From: Zongyangia hominis
GTDB lineage: Bacteria > Bacillota > Clostridia > Oscillospirales > Ruminococcaceae
Direction: 5' to 3'
Length of the DNA stretch: 55,993 nt
Assembly (NCBI RefSeq): GCF_014385095.1
Contig: NZ_JACRTC010000010.1
Span: 1 to 55,993, forward strand
Shown: positions 1-55,993 of the stretch, piece by piece
How the letters are laid out: each line of letters begins with the position of its first letter
Position numbering within the stretch: the first letter of the stretch is position 1
Program-made: the position numbers and the translations under genes
Notes under the pieces: model-generated
Database searches by the model: none
The model's input: the letters and a program-made list of their open reading frames with translations, nothing else
Told to the model about the DNA's origin: nothing

Positions 1-115
<115 letters not shown>

Positions 116-124
116 TTCTCATAT

Positions 125-200
125 TCCTCCTTAGCTCAGTCGGTAGAGCATGCGGCTGTTAACCGCAGGGTCGTCTGTTCGAGCCAGACAGGGGGAGCCA
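125..200 (+). tRNA. tRNA-Asn (anticodon GTT)
   Basis: Full cloverleaf: acceptor TCCTCCT (125-131) pairs with AGGGGGA (190-196), discriminator G197, encoded CCA 198-200. The anticodon stem TGCGG/CCGCA encloses a loop with GTT at 158-160. It lies between two 5S genes, so it is co-transcribed with the rRNA operon. Confidence 0.95.
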
Positions 201-266
201 TAGAACCATCTGACGCCAGGTGGTTCTTTCTTTCGAAAATCCTTCCCTTTTGATACATTTAAATAT

Positions 267-383
<117 letters not shown>

Positions 384-385
384 TC

Positions 386-425
386 AAAAAGAACACAATG
401 TCCAAAGACATTGTGTTCTTTTTTT
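386..425 (+). terminator. Terminator of the rRNA/tRNA operon
   Basis: A 15-bp perfect stem (388-402 with 407-421) around a four-base loop, followed by a T-run. It ends the 5S/tRNA-Asn transcript. Confidence 0.9.
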
Positions 426-448
426 CTGTAATTCCCGGCGCTTGGGAA

Positions 449-477
449 TTGTAATTGATGCAGTAACATGGTAAAGT
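449..477 (+). promoter_or_regulatory. Putative promoter of the MFS gene
   Basis: TTGTAA at 449-454, 17-bp spacer, TAAAGT at 472-477, with TGG just before the -10 (extended -10). It sits between the rRNA terminator and the MFS gene. The match is imperfect. Confidence 0.45.
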
Positions 478-508
478 TAGGGGAGAGAGAAGAAGGGGAG
501 GAAACAGC

Positions 509-1744
509 ATGAAAAAACTGCTCTGCAAGGAGAATGTGGCGTTTGCGGCGCTGCACTGGCTCTACTGCTCCGCACACTGTATGATCTACAGCTTTATTGT
601 GGTTTATCTGACCCAGCACGGGTACAGCGACTTTCAGGTGGGTTTACTCAACGCCCTGATTGCCGGGGTCAGCATGATCAGCCAGCCCCTCTATGGCTAT
701 CTCAACGATACCTTCATCTCCTGCCGCTCCCTCATGATCGTGATCGCCGCCGTGGCCATCCCTGTCACCCTGTGCATCCCCCTGACGGTGAGCATTGTGC
801 CCCTTTGCTTTGTCGCCATCCTCTCTTTGGGCTTTCTCACCTATACATATAACTGCATCCCGGAAGCCTGGCAGATTCGGGTCAACAAGAAAAAGCCCTA
901 TGTCAACTATCCCGTCACCCGGGTCATGGGGGCCGTGGGCTACTCCCTGACGGGCCTGGTGGCCGGTAAGCTCATCGACCTGTGGGGCTTTGACGTCATC
1001 TTCTGGGGCAGCGCCGCCCATTTGGTCCTGCTCATCGCCTGCTGTTTGTGCATTGAAAAGATTGAGCCGGAAAACAAGGGCATCAAACGGGGCGCCCAGA
1101 TCGAGGAACGCATTGGTTTTGGCGGGGCACTGCGCATCCTATTAAAGAACCGGCCCTATATGGTCTTCATCATCAGCACCACCCTTTACCAGGCGGCCTA
1201 CCGTTCCATGCTGGCCTTTATGCCCGTCATTGTCCAGGACGCGGGAGGCACCAACACCCACGTGGGCATGCTGGTCTTTGCCGGCGCCGCGGTGGAAGCG
1301 CCCATGATGTTCATTTTCTCTCGACTCCAGGATAAAGCAAAGCTCAAACATCTCTATACCTTTACCGCTATCGTCCTGGCGGTGCGGACCCTGGCCCTCC
1401 TGGTCGTCCACTCCGTCACCGGGCTCATCCTCCTCAAAAGCTTTGAGGCCATTTCCTGGGGCATGTATATCCCCCTCTTTGTGGTCTATATCAGCCGCAT
1501 TGTGCCGTCGAAGATTTACGCCACCTCCCTCACCATCGGTTATTCCCTCACCGTGGGAGTGGGGAGCATCTGCGGCAACTTTTTCAGCGGCCTCATCATG
1601 GAAAATCTGGGTACCATGGCCTTTTCCGCCATCATGTCAGCGGTGGCCATCGCTGGGGTCGTTGTATTTGTGGTGGGCATGGCTGGCAAGAACGGCGGTA
1701 CACCGGCGGCTGAGAAGGAAGCTACAGCCGTGAAAATTTCCTGA
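509..1744 (+). CDS. MFS-family transporter
   Basis: A 411-residue polytopic membrane protein with about 12 hydrophobic segments and a central hydrophilic loop (around residues 185-205), the usual major facilitator layout. The N-terminal half has a typical loop-2 element (YGYLND, residues about 62-67), resembling the LacY/nucleoside-symporter-like MFS_1_like group. The substrate cannot be read from the sequence. The ATG follows GGGGAGG at a good distance. It appears monocistronic, after the rRNA terminator and before an independently promoted DUF4234 gene. A drug or sugar exporter role is equally possible. Confidence 0.85.
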   Translation: MKKLLCKENVAFAALHWLYCSAHCMIYSFIVVYLTQHGYSDFQVGLLNALIAGVSMISQPLYGYLNDTFISCRSLMIVIAAVAIPVTLCIPLTVSIVPLCFVAILSLGFLTYTYNCIPEAWQIRVNKKKPYVNYPVTRVMGAVGYSLTGLVAGKLIDLWGFDVIFWGSAAHLVLLIACCLCIEKIEPENKGIKRGAQIEERIGFGGALRILLKNRPYMVFIISTTLYQAAYRSMLAFMPVIVQDAGGTNTHVGMLVFAGAAVEAPMMFIFSRLQDKAKLKHLYTFTAIVLAVRTLALLVVHSVTGLILLKSFEAISWGMYIPLFVVYISRIVPSKIYATSLTIGYSLTVGVGSICGNFFSGLIMENLGTMAFSAIMSAVAIAGVVVFVVGMAGKNGGTPAAEKEATAVKIS

Positions 1745-1810
1745 GGGCATGCGTCTCTTGGAATTTATTATGTTATCACAAAAAATACTTTTCAAAATCA
1801 CAAAATATGA

Positions 1811-1816
1811 TATACT
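1811..1816 (+). promoter_or_regulatory. -10 box of the DUF4234 gene
   Basis: TATACT with an upstream TGA (extended -10) in an AT-rich gap. No convincing -35 box is visible. Confidence 0.4.
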
Positions 1817-1867
1817 AGAGGCTAGAGCAAAACAGGTTCTGCTAATAAAATGAAGGAGGAACTCCTC

Positions 1868-2287
1868 ATGCCAGAAAAGAAGAGTATTCCGCTGATTATT
1901 ATTCTTACCATTGTGACCTGCGGTATCTACTACTATGTTTGGATGTACCAGTTCTCTGACGAAATCGGCCGCTTCACCGGTGACCGCTCCACCTCCCCTG
2001 GTACGGAAGTGCTGCTGACCATCGTCACCTGCGGCATTTACGGCCTCTATTGGCTGTATAAATACAGCAAGAAGATGTGGGAAATTTCCATCAACGTGGG
2101 CGTGCCCTATCCCTCCGACAACGCCATCCTCAACCTGGTGCTGGGAATCTTCGGCTTCTCCATCGTCTCCATGGCCATCATGCAGACACAGCTGCACACC
2201 ATCTGGGACCAGACCTTCTTCAATCCCAACCAGGGTGGACCGAACCCCAATCAGGGCGACCCGTATAATCCCTACAACGGCCAGTAA
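1868..2287 (+). CDS. DUF4234 domain membrane protein
   Basis: A 139-residue protein with hydrophobic segments that repeat the motif ILTIVTCGIY (residues about 11-20 and 53-62), typical of DUF4234. The tail is rich in Asn, Pro and Gly (NPNQGGPNPNQGDPYNP). An in-frame ATG at 1850 lies upstream, but the AAGGAGGA ribosome-binding site (1852-1859) falls between the two, so 1868 is the likely start. The function of the family is unknown; it is probably an inner-membrane protein with an exposed disordered tail. Confidence 0.8.
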   Translation: MPEKKSIPLIIILTIVTCGIYYYVWMYQFSDEIGRFTGDRSTSPGTEVLLTIVTCGIYGLYWLYKYSKKMWEISINVGVPYPSDNAILNLVLGIFGFSIVSMAIMQTQLHTIWDQTFFNPNQGGPNPNQGDPYNPYNGQ

Positions 2288-2304
2288 ATTTTTTAAACGA
2301 TCGC

Positions 2305-2345
2305 AAGCGCCCGCGCTTTTATTATGAGCGCAGGCGCTTTTTCGT
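2305..2345 (+). terminator. Terminator after DUF4234 gene
   Basis: GC-rich stem (AAGCGCC...GCGCT with AGCGC...GGCGCTT) followed by TTTTTT. Confidence 0.85.
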
Positions 2346-2436
2346 ATAAAAGTGCCGCCCGGACGCAAAAAGAACGGATGGGCCGCATCGCAGGTCATCG
2401 ACGCGGAGAAAATATAAGCTGGATGGGGAGGACTCC

Positions 2437-3201
2437 ATGGAAGAAAAGAAGGAAAATTGGGAGAAGCTCAGTGACACATTGGACATTTGTGTCACCGACG
2501 CCCATAAATTCGGCACCGACGCCTTTCTGCTGTCCCATTTTGCCGGGGCGAGACGGGTGGACCGGTGCGCCGACCTCGGCACCGGCTGCGGCATTGTGGC
2601 CCTCCTTTGGTACCGCCGGCGGGAGGAGGGGCCCCGTCACTGCACCTGTGTGGACATCCAGGAGCAGGCGGTCAAACAGCTTTGCCGCACGGTGGAGCGG
2701 GCGGGCCTTGGAGACAAAATCCGGCCCCTCTGCCGGGACCTGCGGGAGCTGGGGGATGAAATCGAGGCAGGTTCGCTGGACCTCATCACCTGCAACCCGC
2801 CCTATAAGACGCCGGGCACCGGCGTCATGAGCCGGGAGGTAAGCGACCAGATTGCCCGGCATGAGGTGATGTGCGGCTTGGACGAGCTGTGCGCGGCGGC
2901 GGAGCGCTATCTAAAATTTAGCGGCAGGCTTTGCCTCTGCCAGCGGCCGGAGCGGCTGTGCGACGTCATCTGCGCCATGCGGGACGCCGGCATCGAGCCC
3001 AAGCGTCTGCGCTTTGTCGTCCAGCGTCCCGGATGTCCGCCCTGGCTCTTCCTCATCGAGGGGAAGAAGGGGGCCAAGCCCTTTTTGCAGGTGGAGCGGG
3101 ACCTCATCATCGAGGGGCCGGGCGGCTTTTCGAGGGAGGTGCTGGACATTTATCACAAGAAGGAAAATAAGCCCCAAGGGGCCAAAGAAGCGGGGAAGTG
3201 A
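2437..3201 (+). CDS. TrmN6-like tRNA (adenine37-N6) methyltransferase
   Basis: A 254-residue SAM-dependent methyltransferase. Motif I is DLGTGCGIV (residues 46-54) and the N6-adenine catalytic motif NPPY is at 120-123. The N-terminal part (CVTDAHKFGTDAFLL) is characteristic of the YabB/TrmN6 family, which methylates A37 of tRNA1(Val). The reading frame overlaps rsmI by four bases (GTGA), and the yabB-rsmI(yabC) pairing is the conserved Firmicute order, which supports the call. The start follows GGGGAGG. The exact tRNA substrate in this organism is inferred from the family. Confidence 0.85.
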   Translation: MEEKKENWEKLSDTLDICVTDAHKFGTDAFLLSHFAGARRVDRCADLGTGCGIVALLWYRRREEGPRHCTCVDIQEQAVKQLCRTVERAGLGDKIRPLCRDLRELGDEIEAGSLDLITCNPPYKTPGTGVMSREVSDQIARHEVMCGLDELCAAAERYLKFSGRLCLCQRPERLCDVICAMRDAGIEPKRLRFVVQRPGCPPWLFLIEGKKGAKPFLQVERDLIIEGPGGFSREVLDIYHKKENKPQGAKEAGK

Positions 3202-4061
3202 ATCAGTTGAACGAACAGGGAACGCTTTTCCTGGTGGGAACGCCCATCGGGAATTTATCGGATATGACACCCCGGGCCGTGCGGACGTTGGAAGAAGTGG
3301 ACTTCATTGCGGCGGAGGACACCCGGGTCACCCTGAAGCTCCTCAACCATTACGGCATCAAAAAGCCCATGGTCAGCTATTTTGAGCACAATATCCGGGA
3401 GCGGGGGCAATATATCGCCGACCGCATCGCCGCTGGGGAGAACTGCGCCATTGTAACCGATGCGGGAATGCCCTGCATCAGCGACCCCGGGGAAGATTTG
3501 GTGCGCATCTGCGGGGAGCGGGGCATTCCGACCGTGGTGGTGCCCGGCCCCAGCGCCGTGGTGTCGGCGGTGGCTCTTTCGGGCCTCGCCACCTCCCGGT
3601 TTACCTTCGAGGGCTTTCTCAGTGTCAGCCGCAACCAGCGCTTGGCACATCTGCAGGAGCTCGAGGGAGAGCGCAGAACCATGGTGTTTTACGAAGCGCC
3701 TCATAAGCTCTTAAACACGCTGCGGGACATGGCGGAAGCCTTCGGCGGGGAGCGGAGAATCGCTCTGTGCCGGGAGCTGACCAAAATCCACGAGGAGGTC
3801 ATCCGCACCACCTTGGATGAGGCATGGAGGCTTTTTACCGAGCGTCCTCCCAAGGGAGAGTTTGTGCTGGTCATTGAGGGCCGGGGCGAGGAAGAAGAGG
3901 AGCAGATCAGCCTGGAAGAGGCGGTGGAGCAGGTCAAGGAAAAGGCGGCGGCTGGGAAATCTCTGTCAGAGGCCGCTAAGGAGGTGGCAAAGGCCACCCA
4001 TTATAAAAAAAGCGAGCTCTACAAAGCTGCCGCCACCTGCGGTGGAGCAAGTCGCGATTAG
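3198..4061 (+). CDS. rsmI: 16S rRNA C1402 2'-O-methyltransferase RsmI
   Basis: A 287-residue protein of the tetrapyrrole-methylase fold. The N-terminus has GTPIGNLSDMTPRA (about 13-26), then EDTRVT and GMPCISDPG, all diagnostic of RsmI, which 2'-O-methylates C1402 of 16S rRNA. The C-terminal region has the usual small helical tail. The GTG start overlaps the stop of the upstream methyltransferase, so the two are translationally coupled. A TTG three codons downstream is an alternative start. Confidence 0.95.
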   Translation: MNQLNEQGTLFLVGTPIGNLSDMTPRAVRTLEEVDFIAAEDTRVTLKLLNHYGIKKPMVSYFEHNIRERGQYIADRIAAGENCAIVTDAGMPCISDPGEDLVRICGERGIPTVVVPGPSAVVSAVALSGLATSRFTFEGFLSVSRNQRLAHLQELEGERRTMVFYEAPHKLLNTLRDMAEAFGGERRIALCRELTKIHEEVIRTTLDEAWRLFTERPPKGEFVLVIEGRGEEEEEQISLEEAVEQVKEKAAAGKSLSEAAKEVAKATHYKKSELYKAAATCGGASRD

Positions 4062-4262
4062 GCTCATTCGCAACGTAGTAACGCGGGCGACGCGGCAAAG
4101 ATGCGAATAAGATATGGGGCGCGGTCCCCGCCACGGTAGGAGCCGCTGACCCACCGCGCTGTGGTATCGTACGAGAAAATAACGCGTGAGACGCGGCACC
4201 TGCCGGTGAGGACATCGCGCTGTGGTGTCATTTGAGAAGGTATGGCGGGCCACGCAGCAGAG
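4062..4262. repeat. Degenerate mosaic repeat element
   Basis: A GC-rich non-coding stretch containing fragments of the window's repeat family: ACGCGGGCGACGCGGC, ACCTGCCGGTGAGGA and CGCGCTGTGGT blocks occurring twice each in altered form. No gene is seen. It separates rsmI from the QueG-like gene. Confidence 0.6.
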
Positions 4263-4289
4263 GATCTCAAGAGGGAAGGGAGGAGCGGC

Positions 4290-5135
4290 ATGGAGCGAGA
4301 CTTGTTTTTAGTCATAGACGATGTCTTTCGCCAGGCGGGAATCCCCGCCTGGGGGAGCGCCCGTCTGGACGACTGCGGGCCGGTGCTCCCCTGTCGGGGC
4401 GCTGGGCTTCTGGGGGCGGAACACCAAAGCGTCCTTTGCTGTCTCTTTCCCTATGACATCGGTGAGCTCCCGGCGCGCAACCTCTCCCGATACGCCTGTG
4501 TGCCCGATTATCACCGGGTGGCGGGCGGTATGCTGCGGGAAGCCGCCCAAAAACTCAAAGAGATGCTACCGGACCACGATTTTCTACCCTTTGTGGACAG
4601 CTCCCCGGTGCGGGAAGTCCGGGCGGCGGCGCTGGCGGGCCTGGGCTGTGTGGGCAAAAATGGGCTACTCATCACACCCGACTATGGCAGCTTTGTCTTT
4701 TTGGGGGAAATCGTCACCGATCTGCCCCTAGGTAATGCCGTCGCCGCGCCGCCCGCCTGCATCGGCTGTAACCGGTGTGTCCGGGATTGTCCCACCGGCG
4801 CCATCCGGGAGGAAGGCGGGCTCCACAAAAGCCGGTGCCTCTCCGAAATTACCCAGAAAAGGGGGGAGCTGACGCCGGAGGAAGAAGCGCTCATCGCCGC
4901 GTCGGGCATCCTCTGGGGCTGCGATAGGTGCCAGGAGGTCTGTCCTATGAACAAGGGGAGAAAGCTCACCCCCATCGTGGCATTCTATAAAGATATTGTC
5001 ACCCGCATCGACGCGTCCGTCACGGGAAGCAAGATTAGGGGACGAGCCTTCGGCTTCCGAGGAGTGGGCGTCCTCAAACGCAACGCGCGCATATTGGATG
5101 GAAAAAAGGCGGATACTAAAGTGGCAGAGGAATGA
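4290..5135 (+). CDS. QueG-like epoxyqueuosine reductase family protein
   Basis: A 281-residue Fe-S protein with two [4Fe-4S] clusters: CIGCNRCVRDCP (from residue 157) and CDRCQEVCP (from 211). The N-terminal region (VDSSPVREVRAAALAGLGCVGKNGLL) matches the DUF1730/QueG core, which reduces epoxyqueuosine to queuosine in tRNA using cobalamin. At about 280 residues it is shorter than classical QueG (350-380), lacking the C-terminal HEAT-like part, so it may be a short QueG homologue. The start at 4290 follows GGGAGGA; an upstream in-frame ATG (4242) has no ribosome-binding site. The QueT transporter elsewhere in the window makes a queuosine role plausible. Confidence 0.75.
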   Translation: MERDLFLVIDDVFRQAGIPAWGSARLDDCGPVLPCRGAGLLGAEHQSVLCCLFPYDIGELPARNLSRYACVPDYHRVAGGMLREAAQKLKEMLPDHDFLPFVDSSPVREVRAAALAGLGCVGKNGLLITPDYGSFVFLGEIVTDLPLGNAVAAPPACIGCNRCVRDCPTGAIREEGGLHKSRCLSEITQKRGELTPEEEALIAASGILWGCDRCQEVCPMNKGRKLTPIVAFYKDIVTRIDASVTGSKIRGRAFGFRGVGVLKRNARILDGKKADTKVAEE

Positions 5136-5167
5136 GCGTCAACGGCATCAAACAGGAGGTATGCGCC

Positions 5168-5605
5168 ATGAAGGTATCGGAAGTGATGAAAGAATCGGTG
5201 GTGGCGGCGTCACCGTCGGAAAGTTTAGCGAGTGTGAGCCGAAAGATGCAGACATATGGCATCGGCGCTTTGCCGGTCATGGAGGCAGACCGGCTCCAGG
5301 GTATGGTCACCGACCGGGACATCGTGGTGCGGTGTATCGCCTGCCACCATGACCCAGTCAAGATGAAGGTGTCGGAAATTATGTCCACTGGGGCCACCTG
5401 TGTTTCCCCGGAACATACCATTTCGGAAGCCGCGGCCAAAATGGGAGCCGCCCAGGTTCGCCGTTTGCCGGTGGTAAAGAATAACCAGGTGCTGGGCATT
5501 ATAACCCTGGGCGACATTGTCAAGGAGAAGACGGACAGCGAGGTGGCCCGGGCACTCTACAATATCTCCCAGCCCGCATCGCCGGGCCCCGTTGTCCAGG
5601 GATAG
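5168..5605 (+). CDS. CBS-domain protein
   Basis: A 145-residue protein made of a tandem CBS pair: KVSEVMKESVVAASP...GMVTDRDIVVR (about 1-52) and KVSEIMSTGATCVSP...GIITLGDIVK (about 66-118). CBS pairs usually bind adenine nucleotides. The start at 5168 is set by AGGAGGT seven bases upstream; the in-frame ATG at 5132 lacks a site. It may act as a stand-alone nucleotide sensor; no partner enzyme is visible nearby. It probably shares the transcript with the QueG-like gene (32-bp gap). Confidence 0.85.
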   Translation: MKVSEVMKESVVAASPSESLASVSRKMQTYGIGALPVMEADRLQGMVTDRDIVVRCIACHHDPVKMKVSEIMSTGATCVSPEHTISEAAAKMGAAQVRRLPVVKNNQVLGIITLGDIVKEKTDSEVARALYNISQPASPGPVVQG

Positions 5606-6065
5606 GGACACTGCATCAACAGGCGGCGGAAGGTTGCCATTGTTGGCTTGGTCGTGGTTCTCTTTGTGGGCCGGCGGTGGGAGCGCTTGTCTTGGCGAAC
5701 GCGCCCTCAACGCGGGCAAAGCGCCTTCTCAAAAAAGGAACCAGGCGCGTGACTTCCCGCGCCGGTAGGGACCGCGACGTCCCCCACCGGTAGGTGGCGA
5801 AGCCGCTTGTTCCAGCGAACGCGCCCTCAACGCGGGGAAAGAGGCTTTCTCAAAAGAGGAACCGGGCGCGCGACACCCCCCACCGGTAGGTGGCCGCGAC
5901 TTCCCCCGGCGGCAGCCGGTAGGTGGCGAAGCCGCTTGTCCCGGCAAACGCGCCCCCAACGCGGGCCAAGCGACCTGCTCAAAAGAGGAACCGGGCGCGC
6001 GACATCCCGCCCCGGTAGGGACCGCGACGTCCCCCGGCGACAGCCGGCAGGTGGCGGGAACGGGA
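5606..6065. repeat. Mosaic repeat array, about 110-190 bp units
   Basis: A GC-rich non-coding stretch with at least three imperfect copies of a unit running GGCGAAGCCGCTTGTCC...AACGCGCCC(T/C)CAACGCGGG...CTCAAAAGAGGAACCGGGCGCGCGAC, separated by small palindromes of the CACCGGTAGGTGG type. The reverse complement of this unit resembles the repeat that is translated inside the decarboxylase gene (8926-9390). No coding signal is seen. Confidence 0.85.
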
Positions 6066-6074
6066 AATTTGTGG

Positions 6075-6108
6075 TAGAATAAAGATCCAGGCTGAAACTG
6101 TCCTGGAT
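6075..6108 (+). promoter_or_regulatory. Extended -10 promoter and leader hairpin
   Basis: TAGAAT at 6075-6080 preceded by TGG, followed by a small hairpin (ATCCAGG/CCTGGAT, 6084-6108), upstream of the FemABX-like gene. The -35 region would lie in repeat sequence and is weak. Confidence 0.4.
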
Positions 6109-6133
6109 TTCATAGAATTTGGAGTGACTGCTT

Positions 6134-7189
6134 GTGGAAATACTGGCACCATCGAAATATGAAGAATACGAAGCATTTGCGAAGAACCATCCCCAGGGAT
6201 GTTTTACCCAGTCCATCCACTGGCCCCAGGTCAAGAATAACTGGGATCACGCGGTGGTTGTCTCCCGGGGCGGGGATGGACATATCCGGGGCGGCATGCT
6301 GGTCCTCATTCAAAAAATCCCCCTGATCGGAACGACGTTTCTCTATGCGCCCCGAGGCCCGGTCTGCGACCTCCACGACCGGGAGGTGCTTTCCGACCTC
6401 GTCGACGGCGTCAAGGCCCTGGCCAAAGAGCGCCGGGCCCACGCGTTTAAAATGGACCCGGACGTGCTCATCTCGGACACGGCGTTTATTGAGCTTGCCA
6501 AGAGCTTGGGCTTTACCCACTTTACCGGCGGCGAAAACTTTGAAACCATCCAGGCCCGCTACAATTACCGGCTCTACCTCCAGGGGCGCAGCGAAGAGGA
6601 GCTCTTCATGAACCTCCAGAGCAAGACCCGCTACAATGTGCGGGTGGCGATGAAGCACGGCGTGGAAATCAAGGTGGTGGGTAAGGAATATCTGGACGAC
6701 TTCATCCGGCTCATGCGGGTCACGGGAGAGCGGGACGGCTTTAACGTCCGGCCCAAGGCCTACTTTGAACGGATGCTCGACGCGCTGGGCGAACACGCCC
6801 GGCTCTATATGGCTTTTTATAACGGCAAGGCCATCTCCGGCGCGCTGACCACCCAGTACGCGGGGAAAACCTGCTATGTCTACGGCGCTTCCGACAATGA
6901 GAACCGCAACGTCATGCCCAACTACCTTATCCAGTGGGAGATGATCAAATGGGCGGTGGAGGGCGGCTGCACGGTCTACGACTTCCAGGGCGTCTCCGGC
7001 AACCTGGACGAGTCCAGCCATCTCTACGGGCTCTACCGTTTTAAAAAGGGCTTTAACGGCCAGCTCGACGAGCTGGCGGGGGAGTTTGACATGATCTTTA
7101 AGCCCTTTGCCTACAAGTTCGTGGACCTGGCCATTGACACCAAGGAAAAAATGGGCAAACTCAAACGGAAGCTGCGGGGCTCCCATTAG
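6134..7189 (+). CDS. FemABX-family aminoacyltransferase (peptidoglycan branch)
   Basis: A 351-residue FemA/FemX-type protein with a double GNAT fold. Recognisable signatures are FTQSIHWPQVKNNW near the N-terminus, LYAPRGPVCD (about 74-83), the SKTRYNVRVAMKHGVEIK segment (about 163-180) and FKKGFNG near the C-terminus. These enzymes use aminoacyl-tRNA to add the first branch amino acids to lipid II. The GTG start follows GGAG about ten bases upstream. The gene stands alone between a repeat array and a terminator. The amino acid transferred is not predictable. Confidence 0.87.
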   Translation: MEILAPSKYEEYEAFAKNHPQGCFTQSIHWPQVKNNWDHAVVVSRGGDGHIRGGMLVLIQKIPLIGTTFLYAPRGPVCDLHDREVLSDLVDGVKALAKERRAHAFKMDPDVLISDTAFIELAKSLGFTHFTGGENFETIQARYNYRLYLQGRSEEELFMNLQSKTRYNVRVAMKHGVEIKVVGKEYLDDFIRLMRVTGERDGFNVRPKAYFERMLDALGEHARLYMAFYNGKAISGALTTQYAGKTCYVYGASDNENRNVMPNYLIQWEMIKWAVEGGCTVYDFQGVSGNLDESSHLYGLYRFKKGFNGQLDELAGEFDMIFKPFAYKFVDLAIDTKEKMGKLKRKLRGSH

Positions 7190-7290
7190 ACCGGCGGCGC
7201 CCGCGGGTGAGAGGCCGGGCGCCAACCGGGCCGCGGCCGTCCCTGCGCGGGATGCGGGAGAGCGGTCCAATTTACGGGTAGGAAAACGAC

Positions 7291-7326
7291 AGGGCGGAGG
7301 AGGGAAACTCCTGCCGCCCTTTTTGC
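7291..7326 (+). terminator. Terminator after FemABX gene
   Basis: Stem GGGCGG-AGGAG/CTCCT-GCCGCCC with a short loop and TTTTT. Confidence 0.88.
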
Positions 7327-7342
7327 AAAAAGGAGGAGCGGC

Positions 7343-7858
7343 ATGCAGTTACATACCAGCCGTTTGCGGATCCAACCGCTGACCATGGAGGAGTTTCGCC
7401 TCCTGCTGGAAGGGACGGCACAGGTGGAGGCGGCGCTGGGCCTCTCACCCGCGGGCAGGGAGCTGGACCCCCACACCAAGGAGGCCATGAAGGCCCTGTA
7501 TGCCGAAGCTGTCCGCAATGAAGATAATTACCAATGGTATACTAATTGGATGATCATACGAAATGTAGATAATGTGGCCGTGGGAAGCGCCTGTTTCATG
7601 GGCCGGCCCGATCGGGACGGATCGGTGGAACTGGGCTATGGGCTCGAAGAAAGCTATTGGGGCCAGGGCTATATGACCGAGGCGGCCCGGGCCCTGTGCG
7701 ACTGGGCGTTATCGCAGCCGGGGGTGCGCCGGGTGACGGCCGAGACCGAACGGGGCAATCTCGCCTCCCAGCGGGTGCTGCAAAACTGCGGCATGCAGCT
7801 TTATCGGGCCACGGAAGAGGGCCTTTTCTGGAAGCGGGAGAAGGAGGCGAGCGTATGA
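7343..7858 (+). CDS. GNAT-family N-acetyltransferase
   Basis: A 171-residue acetyltransferase of the RimJ/RimL type: N-terminal SRLRIQPLT, central ELGYGLEESYWGQGYMTEAARALCDWAL (acetyl-CoA loop around WGQGYMTEA, residues about 111-119) and TERGNLASQRVLQNCGM. The family acetylates amino termini or small molecules; the substrate is unknown. The start follows AAGGAGG. The stop overlaps the decarboxylase start (ATGA), so the two are translationally coupled. Confidence 0.88.
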   Translation: MQLHTSRLRIQPLTMEEFRLLLEGTAQVEAALGLSPAGRELDPHTKEAMKALYAEAVRNEDNYQWYTNWMIIRNVDNVAVGSACFMGRPDRDGSVELGYGLEESYWGQGYMTEAARALCDWALSQPGVRRVTAETERGNLASQRVLQNCGMQLYRATEEGLFWKREKEASV

Positions 7859-9651
7859 CCACGCCCATCCGCCGGATGCTGGACGCCTATCTGGCCGAGG
7901 GAAAGGCCCGGATGCACATGCCCGGGCACAAGGGCATCCTGCCCCCGCCGCTGGGTGATGCGGCGGCCTATGACATCACCGAGGTGCAAGGCGCGGACAG
8001 CCTATTTGAATGCGACGGGGTCATCCGGGCCTGCGAGGAGGGCTTTGCCGCCCTCTATGGGGCCAAGGAGAGTCTTCTCTCCTGCGGCGGCTCGACGCTC
8101 TGCATCCAGGCCATGCTGGCGCTCGCCGCCCATCCGGGGGAGAAAATCCTCTTTTTCCGCAACATCCATCGGGCGGCCCTCAACGCCATGATTTTACTGG
8201 ATATCCGTCCGGTCTGGATTTACCCGGAGGGGGATGCGGAAGGCTTTGGCAGGGCGGAGCCCTATCAGGTCAGAGAGATGCTGGAAGCCCACCCGGACAT
8301 CCGGGGGGTATATCTCACCTCCCCCGACTACTACGGCGGCATGCACGATATCGCCGCCATCGCCAAAATCTGCCACGCGTTTGACGTGCCCCTTCTGGTG
8401 GACAACGCCCACGGCGCTCACCTTCGGTTTTTAGAGCGGGACCGGCACCCCATCTCCCTGGGCGCGGATCTGTGCTGTGATTCTCTCCACAAGACCCTCC
8501 CGGCCCTCACCGGAAGCGCCATCCTCCATATCGGCGCCGACCGCTTTTCCCGGGACGCGGCCAAGGAGGCCATGGGCCTCTTCGGCTCCACCAGTCCCAG
8601 CTATCTCATGATGCTTTCCATGGATATGCTCCTCTCCGACCCCGCAAGACTGACGGAGGAGATCCGCCGGACCGTGGGCCAGTGCGAGCGCGTCCGGGCG
8701 CTCCTGCGCTACCGGGGCTATGCGGTCCTGGACGGGGACCCCATGAAGCTCACCTTCCGCCGCCCCGGCCGCACGGGGCTTGAGACCGCGGCACTACTGC
8801 GGGAAGCGGGCATTGAGCCCGAATTTGCCGACGGGAAATGGGTGGTGCTCATGCCCTCCATGAACACCCCCGACGAGGATTTCATCCGCCTCACCCGCCA
8901 CCTAGCGGTGGGGCAAGACGCGCCGGCTGCCGCCGGGGGATGCCGCGCTCTTGGTTCCGTTTGTAACGACGTCGCTGTGCCCGCGTCGGAGGTATCTTCG
9001 CGGGAGCAGGCGCCCTTCCAGACGGCTGCCGCCGGGGGATGTCGCGCCCCTGGCTCCGTTTGCAGTGAGGCCGCTGTTCCCGCGTCGGAGGTATCTTCGC
9101 AGGAGCAGGCGCCCTTCCAGACGGCTGCCGCCGGGGGATGCCGCGCCCCTGGCTCCGTTTGCAGTGAGGCCGCTGAGCCCACGTCGGAGGTATCTTTGCA
9201 GGAGCAGGCGCCCTTCCAGACGGCTGCCGCCGGGGGATGCCGCGCCTGTGGCTCTGTTTGCAGTGAGGCCGCCGTGCCCGCGTCGGAGGTATCTTTGCGG
9301 GAGCAGGCGCCCTTCCAGACGGCTGCCGCCGGGGGATGTCGCGCCCCTGGCTCCATTTGCGGAGAGGCCGCTGTGCCCACGTCAGGAATGCTGGAGCGTG
9401 GGGAAAGCGCTTCCTTGGCGACCGAGCCTCCGCACGGCATGGCGGCGGACACTGTCCGCCCGCCCAGGGAGGCATATTTCGCGCCGAGTGAACATATCCA
9501 TACCGTAGACGCCGAGGGCCGGATTTACGCGGATATCCGCTGGCCCTGCCCACCGGCCATTCCCATCATCCTGCCGGGGGAAAGAATCGACAAAAAAGTG
9601 TGTGAAATTTTCTTAGCATCTGGAAAAACCGTCATAAAAGTGGTACAATAA
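7855..9651 (+). CDS. Orn/Lys/Arg decarboxylase with in-frame repeat insertion
   Basis: A 598-residue fold-type I PLP enzyme of the YaaO/SpeA family, acting on a basic amino acid. MPGHKG (about 22-27), VDNAHGAHL and the PLP lysine in SLHKTLPALTGS (K213) are intact. Between the large domain (ends near residue 353) and the C-terminal domain (EGRIYADIRWPCPPAIPIILPGE...) lies a stretch of about 180 residues containing five near-identical 33-residue units (starting at 358, 391, 424, 457, 490), encoded by 99-bp DNA repeats related to the intergenic family. Relatives are usually about 470-490 residues. The start at 7855 overlaps the GNAT stop; an upstream in-frame ATG at 7657 lies inside the GNAT gene. 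Activity with the insertion is unproven. Confidence 0.88.
   Translation: MTTPIRRMLDAYLAEGKARMHMPGHKGILPPPLGDAAAYDITEVQGADSLFECDGVIRACEEGFAALYGAKESLLSCGGSTLCIQAMLALAAHPGEKILFFRNIHRAALNAMILLDIRPVWIYPEGDAEGFGRAEPYQVREMLEAHPDIRGVYLTSPDYYGGMHDIAAIAKICHAFDVPLLVDNAHGAHLRFLERDRHPISLGADLCCDSLHKTLPALTGSAILHIGADRFSRDAAKEAMGLFGSTSPSYLMMLSMDMLLSDPARLTEEIRRTVGQCERVRALLRYRGYAVLDGDPMKLTFRRPGRTGLETAALLREAGIEPEFADGKWVVLMPSMNTPDEDFIRLTRHLAVGQDAPAAAGGCRALGSVCNDVAVPASEVSSREQAPFQTAAAGGCRAPGSVCSEAAVPASEVSSQEQAPFQTAAAGGCRAPGSVCSEAAEPTSEVSLQEQAPFQTAAAGGCRACGSVCSEAAVPASEVSLREQAPFQTAAAGGCRAPGSICGEAAVPTSGMLERGESASLATEPPHGMAADTVRPPREAYFAPSEHIHTVDAEGRIYADIRWPCPPAIPIILPGERIDKKVCEIFLASGKTVIKVVQ
8926..9390. repeat. 99-bp tandem repeat inside the decarboxylase gene
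   Basis: Four full 99-bp copies and a shortened fifth, starting at 8926, 9025, 9124, 9223 and 9322. Each is 33 codons, so the frame is kept. The palindrome GGCGGACACTGTCCGCC, shared with the intergenic arrays, follows at 9444-9460. The reverse complement resembles the unit at 5606-6065. Confidence 0.93.
9641..9649 (+). promoter_or_regulatory. Extended -10 promoter for darA-holB-ricT
   Basis: TGG followed by TACAAT (9644-9649), at the very end of the decarboxylase gene. A poor -35 (TGGAAA) lies 17 bp upstream. It could give the downstream cluster its own transcription. Confidence 0.4.
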
Positions 9652-9712
9652 AGGCGGAATCTAGGGCGTACAGCACGGCTCCCGAGACGCCCCATCCAAG
9701 GAGGCATGACTG

Positions 9713-10036
9713 ATGAAACTGATATTTGCGATTGTTGGCAGTGAAGACAGCGGCAAGGTATCCTCCGCGCTGACCAAAGCGGGCTTCTCGGTGACCAAGC
9801 TGGCGACCACCGGCGGCTTTTTGATGTCGGGCAACACCACCTTCCTCATCGGCACCGACGACGACAAGGTGGATGATGTCATCGCCGTCATCGGCAAGCA
9901 CTCAAAGAAGCGCACCCAGATGGTGCCGGCCTCCTCGTCCTATGGCGTGGGACTTTATTCCTCCTTCCCGGTGGAGGTCACCATTGGCGGAGCTACCATC
10001 TTTGTCACCAATATCGAGAGGTTTGAAAAACTGTAA
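9713..10036 (+). CDS. darA: Cyclic di-AMP receptor DarA (YaaQ)
   Basis: A 107-residue PII-like protein. MKLIFAIVGSEDSGKVSSALTK and the GG-rich TTGGFLMSGNTTFLIG segment match YaaQ/DarA, the trimeric c-di-AMP-binding protein of Firmicutes. The length is normal. It overlaps holB by one base (TAATG), as in the conserved yaaQ-holB neighbourhood. The start follows AAGGAGG. Confidence 0.95.
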   Translation: MKLIFAIVGSEDSGKVSSALTKAGFSVTKLATTGGFLMSGNTTFLIGTDDDKVDDVIAVIGKHSKKRTQMVPASSSYGVGLYSSFPVEVTIGGATIFVTNIERFEKL

Positions 10037-11007
10037 TGAACCCATCTTCTCAGGAACTCTTTTTTGCCAATCATAAACTTTTGCAGACGCTCGCTGGCCT
10101 GTGTGCCGACGGGCGTTTGTCTCATGCCATTCTTTTGGAGGGGGAAGGGGGCCTGGGCAAGCGCCGCCTGGCCCGGATCATCGCCGCCATGGCCCTGTGC
10201 AAAGAGCGCCCGGGGGGCTGTATGGCGTGCGACAGCTGCAAGAATGTCTTGGCGGACAACCATCCCGACGTGGAAATCTACGGCGGGGAGGGCGGGGCGT
10301 CCAGCTTTCACATCGAGGACATCCGCCGCCTGCGCCAACACGCGGGGGTATTGCCCAACCAAGCGGACAAAAAGGTCTTCATCCTGCAAAACTGCGAGAA
10401 TATGACCACCGCGGCCCAAAACGCCCTGCTCAAAGTCTTGGAGGAACCGCCCTCCTACTGCATGTTCATCCTCACCGCCAAAAACCGGAACGCCCTACTC
10501 TCCACCATCCTCTCCCGTGTCATCTGCTTCCAGGTGAGCGAACTCTCCCGCCGGGAGTTTATGGACGCGCTGGCCAAGCTCTTGGGGCCCGAAGCGGCGG
10601 CGGACGGGGACAAGCTCTATGAAGTGAGCGGCGGCAATTTGGGACTGGCCTTGCGAATGGCCGGGGAGGAGAAGGTCCAGCGGCAGATGGAAGCGGCCGG
10701 ACAGCTCTTGGACGCCATCAAAGGGGCGGATGAGTTTGCCATGCTCTCGATCTGCGCCAAATTTGAGCGGGACAAGGAGGGGCTTATGGCGGTACTGGGA
10801 TATCTGCGGCGTAAGATCACCACCGCCATGGAGGGAAGACTCCGGGGGGAAGCGTCGGAGGCGACGCTGCGGGGGATTTCCACCGGGGATGTGTTGGGGA
10901 TCACCGACCTCATCGACGCCACCCTTCAGTCTCTCGAGCGCAACCAGAACTTGGGTTTGACAAGCACACTGTTTTGTGCTAGTTTAAATAATATCTGCAA
11001 CGGATAA
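10036..11007 (+). CDS. holB: DNA polymerase III subunit delta'
   Basis: A 323-residue clamp-loader subunit of the AAA+ family. It has the P-loop-like GEGGLGKRRLA (about 36-46), the zinc-binding cysteines of CMACDSCKNVLADNHPDV, and TTAAQNALLKVLEEPP, a delta'/gamma family hallmark. SRV in ILSRVICF replaces the SRC sensor motif. Delta' acts structurally with delta and gamma/tau to load the beta clamp. It is translationally coupled to darA. Confidence 0.93.
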   Translation: MNPSSQELFFANHKLLQTLAGLCADGRLSHAILLEGEGGLGKRRLARIIAAMALCKERPGGCMACDSCKNVLADNHPDVEIYGGEGGASSFHIEDIRRLRQHAGVLPNQADKKVFILQNCENMTTAAQNALLKVLEEPPSYCMFILTAKNRNALLSTILSRVICFQVSELSRREFMDALAKLLGPEAAADGDKLYEVSGGNLGLALRMAGEEKVQRQMEAAGQLLDAIKGADEFAMLSICAKFERDKEGLMAVLGYLRRKITTAMEGRLRGEASEATLRGISTGDVLGITDLIDATLQSLERNQNLGLTSTLFCASLNNICNG

Positions 11008-11046
11008 AAGTCCCGCTGGAAAAGCGGATATTGATAGGAGTTTTTC

Positions 11047-12359
<1,313 letters not shown>

Positions 12360-12373
12360 TCAAATTGCATAAC

Positions 12374-12412
12374 AAAGAGCGCACACCCCATGGGGTGTGC
12401 GCTCTTTTTTTC
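12374..12412 (+). terminator. Terminator after ferredoxin gene
   Basis: AAGAGCGCACACCCC/GGGGTGTGCGCTCTT perfect hairpin with seven Ts. Confidence 0.93.
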
Positions 12413-12698
12413 GGGTCTGCTTCCTGTTTGACGGCGTTTCTGTGTAGGGGAAGGCGGGCCGTTCCTTTGGCAAGGCCCCGCCTCTATGGCGGGCGCTTTC
12501 AGGAAAACGGGCCGTTGTCCCCTCTGTCGGCGCCCTCTCTCAAAACCGTCGCACGCCGGCTAGGGCTGCGATGAAAAACGAACCGCAGTCCCCGGCTCGG
12601 GTCTTCCCTCAATACCGCGCGCCGGCTTGGGCTGCTGTGAAAAGCGGCCCCACAGTTTTCCCAAAAGCCCGGCCGTCACAAAAAGTCCAGCCATCACA
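12413..12698. repeat. GC-rich spacer with small direct repeats
   Basis: No gene is seen. Two diverged copies of a roughly 45-bp segment (near 12533 and 12603; shared blocks are CGCCGGCT and GGGCTGC followed by GATGAAAAACG or TGTGAAAAGCG) are followed by three short tandem units ending in CACAAAAA (12665-12705). These do not match the main mosaic repeat family. Confidence 0.5.
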
Positions 12699-12734
12699 AA
12701 AAGCCCGGCCATCTTAAAATGGCCGGGCTTTTTA
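12699..12734 (-). terminator. Terminator after glyS
   Basis: GCCCGGCCAT/ATGGCCGGGC hairpin flanked by A and T runs. On the minus strand it ends glyS. Confidence 0.88.
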
Positions 12735-12741
12735 ATCTTTT

Positions 12742-14118
12742 TTAGAACGCGATTTTTTCCTCGATGTAGGAGACAAGGTTTGCGATGGGCATCCGGGTTT
12801 GTTCCATGGTATCCCGGTCGCGGACGGTGACACAGCCATCCTCCACGCTGTCAAAGTCGTAGGTGATGCAAAGCGGCGTGCCGATCTCATCCTGGCGGCG
12901 ATACCGCTTGCCGATGGAACCGGCGTCGTCGTAATCGACCATGAAATGCCCCGCAAGGTCGGAGAAGACGGCGGTTGCCTGCTCGGAGAGCTTTTTAGAG
13001 AGGGGCAGGACGCAAGCTTTGTAGGGAGCCAGCGCCGGATGCAGCCGCATGACGACACGGGTATCCTTTTCGCCCACCTGCTCCTCGTCATAGGCCTCGC
13101 ACAGGAAGGCCAGCGCCACCCGGTCGGCGCCCAGGGAGGGCTCGATGACATAGGGGATGTAGCGCTCGTTGGTTTCGGGATCAAAGTATTCTAAGCTCTT
13201 GCCCGAATGCTTCATATGCTGGCCCAGGTCGAAGTCGGTGCGGTCGGCCACGCCCCACAATTCGCCCCAGCCAAACGGGAACATGAACTCGATGTCGGTG
13301 GTGGCGTTGGAGTAGTGGGAGAGCTCCTCCTGCTCGTGATCGCGCAGGCGCAGGTTTTCGTCCTTGATGCCCAGGTCCAGCAGGAATTTATGGCAGTAAT
13401 CCTTCCAGTAGGTGAACCACTCCAGATCGGTGCCCGGTTTGCAGAAGAACTCCAGCTCCATCTGCTCAAACTCCCGGATACGGAAGATGAAGTTGCCCGG
13501 GGTGATCTCATTGCGGAAGGATTTACCGATCTGGGAGACGCCGAAGGGCAGTTTCCGGCGGGTGGTCCGCTGGATATTGGCGAAGTTGACAAAGATGCCC
13601 TGGGCGGTTTCCGGACGCAGGTAGAGCTCGCTCTTCGCGTCCTCGGTGACGCCCTGGAAGGTCTTGAACATGAGGTTAAATTTGCGGATATCGGTAAAAT
13701 TGGTGGAGCCGCAGTCGGGGCATTTGATGCCTTTTTCCTTGATAAAGTCCATCATCTGCTGATCGCTCCAGCCGTTGGGGGCCACGTCGGTCTGCTCCTC
13801 GATGAGCTTGTCGGCCCGATGGCGGGTTTTGCAGTCCTTGCAGTCCATCAGCGGGTCGGAGAAGCCGCCCACATGGCCGGACGCCACCCACACCTGGGGG
13901 TTCATGAGGATGGCGCTGTCGAGTCCCACGTTATAGGGGGATTCCTGGACGAATTTCTTCCACCAGGCCCGTTTGACGTTATTTTTAAACTCCACACCCA
14001 GCGGTCCGTAGTCCCAGCTGTTGGAGAGTCCGCCGTAAATTTCGCTGCCGGCGTAGACAAAGCCCCTGTTCTTGCACAGGGAAACCACCTTGTCCATGGT
14101 TTTCTCTGTATTGAGCAT
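12742..14118 (-). CDS. glyS: Glycyl-tRNA synthetase (alpha2 type)
   Basis: A 458-residue class II aminoacyl-tRNA synthetase of the homodimeric type. It starts [25 protein letters not shown], has the zinc-like [12 protein letters not shown] and CPDCGSTNF pairs, motif 2 [25 protein letters not shown] and motif 3 [12 protein letters not shown]. It charges tRNA-Gly. A sigma-A-type promoter lies 90 bp upstream. No T-box signature was found in its leader. Confidence 0.97.
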
Positions 14119-14203
14119 GAAAGGTCCCTCCCGTTATTCATTCATAATAGAAAAGCCCATACAGGCACAGACACCTGCTGCGCCTCATGGTCATAACTAT
14201 TTA

Positions 14204-14232
14204 ATTTTAAACGCCGGGGGACAATAAGTCAA
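14204..14232 (-). promoter_or_regulatory. Promoter of glyS
   Basis: On the minus strand TTGACT, 17-bp spacer, TAAAAT. It is back to back with the tRNA-Pro promoter. Confidence 0.8.
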
Positions 14233-14285
14233 GGCGATAGGGGATAAAACCGCCGTTTTCCCGCATTTTGTCCCCATGGGTCCGG

Positions 14286-14314
14286 TTGACACCGGCCGGA
14301 TATTCCGTTATAAT
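14286..14314 (+). promoter_or_regulatory. Promoter of tRNA-Pro
   Basis: Consensus TTGACA (14286-14291), 17-bp spacer, TATAAT (14309-14314), about 100 bp before the tRNA. Confidence 0.88.
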
Positions 14315-14421
14315 TACTTTTGCACTATAAATAAAGAGATCCTGCGCTGTTTAGCTAGCATGTTCCGATATCGTTCATATGGGCGCGGGTGCGTACAACT
14401 TCTATTTCCCTGGTGCAACAA

Positions 14422-14498
14422 CGAGGCGTAGCTCAGTTTGGTAGAGTGCTTGGTTTGGGACCAAGATGCCGCAGGTTCGAGTCCTGTCGCCTCGACCA
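14422..14498 (+). tRNA. tRNA-Pro (anticodon TGG)
   Basis: Acceptor CGAGGCG pairs with CGCCTCG, discriminator A, encoded CCA. The anticodon stem CTTGG/CCAAG encloses TTTGGGA with TGG as anticodon. Confidence 0.95.
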
Positions 14499-14504
14499 CC
14501 GTGC

Positions 14505-14543
14505 AAGGCCCGGAGTCGAAACGTGCTCCGGGCCTTTTCTTTT
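14505..14543 (+). terminator. Terminator after tRNA-Pro
   Basis: AAGGCCCGGAG/CTCCGGGCCTT hairpin with TTTTCTTTT. Confidence 0.88.
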
Positions 14544-14848
14544 GCATAAATCCAAGGTTTATCAATTTTCATTATTGGTGGTCTCCCAGTTTAAATATGA
14601 GGGCGAAATAGGCTCCCTTTTAAAAAAACAATTTAAAAATTCCAAGAATTTGGGAAAATCGCGCGATATTTTTGGCTATAACCGCGAAATTTTATGGAAA
14701 AAATTTCTCTTTTGTGATATAGTGAAAATAATAGCCACGGATATTCTTCGCCAGCGGGAGCAAAGTATGGAAACGGGAAACCAGCGCATCATGTTTGATC
14801 ACGCGGCGATCAAAGCCGCCTTTGGCCGGCAGAAAAAGGAGGATTATG

Positions 14849-15853
14849 ATGAAAAGGAAGAGATGGTTGGGCGCTGTGAGCTTGTTCTGCACCTGTCTCG
14901 TACTGCTTTCCAGTTCCGCTTTCGCGGCATCCCAAGAGTTGCCCCTGTCCGTCACCCCGGATGGCAGCAGCTTTTCCAGCAATGCCATGGAGCCATCGGA
15001 AGGCTCCTACGATGCCCTGGTGGACAACAAACCGGACACCTTTTTCCATAGTGCGTGGTCTGTGTCAATACCGGTCCCTCATTATCTCATCGTGGATACG
15101 GGAAAGGTCCGTCAGATCACCGGCATTCGTTTTCTGCACAGAAATTCGACGATGCGGACGGCCGACATTGCGGACTACCGGCTTGAGGGCAGTGTGGATG
15201 GAAACACCTGGTTTTTGATCAAAGAGGGCAACCTTCCCAGAGAAGATAATCCAGCCATATGGCGGGAGATCTCGGTAGAAAAGGCGGCGCAGAGCGCCCG
15301 CTATGTCAAGCTGACGGTCTTGAAAAACCAGTCGGGAGGACCATTTTTTGTTCTGGCCGAGCTGCGGGTACTGACAGAGGAAGTTAAACCGGCGGAGAAT
15401 GTGGGAGCGGATTGCGTCGATGATCGCAGGGCGCGTCTCTACTGGCAGGATCCTGTGATGATAGGTGTTGCCGGTGAGGCGGTAAAATATCACGTGATGC
15501 AGGGCGATACGGTCATCGGAACACTGATGCGTGCCCCCGGTGGTCTTTACGAATATATACTCAAGGGCTTGGCGCCGGACAAGGAATATACCTATGCGAT
15601 CGTGGCGGAGGATGAAGACGGCAGATTGTCCGCGCCTGTAGAGGTATCCTTTAAAACTCCCAGCCGCACCGTGACAAATCCGCCGGTGATTGGTGGAGGC
15701 TCCTCCGCCCACTCCTCTTCGGCGTTGTCCGCACTGACCGGCTCCGCCGGGAAGGAGAACCCCCGCACCGGAGGAGCGACCCCGGCGGCATCGCTGCCTT
15801 TGCTCTTGGCGGCCTCCCTTGCGCTTGTGGCACTGGTGAAAAAACACAGATAG
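14849..15853 (+). CDS. Cell-wall-anchored F5/8-type C and Fn3-like protein
   Basis: A 334-residue exported protein. Signal peptide: KRKRW then a hydrophobic core ending in SSAFAA (about 1-27). A discoidin-like F5/8-type C (CBM32) domain follows (about 30-175; note DNKPDTFFHS and REISVEKAAQSARYVKLTVL), then a fibronectin III-like domain (about 180-270). The C-terminus has a Ser-rich linker, NPRTGG, a hydrophobic stretch and KKHR, the layout of a sortase-processed wall anchor with an NPxTG variant. It probably binds sugars or host glycans. The AAGGAGG site favours this start over the ATG three bases upstream. Confidence 0.82.
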   Translation: MKRKRWLGAVSLFCTCLVLLSSSAFAASQELPLSVTPDGSSFSSNAMEPSEGSYDALVDNKPDTFFHSAWSVSIPVPHYLIVDTGKVRQITGIRFLHRNSTMRTADIADYRLEGSVDGNTWFLIKEGNLPREDNPAIWREISVEKAAQSARYVKLTVLKNQSGGPFFVLAELRVLTEEVKPAENVGADCVDDRRARLYWQDPVMIGVAGEAVKYHVMQGDTVIGTLMRAPGGLYEYILKGLAPDKEYTYAIVAEDEDGRLSAPVEVSFKTPSRTVTNPPVIGGGSSAHSSSALSALTGSAGKENPRTGGATPAASLPLLLAASLALVALVKKHR

Positions 15854-15858
15854 AAAAG

Positions 15859-15896
15859 AAACGAGACGGTTTAAACAGAGACCGTCTCGTTTTTTA
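15859..15896 (+). terminator. Terminator after surface-protein gene
   Basis: AAACGAGACGGT/ACCGTCTCGTTT hairpin with six Ts. Confidence 0.9.
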
Positions 15897-15982
15897 TATG
15901 AGAAATAAAGCAGACACGCTCTTGGGCCTGTCCATTTGGTGTTCGATAGAGTGGACCTGCCGGGCGTCATTGAAGTGAGAAC

Positions 15983-16015
15983 AAAAAAGCCCGAACTGGG
16001 TTTAAAGTTCGGGCT
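15983..16015 (-). terminator. Minus-strand terminator (second)
   Basis: AGCCCGAACT/AGTTCGGGCT hairpin followed on the minus strand by TTTTTTG. It is a back-up terminator for the orphan gene to the right. Confidence 0.75.
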
Positions 16016-16040
16016 CGCGCCGGGAGGACATATTGCTGCA

Positions 16041-16081
16041 AAAAAGAAAAACCTGCGGAGCGCGAATTGCTCACCGCAGGT
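16041..16081 (-). terminator. Minus-strand terminator (first)
   Basis: CCTGCGG/CCGCAGG stem, extended by GAGC/GCTC, followed on the minus strand by TTTTTCTTTTTT. Confidence 0.8.
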
Positions 16082-16125
16082 GTGGAAAGGGCGAACGGTT
16101 TAGATGCCAACAAATTAATTGAAAA

Positions 16126-16983
16126 TTACTGTTGATAAAGAGCAATAATTTCTAGTTGATATACTGGTTTGTTTTGAATAGATGTAACCGCAATTGCCTC
16201 AAAATCAAAAATATTTCCCTTTGCAATTTGTTGTACAGAATCAATAAGCTTTTGTTTTGCTGTGTTATCCTTAATTTTTGTGAATATGGTATTCTTCATT
16301 AATTCTGTGCCGCCCGGAAAAACGCGTTTTACTTGTGCTAAACATGTGAGTTCTGTACCGATTAAATCTGCTCTTACAGATTGATATAAGTTAGAATCCA
16401 AAATATTACCTATGATGGCATAATCATCTGTTTGGTATAAAATTTCTTCTCCATCAAAAAGCACTTGAATGTTCTTTAGGATATTATTTATACTGTTAGT
16501 GTTTTTCCCTATTCCTTTTACATCTACTCCGACTTTTTGCATGTTTTCTGATAGTTTTAATAAGTCTGCCATTTCTGAAAGTAATGATTTAATTGAATTT
16601 ATAGATAAGACGACTGGAAGGCATACAAACTGTCCTGGAGCCGCTTCTCTTATATCATGTAAATATCCTTTATTAGCTAGGCATGAATTTACAATGCTGA
16701 GAACAGAGGTAACCGTCTGAATTTTCTTCTCTTTATTTTCATTTGTGTTATTATCTGTCTTGTCAATTTTTCCAGACATGTTTGTTCCAAAATTAAATAA
16801 TTTAAATCCGTTAAAACTCGCCTCTAGTTTACCGCTTTTTATTCTTTCATTGCTAATGGCGGTAGTTATTTCTGAATACTCTGAATACCCTTCATTGAGA
16901 ATTGCGTAAATGTCCAATAATCTGCCTTGATTTATATAATAAGGAAAGAAAAGCGCAACTTCTCCAGTATCTCCTTTAGACAT
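16126..16983 (-). CDS. AT-rich orphan protein, possibly DUF6414-like
   Basis: A 285-residue soluble protein with no signal peptide or membrane segment. Codon use is strongly AT-rich, unlike every neighbour, which suggests recent transfer. The N-terminal pattern (YYINQGRLLDIYAILNEGYSE) and the later FKLFNFGTNMSGKID and LTCLAQVKRVFPGG segments remind me of DUF6414-type proteins, but this is from memory and weak. The function is unknown. It has its own promoter-like sequence (minus-strand TTGTAT, 16 bp, TATGAG, near 17010-17040) and two terminators, and lies next to tRNA genes, a common integration site. Confidence 0.75.
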   Translation of the reverse strand: MSKGDTGEVALFFPYYINQGRLLDIYAILNEGYSEYSEITTAISNERIKSGKLEASFNGFKLFNFGTNMSGKIDKTDNNTNENKEKKIQTVTSVLSIVNSCLANKGYLHDIREAAPGQFVCLPVVLSINSIKSLLSEMADLLKLSENMQKVGVDVKGIGKNTNSINNILKNIQVLFDGEEILYQTDDYAIIGNILDSNLYQSVRADLIGTELTCLAQVKRVFPGGTELMKNTIFTKIKDNTAKQKLIDSVQQIAKGNIFDFEAIAVTSIQNKPVYQLEIIALYQQ

Positions 16984-17073
16984 TTATTGACCCCCTTTCA
17001 AACTTAAAAGTATTACTGTCTCAATCTCATAGCCCAGTTTAACAGAAATACAAAATCATAGTATCAAAGTAAC

Positions 17074-17105
17074 AAATCCGACATGTCGAAACATGTCGGA
17101 TTTTT
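17074..17105 (-). terminator. Terminator of the tRNA-Thr/Tyr transcript
   Basis: Perfect dyad AAATCCGACATGT/ACATGTCGGATTT just downstream of tRNA-Tyr on the minus strand. The T-run on that side is short. Confidence 0.7.
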
Positions 17106-17107
17106 AT

Positions 17108-17193
17108 TGGTGGGAGAGGATGGATTCGAACCATCGAAGTCAGTAGACGACAGATTTACAGTCTGTTCCCTTTGGCCACTCGGGAACTCTCCC
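17108..17193 (-). tRNA. tRNA-Tyr (anticodon GTA)
   Basis: On the minus strand, acceptor GGGAGAG pairs with CTCTCCC, discriminator A and encoded CCA. The 86-nt length with a long variable arm fits class II. The loop reads GTA between CAGACT and AATCTG. Confidence 0.94.
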
Positions 17194-17205
17194 ATGTTAT
17201 GAAAT

Positions 17206-17281
17206 TGGAGCTGGTGGACGGATTCGAACCCCCGACCTGCTGATTACAAATCAGCTGCTCTACCAGCTGAGCTACACCAGC
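17206..17281 (-). tRNA. tRNA-Thr (anticodon TGT)
   Basis: On the minus strand, acceptor GCTGGTG pairs with CACCAGC, discriminator T and encoded CCA. The anticodon stem GCTGA/TCAGC encloses TTTGTAA with TGT. It is probably co-transcribed with tRNA-Tyr. Confidence 0.94.
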
Positions 17282-17407
17282 GACTCATGAGTGCGAGTAT
17301 TAGTTTACCATAAAGCACAAGGCGTGTCAACAGTTTTTTGCATCTCTTCGTCAAATTTTGCATGCCTTTTGCGGGGAAGGAAGACGGAGGAATTTCTGGA
17401 ACCCCCC

Positions 17408-17436
17408 TTGCTTTTTTTGAGGAAATGGAGTATGAT
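17408..17436 (+). promoter_or_regulatory. Promoter of queT
   Basis: TTGCTT, 17-bp spacer, TATGAT (17431-17436). The transcript would begin about 30 nt before the preQ1 aptamer. Confidence 0.65.
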
Positions 17437-17474
17437 AGCCCTTGCGCAAAATTCGTCGGTTTGACGTTTCGCGC

Positions 17475-17518
17475 GGTCAGTCGCAACCTCCTGACCTTAA
17501 AGAAAACTACGAAAGGAC
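17475..17518 (+). promoter_or_regulatory. preQ1-I riboswitch
   Basis: P1 stem GGTCAG (17475-17480)/CTGACC (17491-17496) encloses TCGCAACCTC, followed by the A-rich tail TTAAAGAAAACTA and GAAAGGA. This is the layout of the small preQ1-I aptamer: P1, a loop beginning UCGCA, an A-rich strand lying in the groove, and a pseudoknot. Here CCT in the loop (17487-17489) can pair with AGG (17514-17516), which is the ribosome-binding site of queT, so ligand binding should block translation. The downstream gene is a queuosine-precursor transporter, which fits. Confidence 0.87.
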
Positions 17519-17520
17519 AA

Positions 17521-18060
17521 ATGAATATGACGAGCAAAAAAACGCGCGCTGTGGTGGAAGGCGCGCTGATTGCCGCGCTCTATGCGGCTCTCAGTATCGC
17601 GCTTGCCCCCATCAGCTTCGGCCAGGTGCAGGTCCGGGTATCGGAGGCCCTGACCCTGCTTCCCCTCTTTACTCCCAACGCCATTTGGGGCGTTACCATC
17701 GGCTGTGTGTTATCCAACACCATCGGCATGTTTATGGGCGTCAATATCCTGGGCTTTCTGGACATTATCTTTGGCAGCCTTGCCACCCTGCTGGCGGCGC
17801 TCATTACGAGAAAGCTCAAAAAGCCCGCGATCAAGGGACTCCCGATTCTGGCGCCGCTGCCGCCGGTGCTGCTCAATGCTGTTGTGGTGGGAGCGGAGCT
17901 TACCTTCGTGACCGTCAACCACTTTGACGCCAGGGTATTCCTTCTCAACGCCGCTTATGTGGGCCTTGGACAGCTGCTTGCCTGCTATGTGCTGGGCCTC
18001 ATGTTAGTCTGGCTGCTCCAAAGGGGGAACCTGAGCGATAAACTCTTTTTTGCCAAGTAA
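17521..18060 (+). CDS. queT: Queuosine-precursor ECF transporter substrate protein QueT
   Basis: A 179-residue integral membrane protein with about six hydrophobic segments. RAVVEGALIAALYAALSIALAPISFGQVQVRVSEALTLLP is the QueT-family N-terminus (ECF S-component for preQ1 or related deazaguanines, working with the shared EcfAAT energising module). The start is fixed by the riboswitch-embedded AAAGGA site. An upstream in-frame ATG at 17338 would swallow the aptamer and is rejected. It is monocistronic with its own terminator. Confidence 0.92.
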   Translation: MNMTSKKTRAVVEGALIAALYAALSIALAPISFGQVQVRVSEALTLLPLFTPNAIWGVTIGCVLSNTIGMFMGVNILGFLDIIFGSLATLLAALITRKLKKPAIKGLPILAPLPPVLLNAVVVGAELTFVTVNHFDARVFLLNAAYVGLGQLLACYVLGLMLVWLLQRGNLSDKLFFAK

Positions 18061-18065
18061 AATTG

Positions 18066-18097
18066 AAAGGCGGGCCCAAGGAAGGGCCCGCCTTTTT
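18066..18097 (+). terminator. Terminator after queT
   Basis: AAAGGCGGGCCC/GGGCCCGCCTTT perfect hairpin with TTTTT. Confidence 0.92.
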
Positions 18098-18099
18098 CG

Positions 18100-18325
18100 C
18101 ACCTACCGGCGGTGCTTTCGGCCGGCAGGACGCGACTTGGGCACTATGCAAGCCACCGCCGCGTCGCACGCGCTTCGGCTGCGCCGTGCCACAGCGCGAT
18201 ATGGGCCGCGGCAGGAAGCGATCTGGAACTGTTCAAATCACCGCCGCGTCGCACGCGCTACGGTTGCGTCGGAGTCACAGCGCGATATGGGAGCGGACAC
18301 TGTCCGCCCGCAGGTGGTGGATTTT
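18100..18325. repeat. Mosaic repeat, two units
   Basis: Begins with CACCTACCGGCGGTG, then two copies of CACCGCCGCGTCGCACGCGCT(T/A)CGG... and CACAGCGCGATATGGG; ends with the palindrome GCGGACACTGTCCGC (18293-18307). It abuts the -10 box of the next gene. No coding signal. Confidence 0.87.
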
Positions 18326-18336
18326 GGGACGATTTG

Positions 18337-18345
18337 TGTTATAAT
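18337..18345 (+). promoter_or_regulatory. Extended -10 promoter next to the repeat
   Basis: TGT then TATAAT (18340-18345). The -35 position falls on the repeat edge (about TGGTGG) and is poor. Confidence 0.6.
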
Positions 18346-18406
18346 AATACCGAGTGCTAAAACCAGGACCGCCGAGGGCGGCGTGATGATAAAGGATGTG
18401 AATGTG

Positions 18407-18985
18407 ATGCGTTTTTCCATCTCCCGAGCGGACCACCTGCCTGATCTGGACTCTATGCCGGTGATGAAGGTGCTCCGGTATCCGCTGGAGCCGGCCGACT
18501 TTAAACCCTTCGCCCAGGCGAGAATGTGCTACCTCACAGACAAGGGGCTGTATCTGATGATGTGGTCTTTTGAAGTGAACCCCATCTGCAATGGCAATGA
18601 CAACGACAGCTTTCTGATCTTTAAACTCCGCATTGAGGGCGGGAAGGAAATCTGTGTCAAGGTCAATCAAAACGGCTTGTACAGTTTTACCGTGGACGGC
18701 GGTGTCCGCCAGGTCAGCGACATCGGGTGCAAAATGTTCACTGGCGAGGATTTGCAGGGGATTTATTGGGGCTGCGAGCTCTTTTTCACCAATTCTTTAA
18801 TAAAATCCATCGATGGCGTCACCAATCTTCTTCCCGAGCATAGGATAGAAGGGAATATCTTCAAGACCTGTGAAGACCCAACGTTTCGTCATCACGGATG
18901 CCTGTTTTGTAGCGAAGAGCAGGCAAAAAGCTTTGATCCCAAGGCCCTGTCCAACTTGGGCCGGTTTGAGATCGTGGATTATTAA
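18407..18985 (+). CDS. Hypothetical protein, possible CBM9-like fold
   Basis: A 192-residue soluble protein with no signal peptide. The layout (a mostly beta sequence with ARMCYLTDKGLYLMMWSFEVNP, then KLRIEGGKEICVKVNQNGLYSF, and IYWGCELFFTNSLI) is reminiscent of carbohydrate-binding family 9-like proteins common in gut Clostridia, but I cannot confirm it. AAAGGA (18391-18396) favours ATG 18407 over ATG 18386. A reading frame open back to 18050 crosses the repeat and the promoter and is not real. Confidence 0.7.
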   Translation: MRFSISRADHLPDLDSMPVMKVLRYPLEPADFKPFAQARMCYLTDKGLYLMMWSFEVNPICNGNDNDSFLIFKLRIEGGKEICVKVNQNGLYSFTVDGGVRQVSDIGCKMFTGEDLQGIYWGCELFFTNSLIKSIDGVTNLLPEHRIEGNIFKTCEDPTFRHHGCLFCSEEQAKSFDPKALSNLGRFEIVDY

Positions 18986-19031
18986 GAGGAAAGCGTTTGT
19001 CTAACAAGCGCGGACAGAGGAAATCGGCAGG

Positions 19032-19066
19032 GCCGGAATGTGAAAAACTCACATTCCGGCTTTTTT
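19032..19066 (+). terminator. Terminator after hypothetical gene
   Basis: GCCGGAATGTG/CACATTCCGGC hairpin with six Ts. Confidence 0.92.
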
Positions 19067-19226
19067 GTTTTCCATCCGCCCCATTTCCCCAGAAAAGGGA
19101 AGGAAAATACCAAAGATCAGGCATGCGAAAGAAAACGGACGCATATCATAGAATGGTTGTAGAATGGACCAGGATGCCCAAAATTCCGTCTGGAGACGGA
19201 AATGTTCTTGGAAAGGGGTGAGTTTG

Positions 19227-19475
19227 ATGGACAACAATCAATTTAACGCTAAAAAGGTAGAGCAGCTGCTGGGAATGGCGTCGAAAAAGCTGGGCGTGTC
19301 CCCGAATGAGCTGAAAAACAGGCTGCAACAGGGAGACGTGCAGCACGCCGTACCCCAGGGCAAAGTGGATATGAACCAGTTTCAGAGCATTATCAAAGAC
19401 CCGGAAAAGGTCAAACAGATTTTGAACACGCCTGCGGCCAAAAAACTGTTGGGTCAAATGACGGAGGAAAAATAA
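19227..19475 (+). CDS. Small hypothetical protein, operon gene 1
   Basis: An 82-residue soluble, helix-rich protein (NAKKVEQLLGMASKKLGVSPNELKNRLQQGD...). The C-terminal half (IKDPEKVKQILNTPAAKKLLGQM) suggests a small helical adaptor. No family is recognised. The start is chosen by GAAAGGGG upstream. Three bases separate it from the next gene, so the three genes 19227-21271 form one operon. Confidence 0.75.
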   Translation: MDNNQFNAKKVEQLLGMASKKLGVSPNELKNRLQQGDVQHAVPQGKVDMNQFQSIIKDPEKVKQILNTPAAKKLLGQMTEEK

Positions 19476-19478
19476 CCA

Positions 19479-19880
19479 ATGGATGATCTGATTGCCAACA
19501 TCACCTCGATGCTGGGCTCCGAGGAAGGAATGAAAAATCTCAAGGAGATGGCAAGCGCGCTGGGACTGGATATGGACGGCGGGGCACAGGATGCCTCCGG
19601 TGGCGGGAACACGGCTACCCAGAGTCAGCCCCAGCAGCAGGGGGGCCAGCCCCCTGTGGGAGGCATCGGCGACATCGACATGAATATGATCATGGGCCTG
19701 CAAAAGGTGCTCTCCTCCCAGGGCGGCGACGACAAAAACGCGGCGCTTCTGCGCGCGCTCAAACCCCACCTTTCCGAAAAGCGGTCGGCACGAGTGGATA
19801 ACGCAATCAAGATCATGAAGATGATTGACTTGCTGCCGCTTCTCAGAGAGAGCGGCTTGTTAGGAGGGCTGTTGGGATGA
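19479..19880 (+). CDS. Hypothetical protein, operon gene 2
   Basis: A 133-residue protein: helical N-terminus (DDLIANITSMLGSEEGMKNLKEMASALGLD), a Gly/Gln-rich linker (about 35-65) and a helical C-terminal half (MNMIMGLQKVLSSQGG...KNAALLRALKPHLSEKRSARVDNAIKIMKMIDLLPLLRESGLLGGLLG). The C-terminal pattern of predicting 'KPHLSEKR' plus an amphipathic end occurs in small uncharacterised clostridial proteins. Its stop overlaps the start of gene 3 by four bases. Confidence 0.75.
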   Translation: MDDLIANITSMLGSEEGMKNLKEMASALGLDMDGGAQDASGGGNTATQSQPQQQGGQPPVGGIGDIDMNMIMGLQKVLSSQGGDDKNAALLRALKPHLSEKRSARVDNAIKIMKMIDLLPLLRESGLLGGLLG

Positions 19881-21271
19881 CCCCTGTCAAAGAGAGCTAC
19901 ACACCGGCGGAAATGGAGCGGATGCAGCGGGAAGCCATCCAACAGATGCGCCAAATGCACAGCCGTTCCCGCCAGCAGGAGCCGTCCGCCGCCTCTGGAC
20001 CGGGGGAGGGCGCTCCCCAGCCCGGAGCCGCCACTCCCTCCCACCAACCCACATCCCCCTCCGGGGGCCAGCCCTCCATGCAAAGAAGGGCGGGCGGACA
20101 GCAGCGGGGAAGCGCCCAGCAAGCGCCGACTAACCCCTCCGGCCGCAACGGGAACCCGTCCGGAACGGCACCCCATTCACCGCAGCAGAACCCATCGGGA
20201 ATTTCTAGACAAGGCGCCGACCATCTGAGTCACAGCGGATCGCAGGGAAGCGGCTCCGGCCGCAGGAGCGCGGTCGGCGGAGCGCCTCCCACCACCGTAA
20301 GCGGCGATTCCGTTTTGGACCGTCCCAACCCGTCGACAGAGCGCAGCGCGGGGAACACCGGTGGGAGCCAAGGGAATGGCCCCCATTCCCGGAGCACCCC
20401 AACCACGCAGAGCGCCGGGGGAAGCCGGGAGAACCCCTCTTCCACCGGCCGCGAACAGCGCTCCGCGCCGGGAACTGCACCCAACGGAAACCGGAATCCA
20501 TCCACCGGATCCCATGGCAATAGGCCGGGTTCTAACGCCACACGAAACGCCAGCGGCCCGAGCCGAAGCGGTGTGACCGGCGGCCAGGTAAATCCGGCTA
20601 CCGGCGCTCCGCACCATGAGTCCCCGTCCCAACGGGAAGGGGAGGAGATACCACCTAGAAATTCAACAAATGGGAATTTAAATGGAAATAATACATATAG
20701 GAATAATACTAATAGAAATAATATTAGAAATAACAACAATACGTATTCTTTCCGTCCTATAAATCCCAACGGTTTTATGGGGGGGAGCGTCATGGGGCCG
20801 GGTGGCACACCGCGGGGACAGAGCCGTCCGGGCCAAGCGCCCCGGTCTAACGGCGTTCCCCGCACCGCCCCATCCTCCCAGCACAGCCAAGGGGAAGGGA
20901 CGCAACGCCCGCGCCAAGAGCAGCGGCAGGAGCAGAGCAGCGCCGGCTTTGGCAGCGCGCCGCATACCCAAGGACACAGGCCGCCCCAGGGTCCGGGCCA
21001 GCAAGGGCCAGGCAGCGGGCGCCGCCCCAACCAGGGTTTCCAAGGGTTTGACCTGGGCAGCATCCTATCCTCCCTTGGACTGGGAGGGCAAGGGGCAGGG
21101 GAAACCGGCGGTGGTTCATCGGGCGGCGGTCTGCTAGACGGCTTGCTGGGGCCCGACGGGATCAACCTGTTTGAGAAAGACAGCTTACTGCTTTTGGGAC
21201 TCGTTTATTTCCTCTACCGGGAGGGCGCGGACCTCAAGCTGCTGCTGGCGCTGGGATATATCCTGTTATAG
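19877..21271 (+). CDS. Low-complexity Ser/Pro/Gly-rich protein, operon gene 3
   Basis: A 464-residue protein, mostly disordered. The N-terminal 30 residues look helical (TPAEMERMQREAIQQMRQMHSR), then about 360 residues are rich in Gly, Ser, Pro, Asn, Gln and Arg. An AT-rich, Asn-dense patch is encoded at about 20660-20760 (residues about 262-295). The C-terminus has GFDLGSILSSLGLGG and a hydrophobic end (LLLLGLVYFLYREGADLKLLLALGYILL), one or two membrane-like helices. The gene overlaps gene 2 (ATGA). It could be a surface or spore-associated scaffold; that is a guess from composition only. Confidence 0.75.
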   Translation: MTPVKESYTPAEMERMQREAIQQMRQMHSRSRQQEPSAASGPGEGAPQPGAATPSHQPTSPSGGQPSMQRRAGGQQRGSAQQAPTNPSGRNGNPSGTAPHSPQQNPSGISRQGADHLSHSGSQGSGSGRRSAVGGAPPTTVSGDSVLDRPNPSTERSAGNTGGSQGNGPHSRSTPTTQSAGGSRENPSSTGREQRSAPGTAPNGNRNPSTGSHGNRPGSNATRNASGPSRSGVTGGQVNPATGAPHHESPSQREGEEIPPRNSTNGNLNGNNTYRNNTNRNNIRNNNNTYSFRPINPNGFMGGSVMGPGGTPRGQSRPGQAPRSNGVPRTAPSSQHSQGEGTQRPRQEQRQEQSSAGFGSAPHTQGHRPPQGPGQQGPGSGRRPNQGFQGFDLGSILSSLGLGGQGAGETGGGSSGGGLLDGLLGPDGINLFEKDSLLLLGLVYFLYREGADLKLLLALGYILL

Positions 21272-21276
21272 CGATG

Positions 21277-21314
21277 AAAAAAGGGAGGAAACCCCGTGGG
21301 GTTTCCTCCCTTTT
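21277..21314. terminator. Bidirectional terminator
   Basis: A 17-bp stem AAAAGGGAGGAAACCCC/GGGGTTTCCTCCCTTTT with A and T runs on the two sides. It serves the three-gene operon (plus) and the DUF6440 gene (minus). Confidence 0.9.
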
Positions 21315-21325
21315 GCTTTTGCGAA

Positions 21326-21523
21326 CTACCGCTCATTCTCACCATATACGTCCGAGATGACCGGCTTCCCCTCTTTGTCCAGCAAAGGCGCCAGTCCGCC
21401 GCCGGTTCCCACGCTGTAAAATAGGTAATTGACACCGGTTTCCCGGTCCACCATAATGCGCAGTTCCTCGCCAAAGGTGCTCTGTCGGAATTTGAGAATA
21501 AAACGGTGATCTTTTTTTCCCAT
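21326..21523 (-). CDS. DUF6440 family small protein
   Basis: A 65-residue protein. HRFILKFRQ...LRIMVDRETGVNYLFYSVGTGGGLAPLLDKEGKPVI matches the pattern of DUF6440: a short beta-rich protein with the hallmark D(K/R)ETGVxYLF and GGxxPLLDxxGKP. The function is unknown. AAAGGAG lies 11 bases before this ATG; an open frame continues to 21649 but has no good site. Confidence 0.75.
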   Translation of the reverse strand: MGKKDHRFILKFRQSTFGEELRIMVDRETGVNYLFYSVGTGGGLAPLLDKEGKPVISDVYGENER

Positions 21524-21772
21524 GGCCTGTCCATCTCCTTTCTTATCCGAGGGGGAATTCCCCCGTTTCATTTGGTTTTTGGCCGGCCCGCTTCCGTTAT
21601 ACCGCATCCCTTGGGGTGTGCCCCCACTGGATGCAATGGCCCCCGGCATGTCTAGCGTTTCGGAGCCCTTAAGACATCAGCGGGATAAGGCCGGATGCCG
21701 GACCTTCCAATATACGGTTTTACCGGACAGCTCTTGGCCGCTGCTCGATGGAAAGCCGCCGAAGGCCGCTCT

Positions 21773-23725
21773 TTAGCGGCCGAAGCGTCCCGAAAGGCCC
21801 CGGGATCGCTTTTCCGGACGGACGGATTTTCCCTTTTGGCGGAATTCTCTGCGCAGCACCATGGGGGAGAGGGGCTCCACCACGCAGACCCCGTCTTGGA
21901 CTTCATTGCCCAGGAGGACCTGGGCCCCGGCAAAGCGGGGCGGCAGGGGAATGCGCATCTGGTTGTCGCTGGGGTTGACGATGACGAGCAGTTCTCCCCG
22001 CTCTCCATGCCGTAGGAAGGAATAGACGAAGTTGTCGGCGATATAGGGGACATAGTCTCCCAAAATCATGTCCCGGCTCTCCTCCCGGATGCGGGCCAGG
22101 GTGCGGACAAATGTGAGCATGGCCGCCGGTTCTTGGTTCTCGTCCAAGCAGTTCCAGGCAAAACAGGCCCGGTTGAAGGGGTCCTTGTACCCCTGCATGG
22201 CGATTTCGTCGCCATAGTAGATGCAGGGGATGCCGGGCAGGAACATGATAATGGTGAAGGCTAGACGCAATAGCGCGATGCCTCGCTGGTATTGTTCATG
22301 GCTCAGGCAGTGGGTGGCCTGCCAATTCCGATCGTTTTGACGGACCGGGTCCCCGGCCAGCACCGTGATGGCCCGGGCGGTATCGTGGGTGGAGAGAGGA
22401 TTCATCAGCACGTCGATCACCGGCCGGGGGTAGTTTTGCAGCAGGGTCAGGATGGTGTGGGAGAAGGTGTAACCGTCTTTATAGCGTAAGTAGTTGAGGA
22501 CGGATTCCATCAGCGGATAGTTCATCACGCTGTCGAGCTGCCCGCCTAACAGATACCTTCTTCTCACGCCGTAGCTGATCTTATTGGAGGCGTCTTCCCA
22601 GACTTCCCCCAGCAGGAATTTTTCGTGGTCATAGCCCTTGAGGGTCTGATTCAGGCTGTCGAGGAAGCTGTCGGGCAGCTCGTCGGCCACATCCAGCCGA
22701 AAGCCTTTGATCCCGCAGTCCAGCCAGTGGCGCACCACGCCGTGCTCCCCGCAGATAAACTCCTTGTAGGAGGGGTTCTCCTCATTCACCTCGGGCAGGG
22801 TGTCAAAGCCCCACCAGCTCTTGTAACTGGAGGGGAACTGGGTGAAGTGAAACCACGAGCTGTAAGGGCTTTCCATGCTCTGATAGGCGCCCAAGGTGGG
22901 ATAGCGGCCCTCCTTGTTAAAATAGAGGCTGTCGCTGCCCACATGGGAGAATACGCCGTCCAGGATAATGGAGATGCCGTATTGTTCCTTAGCCTCTTTG
23001 CACAGGATCCGCAAATCCTCCTCCGTGCCCAGCAACGGGTCCACTTTGAGATAATCAGCGGTATTGTAACGGTGGTTGGAGTGGGATTCAAAGATGGGGT
23101 TGAGGTAGAGTAGGGTCACGCCCAGGCTCTTGAGATAGGGGAGCTTTTCGCGGATGCCGTTTAAGTCCCCGCCGAAGTAGTCGTTGTTGCGCACGACCCC
23201 CTGGGCATCCGGCTGATAGTAGGGCTGTCCGCCCCAATCGTGGCGGAGGACCCGGTCTTGGGGCACATGCTCCTTGGGAGTGCCGCTACTGTAAAAGCGA
23301 TCGGGGAAAATTTGGTACATAATGGCGCCCCGCAAATCTTTGGGGGTGTCGAAATTCTTGTCATAGACCGTCAGCTGCCACAAATCCCCGTCGGATAAGT
23401 TAAACTGAGCGGTAAAATCCACCTTTCGCTTGATGGGGATGACTTGGGCATCGGTGACCGCTTCAAAGAAATAGAACAGAAGGGCGGGGGTATCCTGTAC
23501 GAAGGTACAGGTGAACACATTGTAGTCCATCTGCACCGATTCCAGCGCCATGGGCACCTGGATGGGTTCGTCGTACCGGTCTGCGTAGTAGACCACCAGC
23601 CGGGGGGAGAGCAAGGTGGCGCACTTGGCCAGATGCAGGTGAAACTGGACCGGTTCCCCGGCCTTCACCGCGCCAAAGGGCGCCTTATATTCGAGCAAAG
23701 TGCTGTCAAATAAACAGGGTTCCAT
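21773..23725 (-). CDS. Glycoside hydrolase family 13 (cyclomaltodextrinase/neopullulanase-like)
   Basis: A 650-residue alpha-glucan hydrolase. An N-terminal beta-sandwich domain (about 1-120, CBM34-like) precedes the (beta/alpha)8 barrel. Conserved regions are present: DGVFSHVGSDS (region I), GFRLDVADE (region II, nucleophile Asp), GEVW (region III, acid Glu) and LSTHDTAR (region IV, transition-state Asp). There is no signal peptide, so it acts on imported maltodextrins or internal glycogen. It is followed on the same strand, further right, by glycogen phosphorylase, which suggests joint alpha-glucan breakdown. The C-terminus has a basic tail (KGKSVRPEKRSRG). Confidence 0.92.
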   Translation of the reverse strand: MEPCLFDSTLLEYKAPFGAVKAGEPVQFHLHLAKCATLLSPRLVVYYADRYDEPIQVPMALESVQMDYNVFTCTFVQDTPALLFYFFEAVTDAQVIPIKRKVDFTAQFNLSDGDLWQLTVYDKNFDTPKDLRGAIMYQIFPDRFYSSGTPKEHVPQDRVLRHDWGGQPYYQPDAQGVVRNNDYFGGDLNGIREKLPYLKSLGVTLLYLNPIFESHSNHRYNTADYLKVDPLLGTEEDLRILCKEAKEQYGISIILDGVFSHVGSDSLYFNKEGRYPTLGAYQSMESPYSSWFHFTQFPSSYKSWWGFDTLPEVNEENPSYKEFICGEHGVVRHWLDCGIKGFRLDVADELPDSFLDSLNQTLKGYDHEKFLLGEVWEDASNKISYGVRRRYLLGGQLDSVMNYPLMESVLNYLRYKDGYTFSHTILTLLQNYPRPVIDVLMNPLSTHDTARAITVLAGDPVRQNDRNWQATHCLSHEQYQRGIALLRLAFTIIMFLPGIPCIYYGDEIAMQGYKDPFNRACFAWNCLDENQEPAAMLTFVRTLARIREESRDMILGDYVPYIADNFVYSFLRHGERGELLVIVNPSDNQMRIPLPPRFAGAQVLLGNEVQDGVCVVEPLSPMVLRREFRQKGKSVRPEKRSRGLSGRFGR

Positions 23726-23739
23726 GGGGCAACAGCCTC

Positions 23740-24005
23740 CTCATTGATATCACCGCCTGCCGGCGGGGGATGACGCGGCACCTACCGGTGCGGGATGACG
23801 CGCATTTGGTTTGCTCCGCAACATCGCCGCGACACCCGCGTTGCAGCCGCGTACGCGTCACAGCGCGATATGGGGGCGGCACCTACCGGCGGGGGATGAC
23901 GCGCATTTGGTTTGCTTCGCGCCACCGCCGCGTCACTCGCGTTGCAGCCGCGTACGCGTCACAGCGCGACAACCTCCACCGGCAGGTGGAAAAGGGATGC
24001 CTCCC
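23740..24005. repeat. Mosaic repeat, two units
   Basis: Two copies of GATGACGCGCATTTGGTTTGCT(C/T)CGC...CGCCGCG(A/T)CAC(C/T)CGCGTTGCAGCCGCGTACGCGTCACAGCGCGA..., bounded by CACCTACCGG(T/C)G and CACCGGCAGGTGG palindromes. It lies between the 5' end of the GH13 gene and the 3' end of glgP. No gene is seen. Confidence 0.88.
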
Positions 24006-24048
24006 CGGGCAGGTGAAGCATCCCTCAATCATTGGATAAAAGCGGGCC

Positions 24049-26445
24049 TTAGACCAGGCCCCAGATGTCCCGGGCGTAGTCGTCCACCGAGCGGTCGGCG
24101 GAGAACATGCCGGCGTTTGCCACGTTAATGAGACTCATCCGCTGCCAGCCCAACGTATCACTGTAAAGCTGTTCCGCTTTGATCTGCGCCTGTTTGTAGG
24201 CCTCGAAGTCAGCCAGGACCATATATGGGTCGCTGGTGGCCAGAGAGGTGGCAATCTCCTCAAAGGTGTTGCCGTCAAAGCCCTTGTAAAGGGTATCAAT
24301 GAGGCCCTTGATCTCCGGGTTTTTGTTATAGAGCTCCCGGGGATTGTAGTGGGGCTTGAGCTCCCGCACCTGTTCAGTCGACATGCCGAACCGGATGAAG
24401 TTTTCATCCCCCACGCTGTCGTAAATTTCCACATTGGCCCCGTCGTAGGTGCCCAGCGTCACCGCGCCCGCCAGCATCAGCTTCATGTTGCCGGTGCCGG
24501 ATGCCTCCGTGCCGGCCAAAGAGATCTGCTCGCTGATTTCAGAGGCGGGAGCTAGCATTTCCGACATGGTGACATTGTAGTCCTCCAAATAGACCACCTT
24601 GATGCGGCCGCGGACGTCGGGGTCGTTGTCGATGTGACGGCCTAAGTCGCAGATAAAGCGGATGATCTGTTTGGCCATATAGTAGCCGGGAGCTGCCTTG
24701 GCGCCGAAGATAAAGGTCCGGGGCGTGAAGGGGGTGCCGGGGTTTTGCTTGAGCTTTTGATAGAGGGAGAGGATGTGCAGGGCGTTGAGATGCTGGCGCT
24801 TATATTCGTGGAGACGCTTAACCTGCACGTCGAAGATGGAATCCGGATTTAGGACGACGCCGGTGTGCTCTTTGAGATAATGGGCGAAGTTTTCCTTGTT
24901 TTCGCGTTTAATCTGGGCAAAACGCTGGAGGACGCTCTCGTCGTCGGCGTATTTTTTAAGCTTCTCCAGTTTGGACATGTGCTTAATAAAGCTGTCGCCG
25001 ATGAGTTCGGAGATGAGGTTCGTCAACCCCGGGTTCGACTGATAGAGCCACCGCCGGGCCGCGATGCCGTTGGTGACGTTTTTAAACTTCTTGGGCTCGA
25101 TCTCATAAAACTCGTGGAAGAGATCGTCCTTGAGGATGTCGGAATGGAGCTTGGAGACGCCGTTGACGCTGTGGCAGGCCCAGACGGCCAGATTGGCCAT
25201 GCGCACCTCGTGGTTATAGATGATGGAGAGGCGATTGATCTGGTCCACGCTCTTGTGCCAGCGCTCGAAGAGATCCCGGGTGAAGCGGTTGTTGATCTCC
25301 ACCACGATCTGATAGATGCGGGGCAGCAGGAGCTTGAAGAGGTCCTCGTTCCAGCGCTCCAGCGCCTCGTTCATGACGGTGTGGTTGGTGTAGGCGAAGG
25401 TGCGGGTCACGATGGCCCAGGCCTTATCCCAGCTGTAGCCGCAGTCGTCTAAGAGAATCCGCATCAGTTCCGGAATGGCCAGCACAGGATGGGTGTCGTT
25501 GATGTGGATGGCCACCTTCTCGCTTAAGTTTTCCAGGGTGCCGTAGGTCATCAGGTGGGAGTGGACAATGTCGCCGATGGAAGCGGCCACCAGGAAATAC
25601 TGCTGGCGCAGACGGAGGTTTTTGCCTTCTAAGTGGTTGTCGTTGGGATAGAGCACCTTGCTGATGGCTTCGGCATAGGAGTTTTGTCCCAGGGCGCGGA
25701 CATAGTCGCCCTTATTAAACATCTCCATGTCGATGCCGGGGGAGACGGCCTTCCACAGGCGCAGCCGGCTGACCCCCTTGGTGCGGTAGCCGGAGACATA
25801 CATGTCGTAGGGCACGGCCTTGACGGAAGAGTAGCCCACATGGTTGATGTGGTGGTAGTTGTGATCCCAGAATTCCTGAATCTCGCCGCCGAAATGGACG
25901 TCCACCGCCCGGTCCAGCCGCTCGGCCAGCCAGACGTCGCCGCCGGGGAGCCAGTTGTCGGGCAGCTCGGTTTGCCAGCCGTCGATGATGCGCTGCTTGA
26001 AGATGCCGTATTCGTAGAGGATGGAGTGGCCGGTGGCCAGATACTCCTGGGTGGCCATGCCGTCCAGATAGCAGGCCGCCAGACGGCCGAGACCGCCGTT
26101 GCCCAGCCCCGCGTCGGGCTCGCACTCGTAGAGGTTTTCCAGTTTTACCCCAAAGGAGGCGAGGGCGGTCTTAAACTCATCCACTAACTCCAAGTTATAG
26201 ATGTTGTTTTTGAGCGACCGGCCCATGAGAAATTCCATACATAGGTAATAGACCCGCTTTTGTCCATGGCTGGTCTTTTCGCTGGCGAATTTCTTCCGCT
26301 TTTCGCTGAGCACCTCCTGCAAAATCATGGCGCAAGCCTTGTAGAAAATTTTGTCCGGCGCTGTGGCGGGCGTCTCGTTGAATTCGCGATCAAGGATGGT
26401 AATCAGCTTGTTTTTGATGTCATCGCTGGTAAAAAGCTTGTTCAA
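24049..26445 (-). CDS. glgP: Glycogen/maltodextrin phosphorylase
   Basis: A 798-residue GT35 enzyme that releases glucose-1-phosphate from alpha-1,4-glucans. The PLP-site motif EASGTGNMKLMLAGAVTLGTYDGANVEI is complete; MEFLMGRSLKNN and DAGLGNGGLGRLAACYLDGMAT are the typical N-terminal signatures. The start is debatable: TTG 26445 has GGAGGA seven bases upstream and gives the usual family length, while ATG 26490 is buried in a GGGTGC/GCACCC hairpin and has a weak site. The transcript starts near 26709, leaving a leader of about 260 nt. Confidence 0.93.
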   Translation of the reverse strand: MNKLFTSDDIKNKLITILDREFNETPATAPDKIFYKACAMILQEVLSEKRKKFASEKTSHGQKRVYYLCMEFLMGRSLKNNIYNLELVDEFKTALASFGVKLENLYECEPDAGLGNGGLGRLAACYLDGMATQEYLATGHSILYEYGIFKQRIIDGWQTELPDNWLPGGDVWLAERLDRAVDVHFGGEIQEFWDHNYHHINHVGYSSVKAVPYDMYVSGYRTKGVSRLRLWKAVSPGIDMEMFNKGDYVRALGQNSYAEAISKVLYPNDNHLEGKNLRLRQQYFLVAASIGDIVHSHLMTYGTLENLSEKVAIHINDTHPVLAIPELMRILLDDCGYSWDKAWAIVTRTFAYTNHTVMNEALERWNEDLFKLLLPRIYQIVVEINNRFTRDLFERWHKSVDQINRLSIIYNHEVRMANLAVWACHSVNGVSKLHSDILKDDLFHEFYEIEPKKFKNVTNGIAARRWLYQSNPGLTNLISELIGDSFIKHMSKLEKLKKYADDESVLQRFAQIKRENKENFAHYLKEHTGVVLNPDSIFDVQVKRLHEYKRQHLNALHILSLYQKLKQNPGTPFTPRTFIFGAKAAPGYYMAKQIIRFICDLGRHIDNDPDVRGRIKVVYLEDYNVTMSEMLAPASEISEQISLAGTEASGTGNMKLMLAGAVTLGTYDGANVEIYDSVGDENFIRFGMSTEQVRELKPHYNPRELYNKNPEIKGLIDTLYKGFDGNTFEEIATSLATSDPYMVLADFEAYKQAQIKAEQLYSDTLGWQRMSLINVANAGMFSADRSVDDYARDIWGLV

Positions 26446-26709
26446 ATTGTATTCCTCCAGTTCCGCCGCCGAAAGCGGAGCCGGGTGCATCGCACCCTTG
26501 GAAATTGGACGCCGCACCAAAGCGGGCCCAGGGGCAGGGAGACTCAACTGTTTTCCGCGGTCCCAGTGACTGCGGGCGAAAACCAATCCCCGTCCCATCC
26601 TGCCAGCGCATAGCCAGGGGCACGCGCTGAAACCGCCGGGGCCTTCGGCAAATTCAGGCCCGGCTTTTGTTTTTCTCACCAATCGTAAAATTCAGTTACA
26701 AGGGGACTT
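26446..26709 (-). other. Long untranslated leader of glgP
   Basis: Between the promoter and TTG 26445 lies GC-rich sequence with hairpins, including GGGTGC-GAT-GCACCC (26483-26497), which covers the alternative ATG. No known riboswitch is recognised. Confidence 0.45.
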
Positions 26710-26715
26710 ATCATA

Positions 26716-26744
26716 ATTATAGTACGGATTTGCCCTTGAATCAA
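26716..26744 (-). promoter_or_regulatory. Promoter of glgP
   Basis: On the minus strand TTGATT, 17-bp spacer, TATAAT. It diverges from the zapA promoter region. Confidence 0.8.
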
Positions 26745-26889
26745 CCACCATGAGTAAAATTGTATTAATTTTAAGGATTATTTTTCGATGTTTTGTGTAA
26801 AACTGTCAAGAAATCCGTCGATTCCAACTAAAAAAATGTCATGTGCTGGAAGGTGTTGGAGCGGTGCGGCGAAATTTTACAAAGATAGC

Positions 26890-26918
26890 TTTTATCGGGG
26901 GGTAAAATATATTATAAT
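26890..26918 (+). promoter_or_regulatory. Putative promoter of zapA
   Basis: TTTTAT, 17-bp spacer, TATAAT (26913-26918). The -35 is weak. A CCGCC/GGCGG hairpin lies in the short leader (near 26943-26959). Confidence 0.55.
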
Positions 26919-26994
26919 GATAACATACAAGGGCGGAAAATATCCGCCGTCAATGGCGGGATCGCATCCCAGCGGACAATGGAGGCTTTTCACA

Positions 26995-27375
26995 ATGGAG
27001 AGTGCAAACAAAGTAAAAATTCACGTGTGCGGCAGTGATTATGTCATTGCCACCCCGGAAAATGAGGAATACGTCAAGGAACTGGCTTACCAGATCGATA
27101 ATCAGGCCCAGAGCATGATGGAATCCAACCCCAACATGTCCATCATGACCGCGCTTTTATTGTGCGCGCTGTCCTATTTGGACGACTGCAACAAGGCAAA
27201 CGCCAACGCTGACAACATGCGCCAGCAGCTCAAGGATTATTTGGAGGACGCGGCCAAGGCCCGCATCGAGGTGGACGAGTCCCGGCGTGAGATCGACCGG
27301 TTGAGCCGGGAACTGATGCTCTTAAAGCGCCAGCTCAAGGCCCAGGACAAGCAGGCGGCGGACACCACCCACTGA
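26995..27375 (+). CDS. zapA: Cell division protein ZapA
   Basis: A 126-residue protein. KVKIHVCGSDYVIATPENEEYVKELAYQIDNQAQ is the ZapA N-terminal domain, followed by a long coiled coil (about 70-120). ZapA cross-links FtsZ filaments at the division site. GGAGG nine bases upstream decides the start; an in-frame ATG at 26788 lies before the promoter. The stop is followed at once by a repeat array. Confidence 0.9.
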   Translation: MESANKVKIHVCGSDYVIATPENEEYVKELAYQIDNQAQSMMESNPNMSIMTALLLCALSYLDDCNKANANADNMRQQLKDYLEDAAKARIEVDESRREIDRLSRELMLLKRQLKAQDKQAADTTH

Positions 27376-27845
27376 GCGGCAAGCCGCCGTTGGAGGAGAT
27401 CGCACTGTAGCCCGGTTTTCGCCTGAACACGGGTGACGCGGCAATGGCTTATGCCGGACCCAGGTCGCGTCATGCTGACCGCAGGGCGGCAAGGTGCCGC
27501 TCCCAAATCGCGCCGTGGATACGTTCGCGGCTGAAGCGCGGGTGGCGCGGCGGTGGCTTCTACAAAACCCAGACCGTGTCATGCCGACCGCAGGGCGGCA
27601 AGGTGCCGCTCCCAAATCGCGCCGTGGATACGTTCGCGGCTGAAGCGCGGGTGGCGCGGCGGTGGCTTCTACAAAACCCAGACCGTGTCATGCCGACCGC
27701 AGGGCGGCAAGGTGCCGCTCCCAAATCGCGCCGTGGATACGTTCGTAACAATAACGCGGGTGACGCGGCAGTGGATTGGACGAAACTCAGACCGTGTCAT
27801 GCCGACCGCAGGTCCGCGTGATCCCCCACCGGCAGGTGGGGAAAA
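27376..27845. repeat. 109-bp tandem repeat array
   Basis: Exact 109-bp spacing of the GACCGCAGG block (27477, 27586, 27695, 27804). The middle copies are almost identical. Each unit holds the palindrome GGCGGCAAGGTGCCGC, then CTCCCAAATCGCGCCGTGGATACG, CGCGGGTGGCGCGGCGGTGG and a variable TCTACAAAACCCAGACCGTG. The last copy ends in CCCCACCGGCAGGTGGGG just before the U32 gene's ribosome-binding site. Confidence 0.95.
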
Positions 27846-27856
27846 AGGAGAGTATT

Positions 27857-29929
27857 TTGCAAAAACCTGAAATTCTCGCGCCCGCCGGGGGGATGGAGTC
27901 GCTGGAAGCGGCCATTTACACCGGCGCGGACGCGGTCTATCTGGGCGCCGGGGACTTTAATGCCCGGAGAAACGCCCAAAACTTCGACGAACAGGCCCTG
28001 TGTGCGGCTGTGCGGCTGGCACACCGATACGGGGCTAAAATTTACATGACCGTCAACACCGCCGTGTTCGACGACGAGATGGACGCCCTACTCGCCACCC
28101 TTGCGCTTGGCTGTGGGGCGGGCGTAGACGAAATCATCGCCGCCGACCTGGGGGTGTATGCCCTTTTGCGCCGGTGCGCGCCCGGCATGAAGGTCAGCGC
28201 CTCCACCCAGATGAGCGTCCACAACCTGCCCGGCGTGCGGCTTTTGGAGGAGTTGGGCTACGACCGGGTGGTTCTCTCCCGGGAGCTGAGCCGGGAGGAG
28301 ATTGAGCGCATCACTAGCCGGGCGGGCATCGAAATTGAGGTGTTCGTCCATGGGGCGCTGTGCATGTGCGTCTCGGGCCAGTGTTACCTATCCTCCCTCA
28401 TCGGGGGCCGCAGTGGCAACCGGGGCCTGTGCGCCCAGCCCTGCCGCTTGGACACCCGCGTTCCTGATGGGGAGCCCTATGCCCTCTCCCTCAAGGACCT
28501 GTCCCTGGTGGAGCGGGCGGGGGAGCTGGCCGAGCTGGGGGTCAAGAGTCTCAAAATCGAGGGCCGGATGAAGCGGCCCGAATACGTGGCCGCCTCGGTG
28601 GGGGCCCTGCGCCAGATCCTCGACGAGGGGACGGCTTCCCCTTCGTCCCTGGAGGCCCTTCAGTCGGTCTTTTCCCGCAGCGGCTTTACATCCGGCTATT
28701 TTGACGCTCGCTTGGGTCCGGAAATGTTCGGCACCCGGCAGAAGGAGGACGTCACCGCCGCCGCCGGGGTGCTGGGAGCATTGCAAAAGGAATACGCCCA
28801 CCCCACCCAGCGGATACCGGTGGGGATGGAGGTCACCGTGCGCCAAGGGGAACCGGTTTCCCTGCGGGCCTGGGACCAGGACCGACATGAGGCGGCGGTC
28901 CACGGGGACAACCCGGAGCTTGCCCAGCGCCGCCCTACCGACGAGGCCCTCTGCCGTCGGGCCATGGAAAAGACGGGGGGCACCCCCTTTTTCTTGGAGG
29001 AACTGACGCTTTTAACCGACGGGGTCAGCATGGCGCCGGTGTCCGAACTCAACCGCCTGCGCCGGGAGGCGCTGGACGCCCTGGGGGAGGAGCGGGGCCG
29101 GGTCTCGCCGGTACCGTTTACCCCCTGCGAAGTTTTGTCCGGCGCGCCTTACCGGCCCCGGAAGCCGCTTCGCTGGCGCGCCCGGTTCGACCGGGTGGAG
29201 CAGGCGCCCATGGATCAGCTGGACCTTTTTGAAGCGGTCATCCTGCCGGCAGGGGAGCTTTGCCGCCATTGGGAGGCGTTTCCCAGCGGGAAGCGGGATA
29301 AGCTCTGGGCGGAAGTGCCCCGGGCCGTTTTCTCCCGGGAGGAGGAAGTGGCCGATATCCTGCGGACGCTCAGGGAAAAGGGCTGCGCCCGGGCGGTGTG
29401 CGGCAATTTGGGGGCGGTACAGATGGCCCGGGACGCGGGACTTGCCGTGTCAGGGGACTTTGGCCTCAACATCGTCAACACCCCGGCCCTGGATGTGCTC
29501 GAAAATTTGGGGCTTTCCGACGTGACGCTGTCCTTTGAGCTCACCTTACAGCGGGCAAAGAGGTTGGAGGGAAATGTGCCCCGGGGTATGCTCTGCTACG
29601 GCTATCTGCCGCTGATGCTCACCCGCAACTGCGTACTCAAAAACCGTCTCGGCTGCCAAAAGTGCGGCCGGGCGTTTCACCCCCTCACCGACCGGACAGG
29701 CCGGGCCTTCCACGCCGCGTGTGAGGAGGAAAAAGAGAGCATGGTGCTCTATAACGCCTATCCTCTTTGGATGGCCGAGCGGATGGAGGAAATGGAGGGC
29801 ATCGACTTCGCCACCTTCTATTTTACCCGGGAAAGCCGGGAGGAAGCGGCCCAGGTATTGGAAGACTACAAGGCCGGACGGGGCCGGGACAACATCACCC
29901 GGGGCCTCTATTACCGGAAGATACAATAG
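27857..29929 (+). CDS. Peptidase U32 family protein
   Basis: A 690-residue U32 protein with DUF3656-type and C-terminal extensions. KPEILAPAGGMESLEAAIYTGADAVYLG opens the U32 domain, and the signature EVFVHGALCMCVSGQCYLSS...GNRGLCAQPCR is complete. The C-terminal Cys set (CYGYLPLMLTRNC...GCQKCGR) may hold an Fe-S cluster. Characterised relatives (RlhA, TrhP) hydroxylate rRNA or tRNA pyrimidines; others are annotated as collagenases. The TTG start is supported by GGAG seven bases upstream. The repeat array lies directly before and after the gene. Confidence 0.88.
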   Translation: MQKPEILAPAGGMESLEAAIYTGADAVYLGAGDFNARRNAQNFDEQALCAAVRLAHRYGAKIYMTVNTAVFDDEMDALLATLALGCGAGVDEIIAADLGVYALLRRCAPGMKVSASTQMSVHNLPGVRLLEELGYDRVVLSRELSREEIERITSRAGIEIEVFVHGALCMCVSGQCYLSSLIGGRSGNRGLCAQPCRLDTRVPDGEPYALSLKDLSLVERAGELAELGVKSLKIEGRMKRPEYVAASVGALRQILDEGTASPSSLEALQSVFSRSGFTSGYFDARLGPEMFGTRQKEDVTAAAGVLGALQKEYAHPTQRIPVGMEVTVRQGEPVSLRAWDQDRHEAAVHGDNPELAQRRPTDEALCRRAMEKTGGTPFFLEELTLLTDGVSMAPVSELNRLRREALDALGEERGRVSPVPFTPCEVLSGAPYRPRKPLRWRARFDRVEQAPMDQLDLFEAVILPAGELCRHWEAFPSGKRDKLWAEVPRAVFSREEEVADILRTLREKGCARAVCGNLGAVQMARDAGLAVSGDFGLNIVNTPALDVLENLGLSDVTLSFELTLQRAKRLEGNVPRGMLCYGYLPLMLTRNCVLKNRLGCQKCGRAFHPLTDRTGRAFHAACEEEKESMVLYNAYPLWMAERMEEMEGIDFATFYFTRESREEAAQVLEDYKAGRGRDNITRGLYYRKIQ

Positions 29930-30513
29930 GCGGACAGTGTCCGCTCCCTCGTCGCGCTGAGATGCGTTCGCGACTGTAGCGCGAGTCACGCGGCAGTGAT
30001 CTGAACGGGACCGAGGTCCGCGTCATCCCCCGCCGGCAGGCGGTAGGCGGACAGTGTCCGCTCCCTCGTCGCGCTGAGATGCGTTCGCGGTCGTAGCGCG
30101 AGTCACGCGGCAGTGGTTTGTATGGAATCCAGGTCCGCGACATCCCCCGCCGGCAGGCGGTAGGCGGACAATGTCCGCTCCCTCGTCGCGCTGAGATGTG
30201 TTCGCGACCGTAGCGCGAGTCACGCGGCAGCGGTTTAAACGGGACCGAGGTCCGCGTCATCCCCCGCCGGCAGGCGGTGGGCGGACAGTGTCCGCTCCCA
30301 TATCGCGCTGAGATGCGTTCGCGGCCGTAGCGCGGGTAACGCGGCAGCGGTCTGAACGGGACCCAGGTGCGCGTCATCCTCCGCCGGCAGGCGGTGGGCG
30401 GACGGTGTCCGCTCCCATATCGCGCTGAGATGTGTTCGCGGCCGCAGCGCGAGTCACGCGGCAGTGGTTTGTATGGAATCCAGGTGCGCGTCATCCCCCG
30501 CCGGCAGGCGGAA
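29929..30513. repeat. 117-bp tandem repeat array, five copies
   Basis: Copies start at 29929, 30046, 30163, 30280 and 30397, spaced exactly 117 bp. Each runs GGCGGACAGTGTCCGC, TCCC(T/A)...TCGCGCTGAGATG, CGTTCGCG, GTAGCGCGAGTCACGCGGCAG, and CATCCCCCGCCGGCAGGCGG. The first copy overlaps the TAG stop of the U32 gene and the last ends 25 bp before dut. Confidence 0.97.
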
Positions 30514-30537
30514 TAACGATAAAGGAGTTGGGCGATT

Positions 30538-30978
30538 ATGCAGACACTTCGCATCAAGAAACTGGACGAGCGGGCGCGGATTCCCTTTCGCGCCACCTTG
30601 CGCAGTGCAGGCGTGGACCTCTACGCACTGTTGGAGGAGCCGGTAACCATCGGTTCCCATGAGATTTGCCAGATTCATACCGGCATCGCCTGTGAGATTC
30701 CGCTGGGCTTTGCCGGGTTCGTCTTTGCCCGGAGCAGTCTGGGTATCAAGCACGGCGTCACCCCGGCCAACTGCGTGGGCGTCATCGACAGCGATTACCG
30801 GGGCGAGATTCTCGTGGGGCTTATCAATCAGTTGGACACGGCGTTTACGGTCCAACCCGGCGACCGGATCGCCCAGCTCATCATCATGCCGGTCATGACC
30901 CCCGACATCGAAGAGGTGGAGGAGCTCACTCCCACAGCCCGGGGCACAGGAGGCTTTGGCTCCACCGGGAAAAATTAG
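30538..30978 (+). CDS. dut: dUTP diphosphatase
   Basis: A 146-residue trimeric dUTPase, removing dUTP and giving dUMP. All five motifs are visible: SAGVDLYA (I, about 23-30), ARSSLGIKHG (II), NCVGVIDSDYRGEI (III), GDRIAQLII (IV) and the P-loop-like RGTGGFGSTG at the C-terminus (V). AAAGGAG precedes the ATG. It probably shares a transcript with the DUF4321 gene 28 bp downstream. Confidence 0.96.
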   Translation: MQTLRIKKLDERARIPFRATLRSAGVDLYALLEEPVTIGSHEICQIHTGIACEIPLGFAGFVFARSSLGIKHGVTPANCVGVIDSDYRGEILVGLINQLDTAFTVQPGDRIAQLIIMPVMTPDIEEVEELTPTARGTGGFGSTGKN

Positions 30979-31006
30979 ACGAAAATACATCAAAGGAAGA
31001 AAAAGC

Positions 31007-31276
31007 ATGAAGTGGAAGAAGAACCTGCTGCTCATTTTGTTTTTGGTGGGCGGTATCGTCATCGGCTCCCTGCTCGCCGCAGCCTGCAAGGATGTCCCCT
31101 TTTTGTCCTGGCTGGGATTTTCCCAGTCCATCGGCATCTCGTCCCAGGCCCCGCTGGTGGTGGACCTGAGCGTCTTTTCCCTGGCTTTCGGACTGTCCGC
31201 CAATATCACGGTCGCCCACATCCTCTGCCTCATTCTGTCCGTGTTCGGCTACAAAGCGGCGGCCAAGCGCTTCTAG
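31007..31276 (+). CDS. DUF4321 membrane protein
   Basis: An 89-residue protein with two hydrophobic helices (about 6-26 and 59-83) and the GGIVIGSLLAAACKDVPFLSWLGFSQSIGI and VDLSVFSLAFGLSANI elements typical of DUF4321. In Clostridia this gene commonly sits beside maf and mreB, as here. The function is unknown; the location suggests a link with cell-envelope growth. AAAGGAAGA precedes the ATG. Confidence 0.87.
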   Translation: MKWKKNLLLILFLVGGIVIGSLLAAACKDVPFLSWLGFSQSIGISSQAPLVVDLSVFSLAFGLSANITVAHILCLILSVFGYKAAAKRF

Positions 31277-31277
31277 G

Positions 31278-31712
31278 TCCCTACCGGGACGGGATGGCGC
31301 ACGTTGGGGCTTTGCCTAAACCACCGCCGCGTCACCCGCGCGCCTGCCGGCGAGGATACCGCGGGCTAGGTCCCGTTCAGGCCACTGCCGCGTCCCTCGC
31401 GTTGCCGCCGCGAACGTATCACAGCGCGACGTGGGTGCGGCACCTTGCCGCCCGCGCGCCTGCCGGCGAGGATACCGCGGCCTGGGCCTTGTTTAGGCCA
31501 CTGTCGCGTCGCCCGCGTTGCCGCCGGGAACGTATCACAGCGCGGCGTGGGAGCGGACACTGTCCGCCCGCGCGCCTGCCGGCGAGGATACCGCGGCCTA
31601 GGTCCCGTTCAGGCCACCGCCGCGTCACCCGCGCAGCCGCAAGGAACGAGCTCAAGCGCGATATGGGGGCGGCACCTTGCCGCCGCGATATGGGAGCGGC
31701 ACCTTGCCGCAG
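31278..31712. repeat. 116-bp tandem repeat array, inverted orientation
   Basis: CGCCTGCCGGCGAGGATACCGCG blocks at 31341, 31457 and 31573 (116-bp spacing) give three units and a partial first one. Orientation is opposite to the arrays at 27376 and 29929. The palindromic core varies from unit to unit: GCGGCACCTTGCCGC (31434, 31671, 31695) or GCGGACACTGTCCGC (31553). It ends 15 bp before the maf start. Confidence 0.95.
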
Positions 31713-31726
31713 AAGGGAGAAGCGTT

Positions 31727-32317
31727 ATGCAGATGATTCTAGCATCCCAGTCGCCCAGGAGAAAGGAGCTCCTGGCGTTTTTGGGCCACCCCTTTTTGAC
31801 AATGCCTGCCGACGCGGATGAGAGTATCCCCCAGGGAATGGGGCCGGAGGAGGCGGTGCGACTGCTTGCCCGCCGCAAGGCGAATTTGGTAGCCCAAAGC
31901 CATCCCGATGATCTCGTCATTGGCGCGGACACGGTGGTGGCCATCGACGGCCGCATCCTGGGAAAGCCGGAGTCCCCTCAGCAGGCGGCGGAAATGCTCG
32001 CTCTTCTTTCGGGGCGTATCCACAGCGTCTATACCGGCGTGTGCCTGCAAAAAAACGGGGAGCGCCGGGCCTTTTCCCAGCGCACCCGGGTGGCGTTTTA
32101 TCCGCTGACCCAGGAGGAGATCGCATGGTATCTGGACACGGGGGAGCCTTTCGACAAAGCGGGCGCCTATGGCGTCCAGGGTTTTGGCTCGGTCTTCGTC
32201 AAGGGCATCGAGGGGGACTATTTTAATGTGATGGGCCTGCCCATCGCCCGGCTGTGCCGGGAAATCCAGGCGTTTTGTCCCGGCTGGAAGCTGGGGAATA
32301 CAGCCGCACAAGCATAG
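31727..32317 (+). CDS. maf: Maf-family nucleotide pyrophosphatase
   Basis: A 196-residue Maf protein, which hydrolyses dTTP/UTP or modified nucleotides to monophosphates. ASQSPRRKELL (about 6-16), GADTVVAIDGRILGKP and KAGAYGVQGFGSVFVKGIEGDYFNVMGLP are family signatures. GAAGGGAG sits before the start; a longer open frame begins in the repeat array and is rejected. Neighbours are DUF4321 and mreB, the usual clostridial context. Confidence 0.94.
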   Translation: MQMILASQSPRRKELLAFLGHPFLTMPADADESIPQGMGPEEAVRLLARRKANLVAQSHPDDLVIGADTVVAIDGRILGKPESPQQAAEMLALLSGRIHSVYTGVCLQKNGERRAFSQRTRVAFYPLTQEEIAWYLDTGEPFDKAGAYGVQGFGSVFVKGIEGDYFNVMGLPIARLCREIQAFCPGWKLGNTAAQA

Positions 32318-32358
32318 GGCCCGCCAATGTAAAGAAAAGCCGTTTTGAAAACAATAGG

Positions 32359-32386
32359 AATAGCCATCCGGCTATTTCTATTTTTC
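32359..32386 (+). terminator. Weak terminator after maf
   Basis: AATAGCC/GGCTATT seven-bp stem with TCTATTTTT. Confidence 0.6.
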
Positions 32387-32513
32387 TGTGACGAAAAAGG
32401 CGGAAATCCGGTCATCCTTGCTGGAATTTGGAGGCAAAGAAAAATATGAGTTGTAACAATCGACAAAATCGTATTTTTCGGCCAAAAAACGGGGATTATT
32501 AAGAAAATATTCA

Positions 32514-32542
32514 TTGTGGTTTGGGGAATTTAAGGGTATAAT
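32514..32542 (+). promoter_or_regulatory. Promoter of the mreB operon
   Basis: TTGTGG (32514-32519), 17-bp spacer, TATAAT (32537-32542), in AT-rich sequence. About 150 nt of leader follow before mreB, with no recognised regulatory fold. Confidence 0.75.
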
Positions 32543-32699
32543 ATTTGGGATGTTATATGGTAAATGTACCACTACGCTCATTTTTCCTTGGAGAAGCGGG
32601 GGAAATGGTTTGCAGTGGCTTTTGTAAGGCAAGAATAAAAAGGAGAACGGCGCCGCCGACTCGGGCCGGTTCTTATCAAGTGAAAGGGGCAACTTGTAC

Positions 32700-33719
32700 A
32701 TGTTTTCTTTTTCCAAGGACATTGGTGTGGATTTGGGCACCGCCAATACCCTCATTTTTATGCGGGGTAAGGGAATTATTATGCGGGAGCCGTCCGTCGT
32801 AGCGGTGGATACCCGCAATGACACCGTCCGTTATGTGGGAAGCGAGGCCAAGGAAGTCATCGGCAGAACCCCCGGCTCCATCGTGGCGGTGCGTCCGCTC
32901 AAAGACGGCGTCATCGCCGACTTCGATATCACTTCTAGCATGCTGCAAATCTTCATCAAAAAGGTCTGCAACAATTCCGCCCTGGCCCGTCCCCGGGTCA
33001 TCATCTGCATCCCCTCCGGCGTCACGGAGGTGGAGCGCCGGGCCGTCAAGGAGGCCACCCTTAAGGCGGGCGCCAAGCAGGTGGCTATCATTGAGGAGCC
33101 CATGGCGGCGGCCATCGGCGCAGGCCTGCCCGTGGCGGAGGCCACCGGCAACATGGTCGTGGACATCGGCGGCGGCACCAGCGAGGTGGCGGTCATCTCC
33201 CTGGGCGGCATCGTCGCGGCCCGGTCCGTCCGGGTGGGCGGCGACGAATTTGACCTGTCCATCATCAATTACGTGAAAAAGACATATAATCTTCTGATCG
33301 GTGAAAGAACCGCGGAGGACATTAAGATTAATATCGGTTCGGCCCACGAGTATGAGGGGGAGACCCCCATGGAGATCAAGGGCCGCAACCTGGTGGACGG
33401 CCTGCCCAAGAACATCATGATCACCCCGGCGGAGATCAGAGAAGCTTTGGCCGACCCGTTGGCATCCGTTCTCGACGCCATCCGCACCACCCTGGAAAAG
33501 ACGCCCCCGGAGCTTTCCGCGGACATCATCGACCACGGCATCACCCTCACCGGCGGCGGCGCTTTGCTCAAAGGCCTGGACGTGCTGGTATCCAAAGAGA
33601 CCGGCATGCCGGTGCATATCGCCGAGGACCCGCTGGACTGCGTGGCCAAGGGGACCGGCGTCGTGCTGGAGGGCCTGGATAAGTACAAAGAGGTGCTCTC
33701 CGACGACGGAAAATATTAA
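32700..33719 (+). CDS. mreB: Rod-shape-determining protein MreB
   Basis: A 339-residue bacterial actin. IGVDLGTANTLIF (phosphate 1), VDIGGGTSEVAVISLGG (phosphate 2) and LTGGGALLKGLD (adenosine site) are all intact. MreB filaments under the membrane position the wall-elongation machine. AAAGGGG favours ATG 32700; a TTG two codons upstream (32694) is only four bases from that site. It heads the mreB-mreC-mreD-PBP2 set. Confidence 0.96.
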   Translation: MFSFSKDIGVDLGTANTLIFMRGKGIIMREPSVVAVDTRNDTVRYVGSEAKEVIGRTPGSIVAVRPLKDGVIADFDITSSMLQIFIKKVCNNSALARPRVIICIPSGVTEVERRAVKEATLKAGAKQVAIIEEPMAAAIGAGLPVAEATGNMVVDIGGGTSEVAVISLGGIVAARSVRVGGDEFDLSIINYVKKTYNLLIGERTAEDIKINIGSAHEYEGETPMEIKGRNLVDGLPKNIMITPAEIREALADPLASVLDAIRTTLEKTPPELSADIIDHGITLTGGGALLKGLDVLVSKETGMPVHIAEDPLDCVAKGTGVVLEGLDKYKEVLSDDGKY

Positions 33720-33763
33720 TCGCCCATATGCCGGAGAAAACGGCAGCTGATAGGAATTTCGAT

Positions 33764-33811
33764 CATGCAGGATTCATGGCCCCCGCGCTTTGGGGCGTGA
33801 AGACTGCATGA
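33764..33811 (+). other. Inverted repeat between mreB and mreC
   Basis: TCATGCAG (about 33763) and CTGCATGA (about 33804) flank a CCCCGCG...GGGG core in the 144-bp gap. It may form a hairpin within the operon transcript; no T-run follows. Confidence 0.35.
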
Positions 33812-33863
33812 GTGCTTCCCGGGCCTTTGCGTCCGGACTCATGACGGGAAAGGAGGGCAACGC

Positions 33864-34856
33864 GTGCAAGACTTTATGAAGAGCTGGCGCTTTAAGGTGC
33901 TGGTGGGCGTGCTCATCGTCCTGATTGCCTTTATGATTCGCGGCGCCACCTCGCCCCAGGGACTGGCGGGCTTTACCTCCCAGCTCATGGGCGCCATTGC
34001 CGCTCCCTTCCAAAAGCTCTCCTCCGCCATCGCCGACGGAACCACCGGTTTTTTCTCCAAGTTTGTCCATGCTTCCTCCATTAAGAATGAAAACGAGGAA
34101 CTCAAAGGACAGATCGACGAACTCAACCAAAAGCTGGTGGACTACGAGAAGATTAAGGCGGAAAATGAGCAGTACAAGCAGTTTTTGGAGATTAAAGAAC
34201 TCAATCCCGACTATAAATTCGAGACGGCTTCGGTCATCGGGCGGGACCCCAACGACCGTTTCGGCTCCTTTACCATCGACAAGGGAAGTCTCCACGGCGT
34301 TTCCTTCGAAGACCCGGTCATCACCTCGTCGGGACTGGTGGGGCGGGTCTATGAGGTGGGGCTGACCTCCTCCAAAGTGATGACCATTCTCGACGTGTCC
34401 AGCAATGTCGGGGCCTATGATACCCAGACCCGGGACACCGGCATCGTCACGGGACACGCCTCCATCGCCGATAAGGGCCAGTGCCGGATGATCTACGTCG
34501 ACCGGGAAAGCACCCTCAAGGTGGGAGATCTGATCACCACTTCCGGATCGGGCGGCACCTATCCCCAGGGGCTTGTCATCGGCACGGTCATCGACGTGCG
34601 CCCGGATGAGCATTCGGTATCCTTGGTAGCCACCATCCAGCCGGCGGCAGACATCCTCTCGGTCAAGGACGTGGTGGTAATCACCTCCTTCCTGGGACAA
34701 AAATCGGGCCAGCCGTCGGGGGATCAGGCGGCCACCCCGGACAATATCACCACCCCGGCGGACGGGGCGGGCACGTCGGGCGCGACGACGACGCCTGGGA
34801 CCACGACGACGCCCGGTACGACCACCGCGCCCGGCACCACATCGCCGGCGGCCTGA
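33864..34856 (+). CDS. mreC: Rod-shape-determining protein MreC
   Basis: A 330-residue protein with one N-terminal membrane helix (about 12-27), a coiled coil (about 70-105, EELKGQIDELNQKLVDYEKIKAEN) and the double beta-barrel MreC domain (about 115-272). The C-terminal 50 residues are Thr/Pro/Gly-rich repeats (TTTPGTTTTPGTTTAPGTTS), a disordered tail outside the membrane. MreC links MreB to the elongasome. The GTG start follows AAGGAGG. Confidence 0.94.
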   Translation: MQDFMKSWRFKVLVGVLIVLIAFMIRGATSPQGLAGFTSQLMGAIAAPFQKLSSAIADGTTGFFSKFVHASSIKNENEELKGQIDELNQKLVDYEKIKAENEQYKQFLEIKELNPDYKFETASVIGRDPNDRFGSFTIDKGSLHGVSFEDPVITSSGLVGRVYEVGLTSSKVMTILDVSSNVGAYDTQTRDTGIVTGHASIADKGQCRMIYVDRESTLKVGDLITTSGSGGTYPQGLVIGTVIDVRPDEHSVSLVATIQPAADILSVKDVVVITSFLGQKSGQPSGDQAATPDNITTPADGAGTSGATTTPGTTTTPGTTTAPGTTSPAA

Positions 34857-34880
34857 TGCTCTGACAAACGAACAGGGAAA

Positions 34881-34918
34881 GAAAGGCTTTTGGATGGAGC
34901 ATCTAAAGGCCTTTTTTG
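34881..34918 (+). other. Hairpin between mreC and mreD
   Basis: AAAGGCTTT and AAAGGCCTTTTTT can pair with one bulge and are followed by Ts. It could be an attenuator within the operon. Confidence 0.45.
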
Positions 34919-34952
34919 AAAATATAGAAGCCAATGGGGAGGGAAAGGAAGT

Positions 34953-35477
34953 ATGCAGCAAAAAAAGATTTACCACGTGCTGAAATGGGGCATCTATCTG
35001 CTGTTGGTCCTCTTTTGCTATGTGCTCCAAACGACCACCTCCCTCTTTGTGGTGTTCGGCGTCAAGCCCCTGCTGCTGGTGCCGCTGGTGGTGTGCATCG
35101 CCATGTTTGAGGGGGAGTTTTCCGGAGCCATCTTCGGGGCGCTGGCGGGGCTTTACTGCGACCTGGGCGCGGGCCAGCTTTTCGGTTCCAACGGACTGGT
35201 CCTCATGCTTTGTTGTTTTGCGGCGGGGCTTTTGGTCCACGTGCTGATGCGCCCCACCCTGACCACCTGCCTGATTTTGTCGGGCGGCACCCTGGTTGTA
35301 CGGGGCTTCTTCGACTTTTTCTTTAACCTGGCCCTGTGGGACTACGACGGCATTTCCCGTATTCTGCTCACCAGCATCCTGCCGGTCATTTTGTATTCCC
35401 TCATCGTCACGCCGCTGTTCTATTACTTCATCCGAAAGCTGAGCAACCGCTTCGTCGAGCTGCTCGCCGTCGAATAG
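34953..35477 (+). CDS. mreD: Rod-shape-determining protein MreD
   Basis: A 174-residue polytopic protein with five or six hydrophobic segments. Size, hydrophobicity pattern (FGALAGLYCDLGAGQLFGSNGLVLMLCCFAAGLL) and position after mreC identify MreD. It helps assemble the elongasome in the membrane. GGAAAGGAAG precedes the ATG. Confidence 0.88.
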   Translation: MQQKKIYHVLKWGIYLLLVLFCYVLQTTTSLFVVFGVKPLLLVPLVVCIAMFEGEFSGAIFGALAGLYCDLGAGQLFGSNGLVLMLCCFAAGLLVHVLMRPTLTTCLILSGGTLVVRGFFDFFFNLALWDYDGISRILLTSILPVILYSLIVTPLFYYFIRKLSNRFVELLAVE

Positions 35478-36089
35478 TCCGCCTACCGCCAGCTACCGCT
35501 GGGGGATATTGCGCCCGAAGTTTGATTCGCAACGTTGCCGAGTCATTCGCGGACCTGCGGTCGGCAAGCTGCGCCCGAAGTTTGATTCGCAACGTCGCCG
35601 CGTCGCCCACGCGCCCAGATTGCCGGCGCATTACAGCGCGATGTGTCAGCGCCAGCTACCGTTGGGGGATATCGAGCCCGAAGTTTGATTCGCAACATTG
35701 CCGCGTCGCCCACGCGCCCAGATTGCCGACACATTACAGCGCGATGTGTCAGCGCCAGCTACCGCTGGGGGATATTGCGCCCGAAGTTTGATTCGCAACG
35801 TTGCCGAGTCATTCGCGGACCTGCGGTCGGCAAGCCGCGCCCGAAGTTTGATTCGCAACATCGCCGCGTCACTCGCGCCCAGATTGCCGACGCATTACAG
35901 CGCGATGTGTCAGCGCCAGCTACCGCTGGGGGACACCGCGCCCGAAGTTTTGTTTGTAACATTGTCGCGTCACCCACGCGCCTGCGGCGGGCAGGACGTG
36001 CCCGAAGTTTTATTTGTAACACTGTCGCGTCGCCCACGCTTGGGTCTCGGACGATCCACAGCGCGATAACCCCCACCGGCAGGTGGGAA
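35478..36089. repeat. Mosaic repeat array with 60/103-bp alternation
   Basis: The GCGCCCGAAGTTTGATTCG block occurs at about 35511, 35571, 35674, 35777, 35837, 35938 and 35998, so spacings alternate 60, 103, 103, 60, 101, 60. Two interleaved unit types are seen, one with GAGTCATTCGCGGACCTGCGGTCGGCAAG, the other with CGCCCAGATTGCCG...CATTACAGCGCGATGTGTCAGCGCCAGCTACCGCTGGGGG. It ends in CCCCCACCGGCAGGTGGG beside the PBP2 ribosome-binding site, inside the mre operon. Confidence 0.94.
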
Positions 36090-36101
36090 GGAGGATTTGC
36101 C

Positions 36102-38192
36102 ATGAAAATATCGAAAGTGGGCGTCAGGACCGCCGTGTTGGCAGTCCTCGTCCTGATTGTCTTTGTCCTGTTCGGCGTGCGGCTGATGCAGCTGCAGATC
36201 GTGGAGGGAAAGGACTACCTGGCCCTGGCTGAAAAAGGGGACATCAAAACCCAGACCATTATGGCGGCACGGGGCGAAATTGTGGACCGCAATATGGAAC
36301 CCCTGGCCAAAAACCGGGTGGGCTACGACATTGTACTGGATAAGGTCTTCATGACCAAAGACATGGAAAACCAGGTTATTCTGCGCCTGGTGGACATCCT
36401 CAAAGCCAACAACGAGCCGTGGATTGACAATCTCCCCATCACCATGGAGGAACCGTTCCAGTTTATGGAGGGGCGGGAGGATGACGTGGCCAAGCTCAAG
36501 GAGACTTTGGGACTCCAGAACTGGGCCACCCTGGAAAACGTCATGGACGCCATGGTGGAGGAATACAAAATTGAGGGGCTTGACCCGGTCCAGACCCGGA
36601 TTATCGCGGGCGTGCGCTATGAGATGGTGGACAAGGGCTACTCCATCGAAAACCCCTATACCTTCGCAAGCGACGTCTCCATGGACACGGTGGCCAAGGT
36701 TAAGGAGAATAACCTGGACCTGCCCGGCGCCGACGTCTACGAGACCCCCATCCGGGAATATGTCAACGGTACGGTGGCGCCCCATATCGTGGGCCAGATC
36801 GGCCCCATTTATAAAGAAGAATATGCCGAGCTCAAGGATAAGGGGTATCTCCTCAACGACACCGTGGGCAAAAGCGGCATTGAACAATATTTTGAAAGCT
36901 ATCTCCGGGGTGAAAACGGCACCCGGGACATCACGCTTAACAACAAGGGCATCGTCTCCAATGTGGAAACCACCAAAGCCCCCAAGGCGGGGAACACGGT
37001 GGTACTCACCATCGACAGCGAATTGCAGAAGGTGGCAGCCAAGGCGCTGGAGGATGAGATCAAGCTCCTCAACGCCACGGCCAAGGAGGGCGAGGGCAAG
37101 GAGGCCAACGCCGGCGTGGTGGTGGCCGTCGACACCCGCACCGGAGAAATCCTGGCGGCGGTCAATTACCCGTCCTTTGACCTGTCCACCTACCGGCAAA
37201 ATTATAACACCCTGTCCCAGGACCCGCTGCGCCCCCTCTTTAACCGGGCCTTTGAGGGTACCTACACCCCCGGCTCCATCTTTAAACCCTGCGTGGCCAC
37301 GGCGGCGCTGACCGAGGGGATCATTACCCCCGAGTCCACCGTCCAGTGTTCGGGCACCTATCTGTACTATGCGCCCAGCTACACTCCGGGCTGCCTGGGC
37401 GTCCACGGACAGACCACCGTCTTTAAAGCCCTGATGCGCTCCTGCAACATCTTCTTTTACGATGTGGGACGCCGCACCGGCATTGAAAACATTGCCAAAT
37501 ACGCCAAGGCCCTGGGGCTGGGCGTCCCCACCGGCGTGGAAATCGGTGAGGCCAAGGGCGTGGTGGCAAGCCGGGAGTATCGCGAAAACGTCATGGGCGA
37601 GCAGTGGCATCCCGGCGACGTCATCCAGGCCTCCATAGGCCAGTCGGACAACAAGTTCTCCCCTTTGCAGCTAGCCAATTACGTCTGCACCATCGCCAAC
37701 AAGGGCAAACGGAAGAACCTGCACATTGTCAAGGAAATACGCTCCTATAACCAGGACCAGGTGGTGGAAACCTTCTCCAACGAGGTGGTGGAAACCGTCT
37801 CCACCCCCGCGGTCTTCGACACCGTCATCGAGGGTATGAGACTGGCGGCCAGCCCCCAGGGCACCTCTGTCCACGTCTTCGACAACTACCCCTACACCGT
37901 GGCGGCTAAGACCGGCACCCCGGAGACCAAAGAGTTCCCCAACTCCACCTACATCTGTTTCGCGCCGGTGGAGGACCCCCAGATCGCCATTGTGGTGGTC
38001 ATTGAAAAGGGCTGGCACGGCTATACTGGCGCTCCGGTGGCCAAAAAGGTCTTTGACCAGTACTTCTTCGGCTCCACCCAGACCGGGGAAAGCGGGGACA
38101 GCTCGTCGGCGAGTTCCGCCGCCTCCCAGGCATCGGGCACGGCCACAACGCCGACCTCCTCCACGGACAGCTCCGCCAGCAGCCCAGAATAA
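36102..38192 (+). CDS. mrdA: Penicillin-binding protein 2 (elongation transpeptidase)
   Basis: A 696-residue class B PBP. It has an N-terminal membrane helix (about 8-28), a long PBP dimerisation/pedestal domain, and a transpeptidase domain with SIFK (S392-K395), SCN (second motif) and KTG (K603). The C-terminal 35 residues are a Ser/Thr/Ala-rich tail. It cross-links peptidoglycan during elongation with MreBCD. GGAAGGAGG directly before the ATG (adjoining the repeat palindrome) sets the start; an open frame from 35643 lies in the repeat. Confidence 0.94.
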   Translation: MKISKVGVRTAVLAVLVLIVFVLFGVRLMQLQIVEGKDYLALAEKGDIKTQTIMAARGEIVDRNMEPLAKNRVGYDIVLDKVFMTKDMENQVILRLVDILKANNEPWIDNLPITMEEPFQFMEGREDDVAKLKETLGLQNWATLENVMDAMVEEYKIEGLDPVQTRIIAGVRYEMVDKGYSIENPYTFASDVSMDTVAKVKENNLDLPGADVYETPIREYVNGTVAPHIVGQIGPIYKEEYAELKDKGYLLNDTVGKSGIEQYFESYLRGENGTRDITLNNKGIVSNVETTKAPKAGNTVVLTIDSELQKVAAKALEDEIKLLNATAKEGEGKEANAGVVVAVDTRTGEILAAVNYPSFDLSTYRQNYNTLSQDPLRPLFNRAFEGTYTPGSIFKPCVATAALTEGIITPESTVQCSGTYLYYAPSYTPGCLGVHGQTTVFKALMRSCNIFFYDVGRRTGIENIAKYAKALGLGVPTGVEIGEAKGVVASREYRENVMGEQWHPGDVIQASIGQSDNKFSPLQLANYVCTIANKGKRKNLHIVKEIRSYNQDQVVETFSNEVVETVSTPAVFDTVIEGMRLAASPQGTSVHVFDNYPYTVAAKTGTPETKEFPNSTYICFAPVEDPQIAIVVVIEKGWHGYTGAPVAKKVFDQYFFGSTQTGESGDSSSASSAASQASGTATTPTSSTDSSASSPE

Positions 38193-38389
38193 AGGGTACC
38201 CGATATAATGAAAGAAAAATTATCCAATATTTGTTTCACGGGCTAGATATTTGAAAAAACAGACAGGTTGCCAAAGAATGTTCCACTTTTTTGGGCAATA
38301 TTATATGAAGCAGCGGCACAACTTGTCCCAGATTTTATTTGATTTTTACAGCCGTTCTATGATATGATGGTGAAAGGAGGACCTGCGCC

Positions 38390-39124
38390 TTGGCTGAAAT
38401 CCTATTGGTGACCTCTGGAAAAGGCGGCGTGGGAAAATCCACAGTCAGCCTCTTGACCGGGGCGGCGCTGGCACAGCGCGGTAAAAAGGTGCTCTTAATC
38501 GAGATGGACGCGGGTCTGGGAGGACTCGACATCATGCTGGGGGTCGAAGACCAAACGGTATTTGACCTGGCCGATGTCCTCAAAGGCCGATGCGAACCCA
38601 TCAAAGCCATTATGGAGTGCCCTTATCAGCGGGGACTTTCCCTGCTGGGCGCGCCGCGGGATACCTCTTGTAACTTGGAGCGCAAAAGCCTGACGTTTTT
38701 GTGCAAAGGACTCACCCATTATTATGACTACATCTTTATTGACGCGCCCGCGGGTCTTAGCTGCGGCTTCACGGTGGGCGCGGAGATCTGCAACCGTGCG
38801 CTGGTGGTAGTGACGCCGGACCCGGTGGCGGTGCGGGACGGTCGGGTCATGTCCGATCTACTGGACCGCTCGGGAATCACCCGGCAGCGCCTGGTGATCA
38901 ACAAAGTGGGGAAAAAATTTCTGGGACAGAAGTTGTTTGCGGATTTGGACGAGGTGATCGACGCTGCGGGGGTACAGCTCATCGGCGTGATACCCGAAGA
39001 CCGGGAGCTGACAGCCTGCATTGGAAAGGGACAGCCCATCGATGAAGCGGGCCGGACAGGCAAGGTGTTTGCCGCCCTCGCAGGCAGACTCATGGGGGAG
39101 GAAATTCCACTGATCGTCCGCTGA
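38390..39124 (+). CDS. minD: MinD/ParA-family ATPase
   Basis: A 244-residue deviant Walker A ATPase: [14 protein letters not shown] (about 8-21), [25 protein letters not shown] and the MinD-like [14 protein letters not shown]. Its place after mreBCD-PBP2 and before mgsA is where minC-minD-minE sit in many Clostridia, so it is probably MinD. It is short: the C-terminus ([13 protein letters not shown]) lacks the amphipathic membrane-targeting helix, and neither minC nor minE lies in the cluster. The TTG start follows AAAGGAGG. Confidence 0.83.
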
Positions 39125-39212
39125 CCCTGCTCATTGTGGAAAGCAAAAAGAAAACCAAGATGAAGGAAAGAACACCATAAAAAGAAAATCATCACTCAGG
39201 GGAGGGAATCAC

Positions 39213-39623
39213 TTGAATATAGCAATCATCGCTCACGACACGAAAAAGGAACTGATGGTGCAATTTTGTATTGCTTACTGCGGTATCCTGAGCCGCCACA
39301 ATATCTGCGCAACAGGGACAACGGGCAAACTGGTGGCCGAGGCCACAGGTTTGCAGGTGTTCCGATTCCTCAGCGGTTCCCAGGGTGGAGACCAGCAAAT
39401 TTCGGCGCGGATTGCCTGCAATGAAATCGACCTGCTCCTCTTTTTCCGGGACCCTCTGACACCCAAGGCTCACGAGCCCAAAGAGGCGGACATGCTCCGT
39501 CTGTGCGACGTCCATAACATCCCCGTAGCGACCAATATCGCCACGGCTGAGGCCCTTATCCACAGCTTGGAGCGGGGCGATCTGGACTGGAGAAACATTG
39601 TCAATCCCAGCAGCGTGAAATAA
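39213..39623 (+). CDS. mgsA: Methylglyoxal synthase
   Basis: A 136-residue enzyme converting dihydroxyacetone phosphate to methylglyoxal. [30 protein letters not shown] and FFRDPL are the conserved phosphate-binding and active-site segments. Linkage to min/mre genes is common in Clostridia. TTG start after GGGGAGGG. Confidence 0.96.
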
Positions 39624-39641
39624 AGCTGTTGCGAAATAAAA

Positions 39642-39650
39642 TGGTACAAA
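39642..39650 (+). promoter_or_regulatory. Extended -10 promoter of the hisS T-box leader
   Basis: TGG followed by TACAAA (39645-39650) about 20 bases before the first conserved T-box element. No clear -35. Confidence 0.5.
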
Positions 39651-39664
39651 TGCGCTTTAAGCGG

Positions 39665-39937
39665 GAAAAGTAACAAAGGCCGGACAGCAGCAGAGAGAAC
39701 CAGCCACTGGCTGAGAGCTGGTTTGGGTCAAGACGGACGTTGTGAACAGACACCCGCCGAGCAGGCCGCCTGAAATTCCGGTGAACGGGAGGCGTAGGGC
39801 GGCACGTATCCCGCGTTAAGGGGCAATGAGTGGGGCAAAATCCGATGGTTTTGCTCAATCAGGGTGGCAACACGTGGAAAAAACTCCTCGTCCCTTACCA
39901 GTGTCATTGACATTTGGCGGGAGGAGGAGTATTTTTA
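39665..39937 (+). promoter_or_regulatory. T-box leader of hisS-aspS
   Basis: A transcription-attenuating tRNA sensor. Stem I starts near 39675 and contains the AGAGAG element and the CCAGC...GCTGG apical arm with CTGAGAG. The specifier region reads GAACAGACACC: GAC (39749-39751, Asp) or CAC (39751-39753, His). The T-box sequence AGGGTGGCAACACG lies at 39861-39874; its TGGC pairs with a tRNA ending GCCA, that is, discriminator G73. Bacterial tRNA-Asp has G73 while tRNA-His has C73, so Asp is favoured. The competing terminator follows at 39883-39937. Confidence 0.88.
39883..39937 (+). terminator. Regulated terminator of the T-box
   Basis: ACTCCTC...CCC pairs with GGG...GAGGAGT, followed by ATTTTTA. 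It forms when no uncharged tRNA is bound. Confidence 0.88.
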
Positions 39938-39944
39938 TGGGCAG

Positions 39945-40205
39945 TGCCCATCCCCAAGCCGCGCTGCGGCGCGACGGCAACCCAAACGCGTGCAACGCGG
40001 CGGTGTAGCAAAGTAAACTTTAGGGCGAGGCACGCTGACCGCAGGTCCGCGACAACCCCCGCCGTGCGGACAGTGTCCGCCGCCGTACCGCGTTGTAGTG
40101 CGTTCGTACCCTGAGCGCGGGCAACGCGACAATGTTGTGATGAAAACTTTAGGGCGCGACATGCTGACCGCAGGTCCGCGACAACCCCCGCCGGTAGGCG
40201 GTGAA
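39945..40205. repeat. Mosaic repeat between T-box and hisS
   Basis: Two units: AACGCG(T)GCAACGCGGCGG...AAACTTTAGGGCGAGGCACGCTGACCGCAGGTCCGCGACAACCCCCGCC, the palindrome GCGGACAGTGTCCGC (40066-40080), then a second copy ending ATGCTGACCGCAGGTCCGCGACAACCCCCGCCGGTAGGCGG. The repeat adds about 260 nt between the regulated terminator and hisS. Confidence 0.9.
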
Positions 40206-40224
40206 AGAATAAGGAGAGATCACA

Positions 40225-41559
40225 GTGGCATTATTGACAAACGCCCCCCGGGGCACCCAGGACGTGCTTCCCAGCCAAAGCGGCCGGTGGAAGTATTTGG
40301 AGAAGACGGCCATGGAGACGGCGGCCCTCTTTGGCTTTAGAGAAATCAGGACCCCGGTCTTTGAGCACACGGAGCTGTTCACCCGCTCGGTGGGGGACAC
40401 CACCGACGTGGTGCAAAAGGAGATGTACACCTTCCAGGACAAAGGCAACCGCTCCATCACCCTGCGCCCCGAAGGGACGGCGGGGGTGGTCCGCGCTGCC
40501 ATGCAAAACGGCCTCTTGGGGGACGCTTTGCCGGTGATGGCCAGCTATGTGGTCTCCTGCTTCCGGTATGAGAAGCCCCAGGCCGGACGCCTGCGGGAAT
40601 TTCATCAGTTCGGCATCGAGATGCTGGGCGCCGCGGCCCCCTCGGCCGACGCCCAGGTCATCGCCGTGGCAAACGAAATCTTCCGGGTGCTGGGCGTGGA
40701 GGGCATCCGGCTGGAACTCAACTCCATCGGCTGCCCCACCTGTAGGGCCGCCTACCACAAGAAACTGGTGGAATACTTTAGCGCCTACAAGGACAAGCTC
40801 TGCGAAACTTGTTTGGGGCGGCTCGAAAAGAATCCCATGCGGATTCTCGACTGCAAGAGCCCCGAGTGCCAGGAGATAGCCAAGGGCGCGCCCAAGATCA
40901 TCGACTATATCTGCGACGACTGCCGGGAGCACTTCGAGGGGGTCAAGACCCGCCTAAACGCCATGGGCATCGACTTTGTGGTCAACCCCACCATTGTCCG
41001 GGGCCTCGACTATTACACCCGCACGGTGTTTGAGTTTGTCTCCGAAAATATCGGCGCCCAGGGCACGGTCTGCGGCGGCGGCCGGTACGACGGGCTCATC
41101 GGGATGCTGGGCGGCAAGGAAACCCCGGCGCTGGGTTTTGCCATGGGGCTGGAGCGGCTCCTCCTCCTCATGGAGAAGACCGGAGCCCAGTTCCCGGAGG
41201 AACCGGCCTGCGACATCTACATCGCCTCCATGGGGGAGGCCGCCTCGGTGAAAGCCTGCCAGCTTGCCATGCAGCTGCGGGAGGAGGGCTTCTTCGCCCA
41301 GTGCGACAGCATGAGCCGCAGCCTCAAGGCCCAGATGAAGTACGCCGACAAGATCGGCGCCCGGTACACTCTGGTGCTGGGGGACAACGAGCTGGAAACA
41401 GGGGTCGCCAAGCTCAAGAACATGGCCACCTCCCAGCAGATCGACGTCAAATTCGAAGAGGGCGGCGTGCTCACCGCCATCTATGAAAACGACCAGAACG
41501 ATACCATCGAACAGATTGCCGAGAGCTTCGGCGACCTGCCGCTTAAAAATTTGTTGTAA
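40225..41559 (+). CDS. hisS: Histidyl-tRNA synthetase
   Basis: A 444-residue class II synthetase. TNAPRGTQDVLP opens the catalytic core, RPEGTAGVVRA is motif 2-adjacent, FRYEKPQAGRLREFHQFGIE (motif 2) and the His-specific GLDYYTRTVFEF (HisA) are intact; ALGFAMGLERLLLL is motif 3. An inserted Cys-rich segment (CETCLGRLEKNP...CDDC) is usual for this form. GTG start after AAGGAGAG. aspS follows 21 bp later in the same operon. Confidence 0.97.
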   Translation: MALLTNAPRGTQDVLPSQSGRWKYLEKTAMETAALFGFREIRTPVFEHTELFTRSVGDTTDVVQKEMYTFQDKGNRSITLRPEGTAGVVRAAMQNGLLGDALPVMASYVVSCFRYEKPQAGRLREFHQFGIEMLGAAAPSADAQVIAVANEIFRVLGVEGIRLELNSIGCPTCRAAYHKKLVEYFSAYKDKLCETCLGRLEKNPMRILDCKSPECQEIAKGAPKIIDYICDDCREHFEGVKTRLNAMGIDFVVNPTIVRGLDYYTRTVFEFVSENIGAQGTVCGGGRYDGLIGMLGGKETPALGFAMGLERLLLLMEKTGAQFPEEPACDIYIASMGEAASVKACQLAMQLREEGFFAQCDSMSRSLKAQMKYADKIGARYTLVLGDNELETGVAKLKNMATSQQIDVKFEEGGVLTAIYENDQNDTIEQIAESFGDLPLKNLL

Positions 41560-41580
41560 AGACCAAAGGAGAGAGATTGT

Positions 41581-43374
41581 ATGAACGAAACCATGCAGGG
41601 CCTCAAACGAACCCATTACTGCACCGAGGTTTCCGAAAGCGACATCGGCAGGGAAGTGGTCGTGTGCGGATTTACGCAGAAGACCCGGGATTTGGGCAAC
41701 CTCATCTTCATCGACCTGCGGGACCGCACCGGCATTGTCCAGTTGGCCTTTGACGACGCCTCCGACCGCGCCATCATGGAGAAGGCGGCCAAGGTGCGGG
41801 CCGAGTTTGTGCTCATGGCCAAGGGGACGGTTCGGAAAAGGGAATCGGTGAACACCGAGATCAAGACCGGCACCATCGAAATCTTCGTCACCGATCTGCG
41901 TATTTTAAACGAGGCCAAAACCCCGCCCTTCGAGATCACCGACGAGACCAGCGTCAAGGAGGAATTGCGGCTGAGATACCGCTACCTGGACCTGCGGCGT
42001 TCCGAGATGCAGTACGCCATGCAGATGCGCCACCGTATCGTCAAGATCGCCCGGGACTACTACGACGAAAACGGCTTCTTGGAAATCGAGACCCCCATCC
42101 TCATCAAATCCACCCCCGAGGGGGCCCGGGACTACCTGGTGCCCTCCCGGGTCCATCCGGGCAAGTTTTACGCCCTGCCCCAGTCCCCCCAGCAGTATAA
42201 GCAGCTGCTCATGCTCTCCGGGTTTGACCGGTACATGCAGATCGCCCGCTGTTTCCGGGACGAGGACCTGAGGGCCGACCGGCAGCCGGAATTTACCCAG
42301 ATCGACCTGGAAATGTCCTTTGTGGACCAGGACGACGTAATGACGGTCAACGAAGGCTTCATGAAGCGGGTCTTTAAGGAGGCGTTGGGCGTGGACATCG
42401 AGACGCCCTTCCGCCGCATCTCCTATGAGGAAGCCATGGAGCGCTTTGGCTCGGACAAGCCGGACACCCGGTTCGGCTTGGAGCTCATCGATCTTGGCGA
42501 TGTGCTCGCGCACTGTGCGTTTAAAGTCTTCGCCGGGGCTCTGTCCGCCGGCGGCGCGGTCAAGGCGATTTTGGTGCCGGGGGGCGCGGAGAAGCTCTCC
42601 CGCAAGGAGATCGACAAGCTCACCGACTTTGTCAAGACCTATAAGGCCAAGGGCCTTGCCTACACAAGACTGACCCCCGACAAGGAGACCTCCAGCTTTG
42701 AGAAGTTTCTCAGCGAGGAGGAGAAAACCGCCCTGCGCCAGAAGGTGGGGGCCCAGACCGGCGACGTCATCCTGGTGGTGGCCGACGGTGACAAGCAGGT
42801 GGTCTACGACAGCCTGGGCGCGCTGCGGTGCGAGCTGGCAAAGCGCCTCTCCCTCATCGACGAGAGTAAATTCGATCTCCTCTGGGTCACCGATTTCCCC
42901 CAGTTCGAGTATTCCGAGGAAGAGGACCGGTATGTGGCCAAGCACCATCCCTTCACCTGCCCGAAACTGGAGGACGTGGACAAGCTCTTCACCGACCCGG
43001 CCGGCGTTCACGCTTTGGCCTACGACATGGTCTTAAACGGCTGCGAGGTGGGCGGCGGCTCCATCCGCATCAACGACCCGGAGCTGCAGGAGAAGATGTT
43101 CGAGGCCCTGGGCTTCACCCCCGAGGCATCCCATGAGCGGTTCGGTTATCTGATCGACGCCTTCCAGTACGGCGCGCCGCCCCACGGCGGCATGGCCTTC
43201 GGCCTGGACCGGCTGGTGATGCTCCTGCTCCACAAGGATTCCATCCGGGACGTCATCGCCTTCCCCAAGGTGCAAAACGCCAGCGAGCTGATGACCATGT
43301 GTCCGGCCGAGGTGGACGAAAAGGACATCCGGGAACTGCACATCGCGGTCATGGAGAAAGAAAACGAGGAATAA
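41581..43374 (+). CDS. aspS: Aspartyl-tRNA synthetase
   Basis: A 597-residue bacterial-type AspRS. The N-terminal OB-fold anticodon domain (about 10-105) is followed by class II motifs FLEIETPIL, FRDEDLRADRQPEFTQIDLEMSF (motif 2) and AFGLDRLVMLL (motif 3), and the bacterial insertion domain lies between. It may be discriminating or non-discriminating for tRNA-Asn; the sequence does not settle this. AAAGGAGAGAG precedes the ATG. Confidence 0.97.
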   Translation: MNETMQGLKRTHYCTEVSESDIGREVVVCGFTQKTRDLGNLIFIDLRDRTGIVQLAFDDASDRAIMEKAAKVRAEFVLMAKGTVRKRESVNTEIKTGTIEIFVTDLRILNEAKTPPFEITDETSVKEELRLRYRYLDLRRSEMQYAMQMRHRIVKIARDYYDENGFLEIETPILIKSTPEGARDYLVPSRVHPGKFYALPQSPQQYKQLLMLSGFDRYMQIARCFRDEDLRADRQPEFTQIDLEMSFVDQDDVMTVNEGFMKRVFKEALGVDIETPFRRISYEEAMERFGSDKPDTRFGLELIDLGDVLAHCAFKVFAGALSAGGAVKAILVPGGAEKLSRKEIDKLTDFVKTYKAKGLAYTRLTPDKETSSFEKFLSEEEKTALRQKVGAQTGDVILVVADGDKQVVYDSLGALRCELAKRLSLIDESKFDLLWVTDFPQFEYSEEEDRYVAKHHPFTCPKLEDVDKLFTDPAGVHALAYDMVLNGCEVGGGSIRINDPELQEKMFEALGFTPEASHERFGYLIDAFQYGAPPHGGMAFGLDRLVMLLLHKDSIRDVIAFPKVQNASELMTMCPAEVDEKDIRELHIAVMEKENEE

Positions 43375-43376
43375 TC

Positions 43377-43407
43377 AAAAGGAGGCCGATATTTCGGCCT
43401 CCTTTTT
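43377..43407 (+). terminator. Terminator after aspS
   Basis: AAAAGGAGGCCG/CGGCCTCCTTTTT hairpin. Confidence 0.93.
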
Positions 43408-43433
43408 GGCGGGGAAACGACTCCGCCCAAAAG

Positions 43434-43467
43434 AAAAGGGCGCTCCCGCGGGAGCGCCCTTTTTTTA
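43434..43467. terminator. Bidirectional terminator
   Basis: AAAAGGGCGCTCCC/GGGAGCGCCCTTTTTTT perfect dyad. It backs up aspS and ends the VOC gene on the minus strand (its stop codon lies in the T-run). Confidence 0.9.
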
Positions 43468-43941
43468 CTTGTTCATGATGTTTTTCCGCGCGGCCAGGAC
43501 GATGGGGAGGGGGCACATGGTCAGTTCGCTCACCTGATCGGGGCTCATGCCCGACACCAGATGACGGATGACCACCAGCGGCATGGGCTCGCCCACCTCG
43601 ATGATGTGGCCGTCCGGGTCATAAAAGCGGATGCACCTTTGTCCCCAGGGCTGTTCCATCATGGGATGGACAAGCTTGATGTCCCCCCGGGAAGTGAGCT
43701 TCTCCACAAAGCCGAGAAAATCCTCTTCTTCGAAGTACATTTCCGCGTTGCGGGAACATTGGACGAGGGAGTCCGGGTCGAGGCCCAGCATTTCGGGAAA
43801 GTCCTGCTGGAGGGAGAGCCCTCCCGTGAGGACGATGTTCCGGCCGTGGTCCACGATCATCTGCAGGCCCAGGACCTCTTCGTAAAAGCGCCGGGAGACG
43901 GCGATATCTTTGACAGCCAAAAGCGGGGATTCAAATTTCAT
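43465..43941 (-). CDS. VOC (glyoxalase/bleomycin-resistance) family protein
   Basis: A 158-residue protein with the paired beta-alpha-beta-beta-beta folds of the VOC family: FESPLLAVKDIAVSRRFYEEVLGL at the start and WGQRCIRFYDPDGHIIEVGEPM, the typical metal-ligand region, near residue 110. The exact activity is unknown. AAGGAGG seven bases upstream sets the start, though the frame is open further to 44058. The AraC regulator is transcribed towards it and may control it. Confidence 0.88.
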   Translation of the reverse strand: MKFESPLLAVKDIAVSRRFYEEVLGLQMIVDHGRNIVLTGGLSLQQDFPEMLGLDPDSLVQCSRNAEMYFEEEDFLGFVEKLTSRGDIKLVHPMMEQPWGQRCIRFYDPDGHIIEVGEPMPLVVIRHLVSGMSPDQVSELTMCPLPIVLAARKNIMNK

Positions 43942-44112
43942 GGGAAACCTCCTTCCGCCACGGACAAGACGTAAGGTCCGCCGTGGCTGCCGCCGGTGAG
44001 AAAAGCGGGCGGCGCGCCGAATGTACATAGGCTCTCCGCCGTCCGATTCCCGCTCCAAAGGAGGACCCGGAGAGGAAACGGCACGGCGATGAGCGCCTAC
44101 CTTTATCTTATC

Positions 44113-44940
44113 CTAAAATTTAAAGGTTTCATTGTAAAAATCGGACAGGTTTTGGAGATAGTCGGTGGGGGCCGCGCCGCAGATGCGGGAAAAATCGCGG
44201 ATGAAGTGGGACTGGTCGTAGAACCCGGCCTCCTGGGCCGTGAGGGTGAGGGAGTCCGCGCCCTCCCGCATCCGGGAGAGGATTAGATTTACCCGCAGCA
44301 CCCGAGCGAAGGTCTTGGCCGACATCCCCACATATTCCCCAAAGAGGCGGCTGAGGTGCCGGGCGCTGTACCCGGTCTCCTGGGCGAGGGCCGAAATGGA
44401 GAGCATCCCGTCCGTCTCCCGCAGCCTTTTGAGTCCATGGAGGACGGCGGCCGGCCGCTCCCGTCCCTCGATGATCTTTAAAAGCAGGGCGTCGAGCCCC
44501 GCGATGAAGGCCCCGGTGGAGGAAGATTCCTCCGCAATCCGGGCGACTTCGGGGGTGAGGGCCGCCGAGACGGCGGAGAGGGGAAGCCGCCGGTCGCTCA
44601 GTTCCTCCTGGGGCAAATGGGCAAAGAGGGAAAGGGTGCCGGGGAGAAACTCCACGAAGACCCGGGGCGGACAGGTGGCAAAGTCGTTATGGACCACCGC
44701 CGCCTGGGTGGTGGCGCCCCAGATGAGCCCCTCCACCCGGTCGGGGCGCAGGATGAAGATCAGGCAGCCGCTGGCGTCGGGGATGAGGGTCAGGCTCTCC
44801 CCCGCCTGTCCCGGGCTGCCGGGGAAGATGAGGGTGTAGTGGGCGATGAGCCCCCGCAGCGCCGGATGGGGCCGCAGATAGATGTGGGTGTCCGTCCGCC
44901 CCATGAGGAGGTGGGAGGGGATGTCGTTGGGTGAAATCAT
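44113..44940 (-). CDS. AraC-family transcriptional regulator
   Basis: A 275-residue regulator. The N-terminal half (about 20-150) is an effector-binding region with AraC/DUF6597-like features (LRPHPALRGLIAHYTLIF). The C-terminal half has two helix-turn-helix units: SISALAQETGYSARHLSRLFGEYVGMSAKTFARVLRVN and TLTAQEAGFYDQSHFIRDFSRICGAAPTDYL. Targets may include the VOC gene downstream or the divergent phosphodiesterase gene. GAAAGGAGG precedes the ATG. Confidence 0.92.
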   Translation of the reverse strand: MISPNDIPSHLLMGRTDTHIYLRPHPALRGLIAHYTLIFPGSPGQAGESLTLIPDASGCLIFILRPDRVEGLIWGATTQAAVVHNDFATCPPRVFVEFLPGTLSLFAHLPQEELSDRRLPLSAVSAALTPEVARIAEESSSTGAFIAGLDALLLKIIEGRERPAAVLHGLKRLRETDGMLSISALAQETGYSARHLSRLFGEYVGMSAKTFARVLRVNLILSRMREGADSLTLTAQEAGFYDQSHFIRDFSRICGAAPTDYLQNLSDFYNETFKF

Positions 44941-44972
44941 GGCGGCCCTCCTTTCAGAGCGTCGGTGCTTCC

Positions 44973-45002
44973 ATTGTACCCCGGAAGGAGGGCCCTTGTA
45001 AA
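44973..45002 (-). promoter_or_regulatory. Promoter of the AraC-type regulator
   Basis: On the minus strand TTTACA, 18-bp spacer, TACAAT. It diverges from the promoter at 45039. Confidence 0.7.
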
Positions 45003-45038
45003 GGAGGGGAGGGGCGGAAAGATCTGGGAGAAGGGTGG

Positions 45039-45067
45039 TTGTCTTCCGGGGACAAGGCGGGTATAAT
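45039..45067 (+). promoter_or_regulatory. Promoter of the phosphodiesterase-birA operon
   Basis: TTGTCT (45039-45044), 17-bp spacer, TATAAT (45062-45067). Confidence 0.8.
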
Positions 45068-45101
45068 AGAGGAAGTTTGAAGAAAAAAGGAGGCGTCGGC
45101 C

Positions 45102-45578
45102 ATGCGCATCGTGGTGTTTTCCGATTCCCACCGGGACTTTTTCGGGCTCAAAAAGGTGGTGGAGGCCCAGCCCGCCGCCGCGCTTTTCCTCCATCTGGGG
45201 GACCATATCCGGGACATGGAGGACATCCGGAACTGCTATCCCGAAAAAGCGGTGCTGGGGGTGCCCGGCAACTGCGACTATGGCAGCGACGCGCCCCTTA
45301 CCCGGGTCATCGAGGAGGGCGGCGTGCGCATCGCCATGGCCCACGGCCACACGCTGGGAGTGAAAGGGAGTCTCGAGCCCCTCAAAAAGTGGACCCGGGA
45401 GGAGGACGCTCAGATCGCCCTGTTCGGTCACACCCATGTACCGGTGTGTAGCTACGAGGACGGGCTCTACCTCCTCAATCCCGGCAGTCTCGGCCATCCC
45501 CGGGACGGAAGGCCCTCCTATGGCATTATCGATATCACTCCTAATGGTATAGTAACAAATATAATATACTTAAAGTAA
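45102..45578 (+). CDS. YfcE/MJ0936-family metallophosphoesterase
   Basis: A 158-residue phosphodiesterase. The calcineurin-like metal motifs are complete: DSH (about 7-9), LGDH (about 31-34), GNCD (about 56-59), HGH (about 81-83) and GHTH (about 111-114). The family acts on small phosphodiesters with Mn; the natural substrate is unknown. birA follows 18 bp later in the same operon. Confidence 0.92.
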   Translation: MRIVVFSDSHRDFFGLKKVVEAQPAAALFLHLGDHIRDMEDIRNCYPEKAVLGVPGNCDYGSDAPLTRVIEEGGVRIAMAHGHTLGVKGSLEPLKKWTREEDAQIALFGHTHVPVCSYEDGLYLLNPGSLGHPRDGRPSYGIIDITPNGIVTNIIYLK

Positions 45579-45596
45579 TAAAAGGGACGATCAAAC

Positions 45597-46370
45597 ATGG
45601 AATTACAGAATCTAACCACCCAGGTGCTGGGACAAAACTGTATCTATCTCGACGAGGTGGATTCCACCAATGACTATCTCAAGCGGGAGGGAGAGCGTCT
45701 GCCCCACGGCACGGTGGTCATCGCCGAACGCCAGGTGGCGGGCAAGGGACGGCTGGGGCGCCAGTGGGCCCCCACCGATCGGGAGGCCCTAGCCATGAGC
45801 CTGCTCCTGCGTCCCTTTTTGCTCAAACAGATGGCCGCCCTGCCGCTGGTATGCGGTATGGCGGTGGCCCGGGCGCTGGAGGGCCTCACGAAGGAGAGCT
45901 TTGGCATCAAGTGGACCAACGATGTGGTGACAGGGGGCAAAAAGGTCTGCGGCATCCTCTGCGAATCCCGGGTGATGGCCGGGGAGAGCTGGGCCGTTTG
46001 CGGCATGGGGGTCAATTTGGTGCAGACGGAGGAGGACTTCGCCGCCCGGGACCTGCCCTATGCCACCAGTGTGGCGGCGGCCACCGGTGTGAAAGTGGAG
46101 CCCTTTGCCGTGGCGGCCCGGATTCTCAATGAGCTGGAACCGCTTTGCGAGCGCTTTGCCGCCGCCGGTTTCGGCGCGCTGCGGGAGGAATACGGGCGCC
46201 AATGTGTGACGCTGGGCCGTCAGGTCCGGGTGACCGACGGCGGCAGGACGCTGGAGGGCACCGCGCTGGACGTGGGAGAAGACGGCAACCTGATTTTACA
46301 TGTGGATGGGAAAGTGGTGCACATCGCCGCCGGGGAGGCATCCGTCCGGGGGATGTACGGCTACATCTAA
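45597..46370 (+). CDS. birA: Biotin-[acetyl-CoA carboxylase] ligase
   Basis: A 257-residue biotin protein ligase without the N-terminal DNA-binding domain, so it is a group I enzyme and not a repressor. DEVDSTNDYLKR, the biotinyl-AMP loop GKGRLGRQW (about 50-58) and GIKWTNDVV are present, and a C-terminal SH3-like domain (about 210-257) follows. It attaches biotin to carboxylase carrier proteins. AAAAGGGA precedes the ATG. Confidence 0.94.
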   Translation: MELQNLTTQVLGQNCIYLDEVDSTNDYLKREGERLPHGTVVIAERQVAGKGRLGRQWAPTDREALAMSLLLRPFLLKQMAALPLVCGMAVARALEGLTKESFGIKWTNDVVTGGKKVCGILCESRVMAGESWAVCGMGVNLVQTEEDFAARDLPYATSVAAATGVKVEPFAVAARILNELEPLCERFAAAGFGALREEYGRQCVTLGRQVRVTDGGRTLEGTALDVGEDGNLILHVDGKVVHIAAGEASVRGMYGYI

Positions 46371-46404
46371 AAAAGAAGCGCCGGAATCCACCGGCGCTTC
46401 TTTT
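46371..46404 (+). terminator. Terminator after birA
   Basis: AAAAGAAGCGCCGG/CCGGCGCTTCTTTT hairpin. Confidence 0.9.
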
Positions 46405-46440
46405 ACCATATATTATATTTTTGTGGAATAATACTATTTG

Positions 46441-47070
46441 TTAATCATCGTTTTCCCGGATGCTCACATAGCTGGCGATGAGGTCCACCGCATTTTCCAA
46501 ACCGATGGCGTCGGTATTCAGGCACAGGTGGTAATTGTCCACATGGCCCCATTTGAGCCCGGTGTAGAAATTGTAGTAAGCGGCCCGCTTCTTATCGGTC
46601 TTGCGGATGATATCCTCGGCATCGGAGGGGTCCAGTTCATACTGGCGGGTGGCCCGGCGCACGCGGCTGGCCCAGTCGGAGGTGAGGAAGATGTTGATGC
46701 AGCTGGGGTCGTCGGCCAGGACATAGTCGGCGCAGCGCCCGACGATGACACAGGAGCCCTTGGCCGCAATGGAGCGGATGATGTCCGACTGGATGATAAA
46801 GAGTTTGTCTGCGAGGGGAAGTCCATCATAGGAAGCGGCATTGTAGGTGGTGGCGGTGGTTCCGAACATGGACAGGGCATAGAGCAGACTGTTGGTGGCT
46901 TTTTGATCGGCCTTTTCGAAGAGTTCCGCGTCGAGGCCGCTGGAACGGGCAGCCATGGCGATGATCTCCTTGTCATAGAAGGGGACGCCCAATTTCTTCG
47001 CCAAATTCTCGCCGACTTCTTTGCCGCCGCTGCCATACTGCCGGCTAATGGTGATGATGGTTTTTTTCAT
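46441..47070 (-). CDS. Cytidylate kinase-like family protein
   Basis: A 209-residue P-loop kinase: TIITISRQYGSGGKEVGENLAKKLG is the Walker A region of the cytidylate-kinase-like family (Cmk-like 2), with CVIVGRCADYVL and later the Arg-rich lid (SRVRRATRQYEL). Family members are not shown to be true CMP kinases, so the substrate is open. The ATG at 47070 has GAGAGAGGG eight bases upstream; a GTG three codons earlier is less likely. Confidence 0.87.
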   Translation of the reverse strand: MKKTIITISRQYGSGGKEVGENLAKKLGVPFYDKEIIAMAARSSGLDAELFEKADQKATNSLLYALSMFGTTATTYNAASYDGLPLADKLFIIQSDIIRSIAAKGSCVIVGRCADYVLADDPSCINIFLTSDWASRVRRATRQYELDPSDAEDIIRKTDKKRAAYYNFYTGLKWGHVDNYHLCLNTDAIGLENAVDLIASYVSIRENDD

Positions 47071-47155
47071 GTGATACACCCTCTCTCTTTTGTCATAAGG
47101 ACGGGATTGTGAAGATTATCTAAAACTTTTAAACATTATAAAAGTTTACATGTTT

Positions 47156-47184
47156 ATTATGCACTTTATCCCGGGCTCCGTCAA
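47156..47184 (-). promoter_or_regulatory. Promoter of the cytidylate-kinase-like gene
   Basis: On the minus strand TTGACG, 17-bp spacer, CATAAT. A second TATAAT lies about 20 bp further downstream. Confidence 0.65.
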
Positions 47185-47248
47185 TTGCTATTTTATCTAA
47201 TAATTTAGTCTTTGTTTTGCTAAAGCGATTAAAAAAAGACCTTTCCTA

Positions 47249-47283
47249 CAAAAAAAGGGGGCCGGAAGTCCGGCCCCCTTTAT
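47249..47283 (-). terminator. Terminator after the trkA pair
   Basis: GGGGGCCGG/CCGGCCCCC hairpin; on the minus strand it is followed by TTTTTTT. Confidence 0.9.
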
Positions 47284-47294
47284 CATAGAGGTAA

Positions 47295-47954
47295 TTATTC
47301 TAAACGAAGCATCTTGGTCAGGTCGTGGATGATGGTATCCTTGGCGATAACGAGAATCCGATCGCCGGAGAGGATGGTGGTATTACCGCGGGGGATGAGC
47401 AGGACGTCGTCCCGGGTGATGGTGCAGATGACGCAATCCTGGGGCAGGCGCAGCTCCGACAGAGTGATGCCGTCCAAGGCGTAGTTTTTGGGCACCAGCA
47501 GCTCGATGATGGAGGCTTCCCCCCGGTTGAGGGCCAGGAGCTGGCGGATGCGGGAAGTGTCCACTTCCCGCTCCAAAAGCCGGGCGATGTTGTCGGTGGA
47601 GCTGATGGGGATATCCACTCCCAGGGCCTTCATGACCTCCAAATTGCGGGGGTTGTTGACACGGGCCACCGTCTTGGGAACGCTGAAATGCCGCTTGGCC
47701 AGCTGACAGGCGATGAGGTTGTCCTCGTCCCGCCCGGTGACGCTCACCAGCGCATCGGCGGTTTCCGCCTCCGCCTCCGAGAGGCCTTCCAGGGTGGTGC
47801 CGTCCCCGTTGACCACCGGCAGTTCCAAATGCTCGGCCAAATTGGCGCAGATTTTCTTGTTGACTTCGATAATATGGGGCTGGTGGCCATGAGCCAAGAG
47901 GGTCTTGGACAGATAATAGCCGACCTTTCCGCCGCCGACAACGATGACTTTCAT
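47295..47954 (-). CDS. TrkA-family potassium channel regulatory protein (second)
   Basis: A 219-residue RCK protein: Rossmann GGGKVGYYLSKTL (about 7-19) and a C-terminal RCK_C domain (about 140-219). It should gate a TrkH/KtrB-type K+ channel in response to nucleotides; RCK_C domains of Firmicutes can also bind c-di-AMP. No channel subunit is encoded in the window. The start follows GGGGAGG. It is downstream of the other TrkA protein on the same strand. Confidence 0.88.
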   Translation of the reverse strand: MKVIVVGGGKVGYYLSKTLLAHGHQPHIIEVNKKICANLAEHLELPVVNGDGTTLEGLSEAEAETADALVSVTGRDEDNLIACQLAKRHFSVPKTVARVNNPRNLEVMKALGVDIPISSTDNIARLLEREVDTSRIRQLLALNRGEASIIELLVPKNYALDGITLSELRLPQDCVICTITRDDVLLIPRGNTTILSGDRILVIAKDTIIHDLTKMLRLE

Positions 47955-48018
47955 AAAAATCCTCCCCGCCGCGCTTTTGGCGGCCTGTGCTGGATATCGT
48001 AAAATTGATGATACGCAG

Positions 48019-48045
48019 GGCGCCGCGCGCTCGCGGCGCCCTGTC
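48019..48045. other. Strong GC hairpin between the two trkA genes
   Basis: CAGGGCGCCGCG and CGCGGCGCCCTG form an almost perfect dyad with a GCT loop. There is no T-run. It may stabilise or process the mRNA. Confidence 0.55.
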
Positions 48046-48181
48046 TGCGCTGGGTCCCCGCAGAAGCGGCGTCTGGGGACACAGGGCAAAAACAGGAACC
48101 AGAGACTATTTTTTGCAGCTGCGCTATAAAAACGGACAGGCGCGGGTTTTACGTTTCGCGCTGTTTGTCCGATGGGCGGCG

Positions 48182-48802
48182 CTAGTGAACCATGCTGGCG
48201 ACCACCAGCCGGTCGTCTTCCCGCAAGATATAATCCCGCTCCATGGCCGGGTGGAAGAGGCCTTTGCTGTTGAGGACCCCGAAGAGCTGGTGCTCCGGCT
48301 CCATTTGAAGCTCCTTCATGGTGCCGCCCGCCATCTGGGCCGGCAGGTCATGGGTGGTGAAGCGGACGGTAGAAGTGCCGAAGGCCATATACTCACCGAT
48401 GTCGGTGTCGGCCAACGCGGAACAGATGGAGGAGACCGTCAGGTTGGTGGGGCATACCGTATGGATACCGATGTGGGAGAAAATCTCCTCCCGGCTGGGG
48501 TCGTAAATCCGGCAGATAACCACCGGCACATGGAATATCTCCTTGGCCATCTGGGAGGCCATGATATTGACGTTGTCGTTGGGGGTGACGCAGATGACGG
48601 CGTCGCAGTTTTCGATGCCCGCGTTGCGCAGCACATCCAAGTCGATGGGCACGCCCGCCACGGTGATGCCGCAAAAATCGTCGTCCAGCCGGTCAAAGCT
48701 TTCCTCTTCCTTGTCCAGCACCGAGACGTCATGGTTCATCCGGCACAGGATGGAAGCGAGCCGCGAGCCCGCCTTCCGGCAGCCGATAATGAGAATGTTC
48801 AT
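48182..48802 (-). CDS. TrkA-family potassium channel regulatory protein (first)
   Basis: A 206-residue RCK protein: NILIIGCRKAGSRLASIL (about 2-19) is an atypical glycine motif (GCRKAG in place of GxGxxG) and may weaken NAD binding. The rest follows TrkA_N (TVAGVPIDLDVLRNAGIENCDAVICVT) and RCK_C. It probably pairs with the neighbouring TrkA protein. GGAAAGGG precedes the ATG. Confidence 0.86.
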   Translation of the reverse strand: MNILIIGCRKAGSRLASILCRMNHDVSVLDKEEESFDRLDDDFCGITVAGVPIDLDVLRNAGIENCDAVICVTPNDNVNIMASQMAKEIFHVPVVICRIYDPSREEIFSHIGIHTVCPTNLTVSSICSALADTDIGEYMAFGTSTVRFTTHDLPAQMAGGTMKELQMEPEHQLFGVLNSKGLFHPAMERDYILREDDRLVVASMVH

Positions 48803-48963
48803 AAAGAATTCCCTTTCCTTATCACAAAATGGCGGGACCAGCCGCCCAATCAAAGAATAGTAACGGAAAAATAAAAGAAAATACCCCAAATGCGTCACCA
48901 AAAGGATGCGTTTTGCTAAGATAGCAATAGATGCAGGAAAACCGCGGGGGTGTTTCTGCGGCT

Positions 48964-48991
48964 ATTATATCACAACTGGATAGAAAAGCAA
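48964..48991 (-). promoter_or_regulatory. Promoter of the trkA pair
   Basis: On the minus strand TTGCTT, 16-bp spacer, TATAAT with TGA before it. A leader of about 150 nt follows; no c-di-AMP riboswitch signature was seen. Confidence 0.7.
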
Positions 48992-49064
48992 CCGAAACTC
49001 CGGTTGGGCAATGCGGGATTTTACCGCCGTTTGCAACCGGTGGAGTCAGAAGAGGAGGACCCTA

Positions 49065-49199
49065 ATGAGCATAGTATTGACCGTGTCCGCCCTGTTATTA
49101 TCCGTTTCTTTCTGGGGAGGGTTTCTTCTTTGCGCCATGCTCTCCTCCGGCGCCCGGGAAGAGCGGGGCGGGGAGGGAGATGATTTTGTAACCAAATGA
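49065..49199 (+). CDS. Small membrane protein, 44 residues
   Basis: One hydrophobic helix (SIVLTVSALLLSVSFWGGFLLCAML, about 2-26, shown in shorter blocks here) and a charged C-terminus (GAREERGGEGDD). AGAGGAGG sits seven bases before the ATG. The function is unknown; the initiation signal makes it credible. Confidence 0.6.
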   Translation: MSIVLTVSALLLSVSFWGGFLLCAMLSSGAREERGGEGDDFVTK

Positions 49200-49332
49200 T
49201 GCGAATGCCGAAATGGTGCGGACATATTTTTGTGTTATCATAAAGCCACAAAACGCCGCGCCAAGAAATAGGAAGTGCGCGGGGCCCTTGCGACGCGGCC
49301 CCGCGCGGTGGTGCCTAAAGGAGGAGAAAAAG

Positions 49333-49806
49333 ATGGCAAACGCCTTTGTTTATGTTAGCCCCGTGGGGGAACTGCTGCTGCGGGAAGAAGGACAAGCACT
49401 CACCGGCGTACACTTTGGCGGCCAAACGGCCCTGCGCGAGGGGGACCGCTTGGAAGAGTCCCTTCTCCTGCGCCAGGCGGCCCGGGAGCTGGACGAGTAT
49501 TTCGCGGGGGAGCGCCGCCGGTTTTCCCTGCCCCTTGCCCCCAAAGGGACGCCCTTCCAGCAAAAGGTCTGGGCGGCGCTTTTAGAGATTCCCTACGGTG
49601 AAACGAGGACTTACGGACAGATCGCCGCCGCCATCGGCCAGCCCACGGCCTGCCGGGCGGTGGGGATGGCCAACAACAAAAACCCCATCGCCATCGTTGT
49701 TCCCTGCCACCGGGTGGTGGGGGCAAACGGCTCCCTGACCGGCTATGCAGGCGGGTTGTCCGTGAAAGAAAAGCTCTTACAATTGGAACAGGAGGAAACC
49801 CCATGA
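49333..49806 (+). CDS. ogt: Methylated-DNA-protein-cysteine methyltransferase
   Basis: A 157-residue O6-alkylguanine repair protein. The active-site motif IVVPCHRVV is intact, with GTPFQQKVWAALLEIPYGETRTYGQIA (the DNA-binding helix-turn-helix) before it. It repairs O6-methylguanine by accepting the alkyl group on Cys. Start at 49333 after AGGAGAAAA. It overlaps the next small gene by four bases. Confidence 0.95.
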   Translation: MANAFVYVSPVGELLLREEGQALTGVHFGGQTALREGDRLEESLLLRQAARELDEYFAGERRRFSLPLAPKGTPFQQKVWAALLEIPYGETRTYGQIAAAIGQPTACRAVGMANNKNPIAIVVPCHRVVGANGSLTGYAGGLSVKEKLLQLEQEETP

Positions 49807-49928
49807 CCGATCATAGAAGCAAAATGTTTTCCATCCTTCGGGGAGTGGCCGTCGTGGCGGCGCTCGCGTTGGTGGCGGCGGGACTGTGGCTGACCTTTGG
49901 CAGCACCTACTGTCCGCCGCTGACCTAA
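49803..49928 (+). CDS. Small membrane protein, 41 residues
   Basis: Starts in an ATGA overlap with the ogt stop, with CAGGAGG before it. It has a single hydrophobic helix (about 14-31) and ends STYCPPLT. No family recognised; the coupled start and hydrophobic pattern support expression. Confidence 0.55.
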   Translation: MTDHRSKMFSILRGVAVVAALALVAAGLWLTFGSTYCPPLT

Positions 49929-49940
49929 GGAGGGAGCGCC

Positions 49941-50237
49941 ATGGAACTGATTTTTTCCACCGTCCTATTCTTTTGTGGGCTGGCGGTTGCAGCCGCGGTG
50001 CTGGGACTGGCCCTCTACCATATCGTCAAGAGGCGCCGGCGGCTCTTTTGCGCACTCTATGCCCTATGCGCCGCCGGCTACGGCGTGCTGGCCGCCGCCA
50101 ATCTCATCCACCAAAGCAGCGGCATCGCCTGCGCCATGACCCCGGCGACCCAGCTGATCATTTTTGGGGGCCTGCTTTTGCTCCATCTCGTCTTCTTATG
50201 GGATTGCGTCCGGCTCCTGCCGGAAAGCGGGAAGTAA
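49941..50237 (+). CDS. Small polytopic membrane protein
   Basis: A 98-residue protein with three predicted membrane segments (about 4-26, 36-55, 69-90) and a basic cytoplasmic loop (KRRRR). No family is recognised. AAGGAGGG precedes the ATG. It lies 12 bp after the 41-residue gene, so ogt and both small genes are one operon. Confidence 0.7.
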   Translation: MELIFSTVLFFCGLAVAAAVLGLALYHIVKRRRRLFCALYALCAAGYGVLAAANLIHQSSGIACAMTPATQLIIFGGLLLLHLVFLWDCVRLLPESGK

Positions 50238-50253
50238 GCGGCGCCACCTTTGA

Positions 50254-50292
50254 GAAAAAAGTCCCGGCGGAATCTTCCGCCGGGACTTTTTT
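50254..50292 (+). terminator. Terminator after the ogt operon
   Basis: AAAAAAGTCCCGGCGG/CCGCCGGGACTTTTTT hairpin. Confidence 0.93.
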
Positions 50293-50429
50293 GTGGAGCG
50301 AAGGGGAGAATTTGTCCCATTGCGCGCCGCGCTGCGGGCTGCTGGGCCGAGCGCCTGCCGCTTTCGTAGGCGGTCCGGGATGGACGGTAGTCCTTCCATG
50401 GGTGGGAAAGGGGCGCAAAGGGACCGGTT

Positions 50430-51158
50430 TTAAGGCCGGTCCCTTCTCGCTGGGAGCGCCGGGGCGTCTTCCAGGGTGAGCTTTTGGACCCACCGCTTCA
50501 CCGGCGCCCACTGGAGCAGGGCGAAGAGAAGGCAGGCCCCGCCGGCGTTGAGGATGATGTCGTCGATATCGCAGCTGCCGGTGAGGAGGAGAAACTGGGA
50601 GAGCTCGATCCCCGCCACGATCAGCACCATGGCAGGGATAAACCGCCGCCAGGAGCGCAGACGGGGGAAGAGCGCCGGCAGGAAGAAGGCAAAGGGCATC
50701 ATGGCGCACAGGTTGCCGAGGAGATTGGTGAGGATGACCCGGGGTGGGAGGTCGCCGGTAAAGATGGCGAGGACAAACTCCCCAATGGTACGAAAGGGGA
50801 GCAAGTTGAGGGAGGTTTGCAGGTAGCGGGTGAAAGCCTCCCCGCTCCACCCGATGGGGCGCAACGCGCTGCGCCCGAAAAACACATCAAAGAGGGTAAA
50901 GGAGAGCAGCAGCCAGAGATAGAGGATAAAAAAGAGAGCCAAAGAAAAGACGGCGAGCCTCCGGGGCCAGGGAGGGAGCAGGGTCCTGCCAAGAGCCAGG
51001 GAGCCGAGATAAAAGCACAGGCATCCCACGCACAATACCCCCACCTTCCCGATGGGGGACAGGGAGAGGGCGAGGCTCCCGTAAACAAAACAGGCGAAGG
51101 CGGCTCCGGACAACAGATAGCAAACGAGGGCGCACACCCGGTAGACGGCAGTTTTCAT
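50430..51158 (-). CDS. VanZ family protein
   Basis: A 242-residue membrane protein with about six hydrophobic segments. LNLLPFRTIGEF, LTNLLGNLCAMMPFAFFLPALFP and GIELSQFLLLTGSCDIDDIILNAGGACL are VanZ-family hallmarks. Members occur beside glycopeptide resistance and envelope genes, but this one stands alone, with no van genes nearby. GGAGG precedes the ATG; the frame is open to 51461. Confidence 0.9.
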   Translation of the reverse strand: MKTAVYRVCALVCYLLSGAAFACFVYGSLALSLSPIGKVGVLCVGCLCFYLGSLALGRTLLPPWPRRLAVFSLALFFILYLWLLLSFTLFDVFFGRSALRPIGWSGEAFTRYLQTSLNLLPFRTIGEFVLAIFTGDLPPRVILTNLLGNLCAMMPFAFFLPALFPRLRSWRRFIPAMVLIVAGIELSQFLLLTGSCDIDDIILNAGGACLLFALLQWAPVKRWVQKLTLEDAPALPARRDRP

Positions 51159-51192
51159 GTCAAAACCTCCCGGCGATGTCGTTATTAGCAAA

Positions 51193-51198
51193 AGTATA
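51193..51198 (-). promoter_or_regulatory. Extended -10 of the VanZ gene
   Basis: On the minus strand TGT then TATACT, about 35 bp before the gene. Confidence 0.5.
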
Positions 51199-51477
51199 AC
51201 ATATTTCTTACGGAAAATGGGGTAATTTAGCGAAAAAGAGGGAAAACCAAGGGCGCGTCGTCCCCCGGTCCAGTGAAACGGACGCCGCCCCCCGCCGGGG
51301 AGGCCGGCGCTTTCCCAGAGGGGTAAGGCGCTTGCTATGCCGGGGAGGGCGGGACGTTCATTGGAACGGGGCGGCCCAAAAGACGGCTGAAAGCTCCGGC
51401 GGCGGTGGGAAGGGGCGGGAGCAAGCCGGTGGAGAAGGTGAAAATCGGTAATTTTCTGCAAAAAACCTGTTCTTTCG

Positions 51478-51506
51478 TTGCCCCTTTCCAGACAAAATGA
51501 TATAAT
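51478..51506 (+). promoter_or_regulatory. Promoter of the REC/HD-GYP/GGDEF gene
   Basis: TTGCCC (51478-51483), 17-bp spacer, TATAAT (51501-51506). The preceding 250 bp (51210-51470) are GC-rich and hold no recognised feature. Confidence 0.7.
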
Positions 51507-51543
51507 TTTTACTGTATCTACTCTTTTTAAGGAGTATACGCAA

Positions 51544-51638
51544 GGAAGCGCTTATGCCCAGCTTCGGGGCGGAAGAAGAGCCCGAGACGGCCCTTTGTCC
51601 GGAGGGACCGACCTACCGGCAGAGGGCCGCGCGCTTCC
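51544..51638 (+). ncRNA. Structured mRNA leader, unknown class
   Basis: GGAAGCGC (51544-51551) pairs perfectly with GCGCTTCC (51631-51638). Inside, GGCCCT (about 51589) pairs with AGGGCC (about 51622), enclosing the hairpin GTCC-GGAG-GGAC, and a GCCC/GGGC arm lies at about 51557-51570. The layout is a nested, branched RNA in the 5' leader of a c-di-GMP-type signalling gene. It matches no riboswitch class that I recognise. Confidence 0.45.
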
Positions 51639-51649
51639 CGGGAGCTTGA
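51554..51649 (+). CDS. Possible 31-residue leader ORF
   Basis: ATG at 51554 with AAGGA seven bases upstream, ending at TGA 51647-51649. It encodes a mixed charged peptide (PSFGAEEEPETALCPEGP...). It overlaps the structured leader, and its ribosome-binding site is in the closing stem, so it could be a regulatory leader peptide or chance. Confidence 0.3.
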   Translation: MPSFGAEEEPETALCPEGPTYRQRAARFPGA

Positions 51650-51697
51650 GAGCACAGTTTCGCCTGTGCGCCGGGCCGGGGAAAAGGAGGGATTTAC

Positions 51698-54600
51698 GTG
51701 AAGAAAAGAGACACCATCCTCATTGTTGACGATATGGAAATCAACCGCGCCATTCTGGGGGGACTCTTCCAGGACGAATACAAACTGATGGAAGCGGAAA
51801 ATGGGGAACAGGCCCTCCTTCTGCTCAAAGAATACCACAGCAGCATCGCCATTGTACTGCTGGATCTGGTTATGCCCGTCAAGAGTGGGTACCAGGTCAT
51901 GGAGGAGCTGGGCGGCAGCCCCCTGCTCGATGAGGTGCCGGTGGCTGTCATTACGGCGGACAATTCCTTGGAAAGCGAGCTGCGGGTTTTTGACTTGGGG
52001 GCTTCCGACATCATCGTCAAGCCCTTTGAGCCCCATGTGGTCAAGCGTCGGGTCCACAATATCATCGAGCTTTCTTTACATAAACACAACCTGGAGGACA
52101 TGGTGGCTGAACAGGCGGTCAAACTCCAGGAATCCAACGAGGTGCTCATAGACGCTTTGTCCTCGGTCATCGAGTATCGCAGCCTGGAATCGGGCCAGCA
52201 TATCCGCCGCATCCGGCTGCTTATGAAGGCGCTGTTGGAGGAAGTGTGGCGCAACTGCCCGGAGTATAACCTGGACGAGGAAAAAATCCGCGTCATCGCG
52301 TCGGCCTCGGCCATGCATGACATCGGCAAAATCGCCATCCCCGACAGTATCCTCAATAAGCTCGGCCGCCTGACGCCCGAGGAATTTAAGGTGATGGAGA
52401 CCCACACGATCAAGGGATGCGAGATTCTGGCCGGGCTTTCCCGTATGAGCGATCAGGATTATCTGCGCTATGCATACAGCATCTGCCGCTACCACCACGA
52501 GCGCTGGGACGGCGGCGGGTATCCCGACGGGCTGGTGGGGGACGCCATCCCCATCTGGGCCCAAGCGGCGGGCATCGCCGACGCTTACGACGCGTTGACC
52601 TCCGACCGGGTCTATAAAAAGGCCATCTCCCATGAGCGGGCGGCCGCCATGATTCTGGGAGGCGAGTGCGGCGCCTTTTCCACCAAGCTCTTGGAATGCT
52701 TTAAAAACGCACAGCCCACCTTGGCGGCCTTGGTGCAGGAGTATGCCGACGGCAACGTGCCGTCCAGCGATACGCCCGAGCTCCCGCCCATCCCGGTGTT
52801 GCCGGAGAGCGGGATCAACCCCCTGGAGATTGTGCAGATGAAATATTACGCCATGCTCCGGTATGAAAACGTGGCGGCGGTGGAGGTGGATTTGGCCGCG
52901 GGGCGCTACCAAATGGCCTATGCGCCCCGGACTGCCATCCGTTCCCTATTCCAGGGGGGCCGGCTGGAGGACGCGGTGCTGCGTTACATCAACGAGGTCA
53001 TCCATCCCGACGACCGGGATTTCGCGCTGAGCATCTGGTGGAAGGAGCTGCCCCGGTTTTTTGAGGAGGGGCGGCTCAAACAGAGCTGGAAAAACCGGAT
53101 TTATGACGCGGCGCTGGGAGGGTGGCGCTGGTTTGAGGTCACGGCGTTGCGCATCGATACCGAGCATCCCCGCCAGCGCAAGGCGCTCTTCCTGTGGCGG
53201 GACGCCGAGGCCGACGAGAGCGTCCAATACCGGCGGCCGCTGGGAGACGGCGCCGTCCTGCATCGGATATTGGGCGGCATCTTCCAGTGCCAGAATGACC
53301 CGGACTACACCTTGTTGCACTGTGACGACGGGTTCTTAGGATACAGCAAGGCGGAAATCCGGCAGAAATATCAAAACCGGTTTATCCGCATCATCCATCC
53401 GGACGACCGGGAACGGGTGGTCCGGCAGCTGCGGGAGCAGCTCAACCGGGGCGCTAGTTTTCAGTTGGAGCTTCGGGTCACCGATGGACGCGGCCAGGTC
53501 TTCTGGGTTATGAGCCGGGGCCAGATGATCACCGACAGCCAGGGCAACGAAATCCTTTACAGCGTCCTTATCGACATCGACGGGACCAAGCGGGCCCAGG
53601 AGGAGCTGCGCCTGAGCCTGGAGCGGTATAAAATCATTTTGGAGCAGACCAACGACATCATCTTTGAATGGGATATCGCCACCGACGTGGTCACCTATTC
53701 CTCCAACTGGAAGGAGAAATTCGGCTACGAGCCCATTGGCAGCACGGCCTCGGCCAGAATCCCCACCGTTTCCCACCTCCACCCCGAGGATATGGCCGCC
53801 TTTGGCAGATTTATCGAGGAAATGAGCGCGGGAAAACGATATGGGGAGCTGGAATTCCGGCTACTCAACAAAGACAGCCAGTATATCTGGTGCCGCATCC
53901 GGGGCACAGCCCAGATGGATGACGAGGGGATGCCGCTGCGGGTGGTGGGCATGTTGGTGGATATCAACGACGAAAAGGTGGCCACGCAAAAGCTGATGGC
54001 CAAAGCGGAGCAGGACACCTTGACCGGCCTGCACAACAAGGCCGCCAGCCGCCAGAGGATTGAAGCCTACCTCGCCCAGCGGGAAAAGGAAGAGGTCTGC
54101 GCCCTGTTCATCATCGACATGGATAACTTTAAATTTGTAAACGACCGCTTTGGCCATCTGTTCGGCGACGCGGTGCTCACCAAGGTAGCGGCCCTCCTGG
54201 GGAGGCTCTTCCGCAGCCAGGACATTGTTTCCCGCATCGGCGGCGACGAGTTCCTGGTACTCATCCGGGACGCGGGTTCCGCCGAGCGGGTCCAGTCGGT
54301 GGCGGAGCGAATCATCGAGAGCTTCCAGCGGGACTTTAACGACTTGCCCGAAGAATGCGAGATCCTGTGCAGTGTGGGCGTTTCCATCTGCCCCCAGGAC
54401 GGCGGTGACTTCCAGACCCTGTTCCAGCGGGCGGATATGGCGCTGTACCAGGCCAAGGAGCGGGGCAAGAACCAATACCATTTCTACGACGCTGGTTCTG
54501 CTTTCCCGGCGGGGTCGGGCCAGACCGGGTACGGCAACGCCCGCACCGCTTTTGACCGCAGGGCGGGCGCCAGTTTGGACGAGGTGGCGTCGGCCGCACT

Positions 54601-55447
54601 TTCTATCCTCAATGAAACCACCGGTTTTGAAAAAGCTGTGGAAAGCGTGTTGGAAATGGTGGGACGCCGTTTCCAGGTCAGCCGGTGCTATATCTTTGAA
54701 AACCTGCCCGACGACGACCAAGGGTGCAGCAACACCTTTGAGTGGTGCGCCCAAGGGATTCCCTCCACCAAGGAAACCCTGCAAGACCTAAGATACAATG
54801 ACTACAGCGTCACCTATAAAAGCTACTTTAATGAGAGAGGCATCTTTTATTGCACCGATGTGACCAAACTGCCGGAGGATTTGCGTGCGGTGGTGGAAAA
54901 GATGGGGATTAAGTCCATGCTGCAATGCATGATCCGGGACAATGGAAAATTCAAGGGCTGGGTCGGCTTCGACGACTGCACCGACCAGGTGCTTTGGACC
55001 CAAGACCAGATCGACGCCCTCAATTTTGTGTCCGGCCTGCTTTCCCTGTTCCTGCTCAAACGCCGCGCCCAGGAAAAGGCCATCGGCATGTCCCAGGATT
55101 TGCTGACGTTGCTTGATCAACAAAATTCTTGGATTTACGTCCTAGATCCCGATACCTACAGTATTTTGTATATCAACCAAAAGACGCGCAGCCTGCTTCC
55201 CGAGGCTCGGGAGGGGATGCACTGCTTTGAGGCGTTCATGGGGAGGAAGGTCCCTTGTGAAAGCTGCCCCATGCGGAGTATCCGCCAGACCCGCAGCTGT
55301 ACGCTGGAAATTTACAATCAACAGCTGGGCATCTGGTCCTCCGCCGACGCAACCCTGATCCCTTGGCAAAAGAGGGAGGGCTGCCTGGTGGTCTGCCGGG
55401 ATATCACCCACCTCAAAGAGCGGGAGGCCCGGACAGAGATGAAATAA
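51698..55447 (+). CDS. REC/HD-GYP/PAS/GGDEF/GAF signalling protein
   Basis: A 1249-residue soluble protein, probably made to both degrade and make c-di-GMP. Domains in order: REC (about 5-125; phospho-acceptor D56, K108), HD-GYP phosphodiesterase (about 150-335; H207 D208 and GYP at 274-276, all metal ligands present), three PAS-like domains (about 375-510, 520-640, 645-770), GGDEF diguanylate cyclase (about 775-925; GGDEF at 848-852 with an inhibitory-site RSQD at 839-842), a GAF-like domain (about 945-1105) and a final PAS (about 1115-1240). No sensor kinase is adjacent. GTG start after AAAAGGAGGG. Confidence 0.92.
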   Translation: MKKRDTILIVDDMEINRAILGGLFQDEYKLMEAENGEQALLLLKEYHSSIAIVLLDLVMPVKSGYQVMEELGGSPLLDEVPVAVITADNSLESELRVFDLGASDIIVKPFEPHVVKRRVHNIIELSLHKHNLEDMVAEQAVKLQESNEVLIDALSSVIEYRSLESGQHIRRIRLLMKALLEEVWRNCPEYNLDEEKIRVIASASAMHDIGKIAIPDSILNKLGRLTPEEFKVMETHTIKGCEILAGLSRMSDQDYLRYAYSICRYHHERWDGGGYPDGLVGDAIPIWAQAAGIADAYDALTSDRVYKKAISHERAAAMILGGECGAFSTKLLECFKNAQPTLAALVQEYADGNVPSSDTPELPPIPVLPESGINPLEIVQMKYYAMLRYENVAAVEVDLAAGRYQMAYAPRTAIRSLFQGGRLEDAVLRYINEVIHPDDRDFALSIWWKELPRFFEEGRLKQSWKNRIYDAALGGWRWFEVTALRIDTEHPRQRKALFLWRDAEADESVQYRRPLGDGAVLHRILGGIFQCQNDPDYTLLHCDDGFLGYSKAEIRQKYQNRFIRIIHPDDRERVVRQLREQLNRGASFQLELRVTDGRGQVFWVMSRGQMITDSQGNEILYSVLIDIDGTKRAQEELRLSLERYKIILEQTNDIIFEWDIATDVVTYSSNWKEKFGYEPIGSTASARIPTVSHLHPEDMAAFGRFIEEMSAGKRYGELEFRLLNKDSQYIWCRIRGTAQMDDEGMPLRVVGMLVDINDEKVATQKLMAKAEQDTLTGLHNKAASRQRIEAYLAQREKEEVCALFIIDMDNFKFVNDRFGHLFGDAVLTKVAALLGRLFRSQDIVSRIGGDEFLVLIRDAGSAERVQSVAERIIESFQRDFNDLPEECEILCSVGVSICPQDGGDFQTLFQRADMALYQAKERGKNQYHFYDAGSAFPAGSGQTGYGNARTAFDRRAGASLDEVASAALSILNETTGFEKAVESVLEMVGRRFQVSRCYIFENLPDDDQGCSNTFEWCAQGIPSTKETLQDLRYNDYSVTYKSYFNERGIFYCTDVTKLPEDLRAVVEKMGIKSMLQCMIRDNGKFKGWVGFDDCTDQVLWTQDQIDALNFVSGLLSLFLLKRRAQEKAIGMSQDLLTLLDQQNSWIYVLDPDTYSILYINQKTRSLLPEAREGMHCFEAFMGRKVPCESCPMRSIRQTRSCTLEIYNQQLGIWSSADATLIPWQKREGCLVVCRDITHLKEREARTEMK

Positions 55448-55450
55448 ATG

Positions 55451-55481
55451 AAAAAAGCCCCGGCTTTAAGCCGGGGCTTTT
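55451..55481 (+). terminator. Terminator after the signalling gene
   Basis: AAAAGCCCCGGC/GCCGGGGCTTTT hairpin. Confidence 0.92.
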
Positions 55482-55567
55482 GGTTTGGCCGCAGAACGCA
55501 GTGAAAGAACGATGATTCTTCTTTATGATGATTGATGCGACGGGAATTGTGCTATCCCCAGAAAACA

Positions 55568-55610
55568 ATGAATCCGCGTCCCTCATTATCGTGAGTGATG
55601 CGGATTCATT
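55568..55610 (-). terminator. Terminator after tRNA-Arg
   Basis: ATGAATCCGC and GCGGATTCAT form a long stem directly after the tRNA on the minus strand; an inner ACTCAC/GTGAGT-like arm is also present. The T-run is weak. Confidence 0.65.
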
Positions 55611-55687
55611 TGGTGCGCCCGACAGGAGTCGAACCTGCGGCCTTTAGAGTCGGAGTCTAACGCTCTATCCAGCTGAGCTACGAGCGC
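55611..55687 (-). tRNA. tRNA-Arg (anticodon CCG)
   Basis: On the minus strand, acceptor GCGCTCG pairs with CGGGCGC (one G-T pair), discriminator A and encoded CCA. The anticodon stem TTAGA/TCTAA encloses CTCCGAC, giving anticodon CCG. Confidence 0.94.
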
Positions 55688-55713
55688 ACATCAATTCCTT
55701 TGGAACGATAAAA

Positions 55714-55722
55714 ATTATAGCA
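55714..55722 (-). promoter_or_regulatory. Extended -10 promoter of tRNA-Arg
   Basis: On the minus strand TGC then TATAAT (55714-55719). Confidence 0.55.
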
Positions 55723-55884
55723 TAAACTTCCGGAAAAGAAAAGACCGTTTTGCGAAATACTTGGAGCAAAGCGATAAATTATGCAAATAGTATAATCGTT
55801 TGGGGAGGAAAAAGTCGTATTCAAAACTCTTTGTATAAGAAAAGCATAAAAATCGAGAAATGTGGGGAAATGTCAAAAAAGGGA

Positions 55885-55913
55885 TTGACAGGGGGGAGGG
55901 CGTATGGTAAAAT
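55885..55913 (+). promoter_or_regulatory. Strong outward promoter at window end
   Basis: TTGACA (55885-55890), 17-bp spacer, TAAAAT (55908-55913) preceded by TGG. A further TTGAC lies at the last bases of the window, so tandem promoters may drive a gene or rRNA operon to the right. Confidence 0.8.
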
Positions 55914-55993
55914 AAATGAGCTGTCCGGGAAAAGGACGGGCGGGAGCCCGGAAACGAAAAGGCAGCAAAAAAAAGAATGGGAAATATATTGAC

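Follow-up and report, generated by a model that had tools for sequence, protein, structure and literature searches.

REP/BIME palindromes are intergenic, hairpin-forming and clustered in arrays. Rickettsia palindromic elements (RPEs) are small palindromic repeats of ~150 bp; of the 44 copies in R. conorii, almost half sit in open reading frames as translational fusions (reviewed in PMC10969869). The enterobacterial repeats RU-1, RU-2 and RU-3 (103–168 bp) are intergenic and are fused in frame to annotated genes, the fusions lying at C-terminal regions and none being reported within conserved domains of superfamily proteins (PMC2759123). Small repeats have thus been captured in frame before.

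We analysed a window of 55,993 nucleotides (the whole stretch of Zongyangia hominis DNA under study), in which a repeat-derived block of ~185 codons (8912–9465, plus strand) lies within an Orn/Lys/Arg decarboxylase-family gene (7855–9651, plus strand). Like RPEs, the block is a small palindromic repeat inserted in frame within a gene, here a single one. Whereas a large share of RPE copies is intragenic, only one of 66 clusters is so here, the bacterium is a different one and the insert is tandemly multiplied; the two are compared by description. In-frame fusion is common to the block and to RU-1, RU-2 and RU-3 as they are described, but the block has a conserved domain on either side, of which the downstream one has been retained. 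The repeat family is also intergenic, hairpin-forming and arrayed in the manner of REP/BIME palindromes, although its units are longer.

What appears to be new is the repeat family, set apart from RPEs by description, its tandem growth inside a gene and the site between two conserved domains. The locus is a clear example of a non-coding repeat that has entered a conserved enzyme between two domains and multiplied with the frame kept. As the window also holds the non-coding source family and the insert is missing from a syntenic relative, it provides a usable test of the origin of protein segments from repeats in bacteria, because the peptide, its likely origin and the insert-free state can all be named. 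The family is abundant in its lineage, and no earlier description of it was found in the open-access literature searched.

A decarboxylase gene with a tandemly repeated insert

The decarboxylase gene is open from an ATG at 7855 to a stop codon ending at 9651 and encodes 598 amino acids. Pfam and the alignment of relatives place the PLP (major) domain part in residues 1–352 (7855–8910, plus strand) and the C-terminal domain at 9466–9651 (plus strand). PF01276 (OKR_DC_1 major domain) matches residues 3–258 at 123.9 bits (cut-off 27), and PF03711 (C-terminal domain) matches residues 545–584 at 25.9 bits (cut-off 24.2), both above threshold. Residues S210, H212 and K213 are invariant in 15 aligned sequences and form an SxHK motif, which we take to be the lysine motif for the cofactor in Orn/Lys/Arg decarboxylases. 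The closest solved structure, PDB 2x3l (query residues 2–335, E 1.5e-29), is presumably an Orn/Lys/Arg decarboxylase family protein from S. aureus; its chain of 446 amino acids has the usual length and no such block, in contrast to the 598 residues found here. Downstream follow a DarA-like gene, a holB-like gene and ricT. The DarA-like gene, for a c-di-AMP receptor, matches PF06153 with a score near but below the NCBIfam DarA cut-off, and the best match of the holB-like gene is below its own NCBIfam cut-off. Gene order is presumably similar in Bacillus, with the decarboxylase-like yaaO. Between the FemAB gene and the decarboxylase lies a GNAT acetyltransferase gene (7343–7858), for which tblastn gave no match in the 9.7-kb syntenic locus (L001) of Candidatus Pararuminococcus gallinarum.

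Purifying selection is alike on both flanks of the block, with dN/dS against L001 of 0.27 on the N-terminal side and 0.25 on the C-terminal side, the latter from only ~61 codons. Given this similar constraint, the downstream domain is seemingly still in use, which would require read-through of the block; the claim of the preliminary description that both the frame and the downstream conserved domain are preserved is borne out.

Tandem Repeats Finder (TRF) delimits the repeat at 8924–9383, with a period of 99, 4.6 copies, 91% matches and 0% indels. Unit starts are at 8924, 9023, 9122, 9221 and 9320, in agreement with the five tandem 99-bp units first described between the PLP and C-terminal domains, except that the fifth is partial. 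Unit 1 (8924–9022, plus strand), together with the preceding base, keeps the whole 5′ hairpin CCGGC-TGCC-GCCGG (8923–8936). Units 2–4 (9023–9319, plus strand) are 99 bp or 33 codons each and singly match the repeat models weakly. Unit 5 diverges after ~9383 into an 82-bp tail, and the last unit (9316–9461, plus strand) is a full-length match to the repeat model (positions 1–118 of 118) that includes the 3′ terminal hairpin. This hairpin is the palindrome GGCGGACACTGTCCGCC (9444–9460, plus strand), translated within AADTVRPP; the block has a single copy of it, at the end, where it had been said to close the block as a sequence shared with the intergenic repeats. Its 15-base core, with C or G as the middle base, recurs at 18293, 29930, 30047, 30281, 31553 and 40066. 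The block peptide includes the predicted tryptic fragment APGSVCSEAAVPASEVSSQEQAPFQTAAAGGCR.

The block belongs to an interspersed repeat family

Other members of the family, mostly intergenic, are spread over the window. The nearest related array (5606–6065, minus strand, TRF period 129) lies between a CBS-domain gene and the FemAB gene, in reverse orientation to the block. Also on the minus strand are an array of period 109 between ZapA-like and U32 peptidase genes (27399–27842), a five-unit array of period 117 (29927–30514; TRF, array comparison and HMM), copies between genes at 39938–40204 (array comparison, HMM and covariance model) and further copies at 4028–4279, one of which enters the last codons of an RsmI-family gene ending at 4061. 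The plus strand holds copies at 18096–18311 that either precede the real start of the frame 18050–18985 or lie at its beginning, copies between genes at 23750–23990 (array comparison, HMM and covariance model), an array of period 116 at 31276–31710 (TRF, array comparison and HMM) and an array upstream of a penicillin-binding protein gene (35479–36089).

With the block itself masked in the window, a BLASTN search using it as query gave a reverse-complement match to 5892–6008 (117 bp, 69%, E 9e-8), and shorter matches to the other arrays. None of 300 shuffles of unit 2, and none of 300 shuffles of the tail, reached the real score, so the proposed resemblance between the reverse complement of the block and the 5606 array is real, and similarity to the intergenic arrays is evident in a proper alignment. 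A profile HMM built from 15 units, with the block and the 5606 and 35440 arrays excluded, recovered the last unit at 9323–9458 (E 8.9e-6, model positions 8–115 of 115) and the first at 8924–8986 (63 bp, E 2.4e-5, model positions 5–67), with E 0.03–0.3 for units 2–4 taken singly. The last unit scored 20.6 bits against 4.0 for the best shuffle and the first 19.3 against 4.9, neither score being reached in 1,000 shuffles; in the window with arrays masked the best match was 3.8 bits. A covariance model of 33 units from the window and the related genome, with block units left out, matched 9316–9461 at full length (E 3.7e-7) and 8923–9015 (E 1.1e-4).

In a comparison of nine blocks array against array, each matched several others, though some pairs were unmatched. 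Orientation separates 5606, 27423, 29927 and 39930 from the decarboxylase block, 18110, 23740, 31300 and 35440, and the stronger strand of the block fits these sets in all eight of its comparisons, that with 27423 being weak. For 5606 paired with 35440, the better of the short matches falls on the strand opposite to that predicted by the sets (34.6 versus 31.9 bits). The nearest kin of the block within the window is the array at 5606–6065. Together, these comparisons support placing the decarboxylase block and the intergenic arrays in one repeat family.

Typical units of the family are ~115 bp long. Their 5′ hairpin frequently has TRCC or TRGC as its loop, and their 3′ hairpin follows the pattern GCGG-NN-ACT-NN-CCGC. 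In the 3′ hairpin 96.7% of cells are paired, double-sided changes occur in 26 cells versus 9.4 in shuffles, and the covariation score was reached by none of 500 shuffles. Of 132 unit starts, a count that includes the block and a few duplicates, 129 have a 5′ stem of at least four pairs, versus 64% of shuffles; a stem of at least five pairs occurs in 53% versus 30%, and at six pairs or more there is no difference. The variety of stems around a similar loop weakly suggests a 5′ hairpin. Folding of whole units as RNA was not clearly better than for shuffles (z −0.08 to −1.63, five sequences), so only the terminal hairpin is supported, and RNAalifold folds 33 units into another structure, in which covariation is weak. 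The 5′ arm of the 3′ hairpin (GCGG) is also complementary to a conserved internal YCGC (alignment A2, columns 57–60 with 108–111), so that two exclusive folds are possible. At the Rfam gathering threshold the repeats were unmatched, the window yielding only 5S rRNA and tRNA; viral contigs gave no match to one 18-base repeat pattern, and phage records none to the array at 29900–30520.

Gene capture appears rare

We counted a cluster as gene-spanned where at least 60 codons are open on each side, a test that fusions at gene ends could escape. Ten clusters were found in the window at E ≤ 0.05, and the decarboxylase block alone passes. Gene calls were made on the flanks of the other nine. The clusters at 18100, 27399 and 35492 overlap the beginnings of mechanically extended frames; for the latter two the real starts are taken to be downstream of the repeats, which fits the Pfam domains beginning only at residues 115 and 206 of the frames 27776–29929 and 35643–38192. 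In the P. gallinarum genome (G001, a metagenome-assembled genome, MAG), 223 kb and 55 kb were examined, most of it sequence around matches and chosen as repeat-bearing. These yielded 50 and 7 clusters, or 56 in all because one is in both counts, and none was found spanned by a gene. With one in 10 clusters in the window and none in 56 in G001, gene capture looks rare and no habit of the element.

In G001 a few clusters or single hits do lie in open frames, where they are antisense, upstream of the start or without a Pfam domain above cut-off. A candidate second in-frame capture (L200, 15229–15588, in a 714-codon frame) was rejected: the frame has no Pfam match and is antisense to the end of a triosephosphate isomerase gene and to a phosphoglycerate mutase gene. 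Among single hits, 20 of 184 have at least 60 open codons on both sides, in 12 frames. Scanning eleven of these frames gave no Pfam match above cut-off and one below it (E 0.01); the twelfth (L211) spans two genes on the opposite strand. A further hit, at L210, precedes the likely start of a polysaccharide-synthesis gene.

The repeats and the insert in relatives

P. gallinarum is the nearest named record, and its genome holds at least 139 repeat matches (150 of 936 candidates scored). Under stricter filters it was the only one of 197 genomes in the family sample with matches, and the 29927 array used as a DNA query matched in one of 14 genomes. The exact 15-base palindrome occurs seven times in the window and once each in 3 of 297 family genomes, G001 not among them. 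As far as sampled, the repeat family appears specific to this lineage. A search of G001 for the RAYT-type Y1 transposase (Y1_Tnp, PF01797) found none among three candidates scored, in a MAG that may be incomplete. The G001 contigs C12, C26, C56 and C121 hold dense repeat clusters and several contig ends lie in repeats; this bin could be a mixture or be fragmented at repeats.

Gene order is common to the window and L001 (RsmI-like, QueG-like, CBS, array, FemAB, decarboxylase, DarA-like, holB), and L001 carries repeats of the same family in the same CBS–FemAB spacer. The block is absent from its decarboxylase gene. It is likewise absent from all 14 relatives aligned, as the comparison with close relatives proposed at the outset was meant to establish, and these relatives have no unrelated conserved domain at that place. 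The nearest protein (P0002) is 79–80% identical and has 455 amino acids, and among the matches listed (of 7,687 hits) homologue length is 420–468 amino acids in 119 of 119. The estimate of about 180 added residues holds for the block itself, at ~185 codons, but overstates the net gain, which is 143 amino acids relative to the 455-residue protein and 150 relative to relatives of 448, because relatives already have a short linker at the same place. Residues 350–545 used as a query found no protein other than the decarboxylase itself at E ≤ 0.01 (7,992 candidates), and the block-bearing protein was found on one contig only. Absence from the relatives compared supports gain of the block in this lineage.

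The ends of the repeat units carry hairpins. No target duplication, a trait of MITEs, was seen at the decarboxylase insertion; in the main domain the closest relative for which DNA is available has an identity of only ~70%, and at that distance the empty site is not alignable base by base and not close enough to show one. Apparently long decarboxylase frames in G275, G059, G282, G168 and G031 proved to have merely extra upstream codons in the stop-to-stop frame. A decarboxylase-family member in G062 (L118, G062:C29:8200-10300) carries a different in-frame repetitive insert of ~75–80 residues in which PQT recurs; the insert is unrelated to the block and occupies another loop, ahead of the DPMKLTFR-homologous segment.

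The block as protein

AlphaFold2 with 15 sequences gave a mean pLDDT of 61.1 and a pTM of 0.65, the domains on either side of the block being mostly confident. Residues 354–533 are below pLDDT 50 and predicted disordered, with pLDDT 23–31 and no secondary structure over residues 361–530; residues 16–52 are also below 50. On these predictions, non-coding repeat DNA probably became a disordered protein linker between two domains.

The preliminary description set the 99-bp period, as a multiple of three, against the periods of the intergenic arrays and took it as a sign of selection for frame. The contrast is wrong for two arrays (117 = 3 × 39, and 129 = 3 × 43 for the 5606 array), and the argument for selection fails with it, as pN/pS is not frame-specific either. 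Match lengths of 84 other units fall over all residues modulo three, 21 of the 84 being divisible by three, and these units are stop-free in an average of 2.15 of six frames.

Origin of the block

We favour, with a probability of roughly 0.8, the reading that an intergenic repeat inserted in the interdomain linker of the decarboxylase, grew tandemly and is read in frame, the insert being tolerated. A hairpin-ended, ~115-bp interspersed repeat, of a kind that in this lineage lies mostly outside genes, would have entered the linker as a largely stop-free copy whose net length change kept the frame, and a 99-bp segment of it would then have been tandemly duplicated to ~4.6 units, a number to be taken with the proviso that tandem arrays can be miscounted in short-read assemblies. 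We infer as product a single protein in which a 185-residue low-complexity, predicted disordered stretch joins two ancestral domains; continuing purifying selection on both domains suggests that the insert is tolerated.

That the peptide is instead kept for a function (as a spacer, an oligomer contact or a segment of tunable length), with frame and unit number under selection, strikes us as unlikely, though it is the strongest competitor to simple tolerance. It would account for the zero indels among units, for a period of 99 where the aligned stretch of the 5606 array is spaced at 103 (a 4-base gap), and for all five units being open in the coding frame, with Cys at a codon that is TGA in 16 of 33 other units. 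Yet each 99-bp stretch is open in five of six frames and the whole block in four, beyond the coding frame, and a founder effect suffices for the Cys codon: two units of the 5606 array share it, within a similar peptide GCRAPGS..E in the homologous frame, and one of them reads GCRAPGSSFEQVAWPALGARLPGQA where the block has GCRAPGSVCSEAAVPASEVSSQEQA, so the founder copy was probably already open. The pN/pS of 0.54 among units 1–4 in the coding frame fits a function, but the other five frames span 0.30–2.6. The block uses untypical codons, with a codon score in the coding frame of −0.15, versus +0.41 for the upstream part, which belonged to the training set, and +0.05 downstream; the search with its peptide, which returned only the decarboxylase, also speaks against a function. 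By these measures, selection on the block itself is not clearly evident. An extension of the functional idea, in which intergenic repeats form a stock of preformed linker DNA, often free of stop codons, and captured copies grow or shrink by 33-codon steps, giving the decarboxylase a tunable, strain-variable interdomain tether that alters assembly or activity, would be more speculative still, and we rate it as improbable.

Two further explanations seem very improbable to us. Ordinary low-complexity expansion of a linker, its likeness to the intergenic repeats being convergence of GC-rich sequence, draws on the short linkers at the same place in close relatives (Pro/Ala-rich in P0002) and on the G062 protein with its different repetitive insert in another loop; it is already disfavoured by the independent HMM and covariance-model matches, their shuffle controls, the consistent orientation and the terminal hairpins kept in the block. 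Misjoining of an intergenic array into the gene during assembly is hardly more credible: assemblers err at repeats, and in the related MAG roughly twelve contigs have this repeat at an end, but the five units differ from one another, no array in the window closely matches them (best 69% over 117 bp), the reading frame and the domain beyond the block are preserved exactly, and on both sides the synteny with L001 continues.

Other contacts between repeats and genes

In the RsmI-family gene (3198–4061) a repeat copy overlaps the 3′ end at 4031–4061, and the last nine residues are unaligned to the L001 protein; the repeat copy may supply the C-terminal tail and stop codon. The repeats at 18100–18306 are stop-free in all three plus-strand frames and fall within the first third of the 311-codon frame 18050–18985, which has no Pfam match; an N-terminal repeat fusion is possible there, from a putative start. 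The U32 peptidase gene (27776–29929) and the 117-bp array share positions 29927–29929, which are the stop codon of the gene and the first bases of the array.
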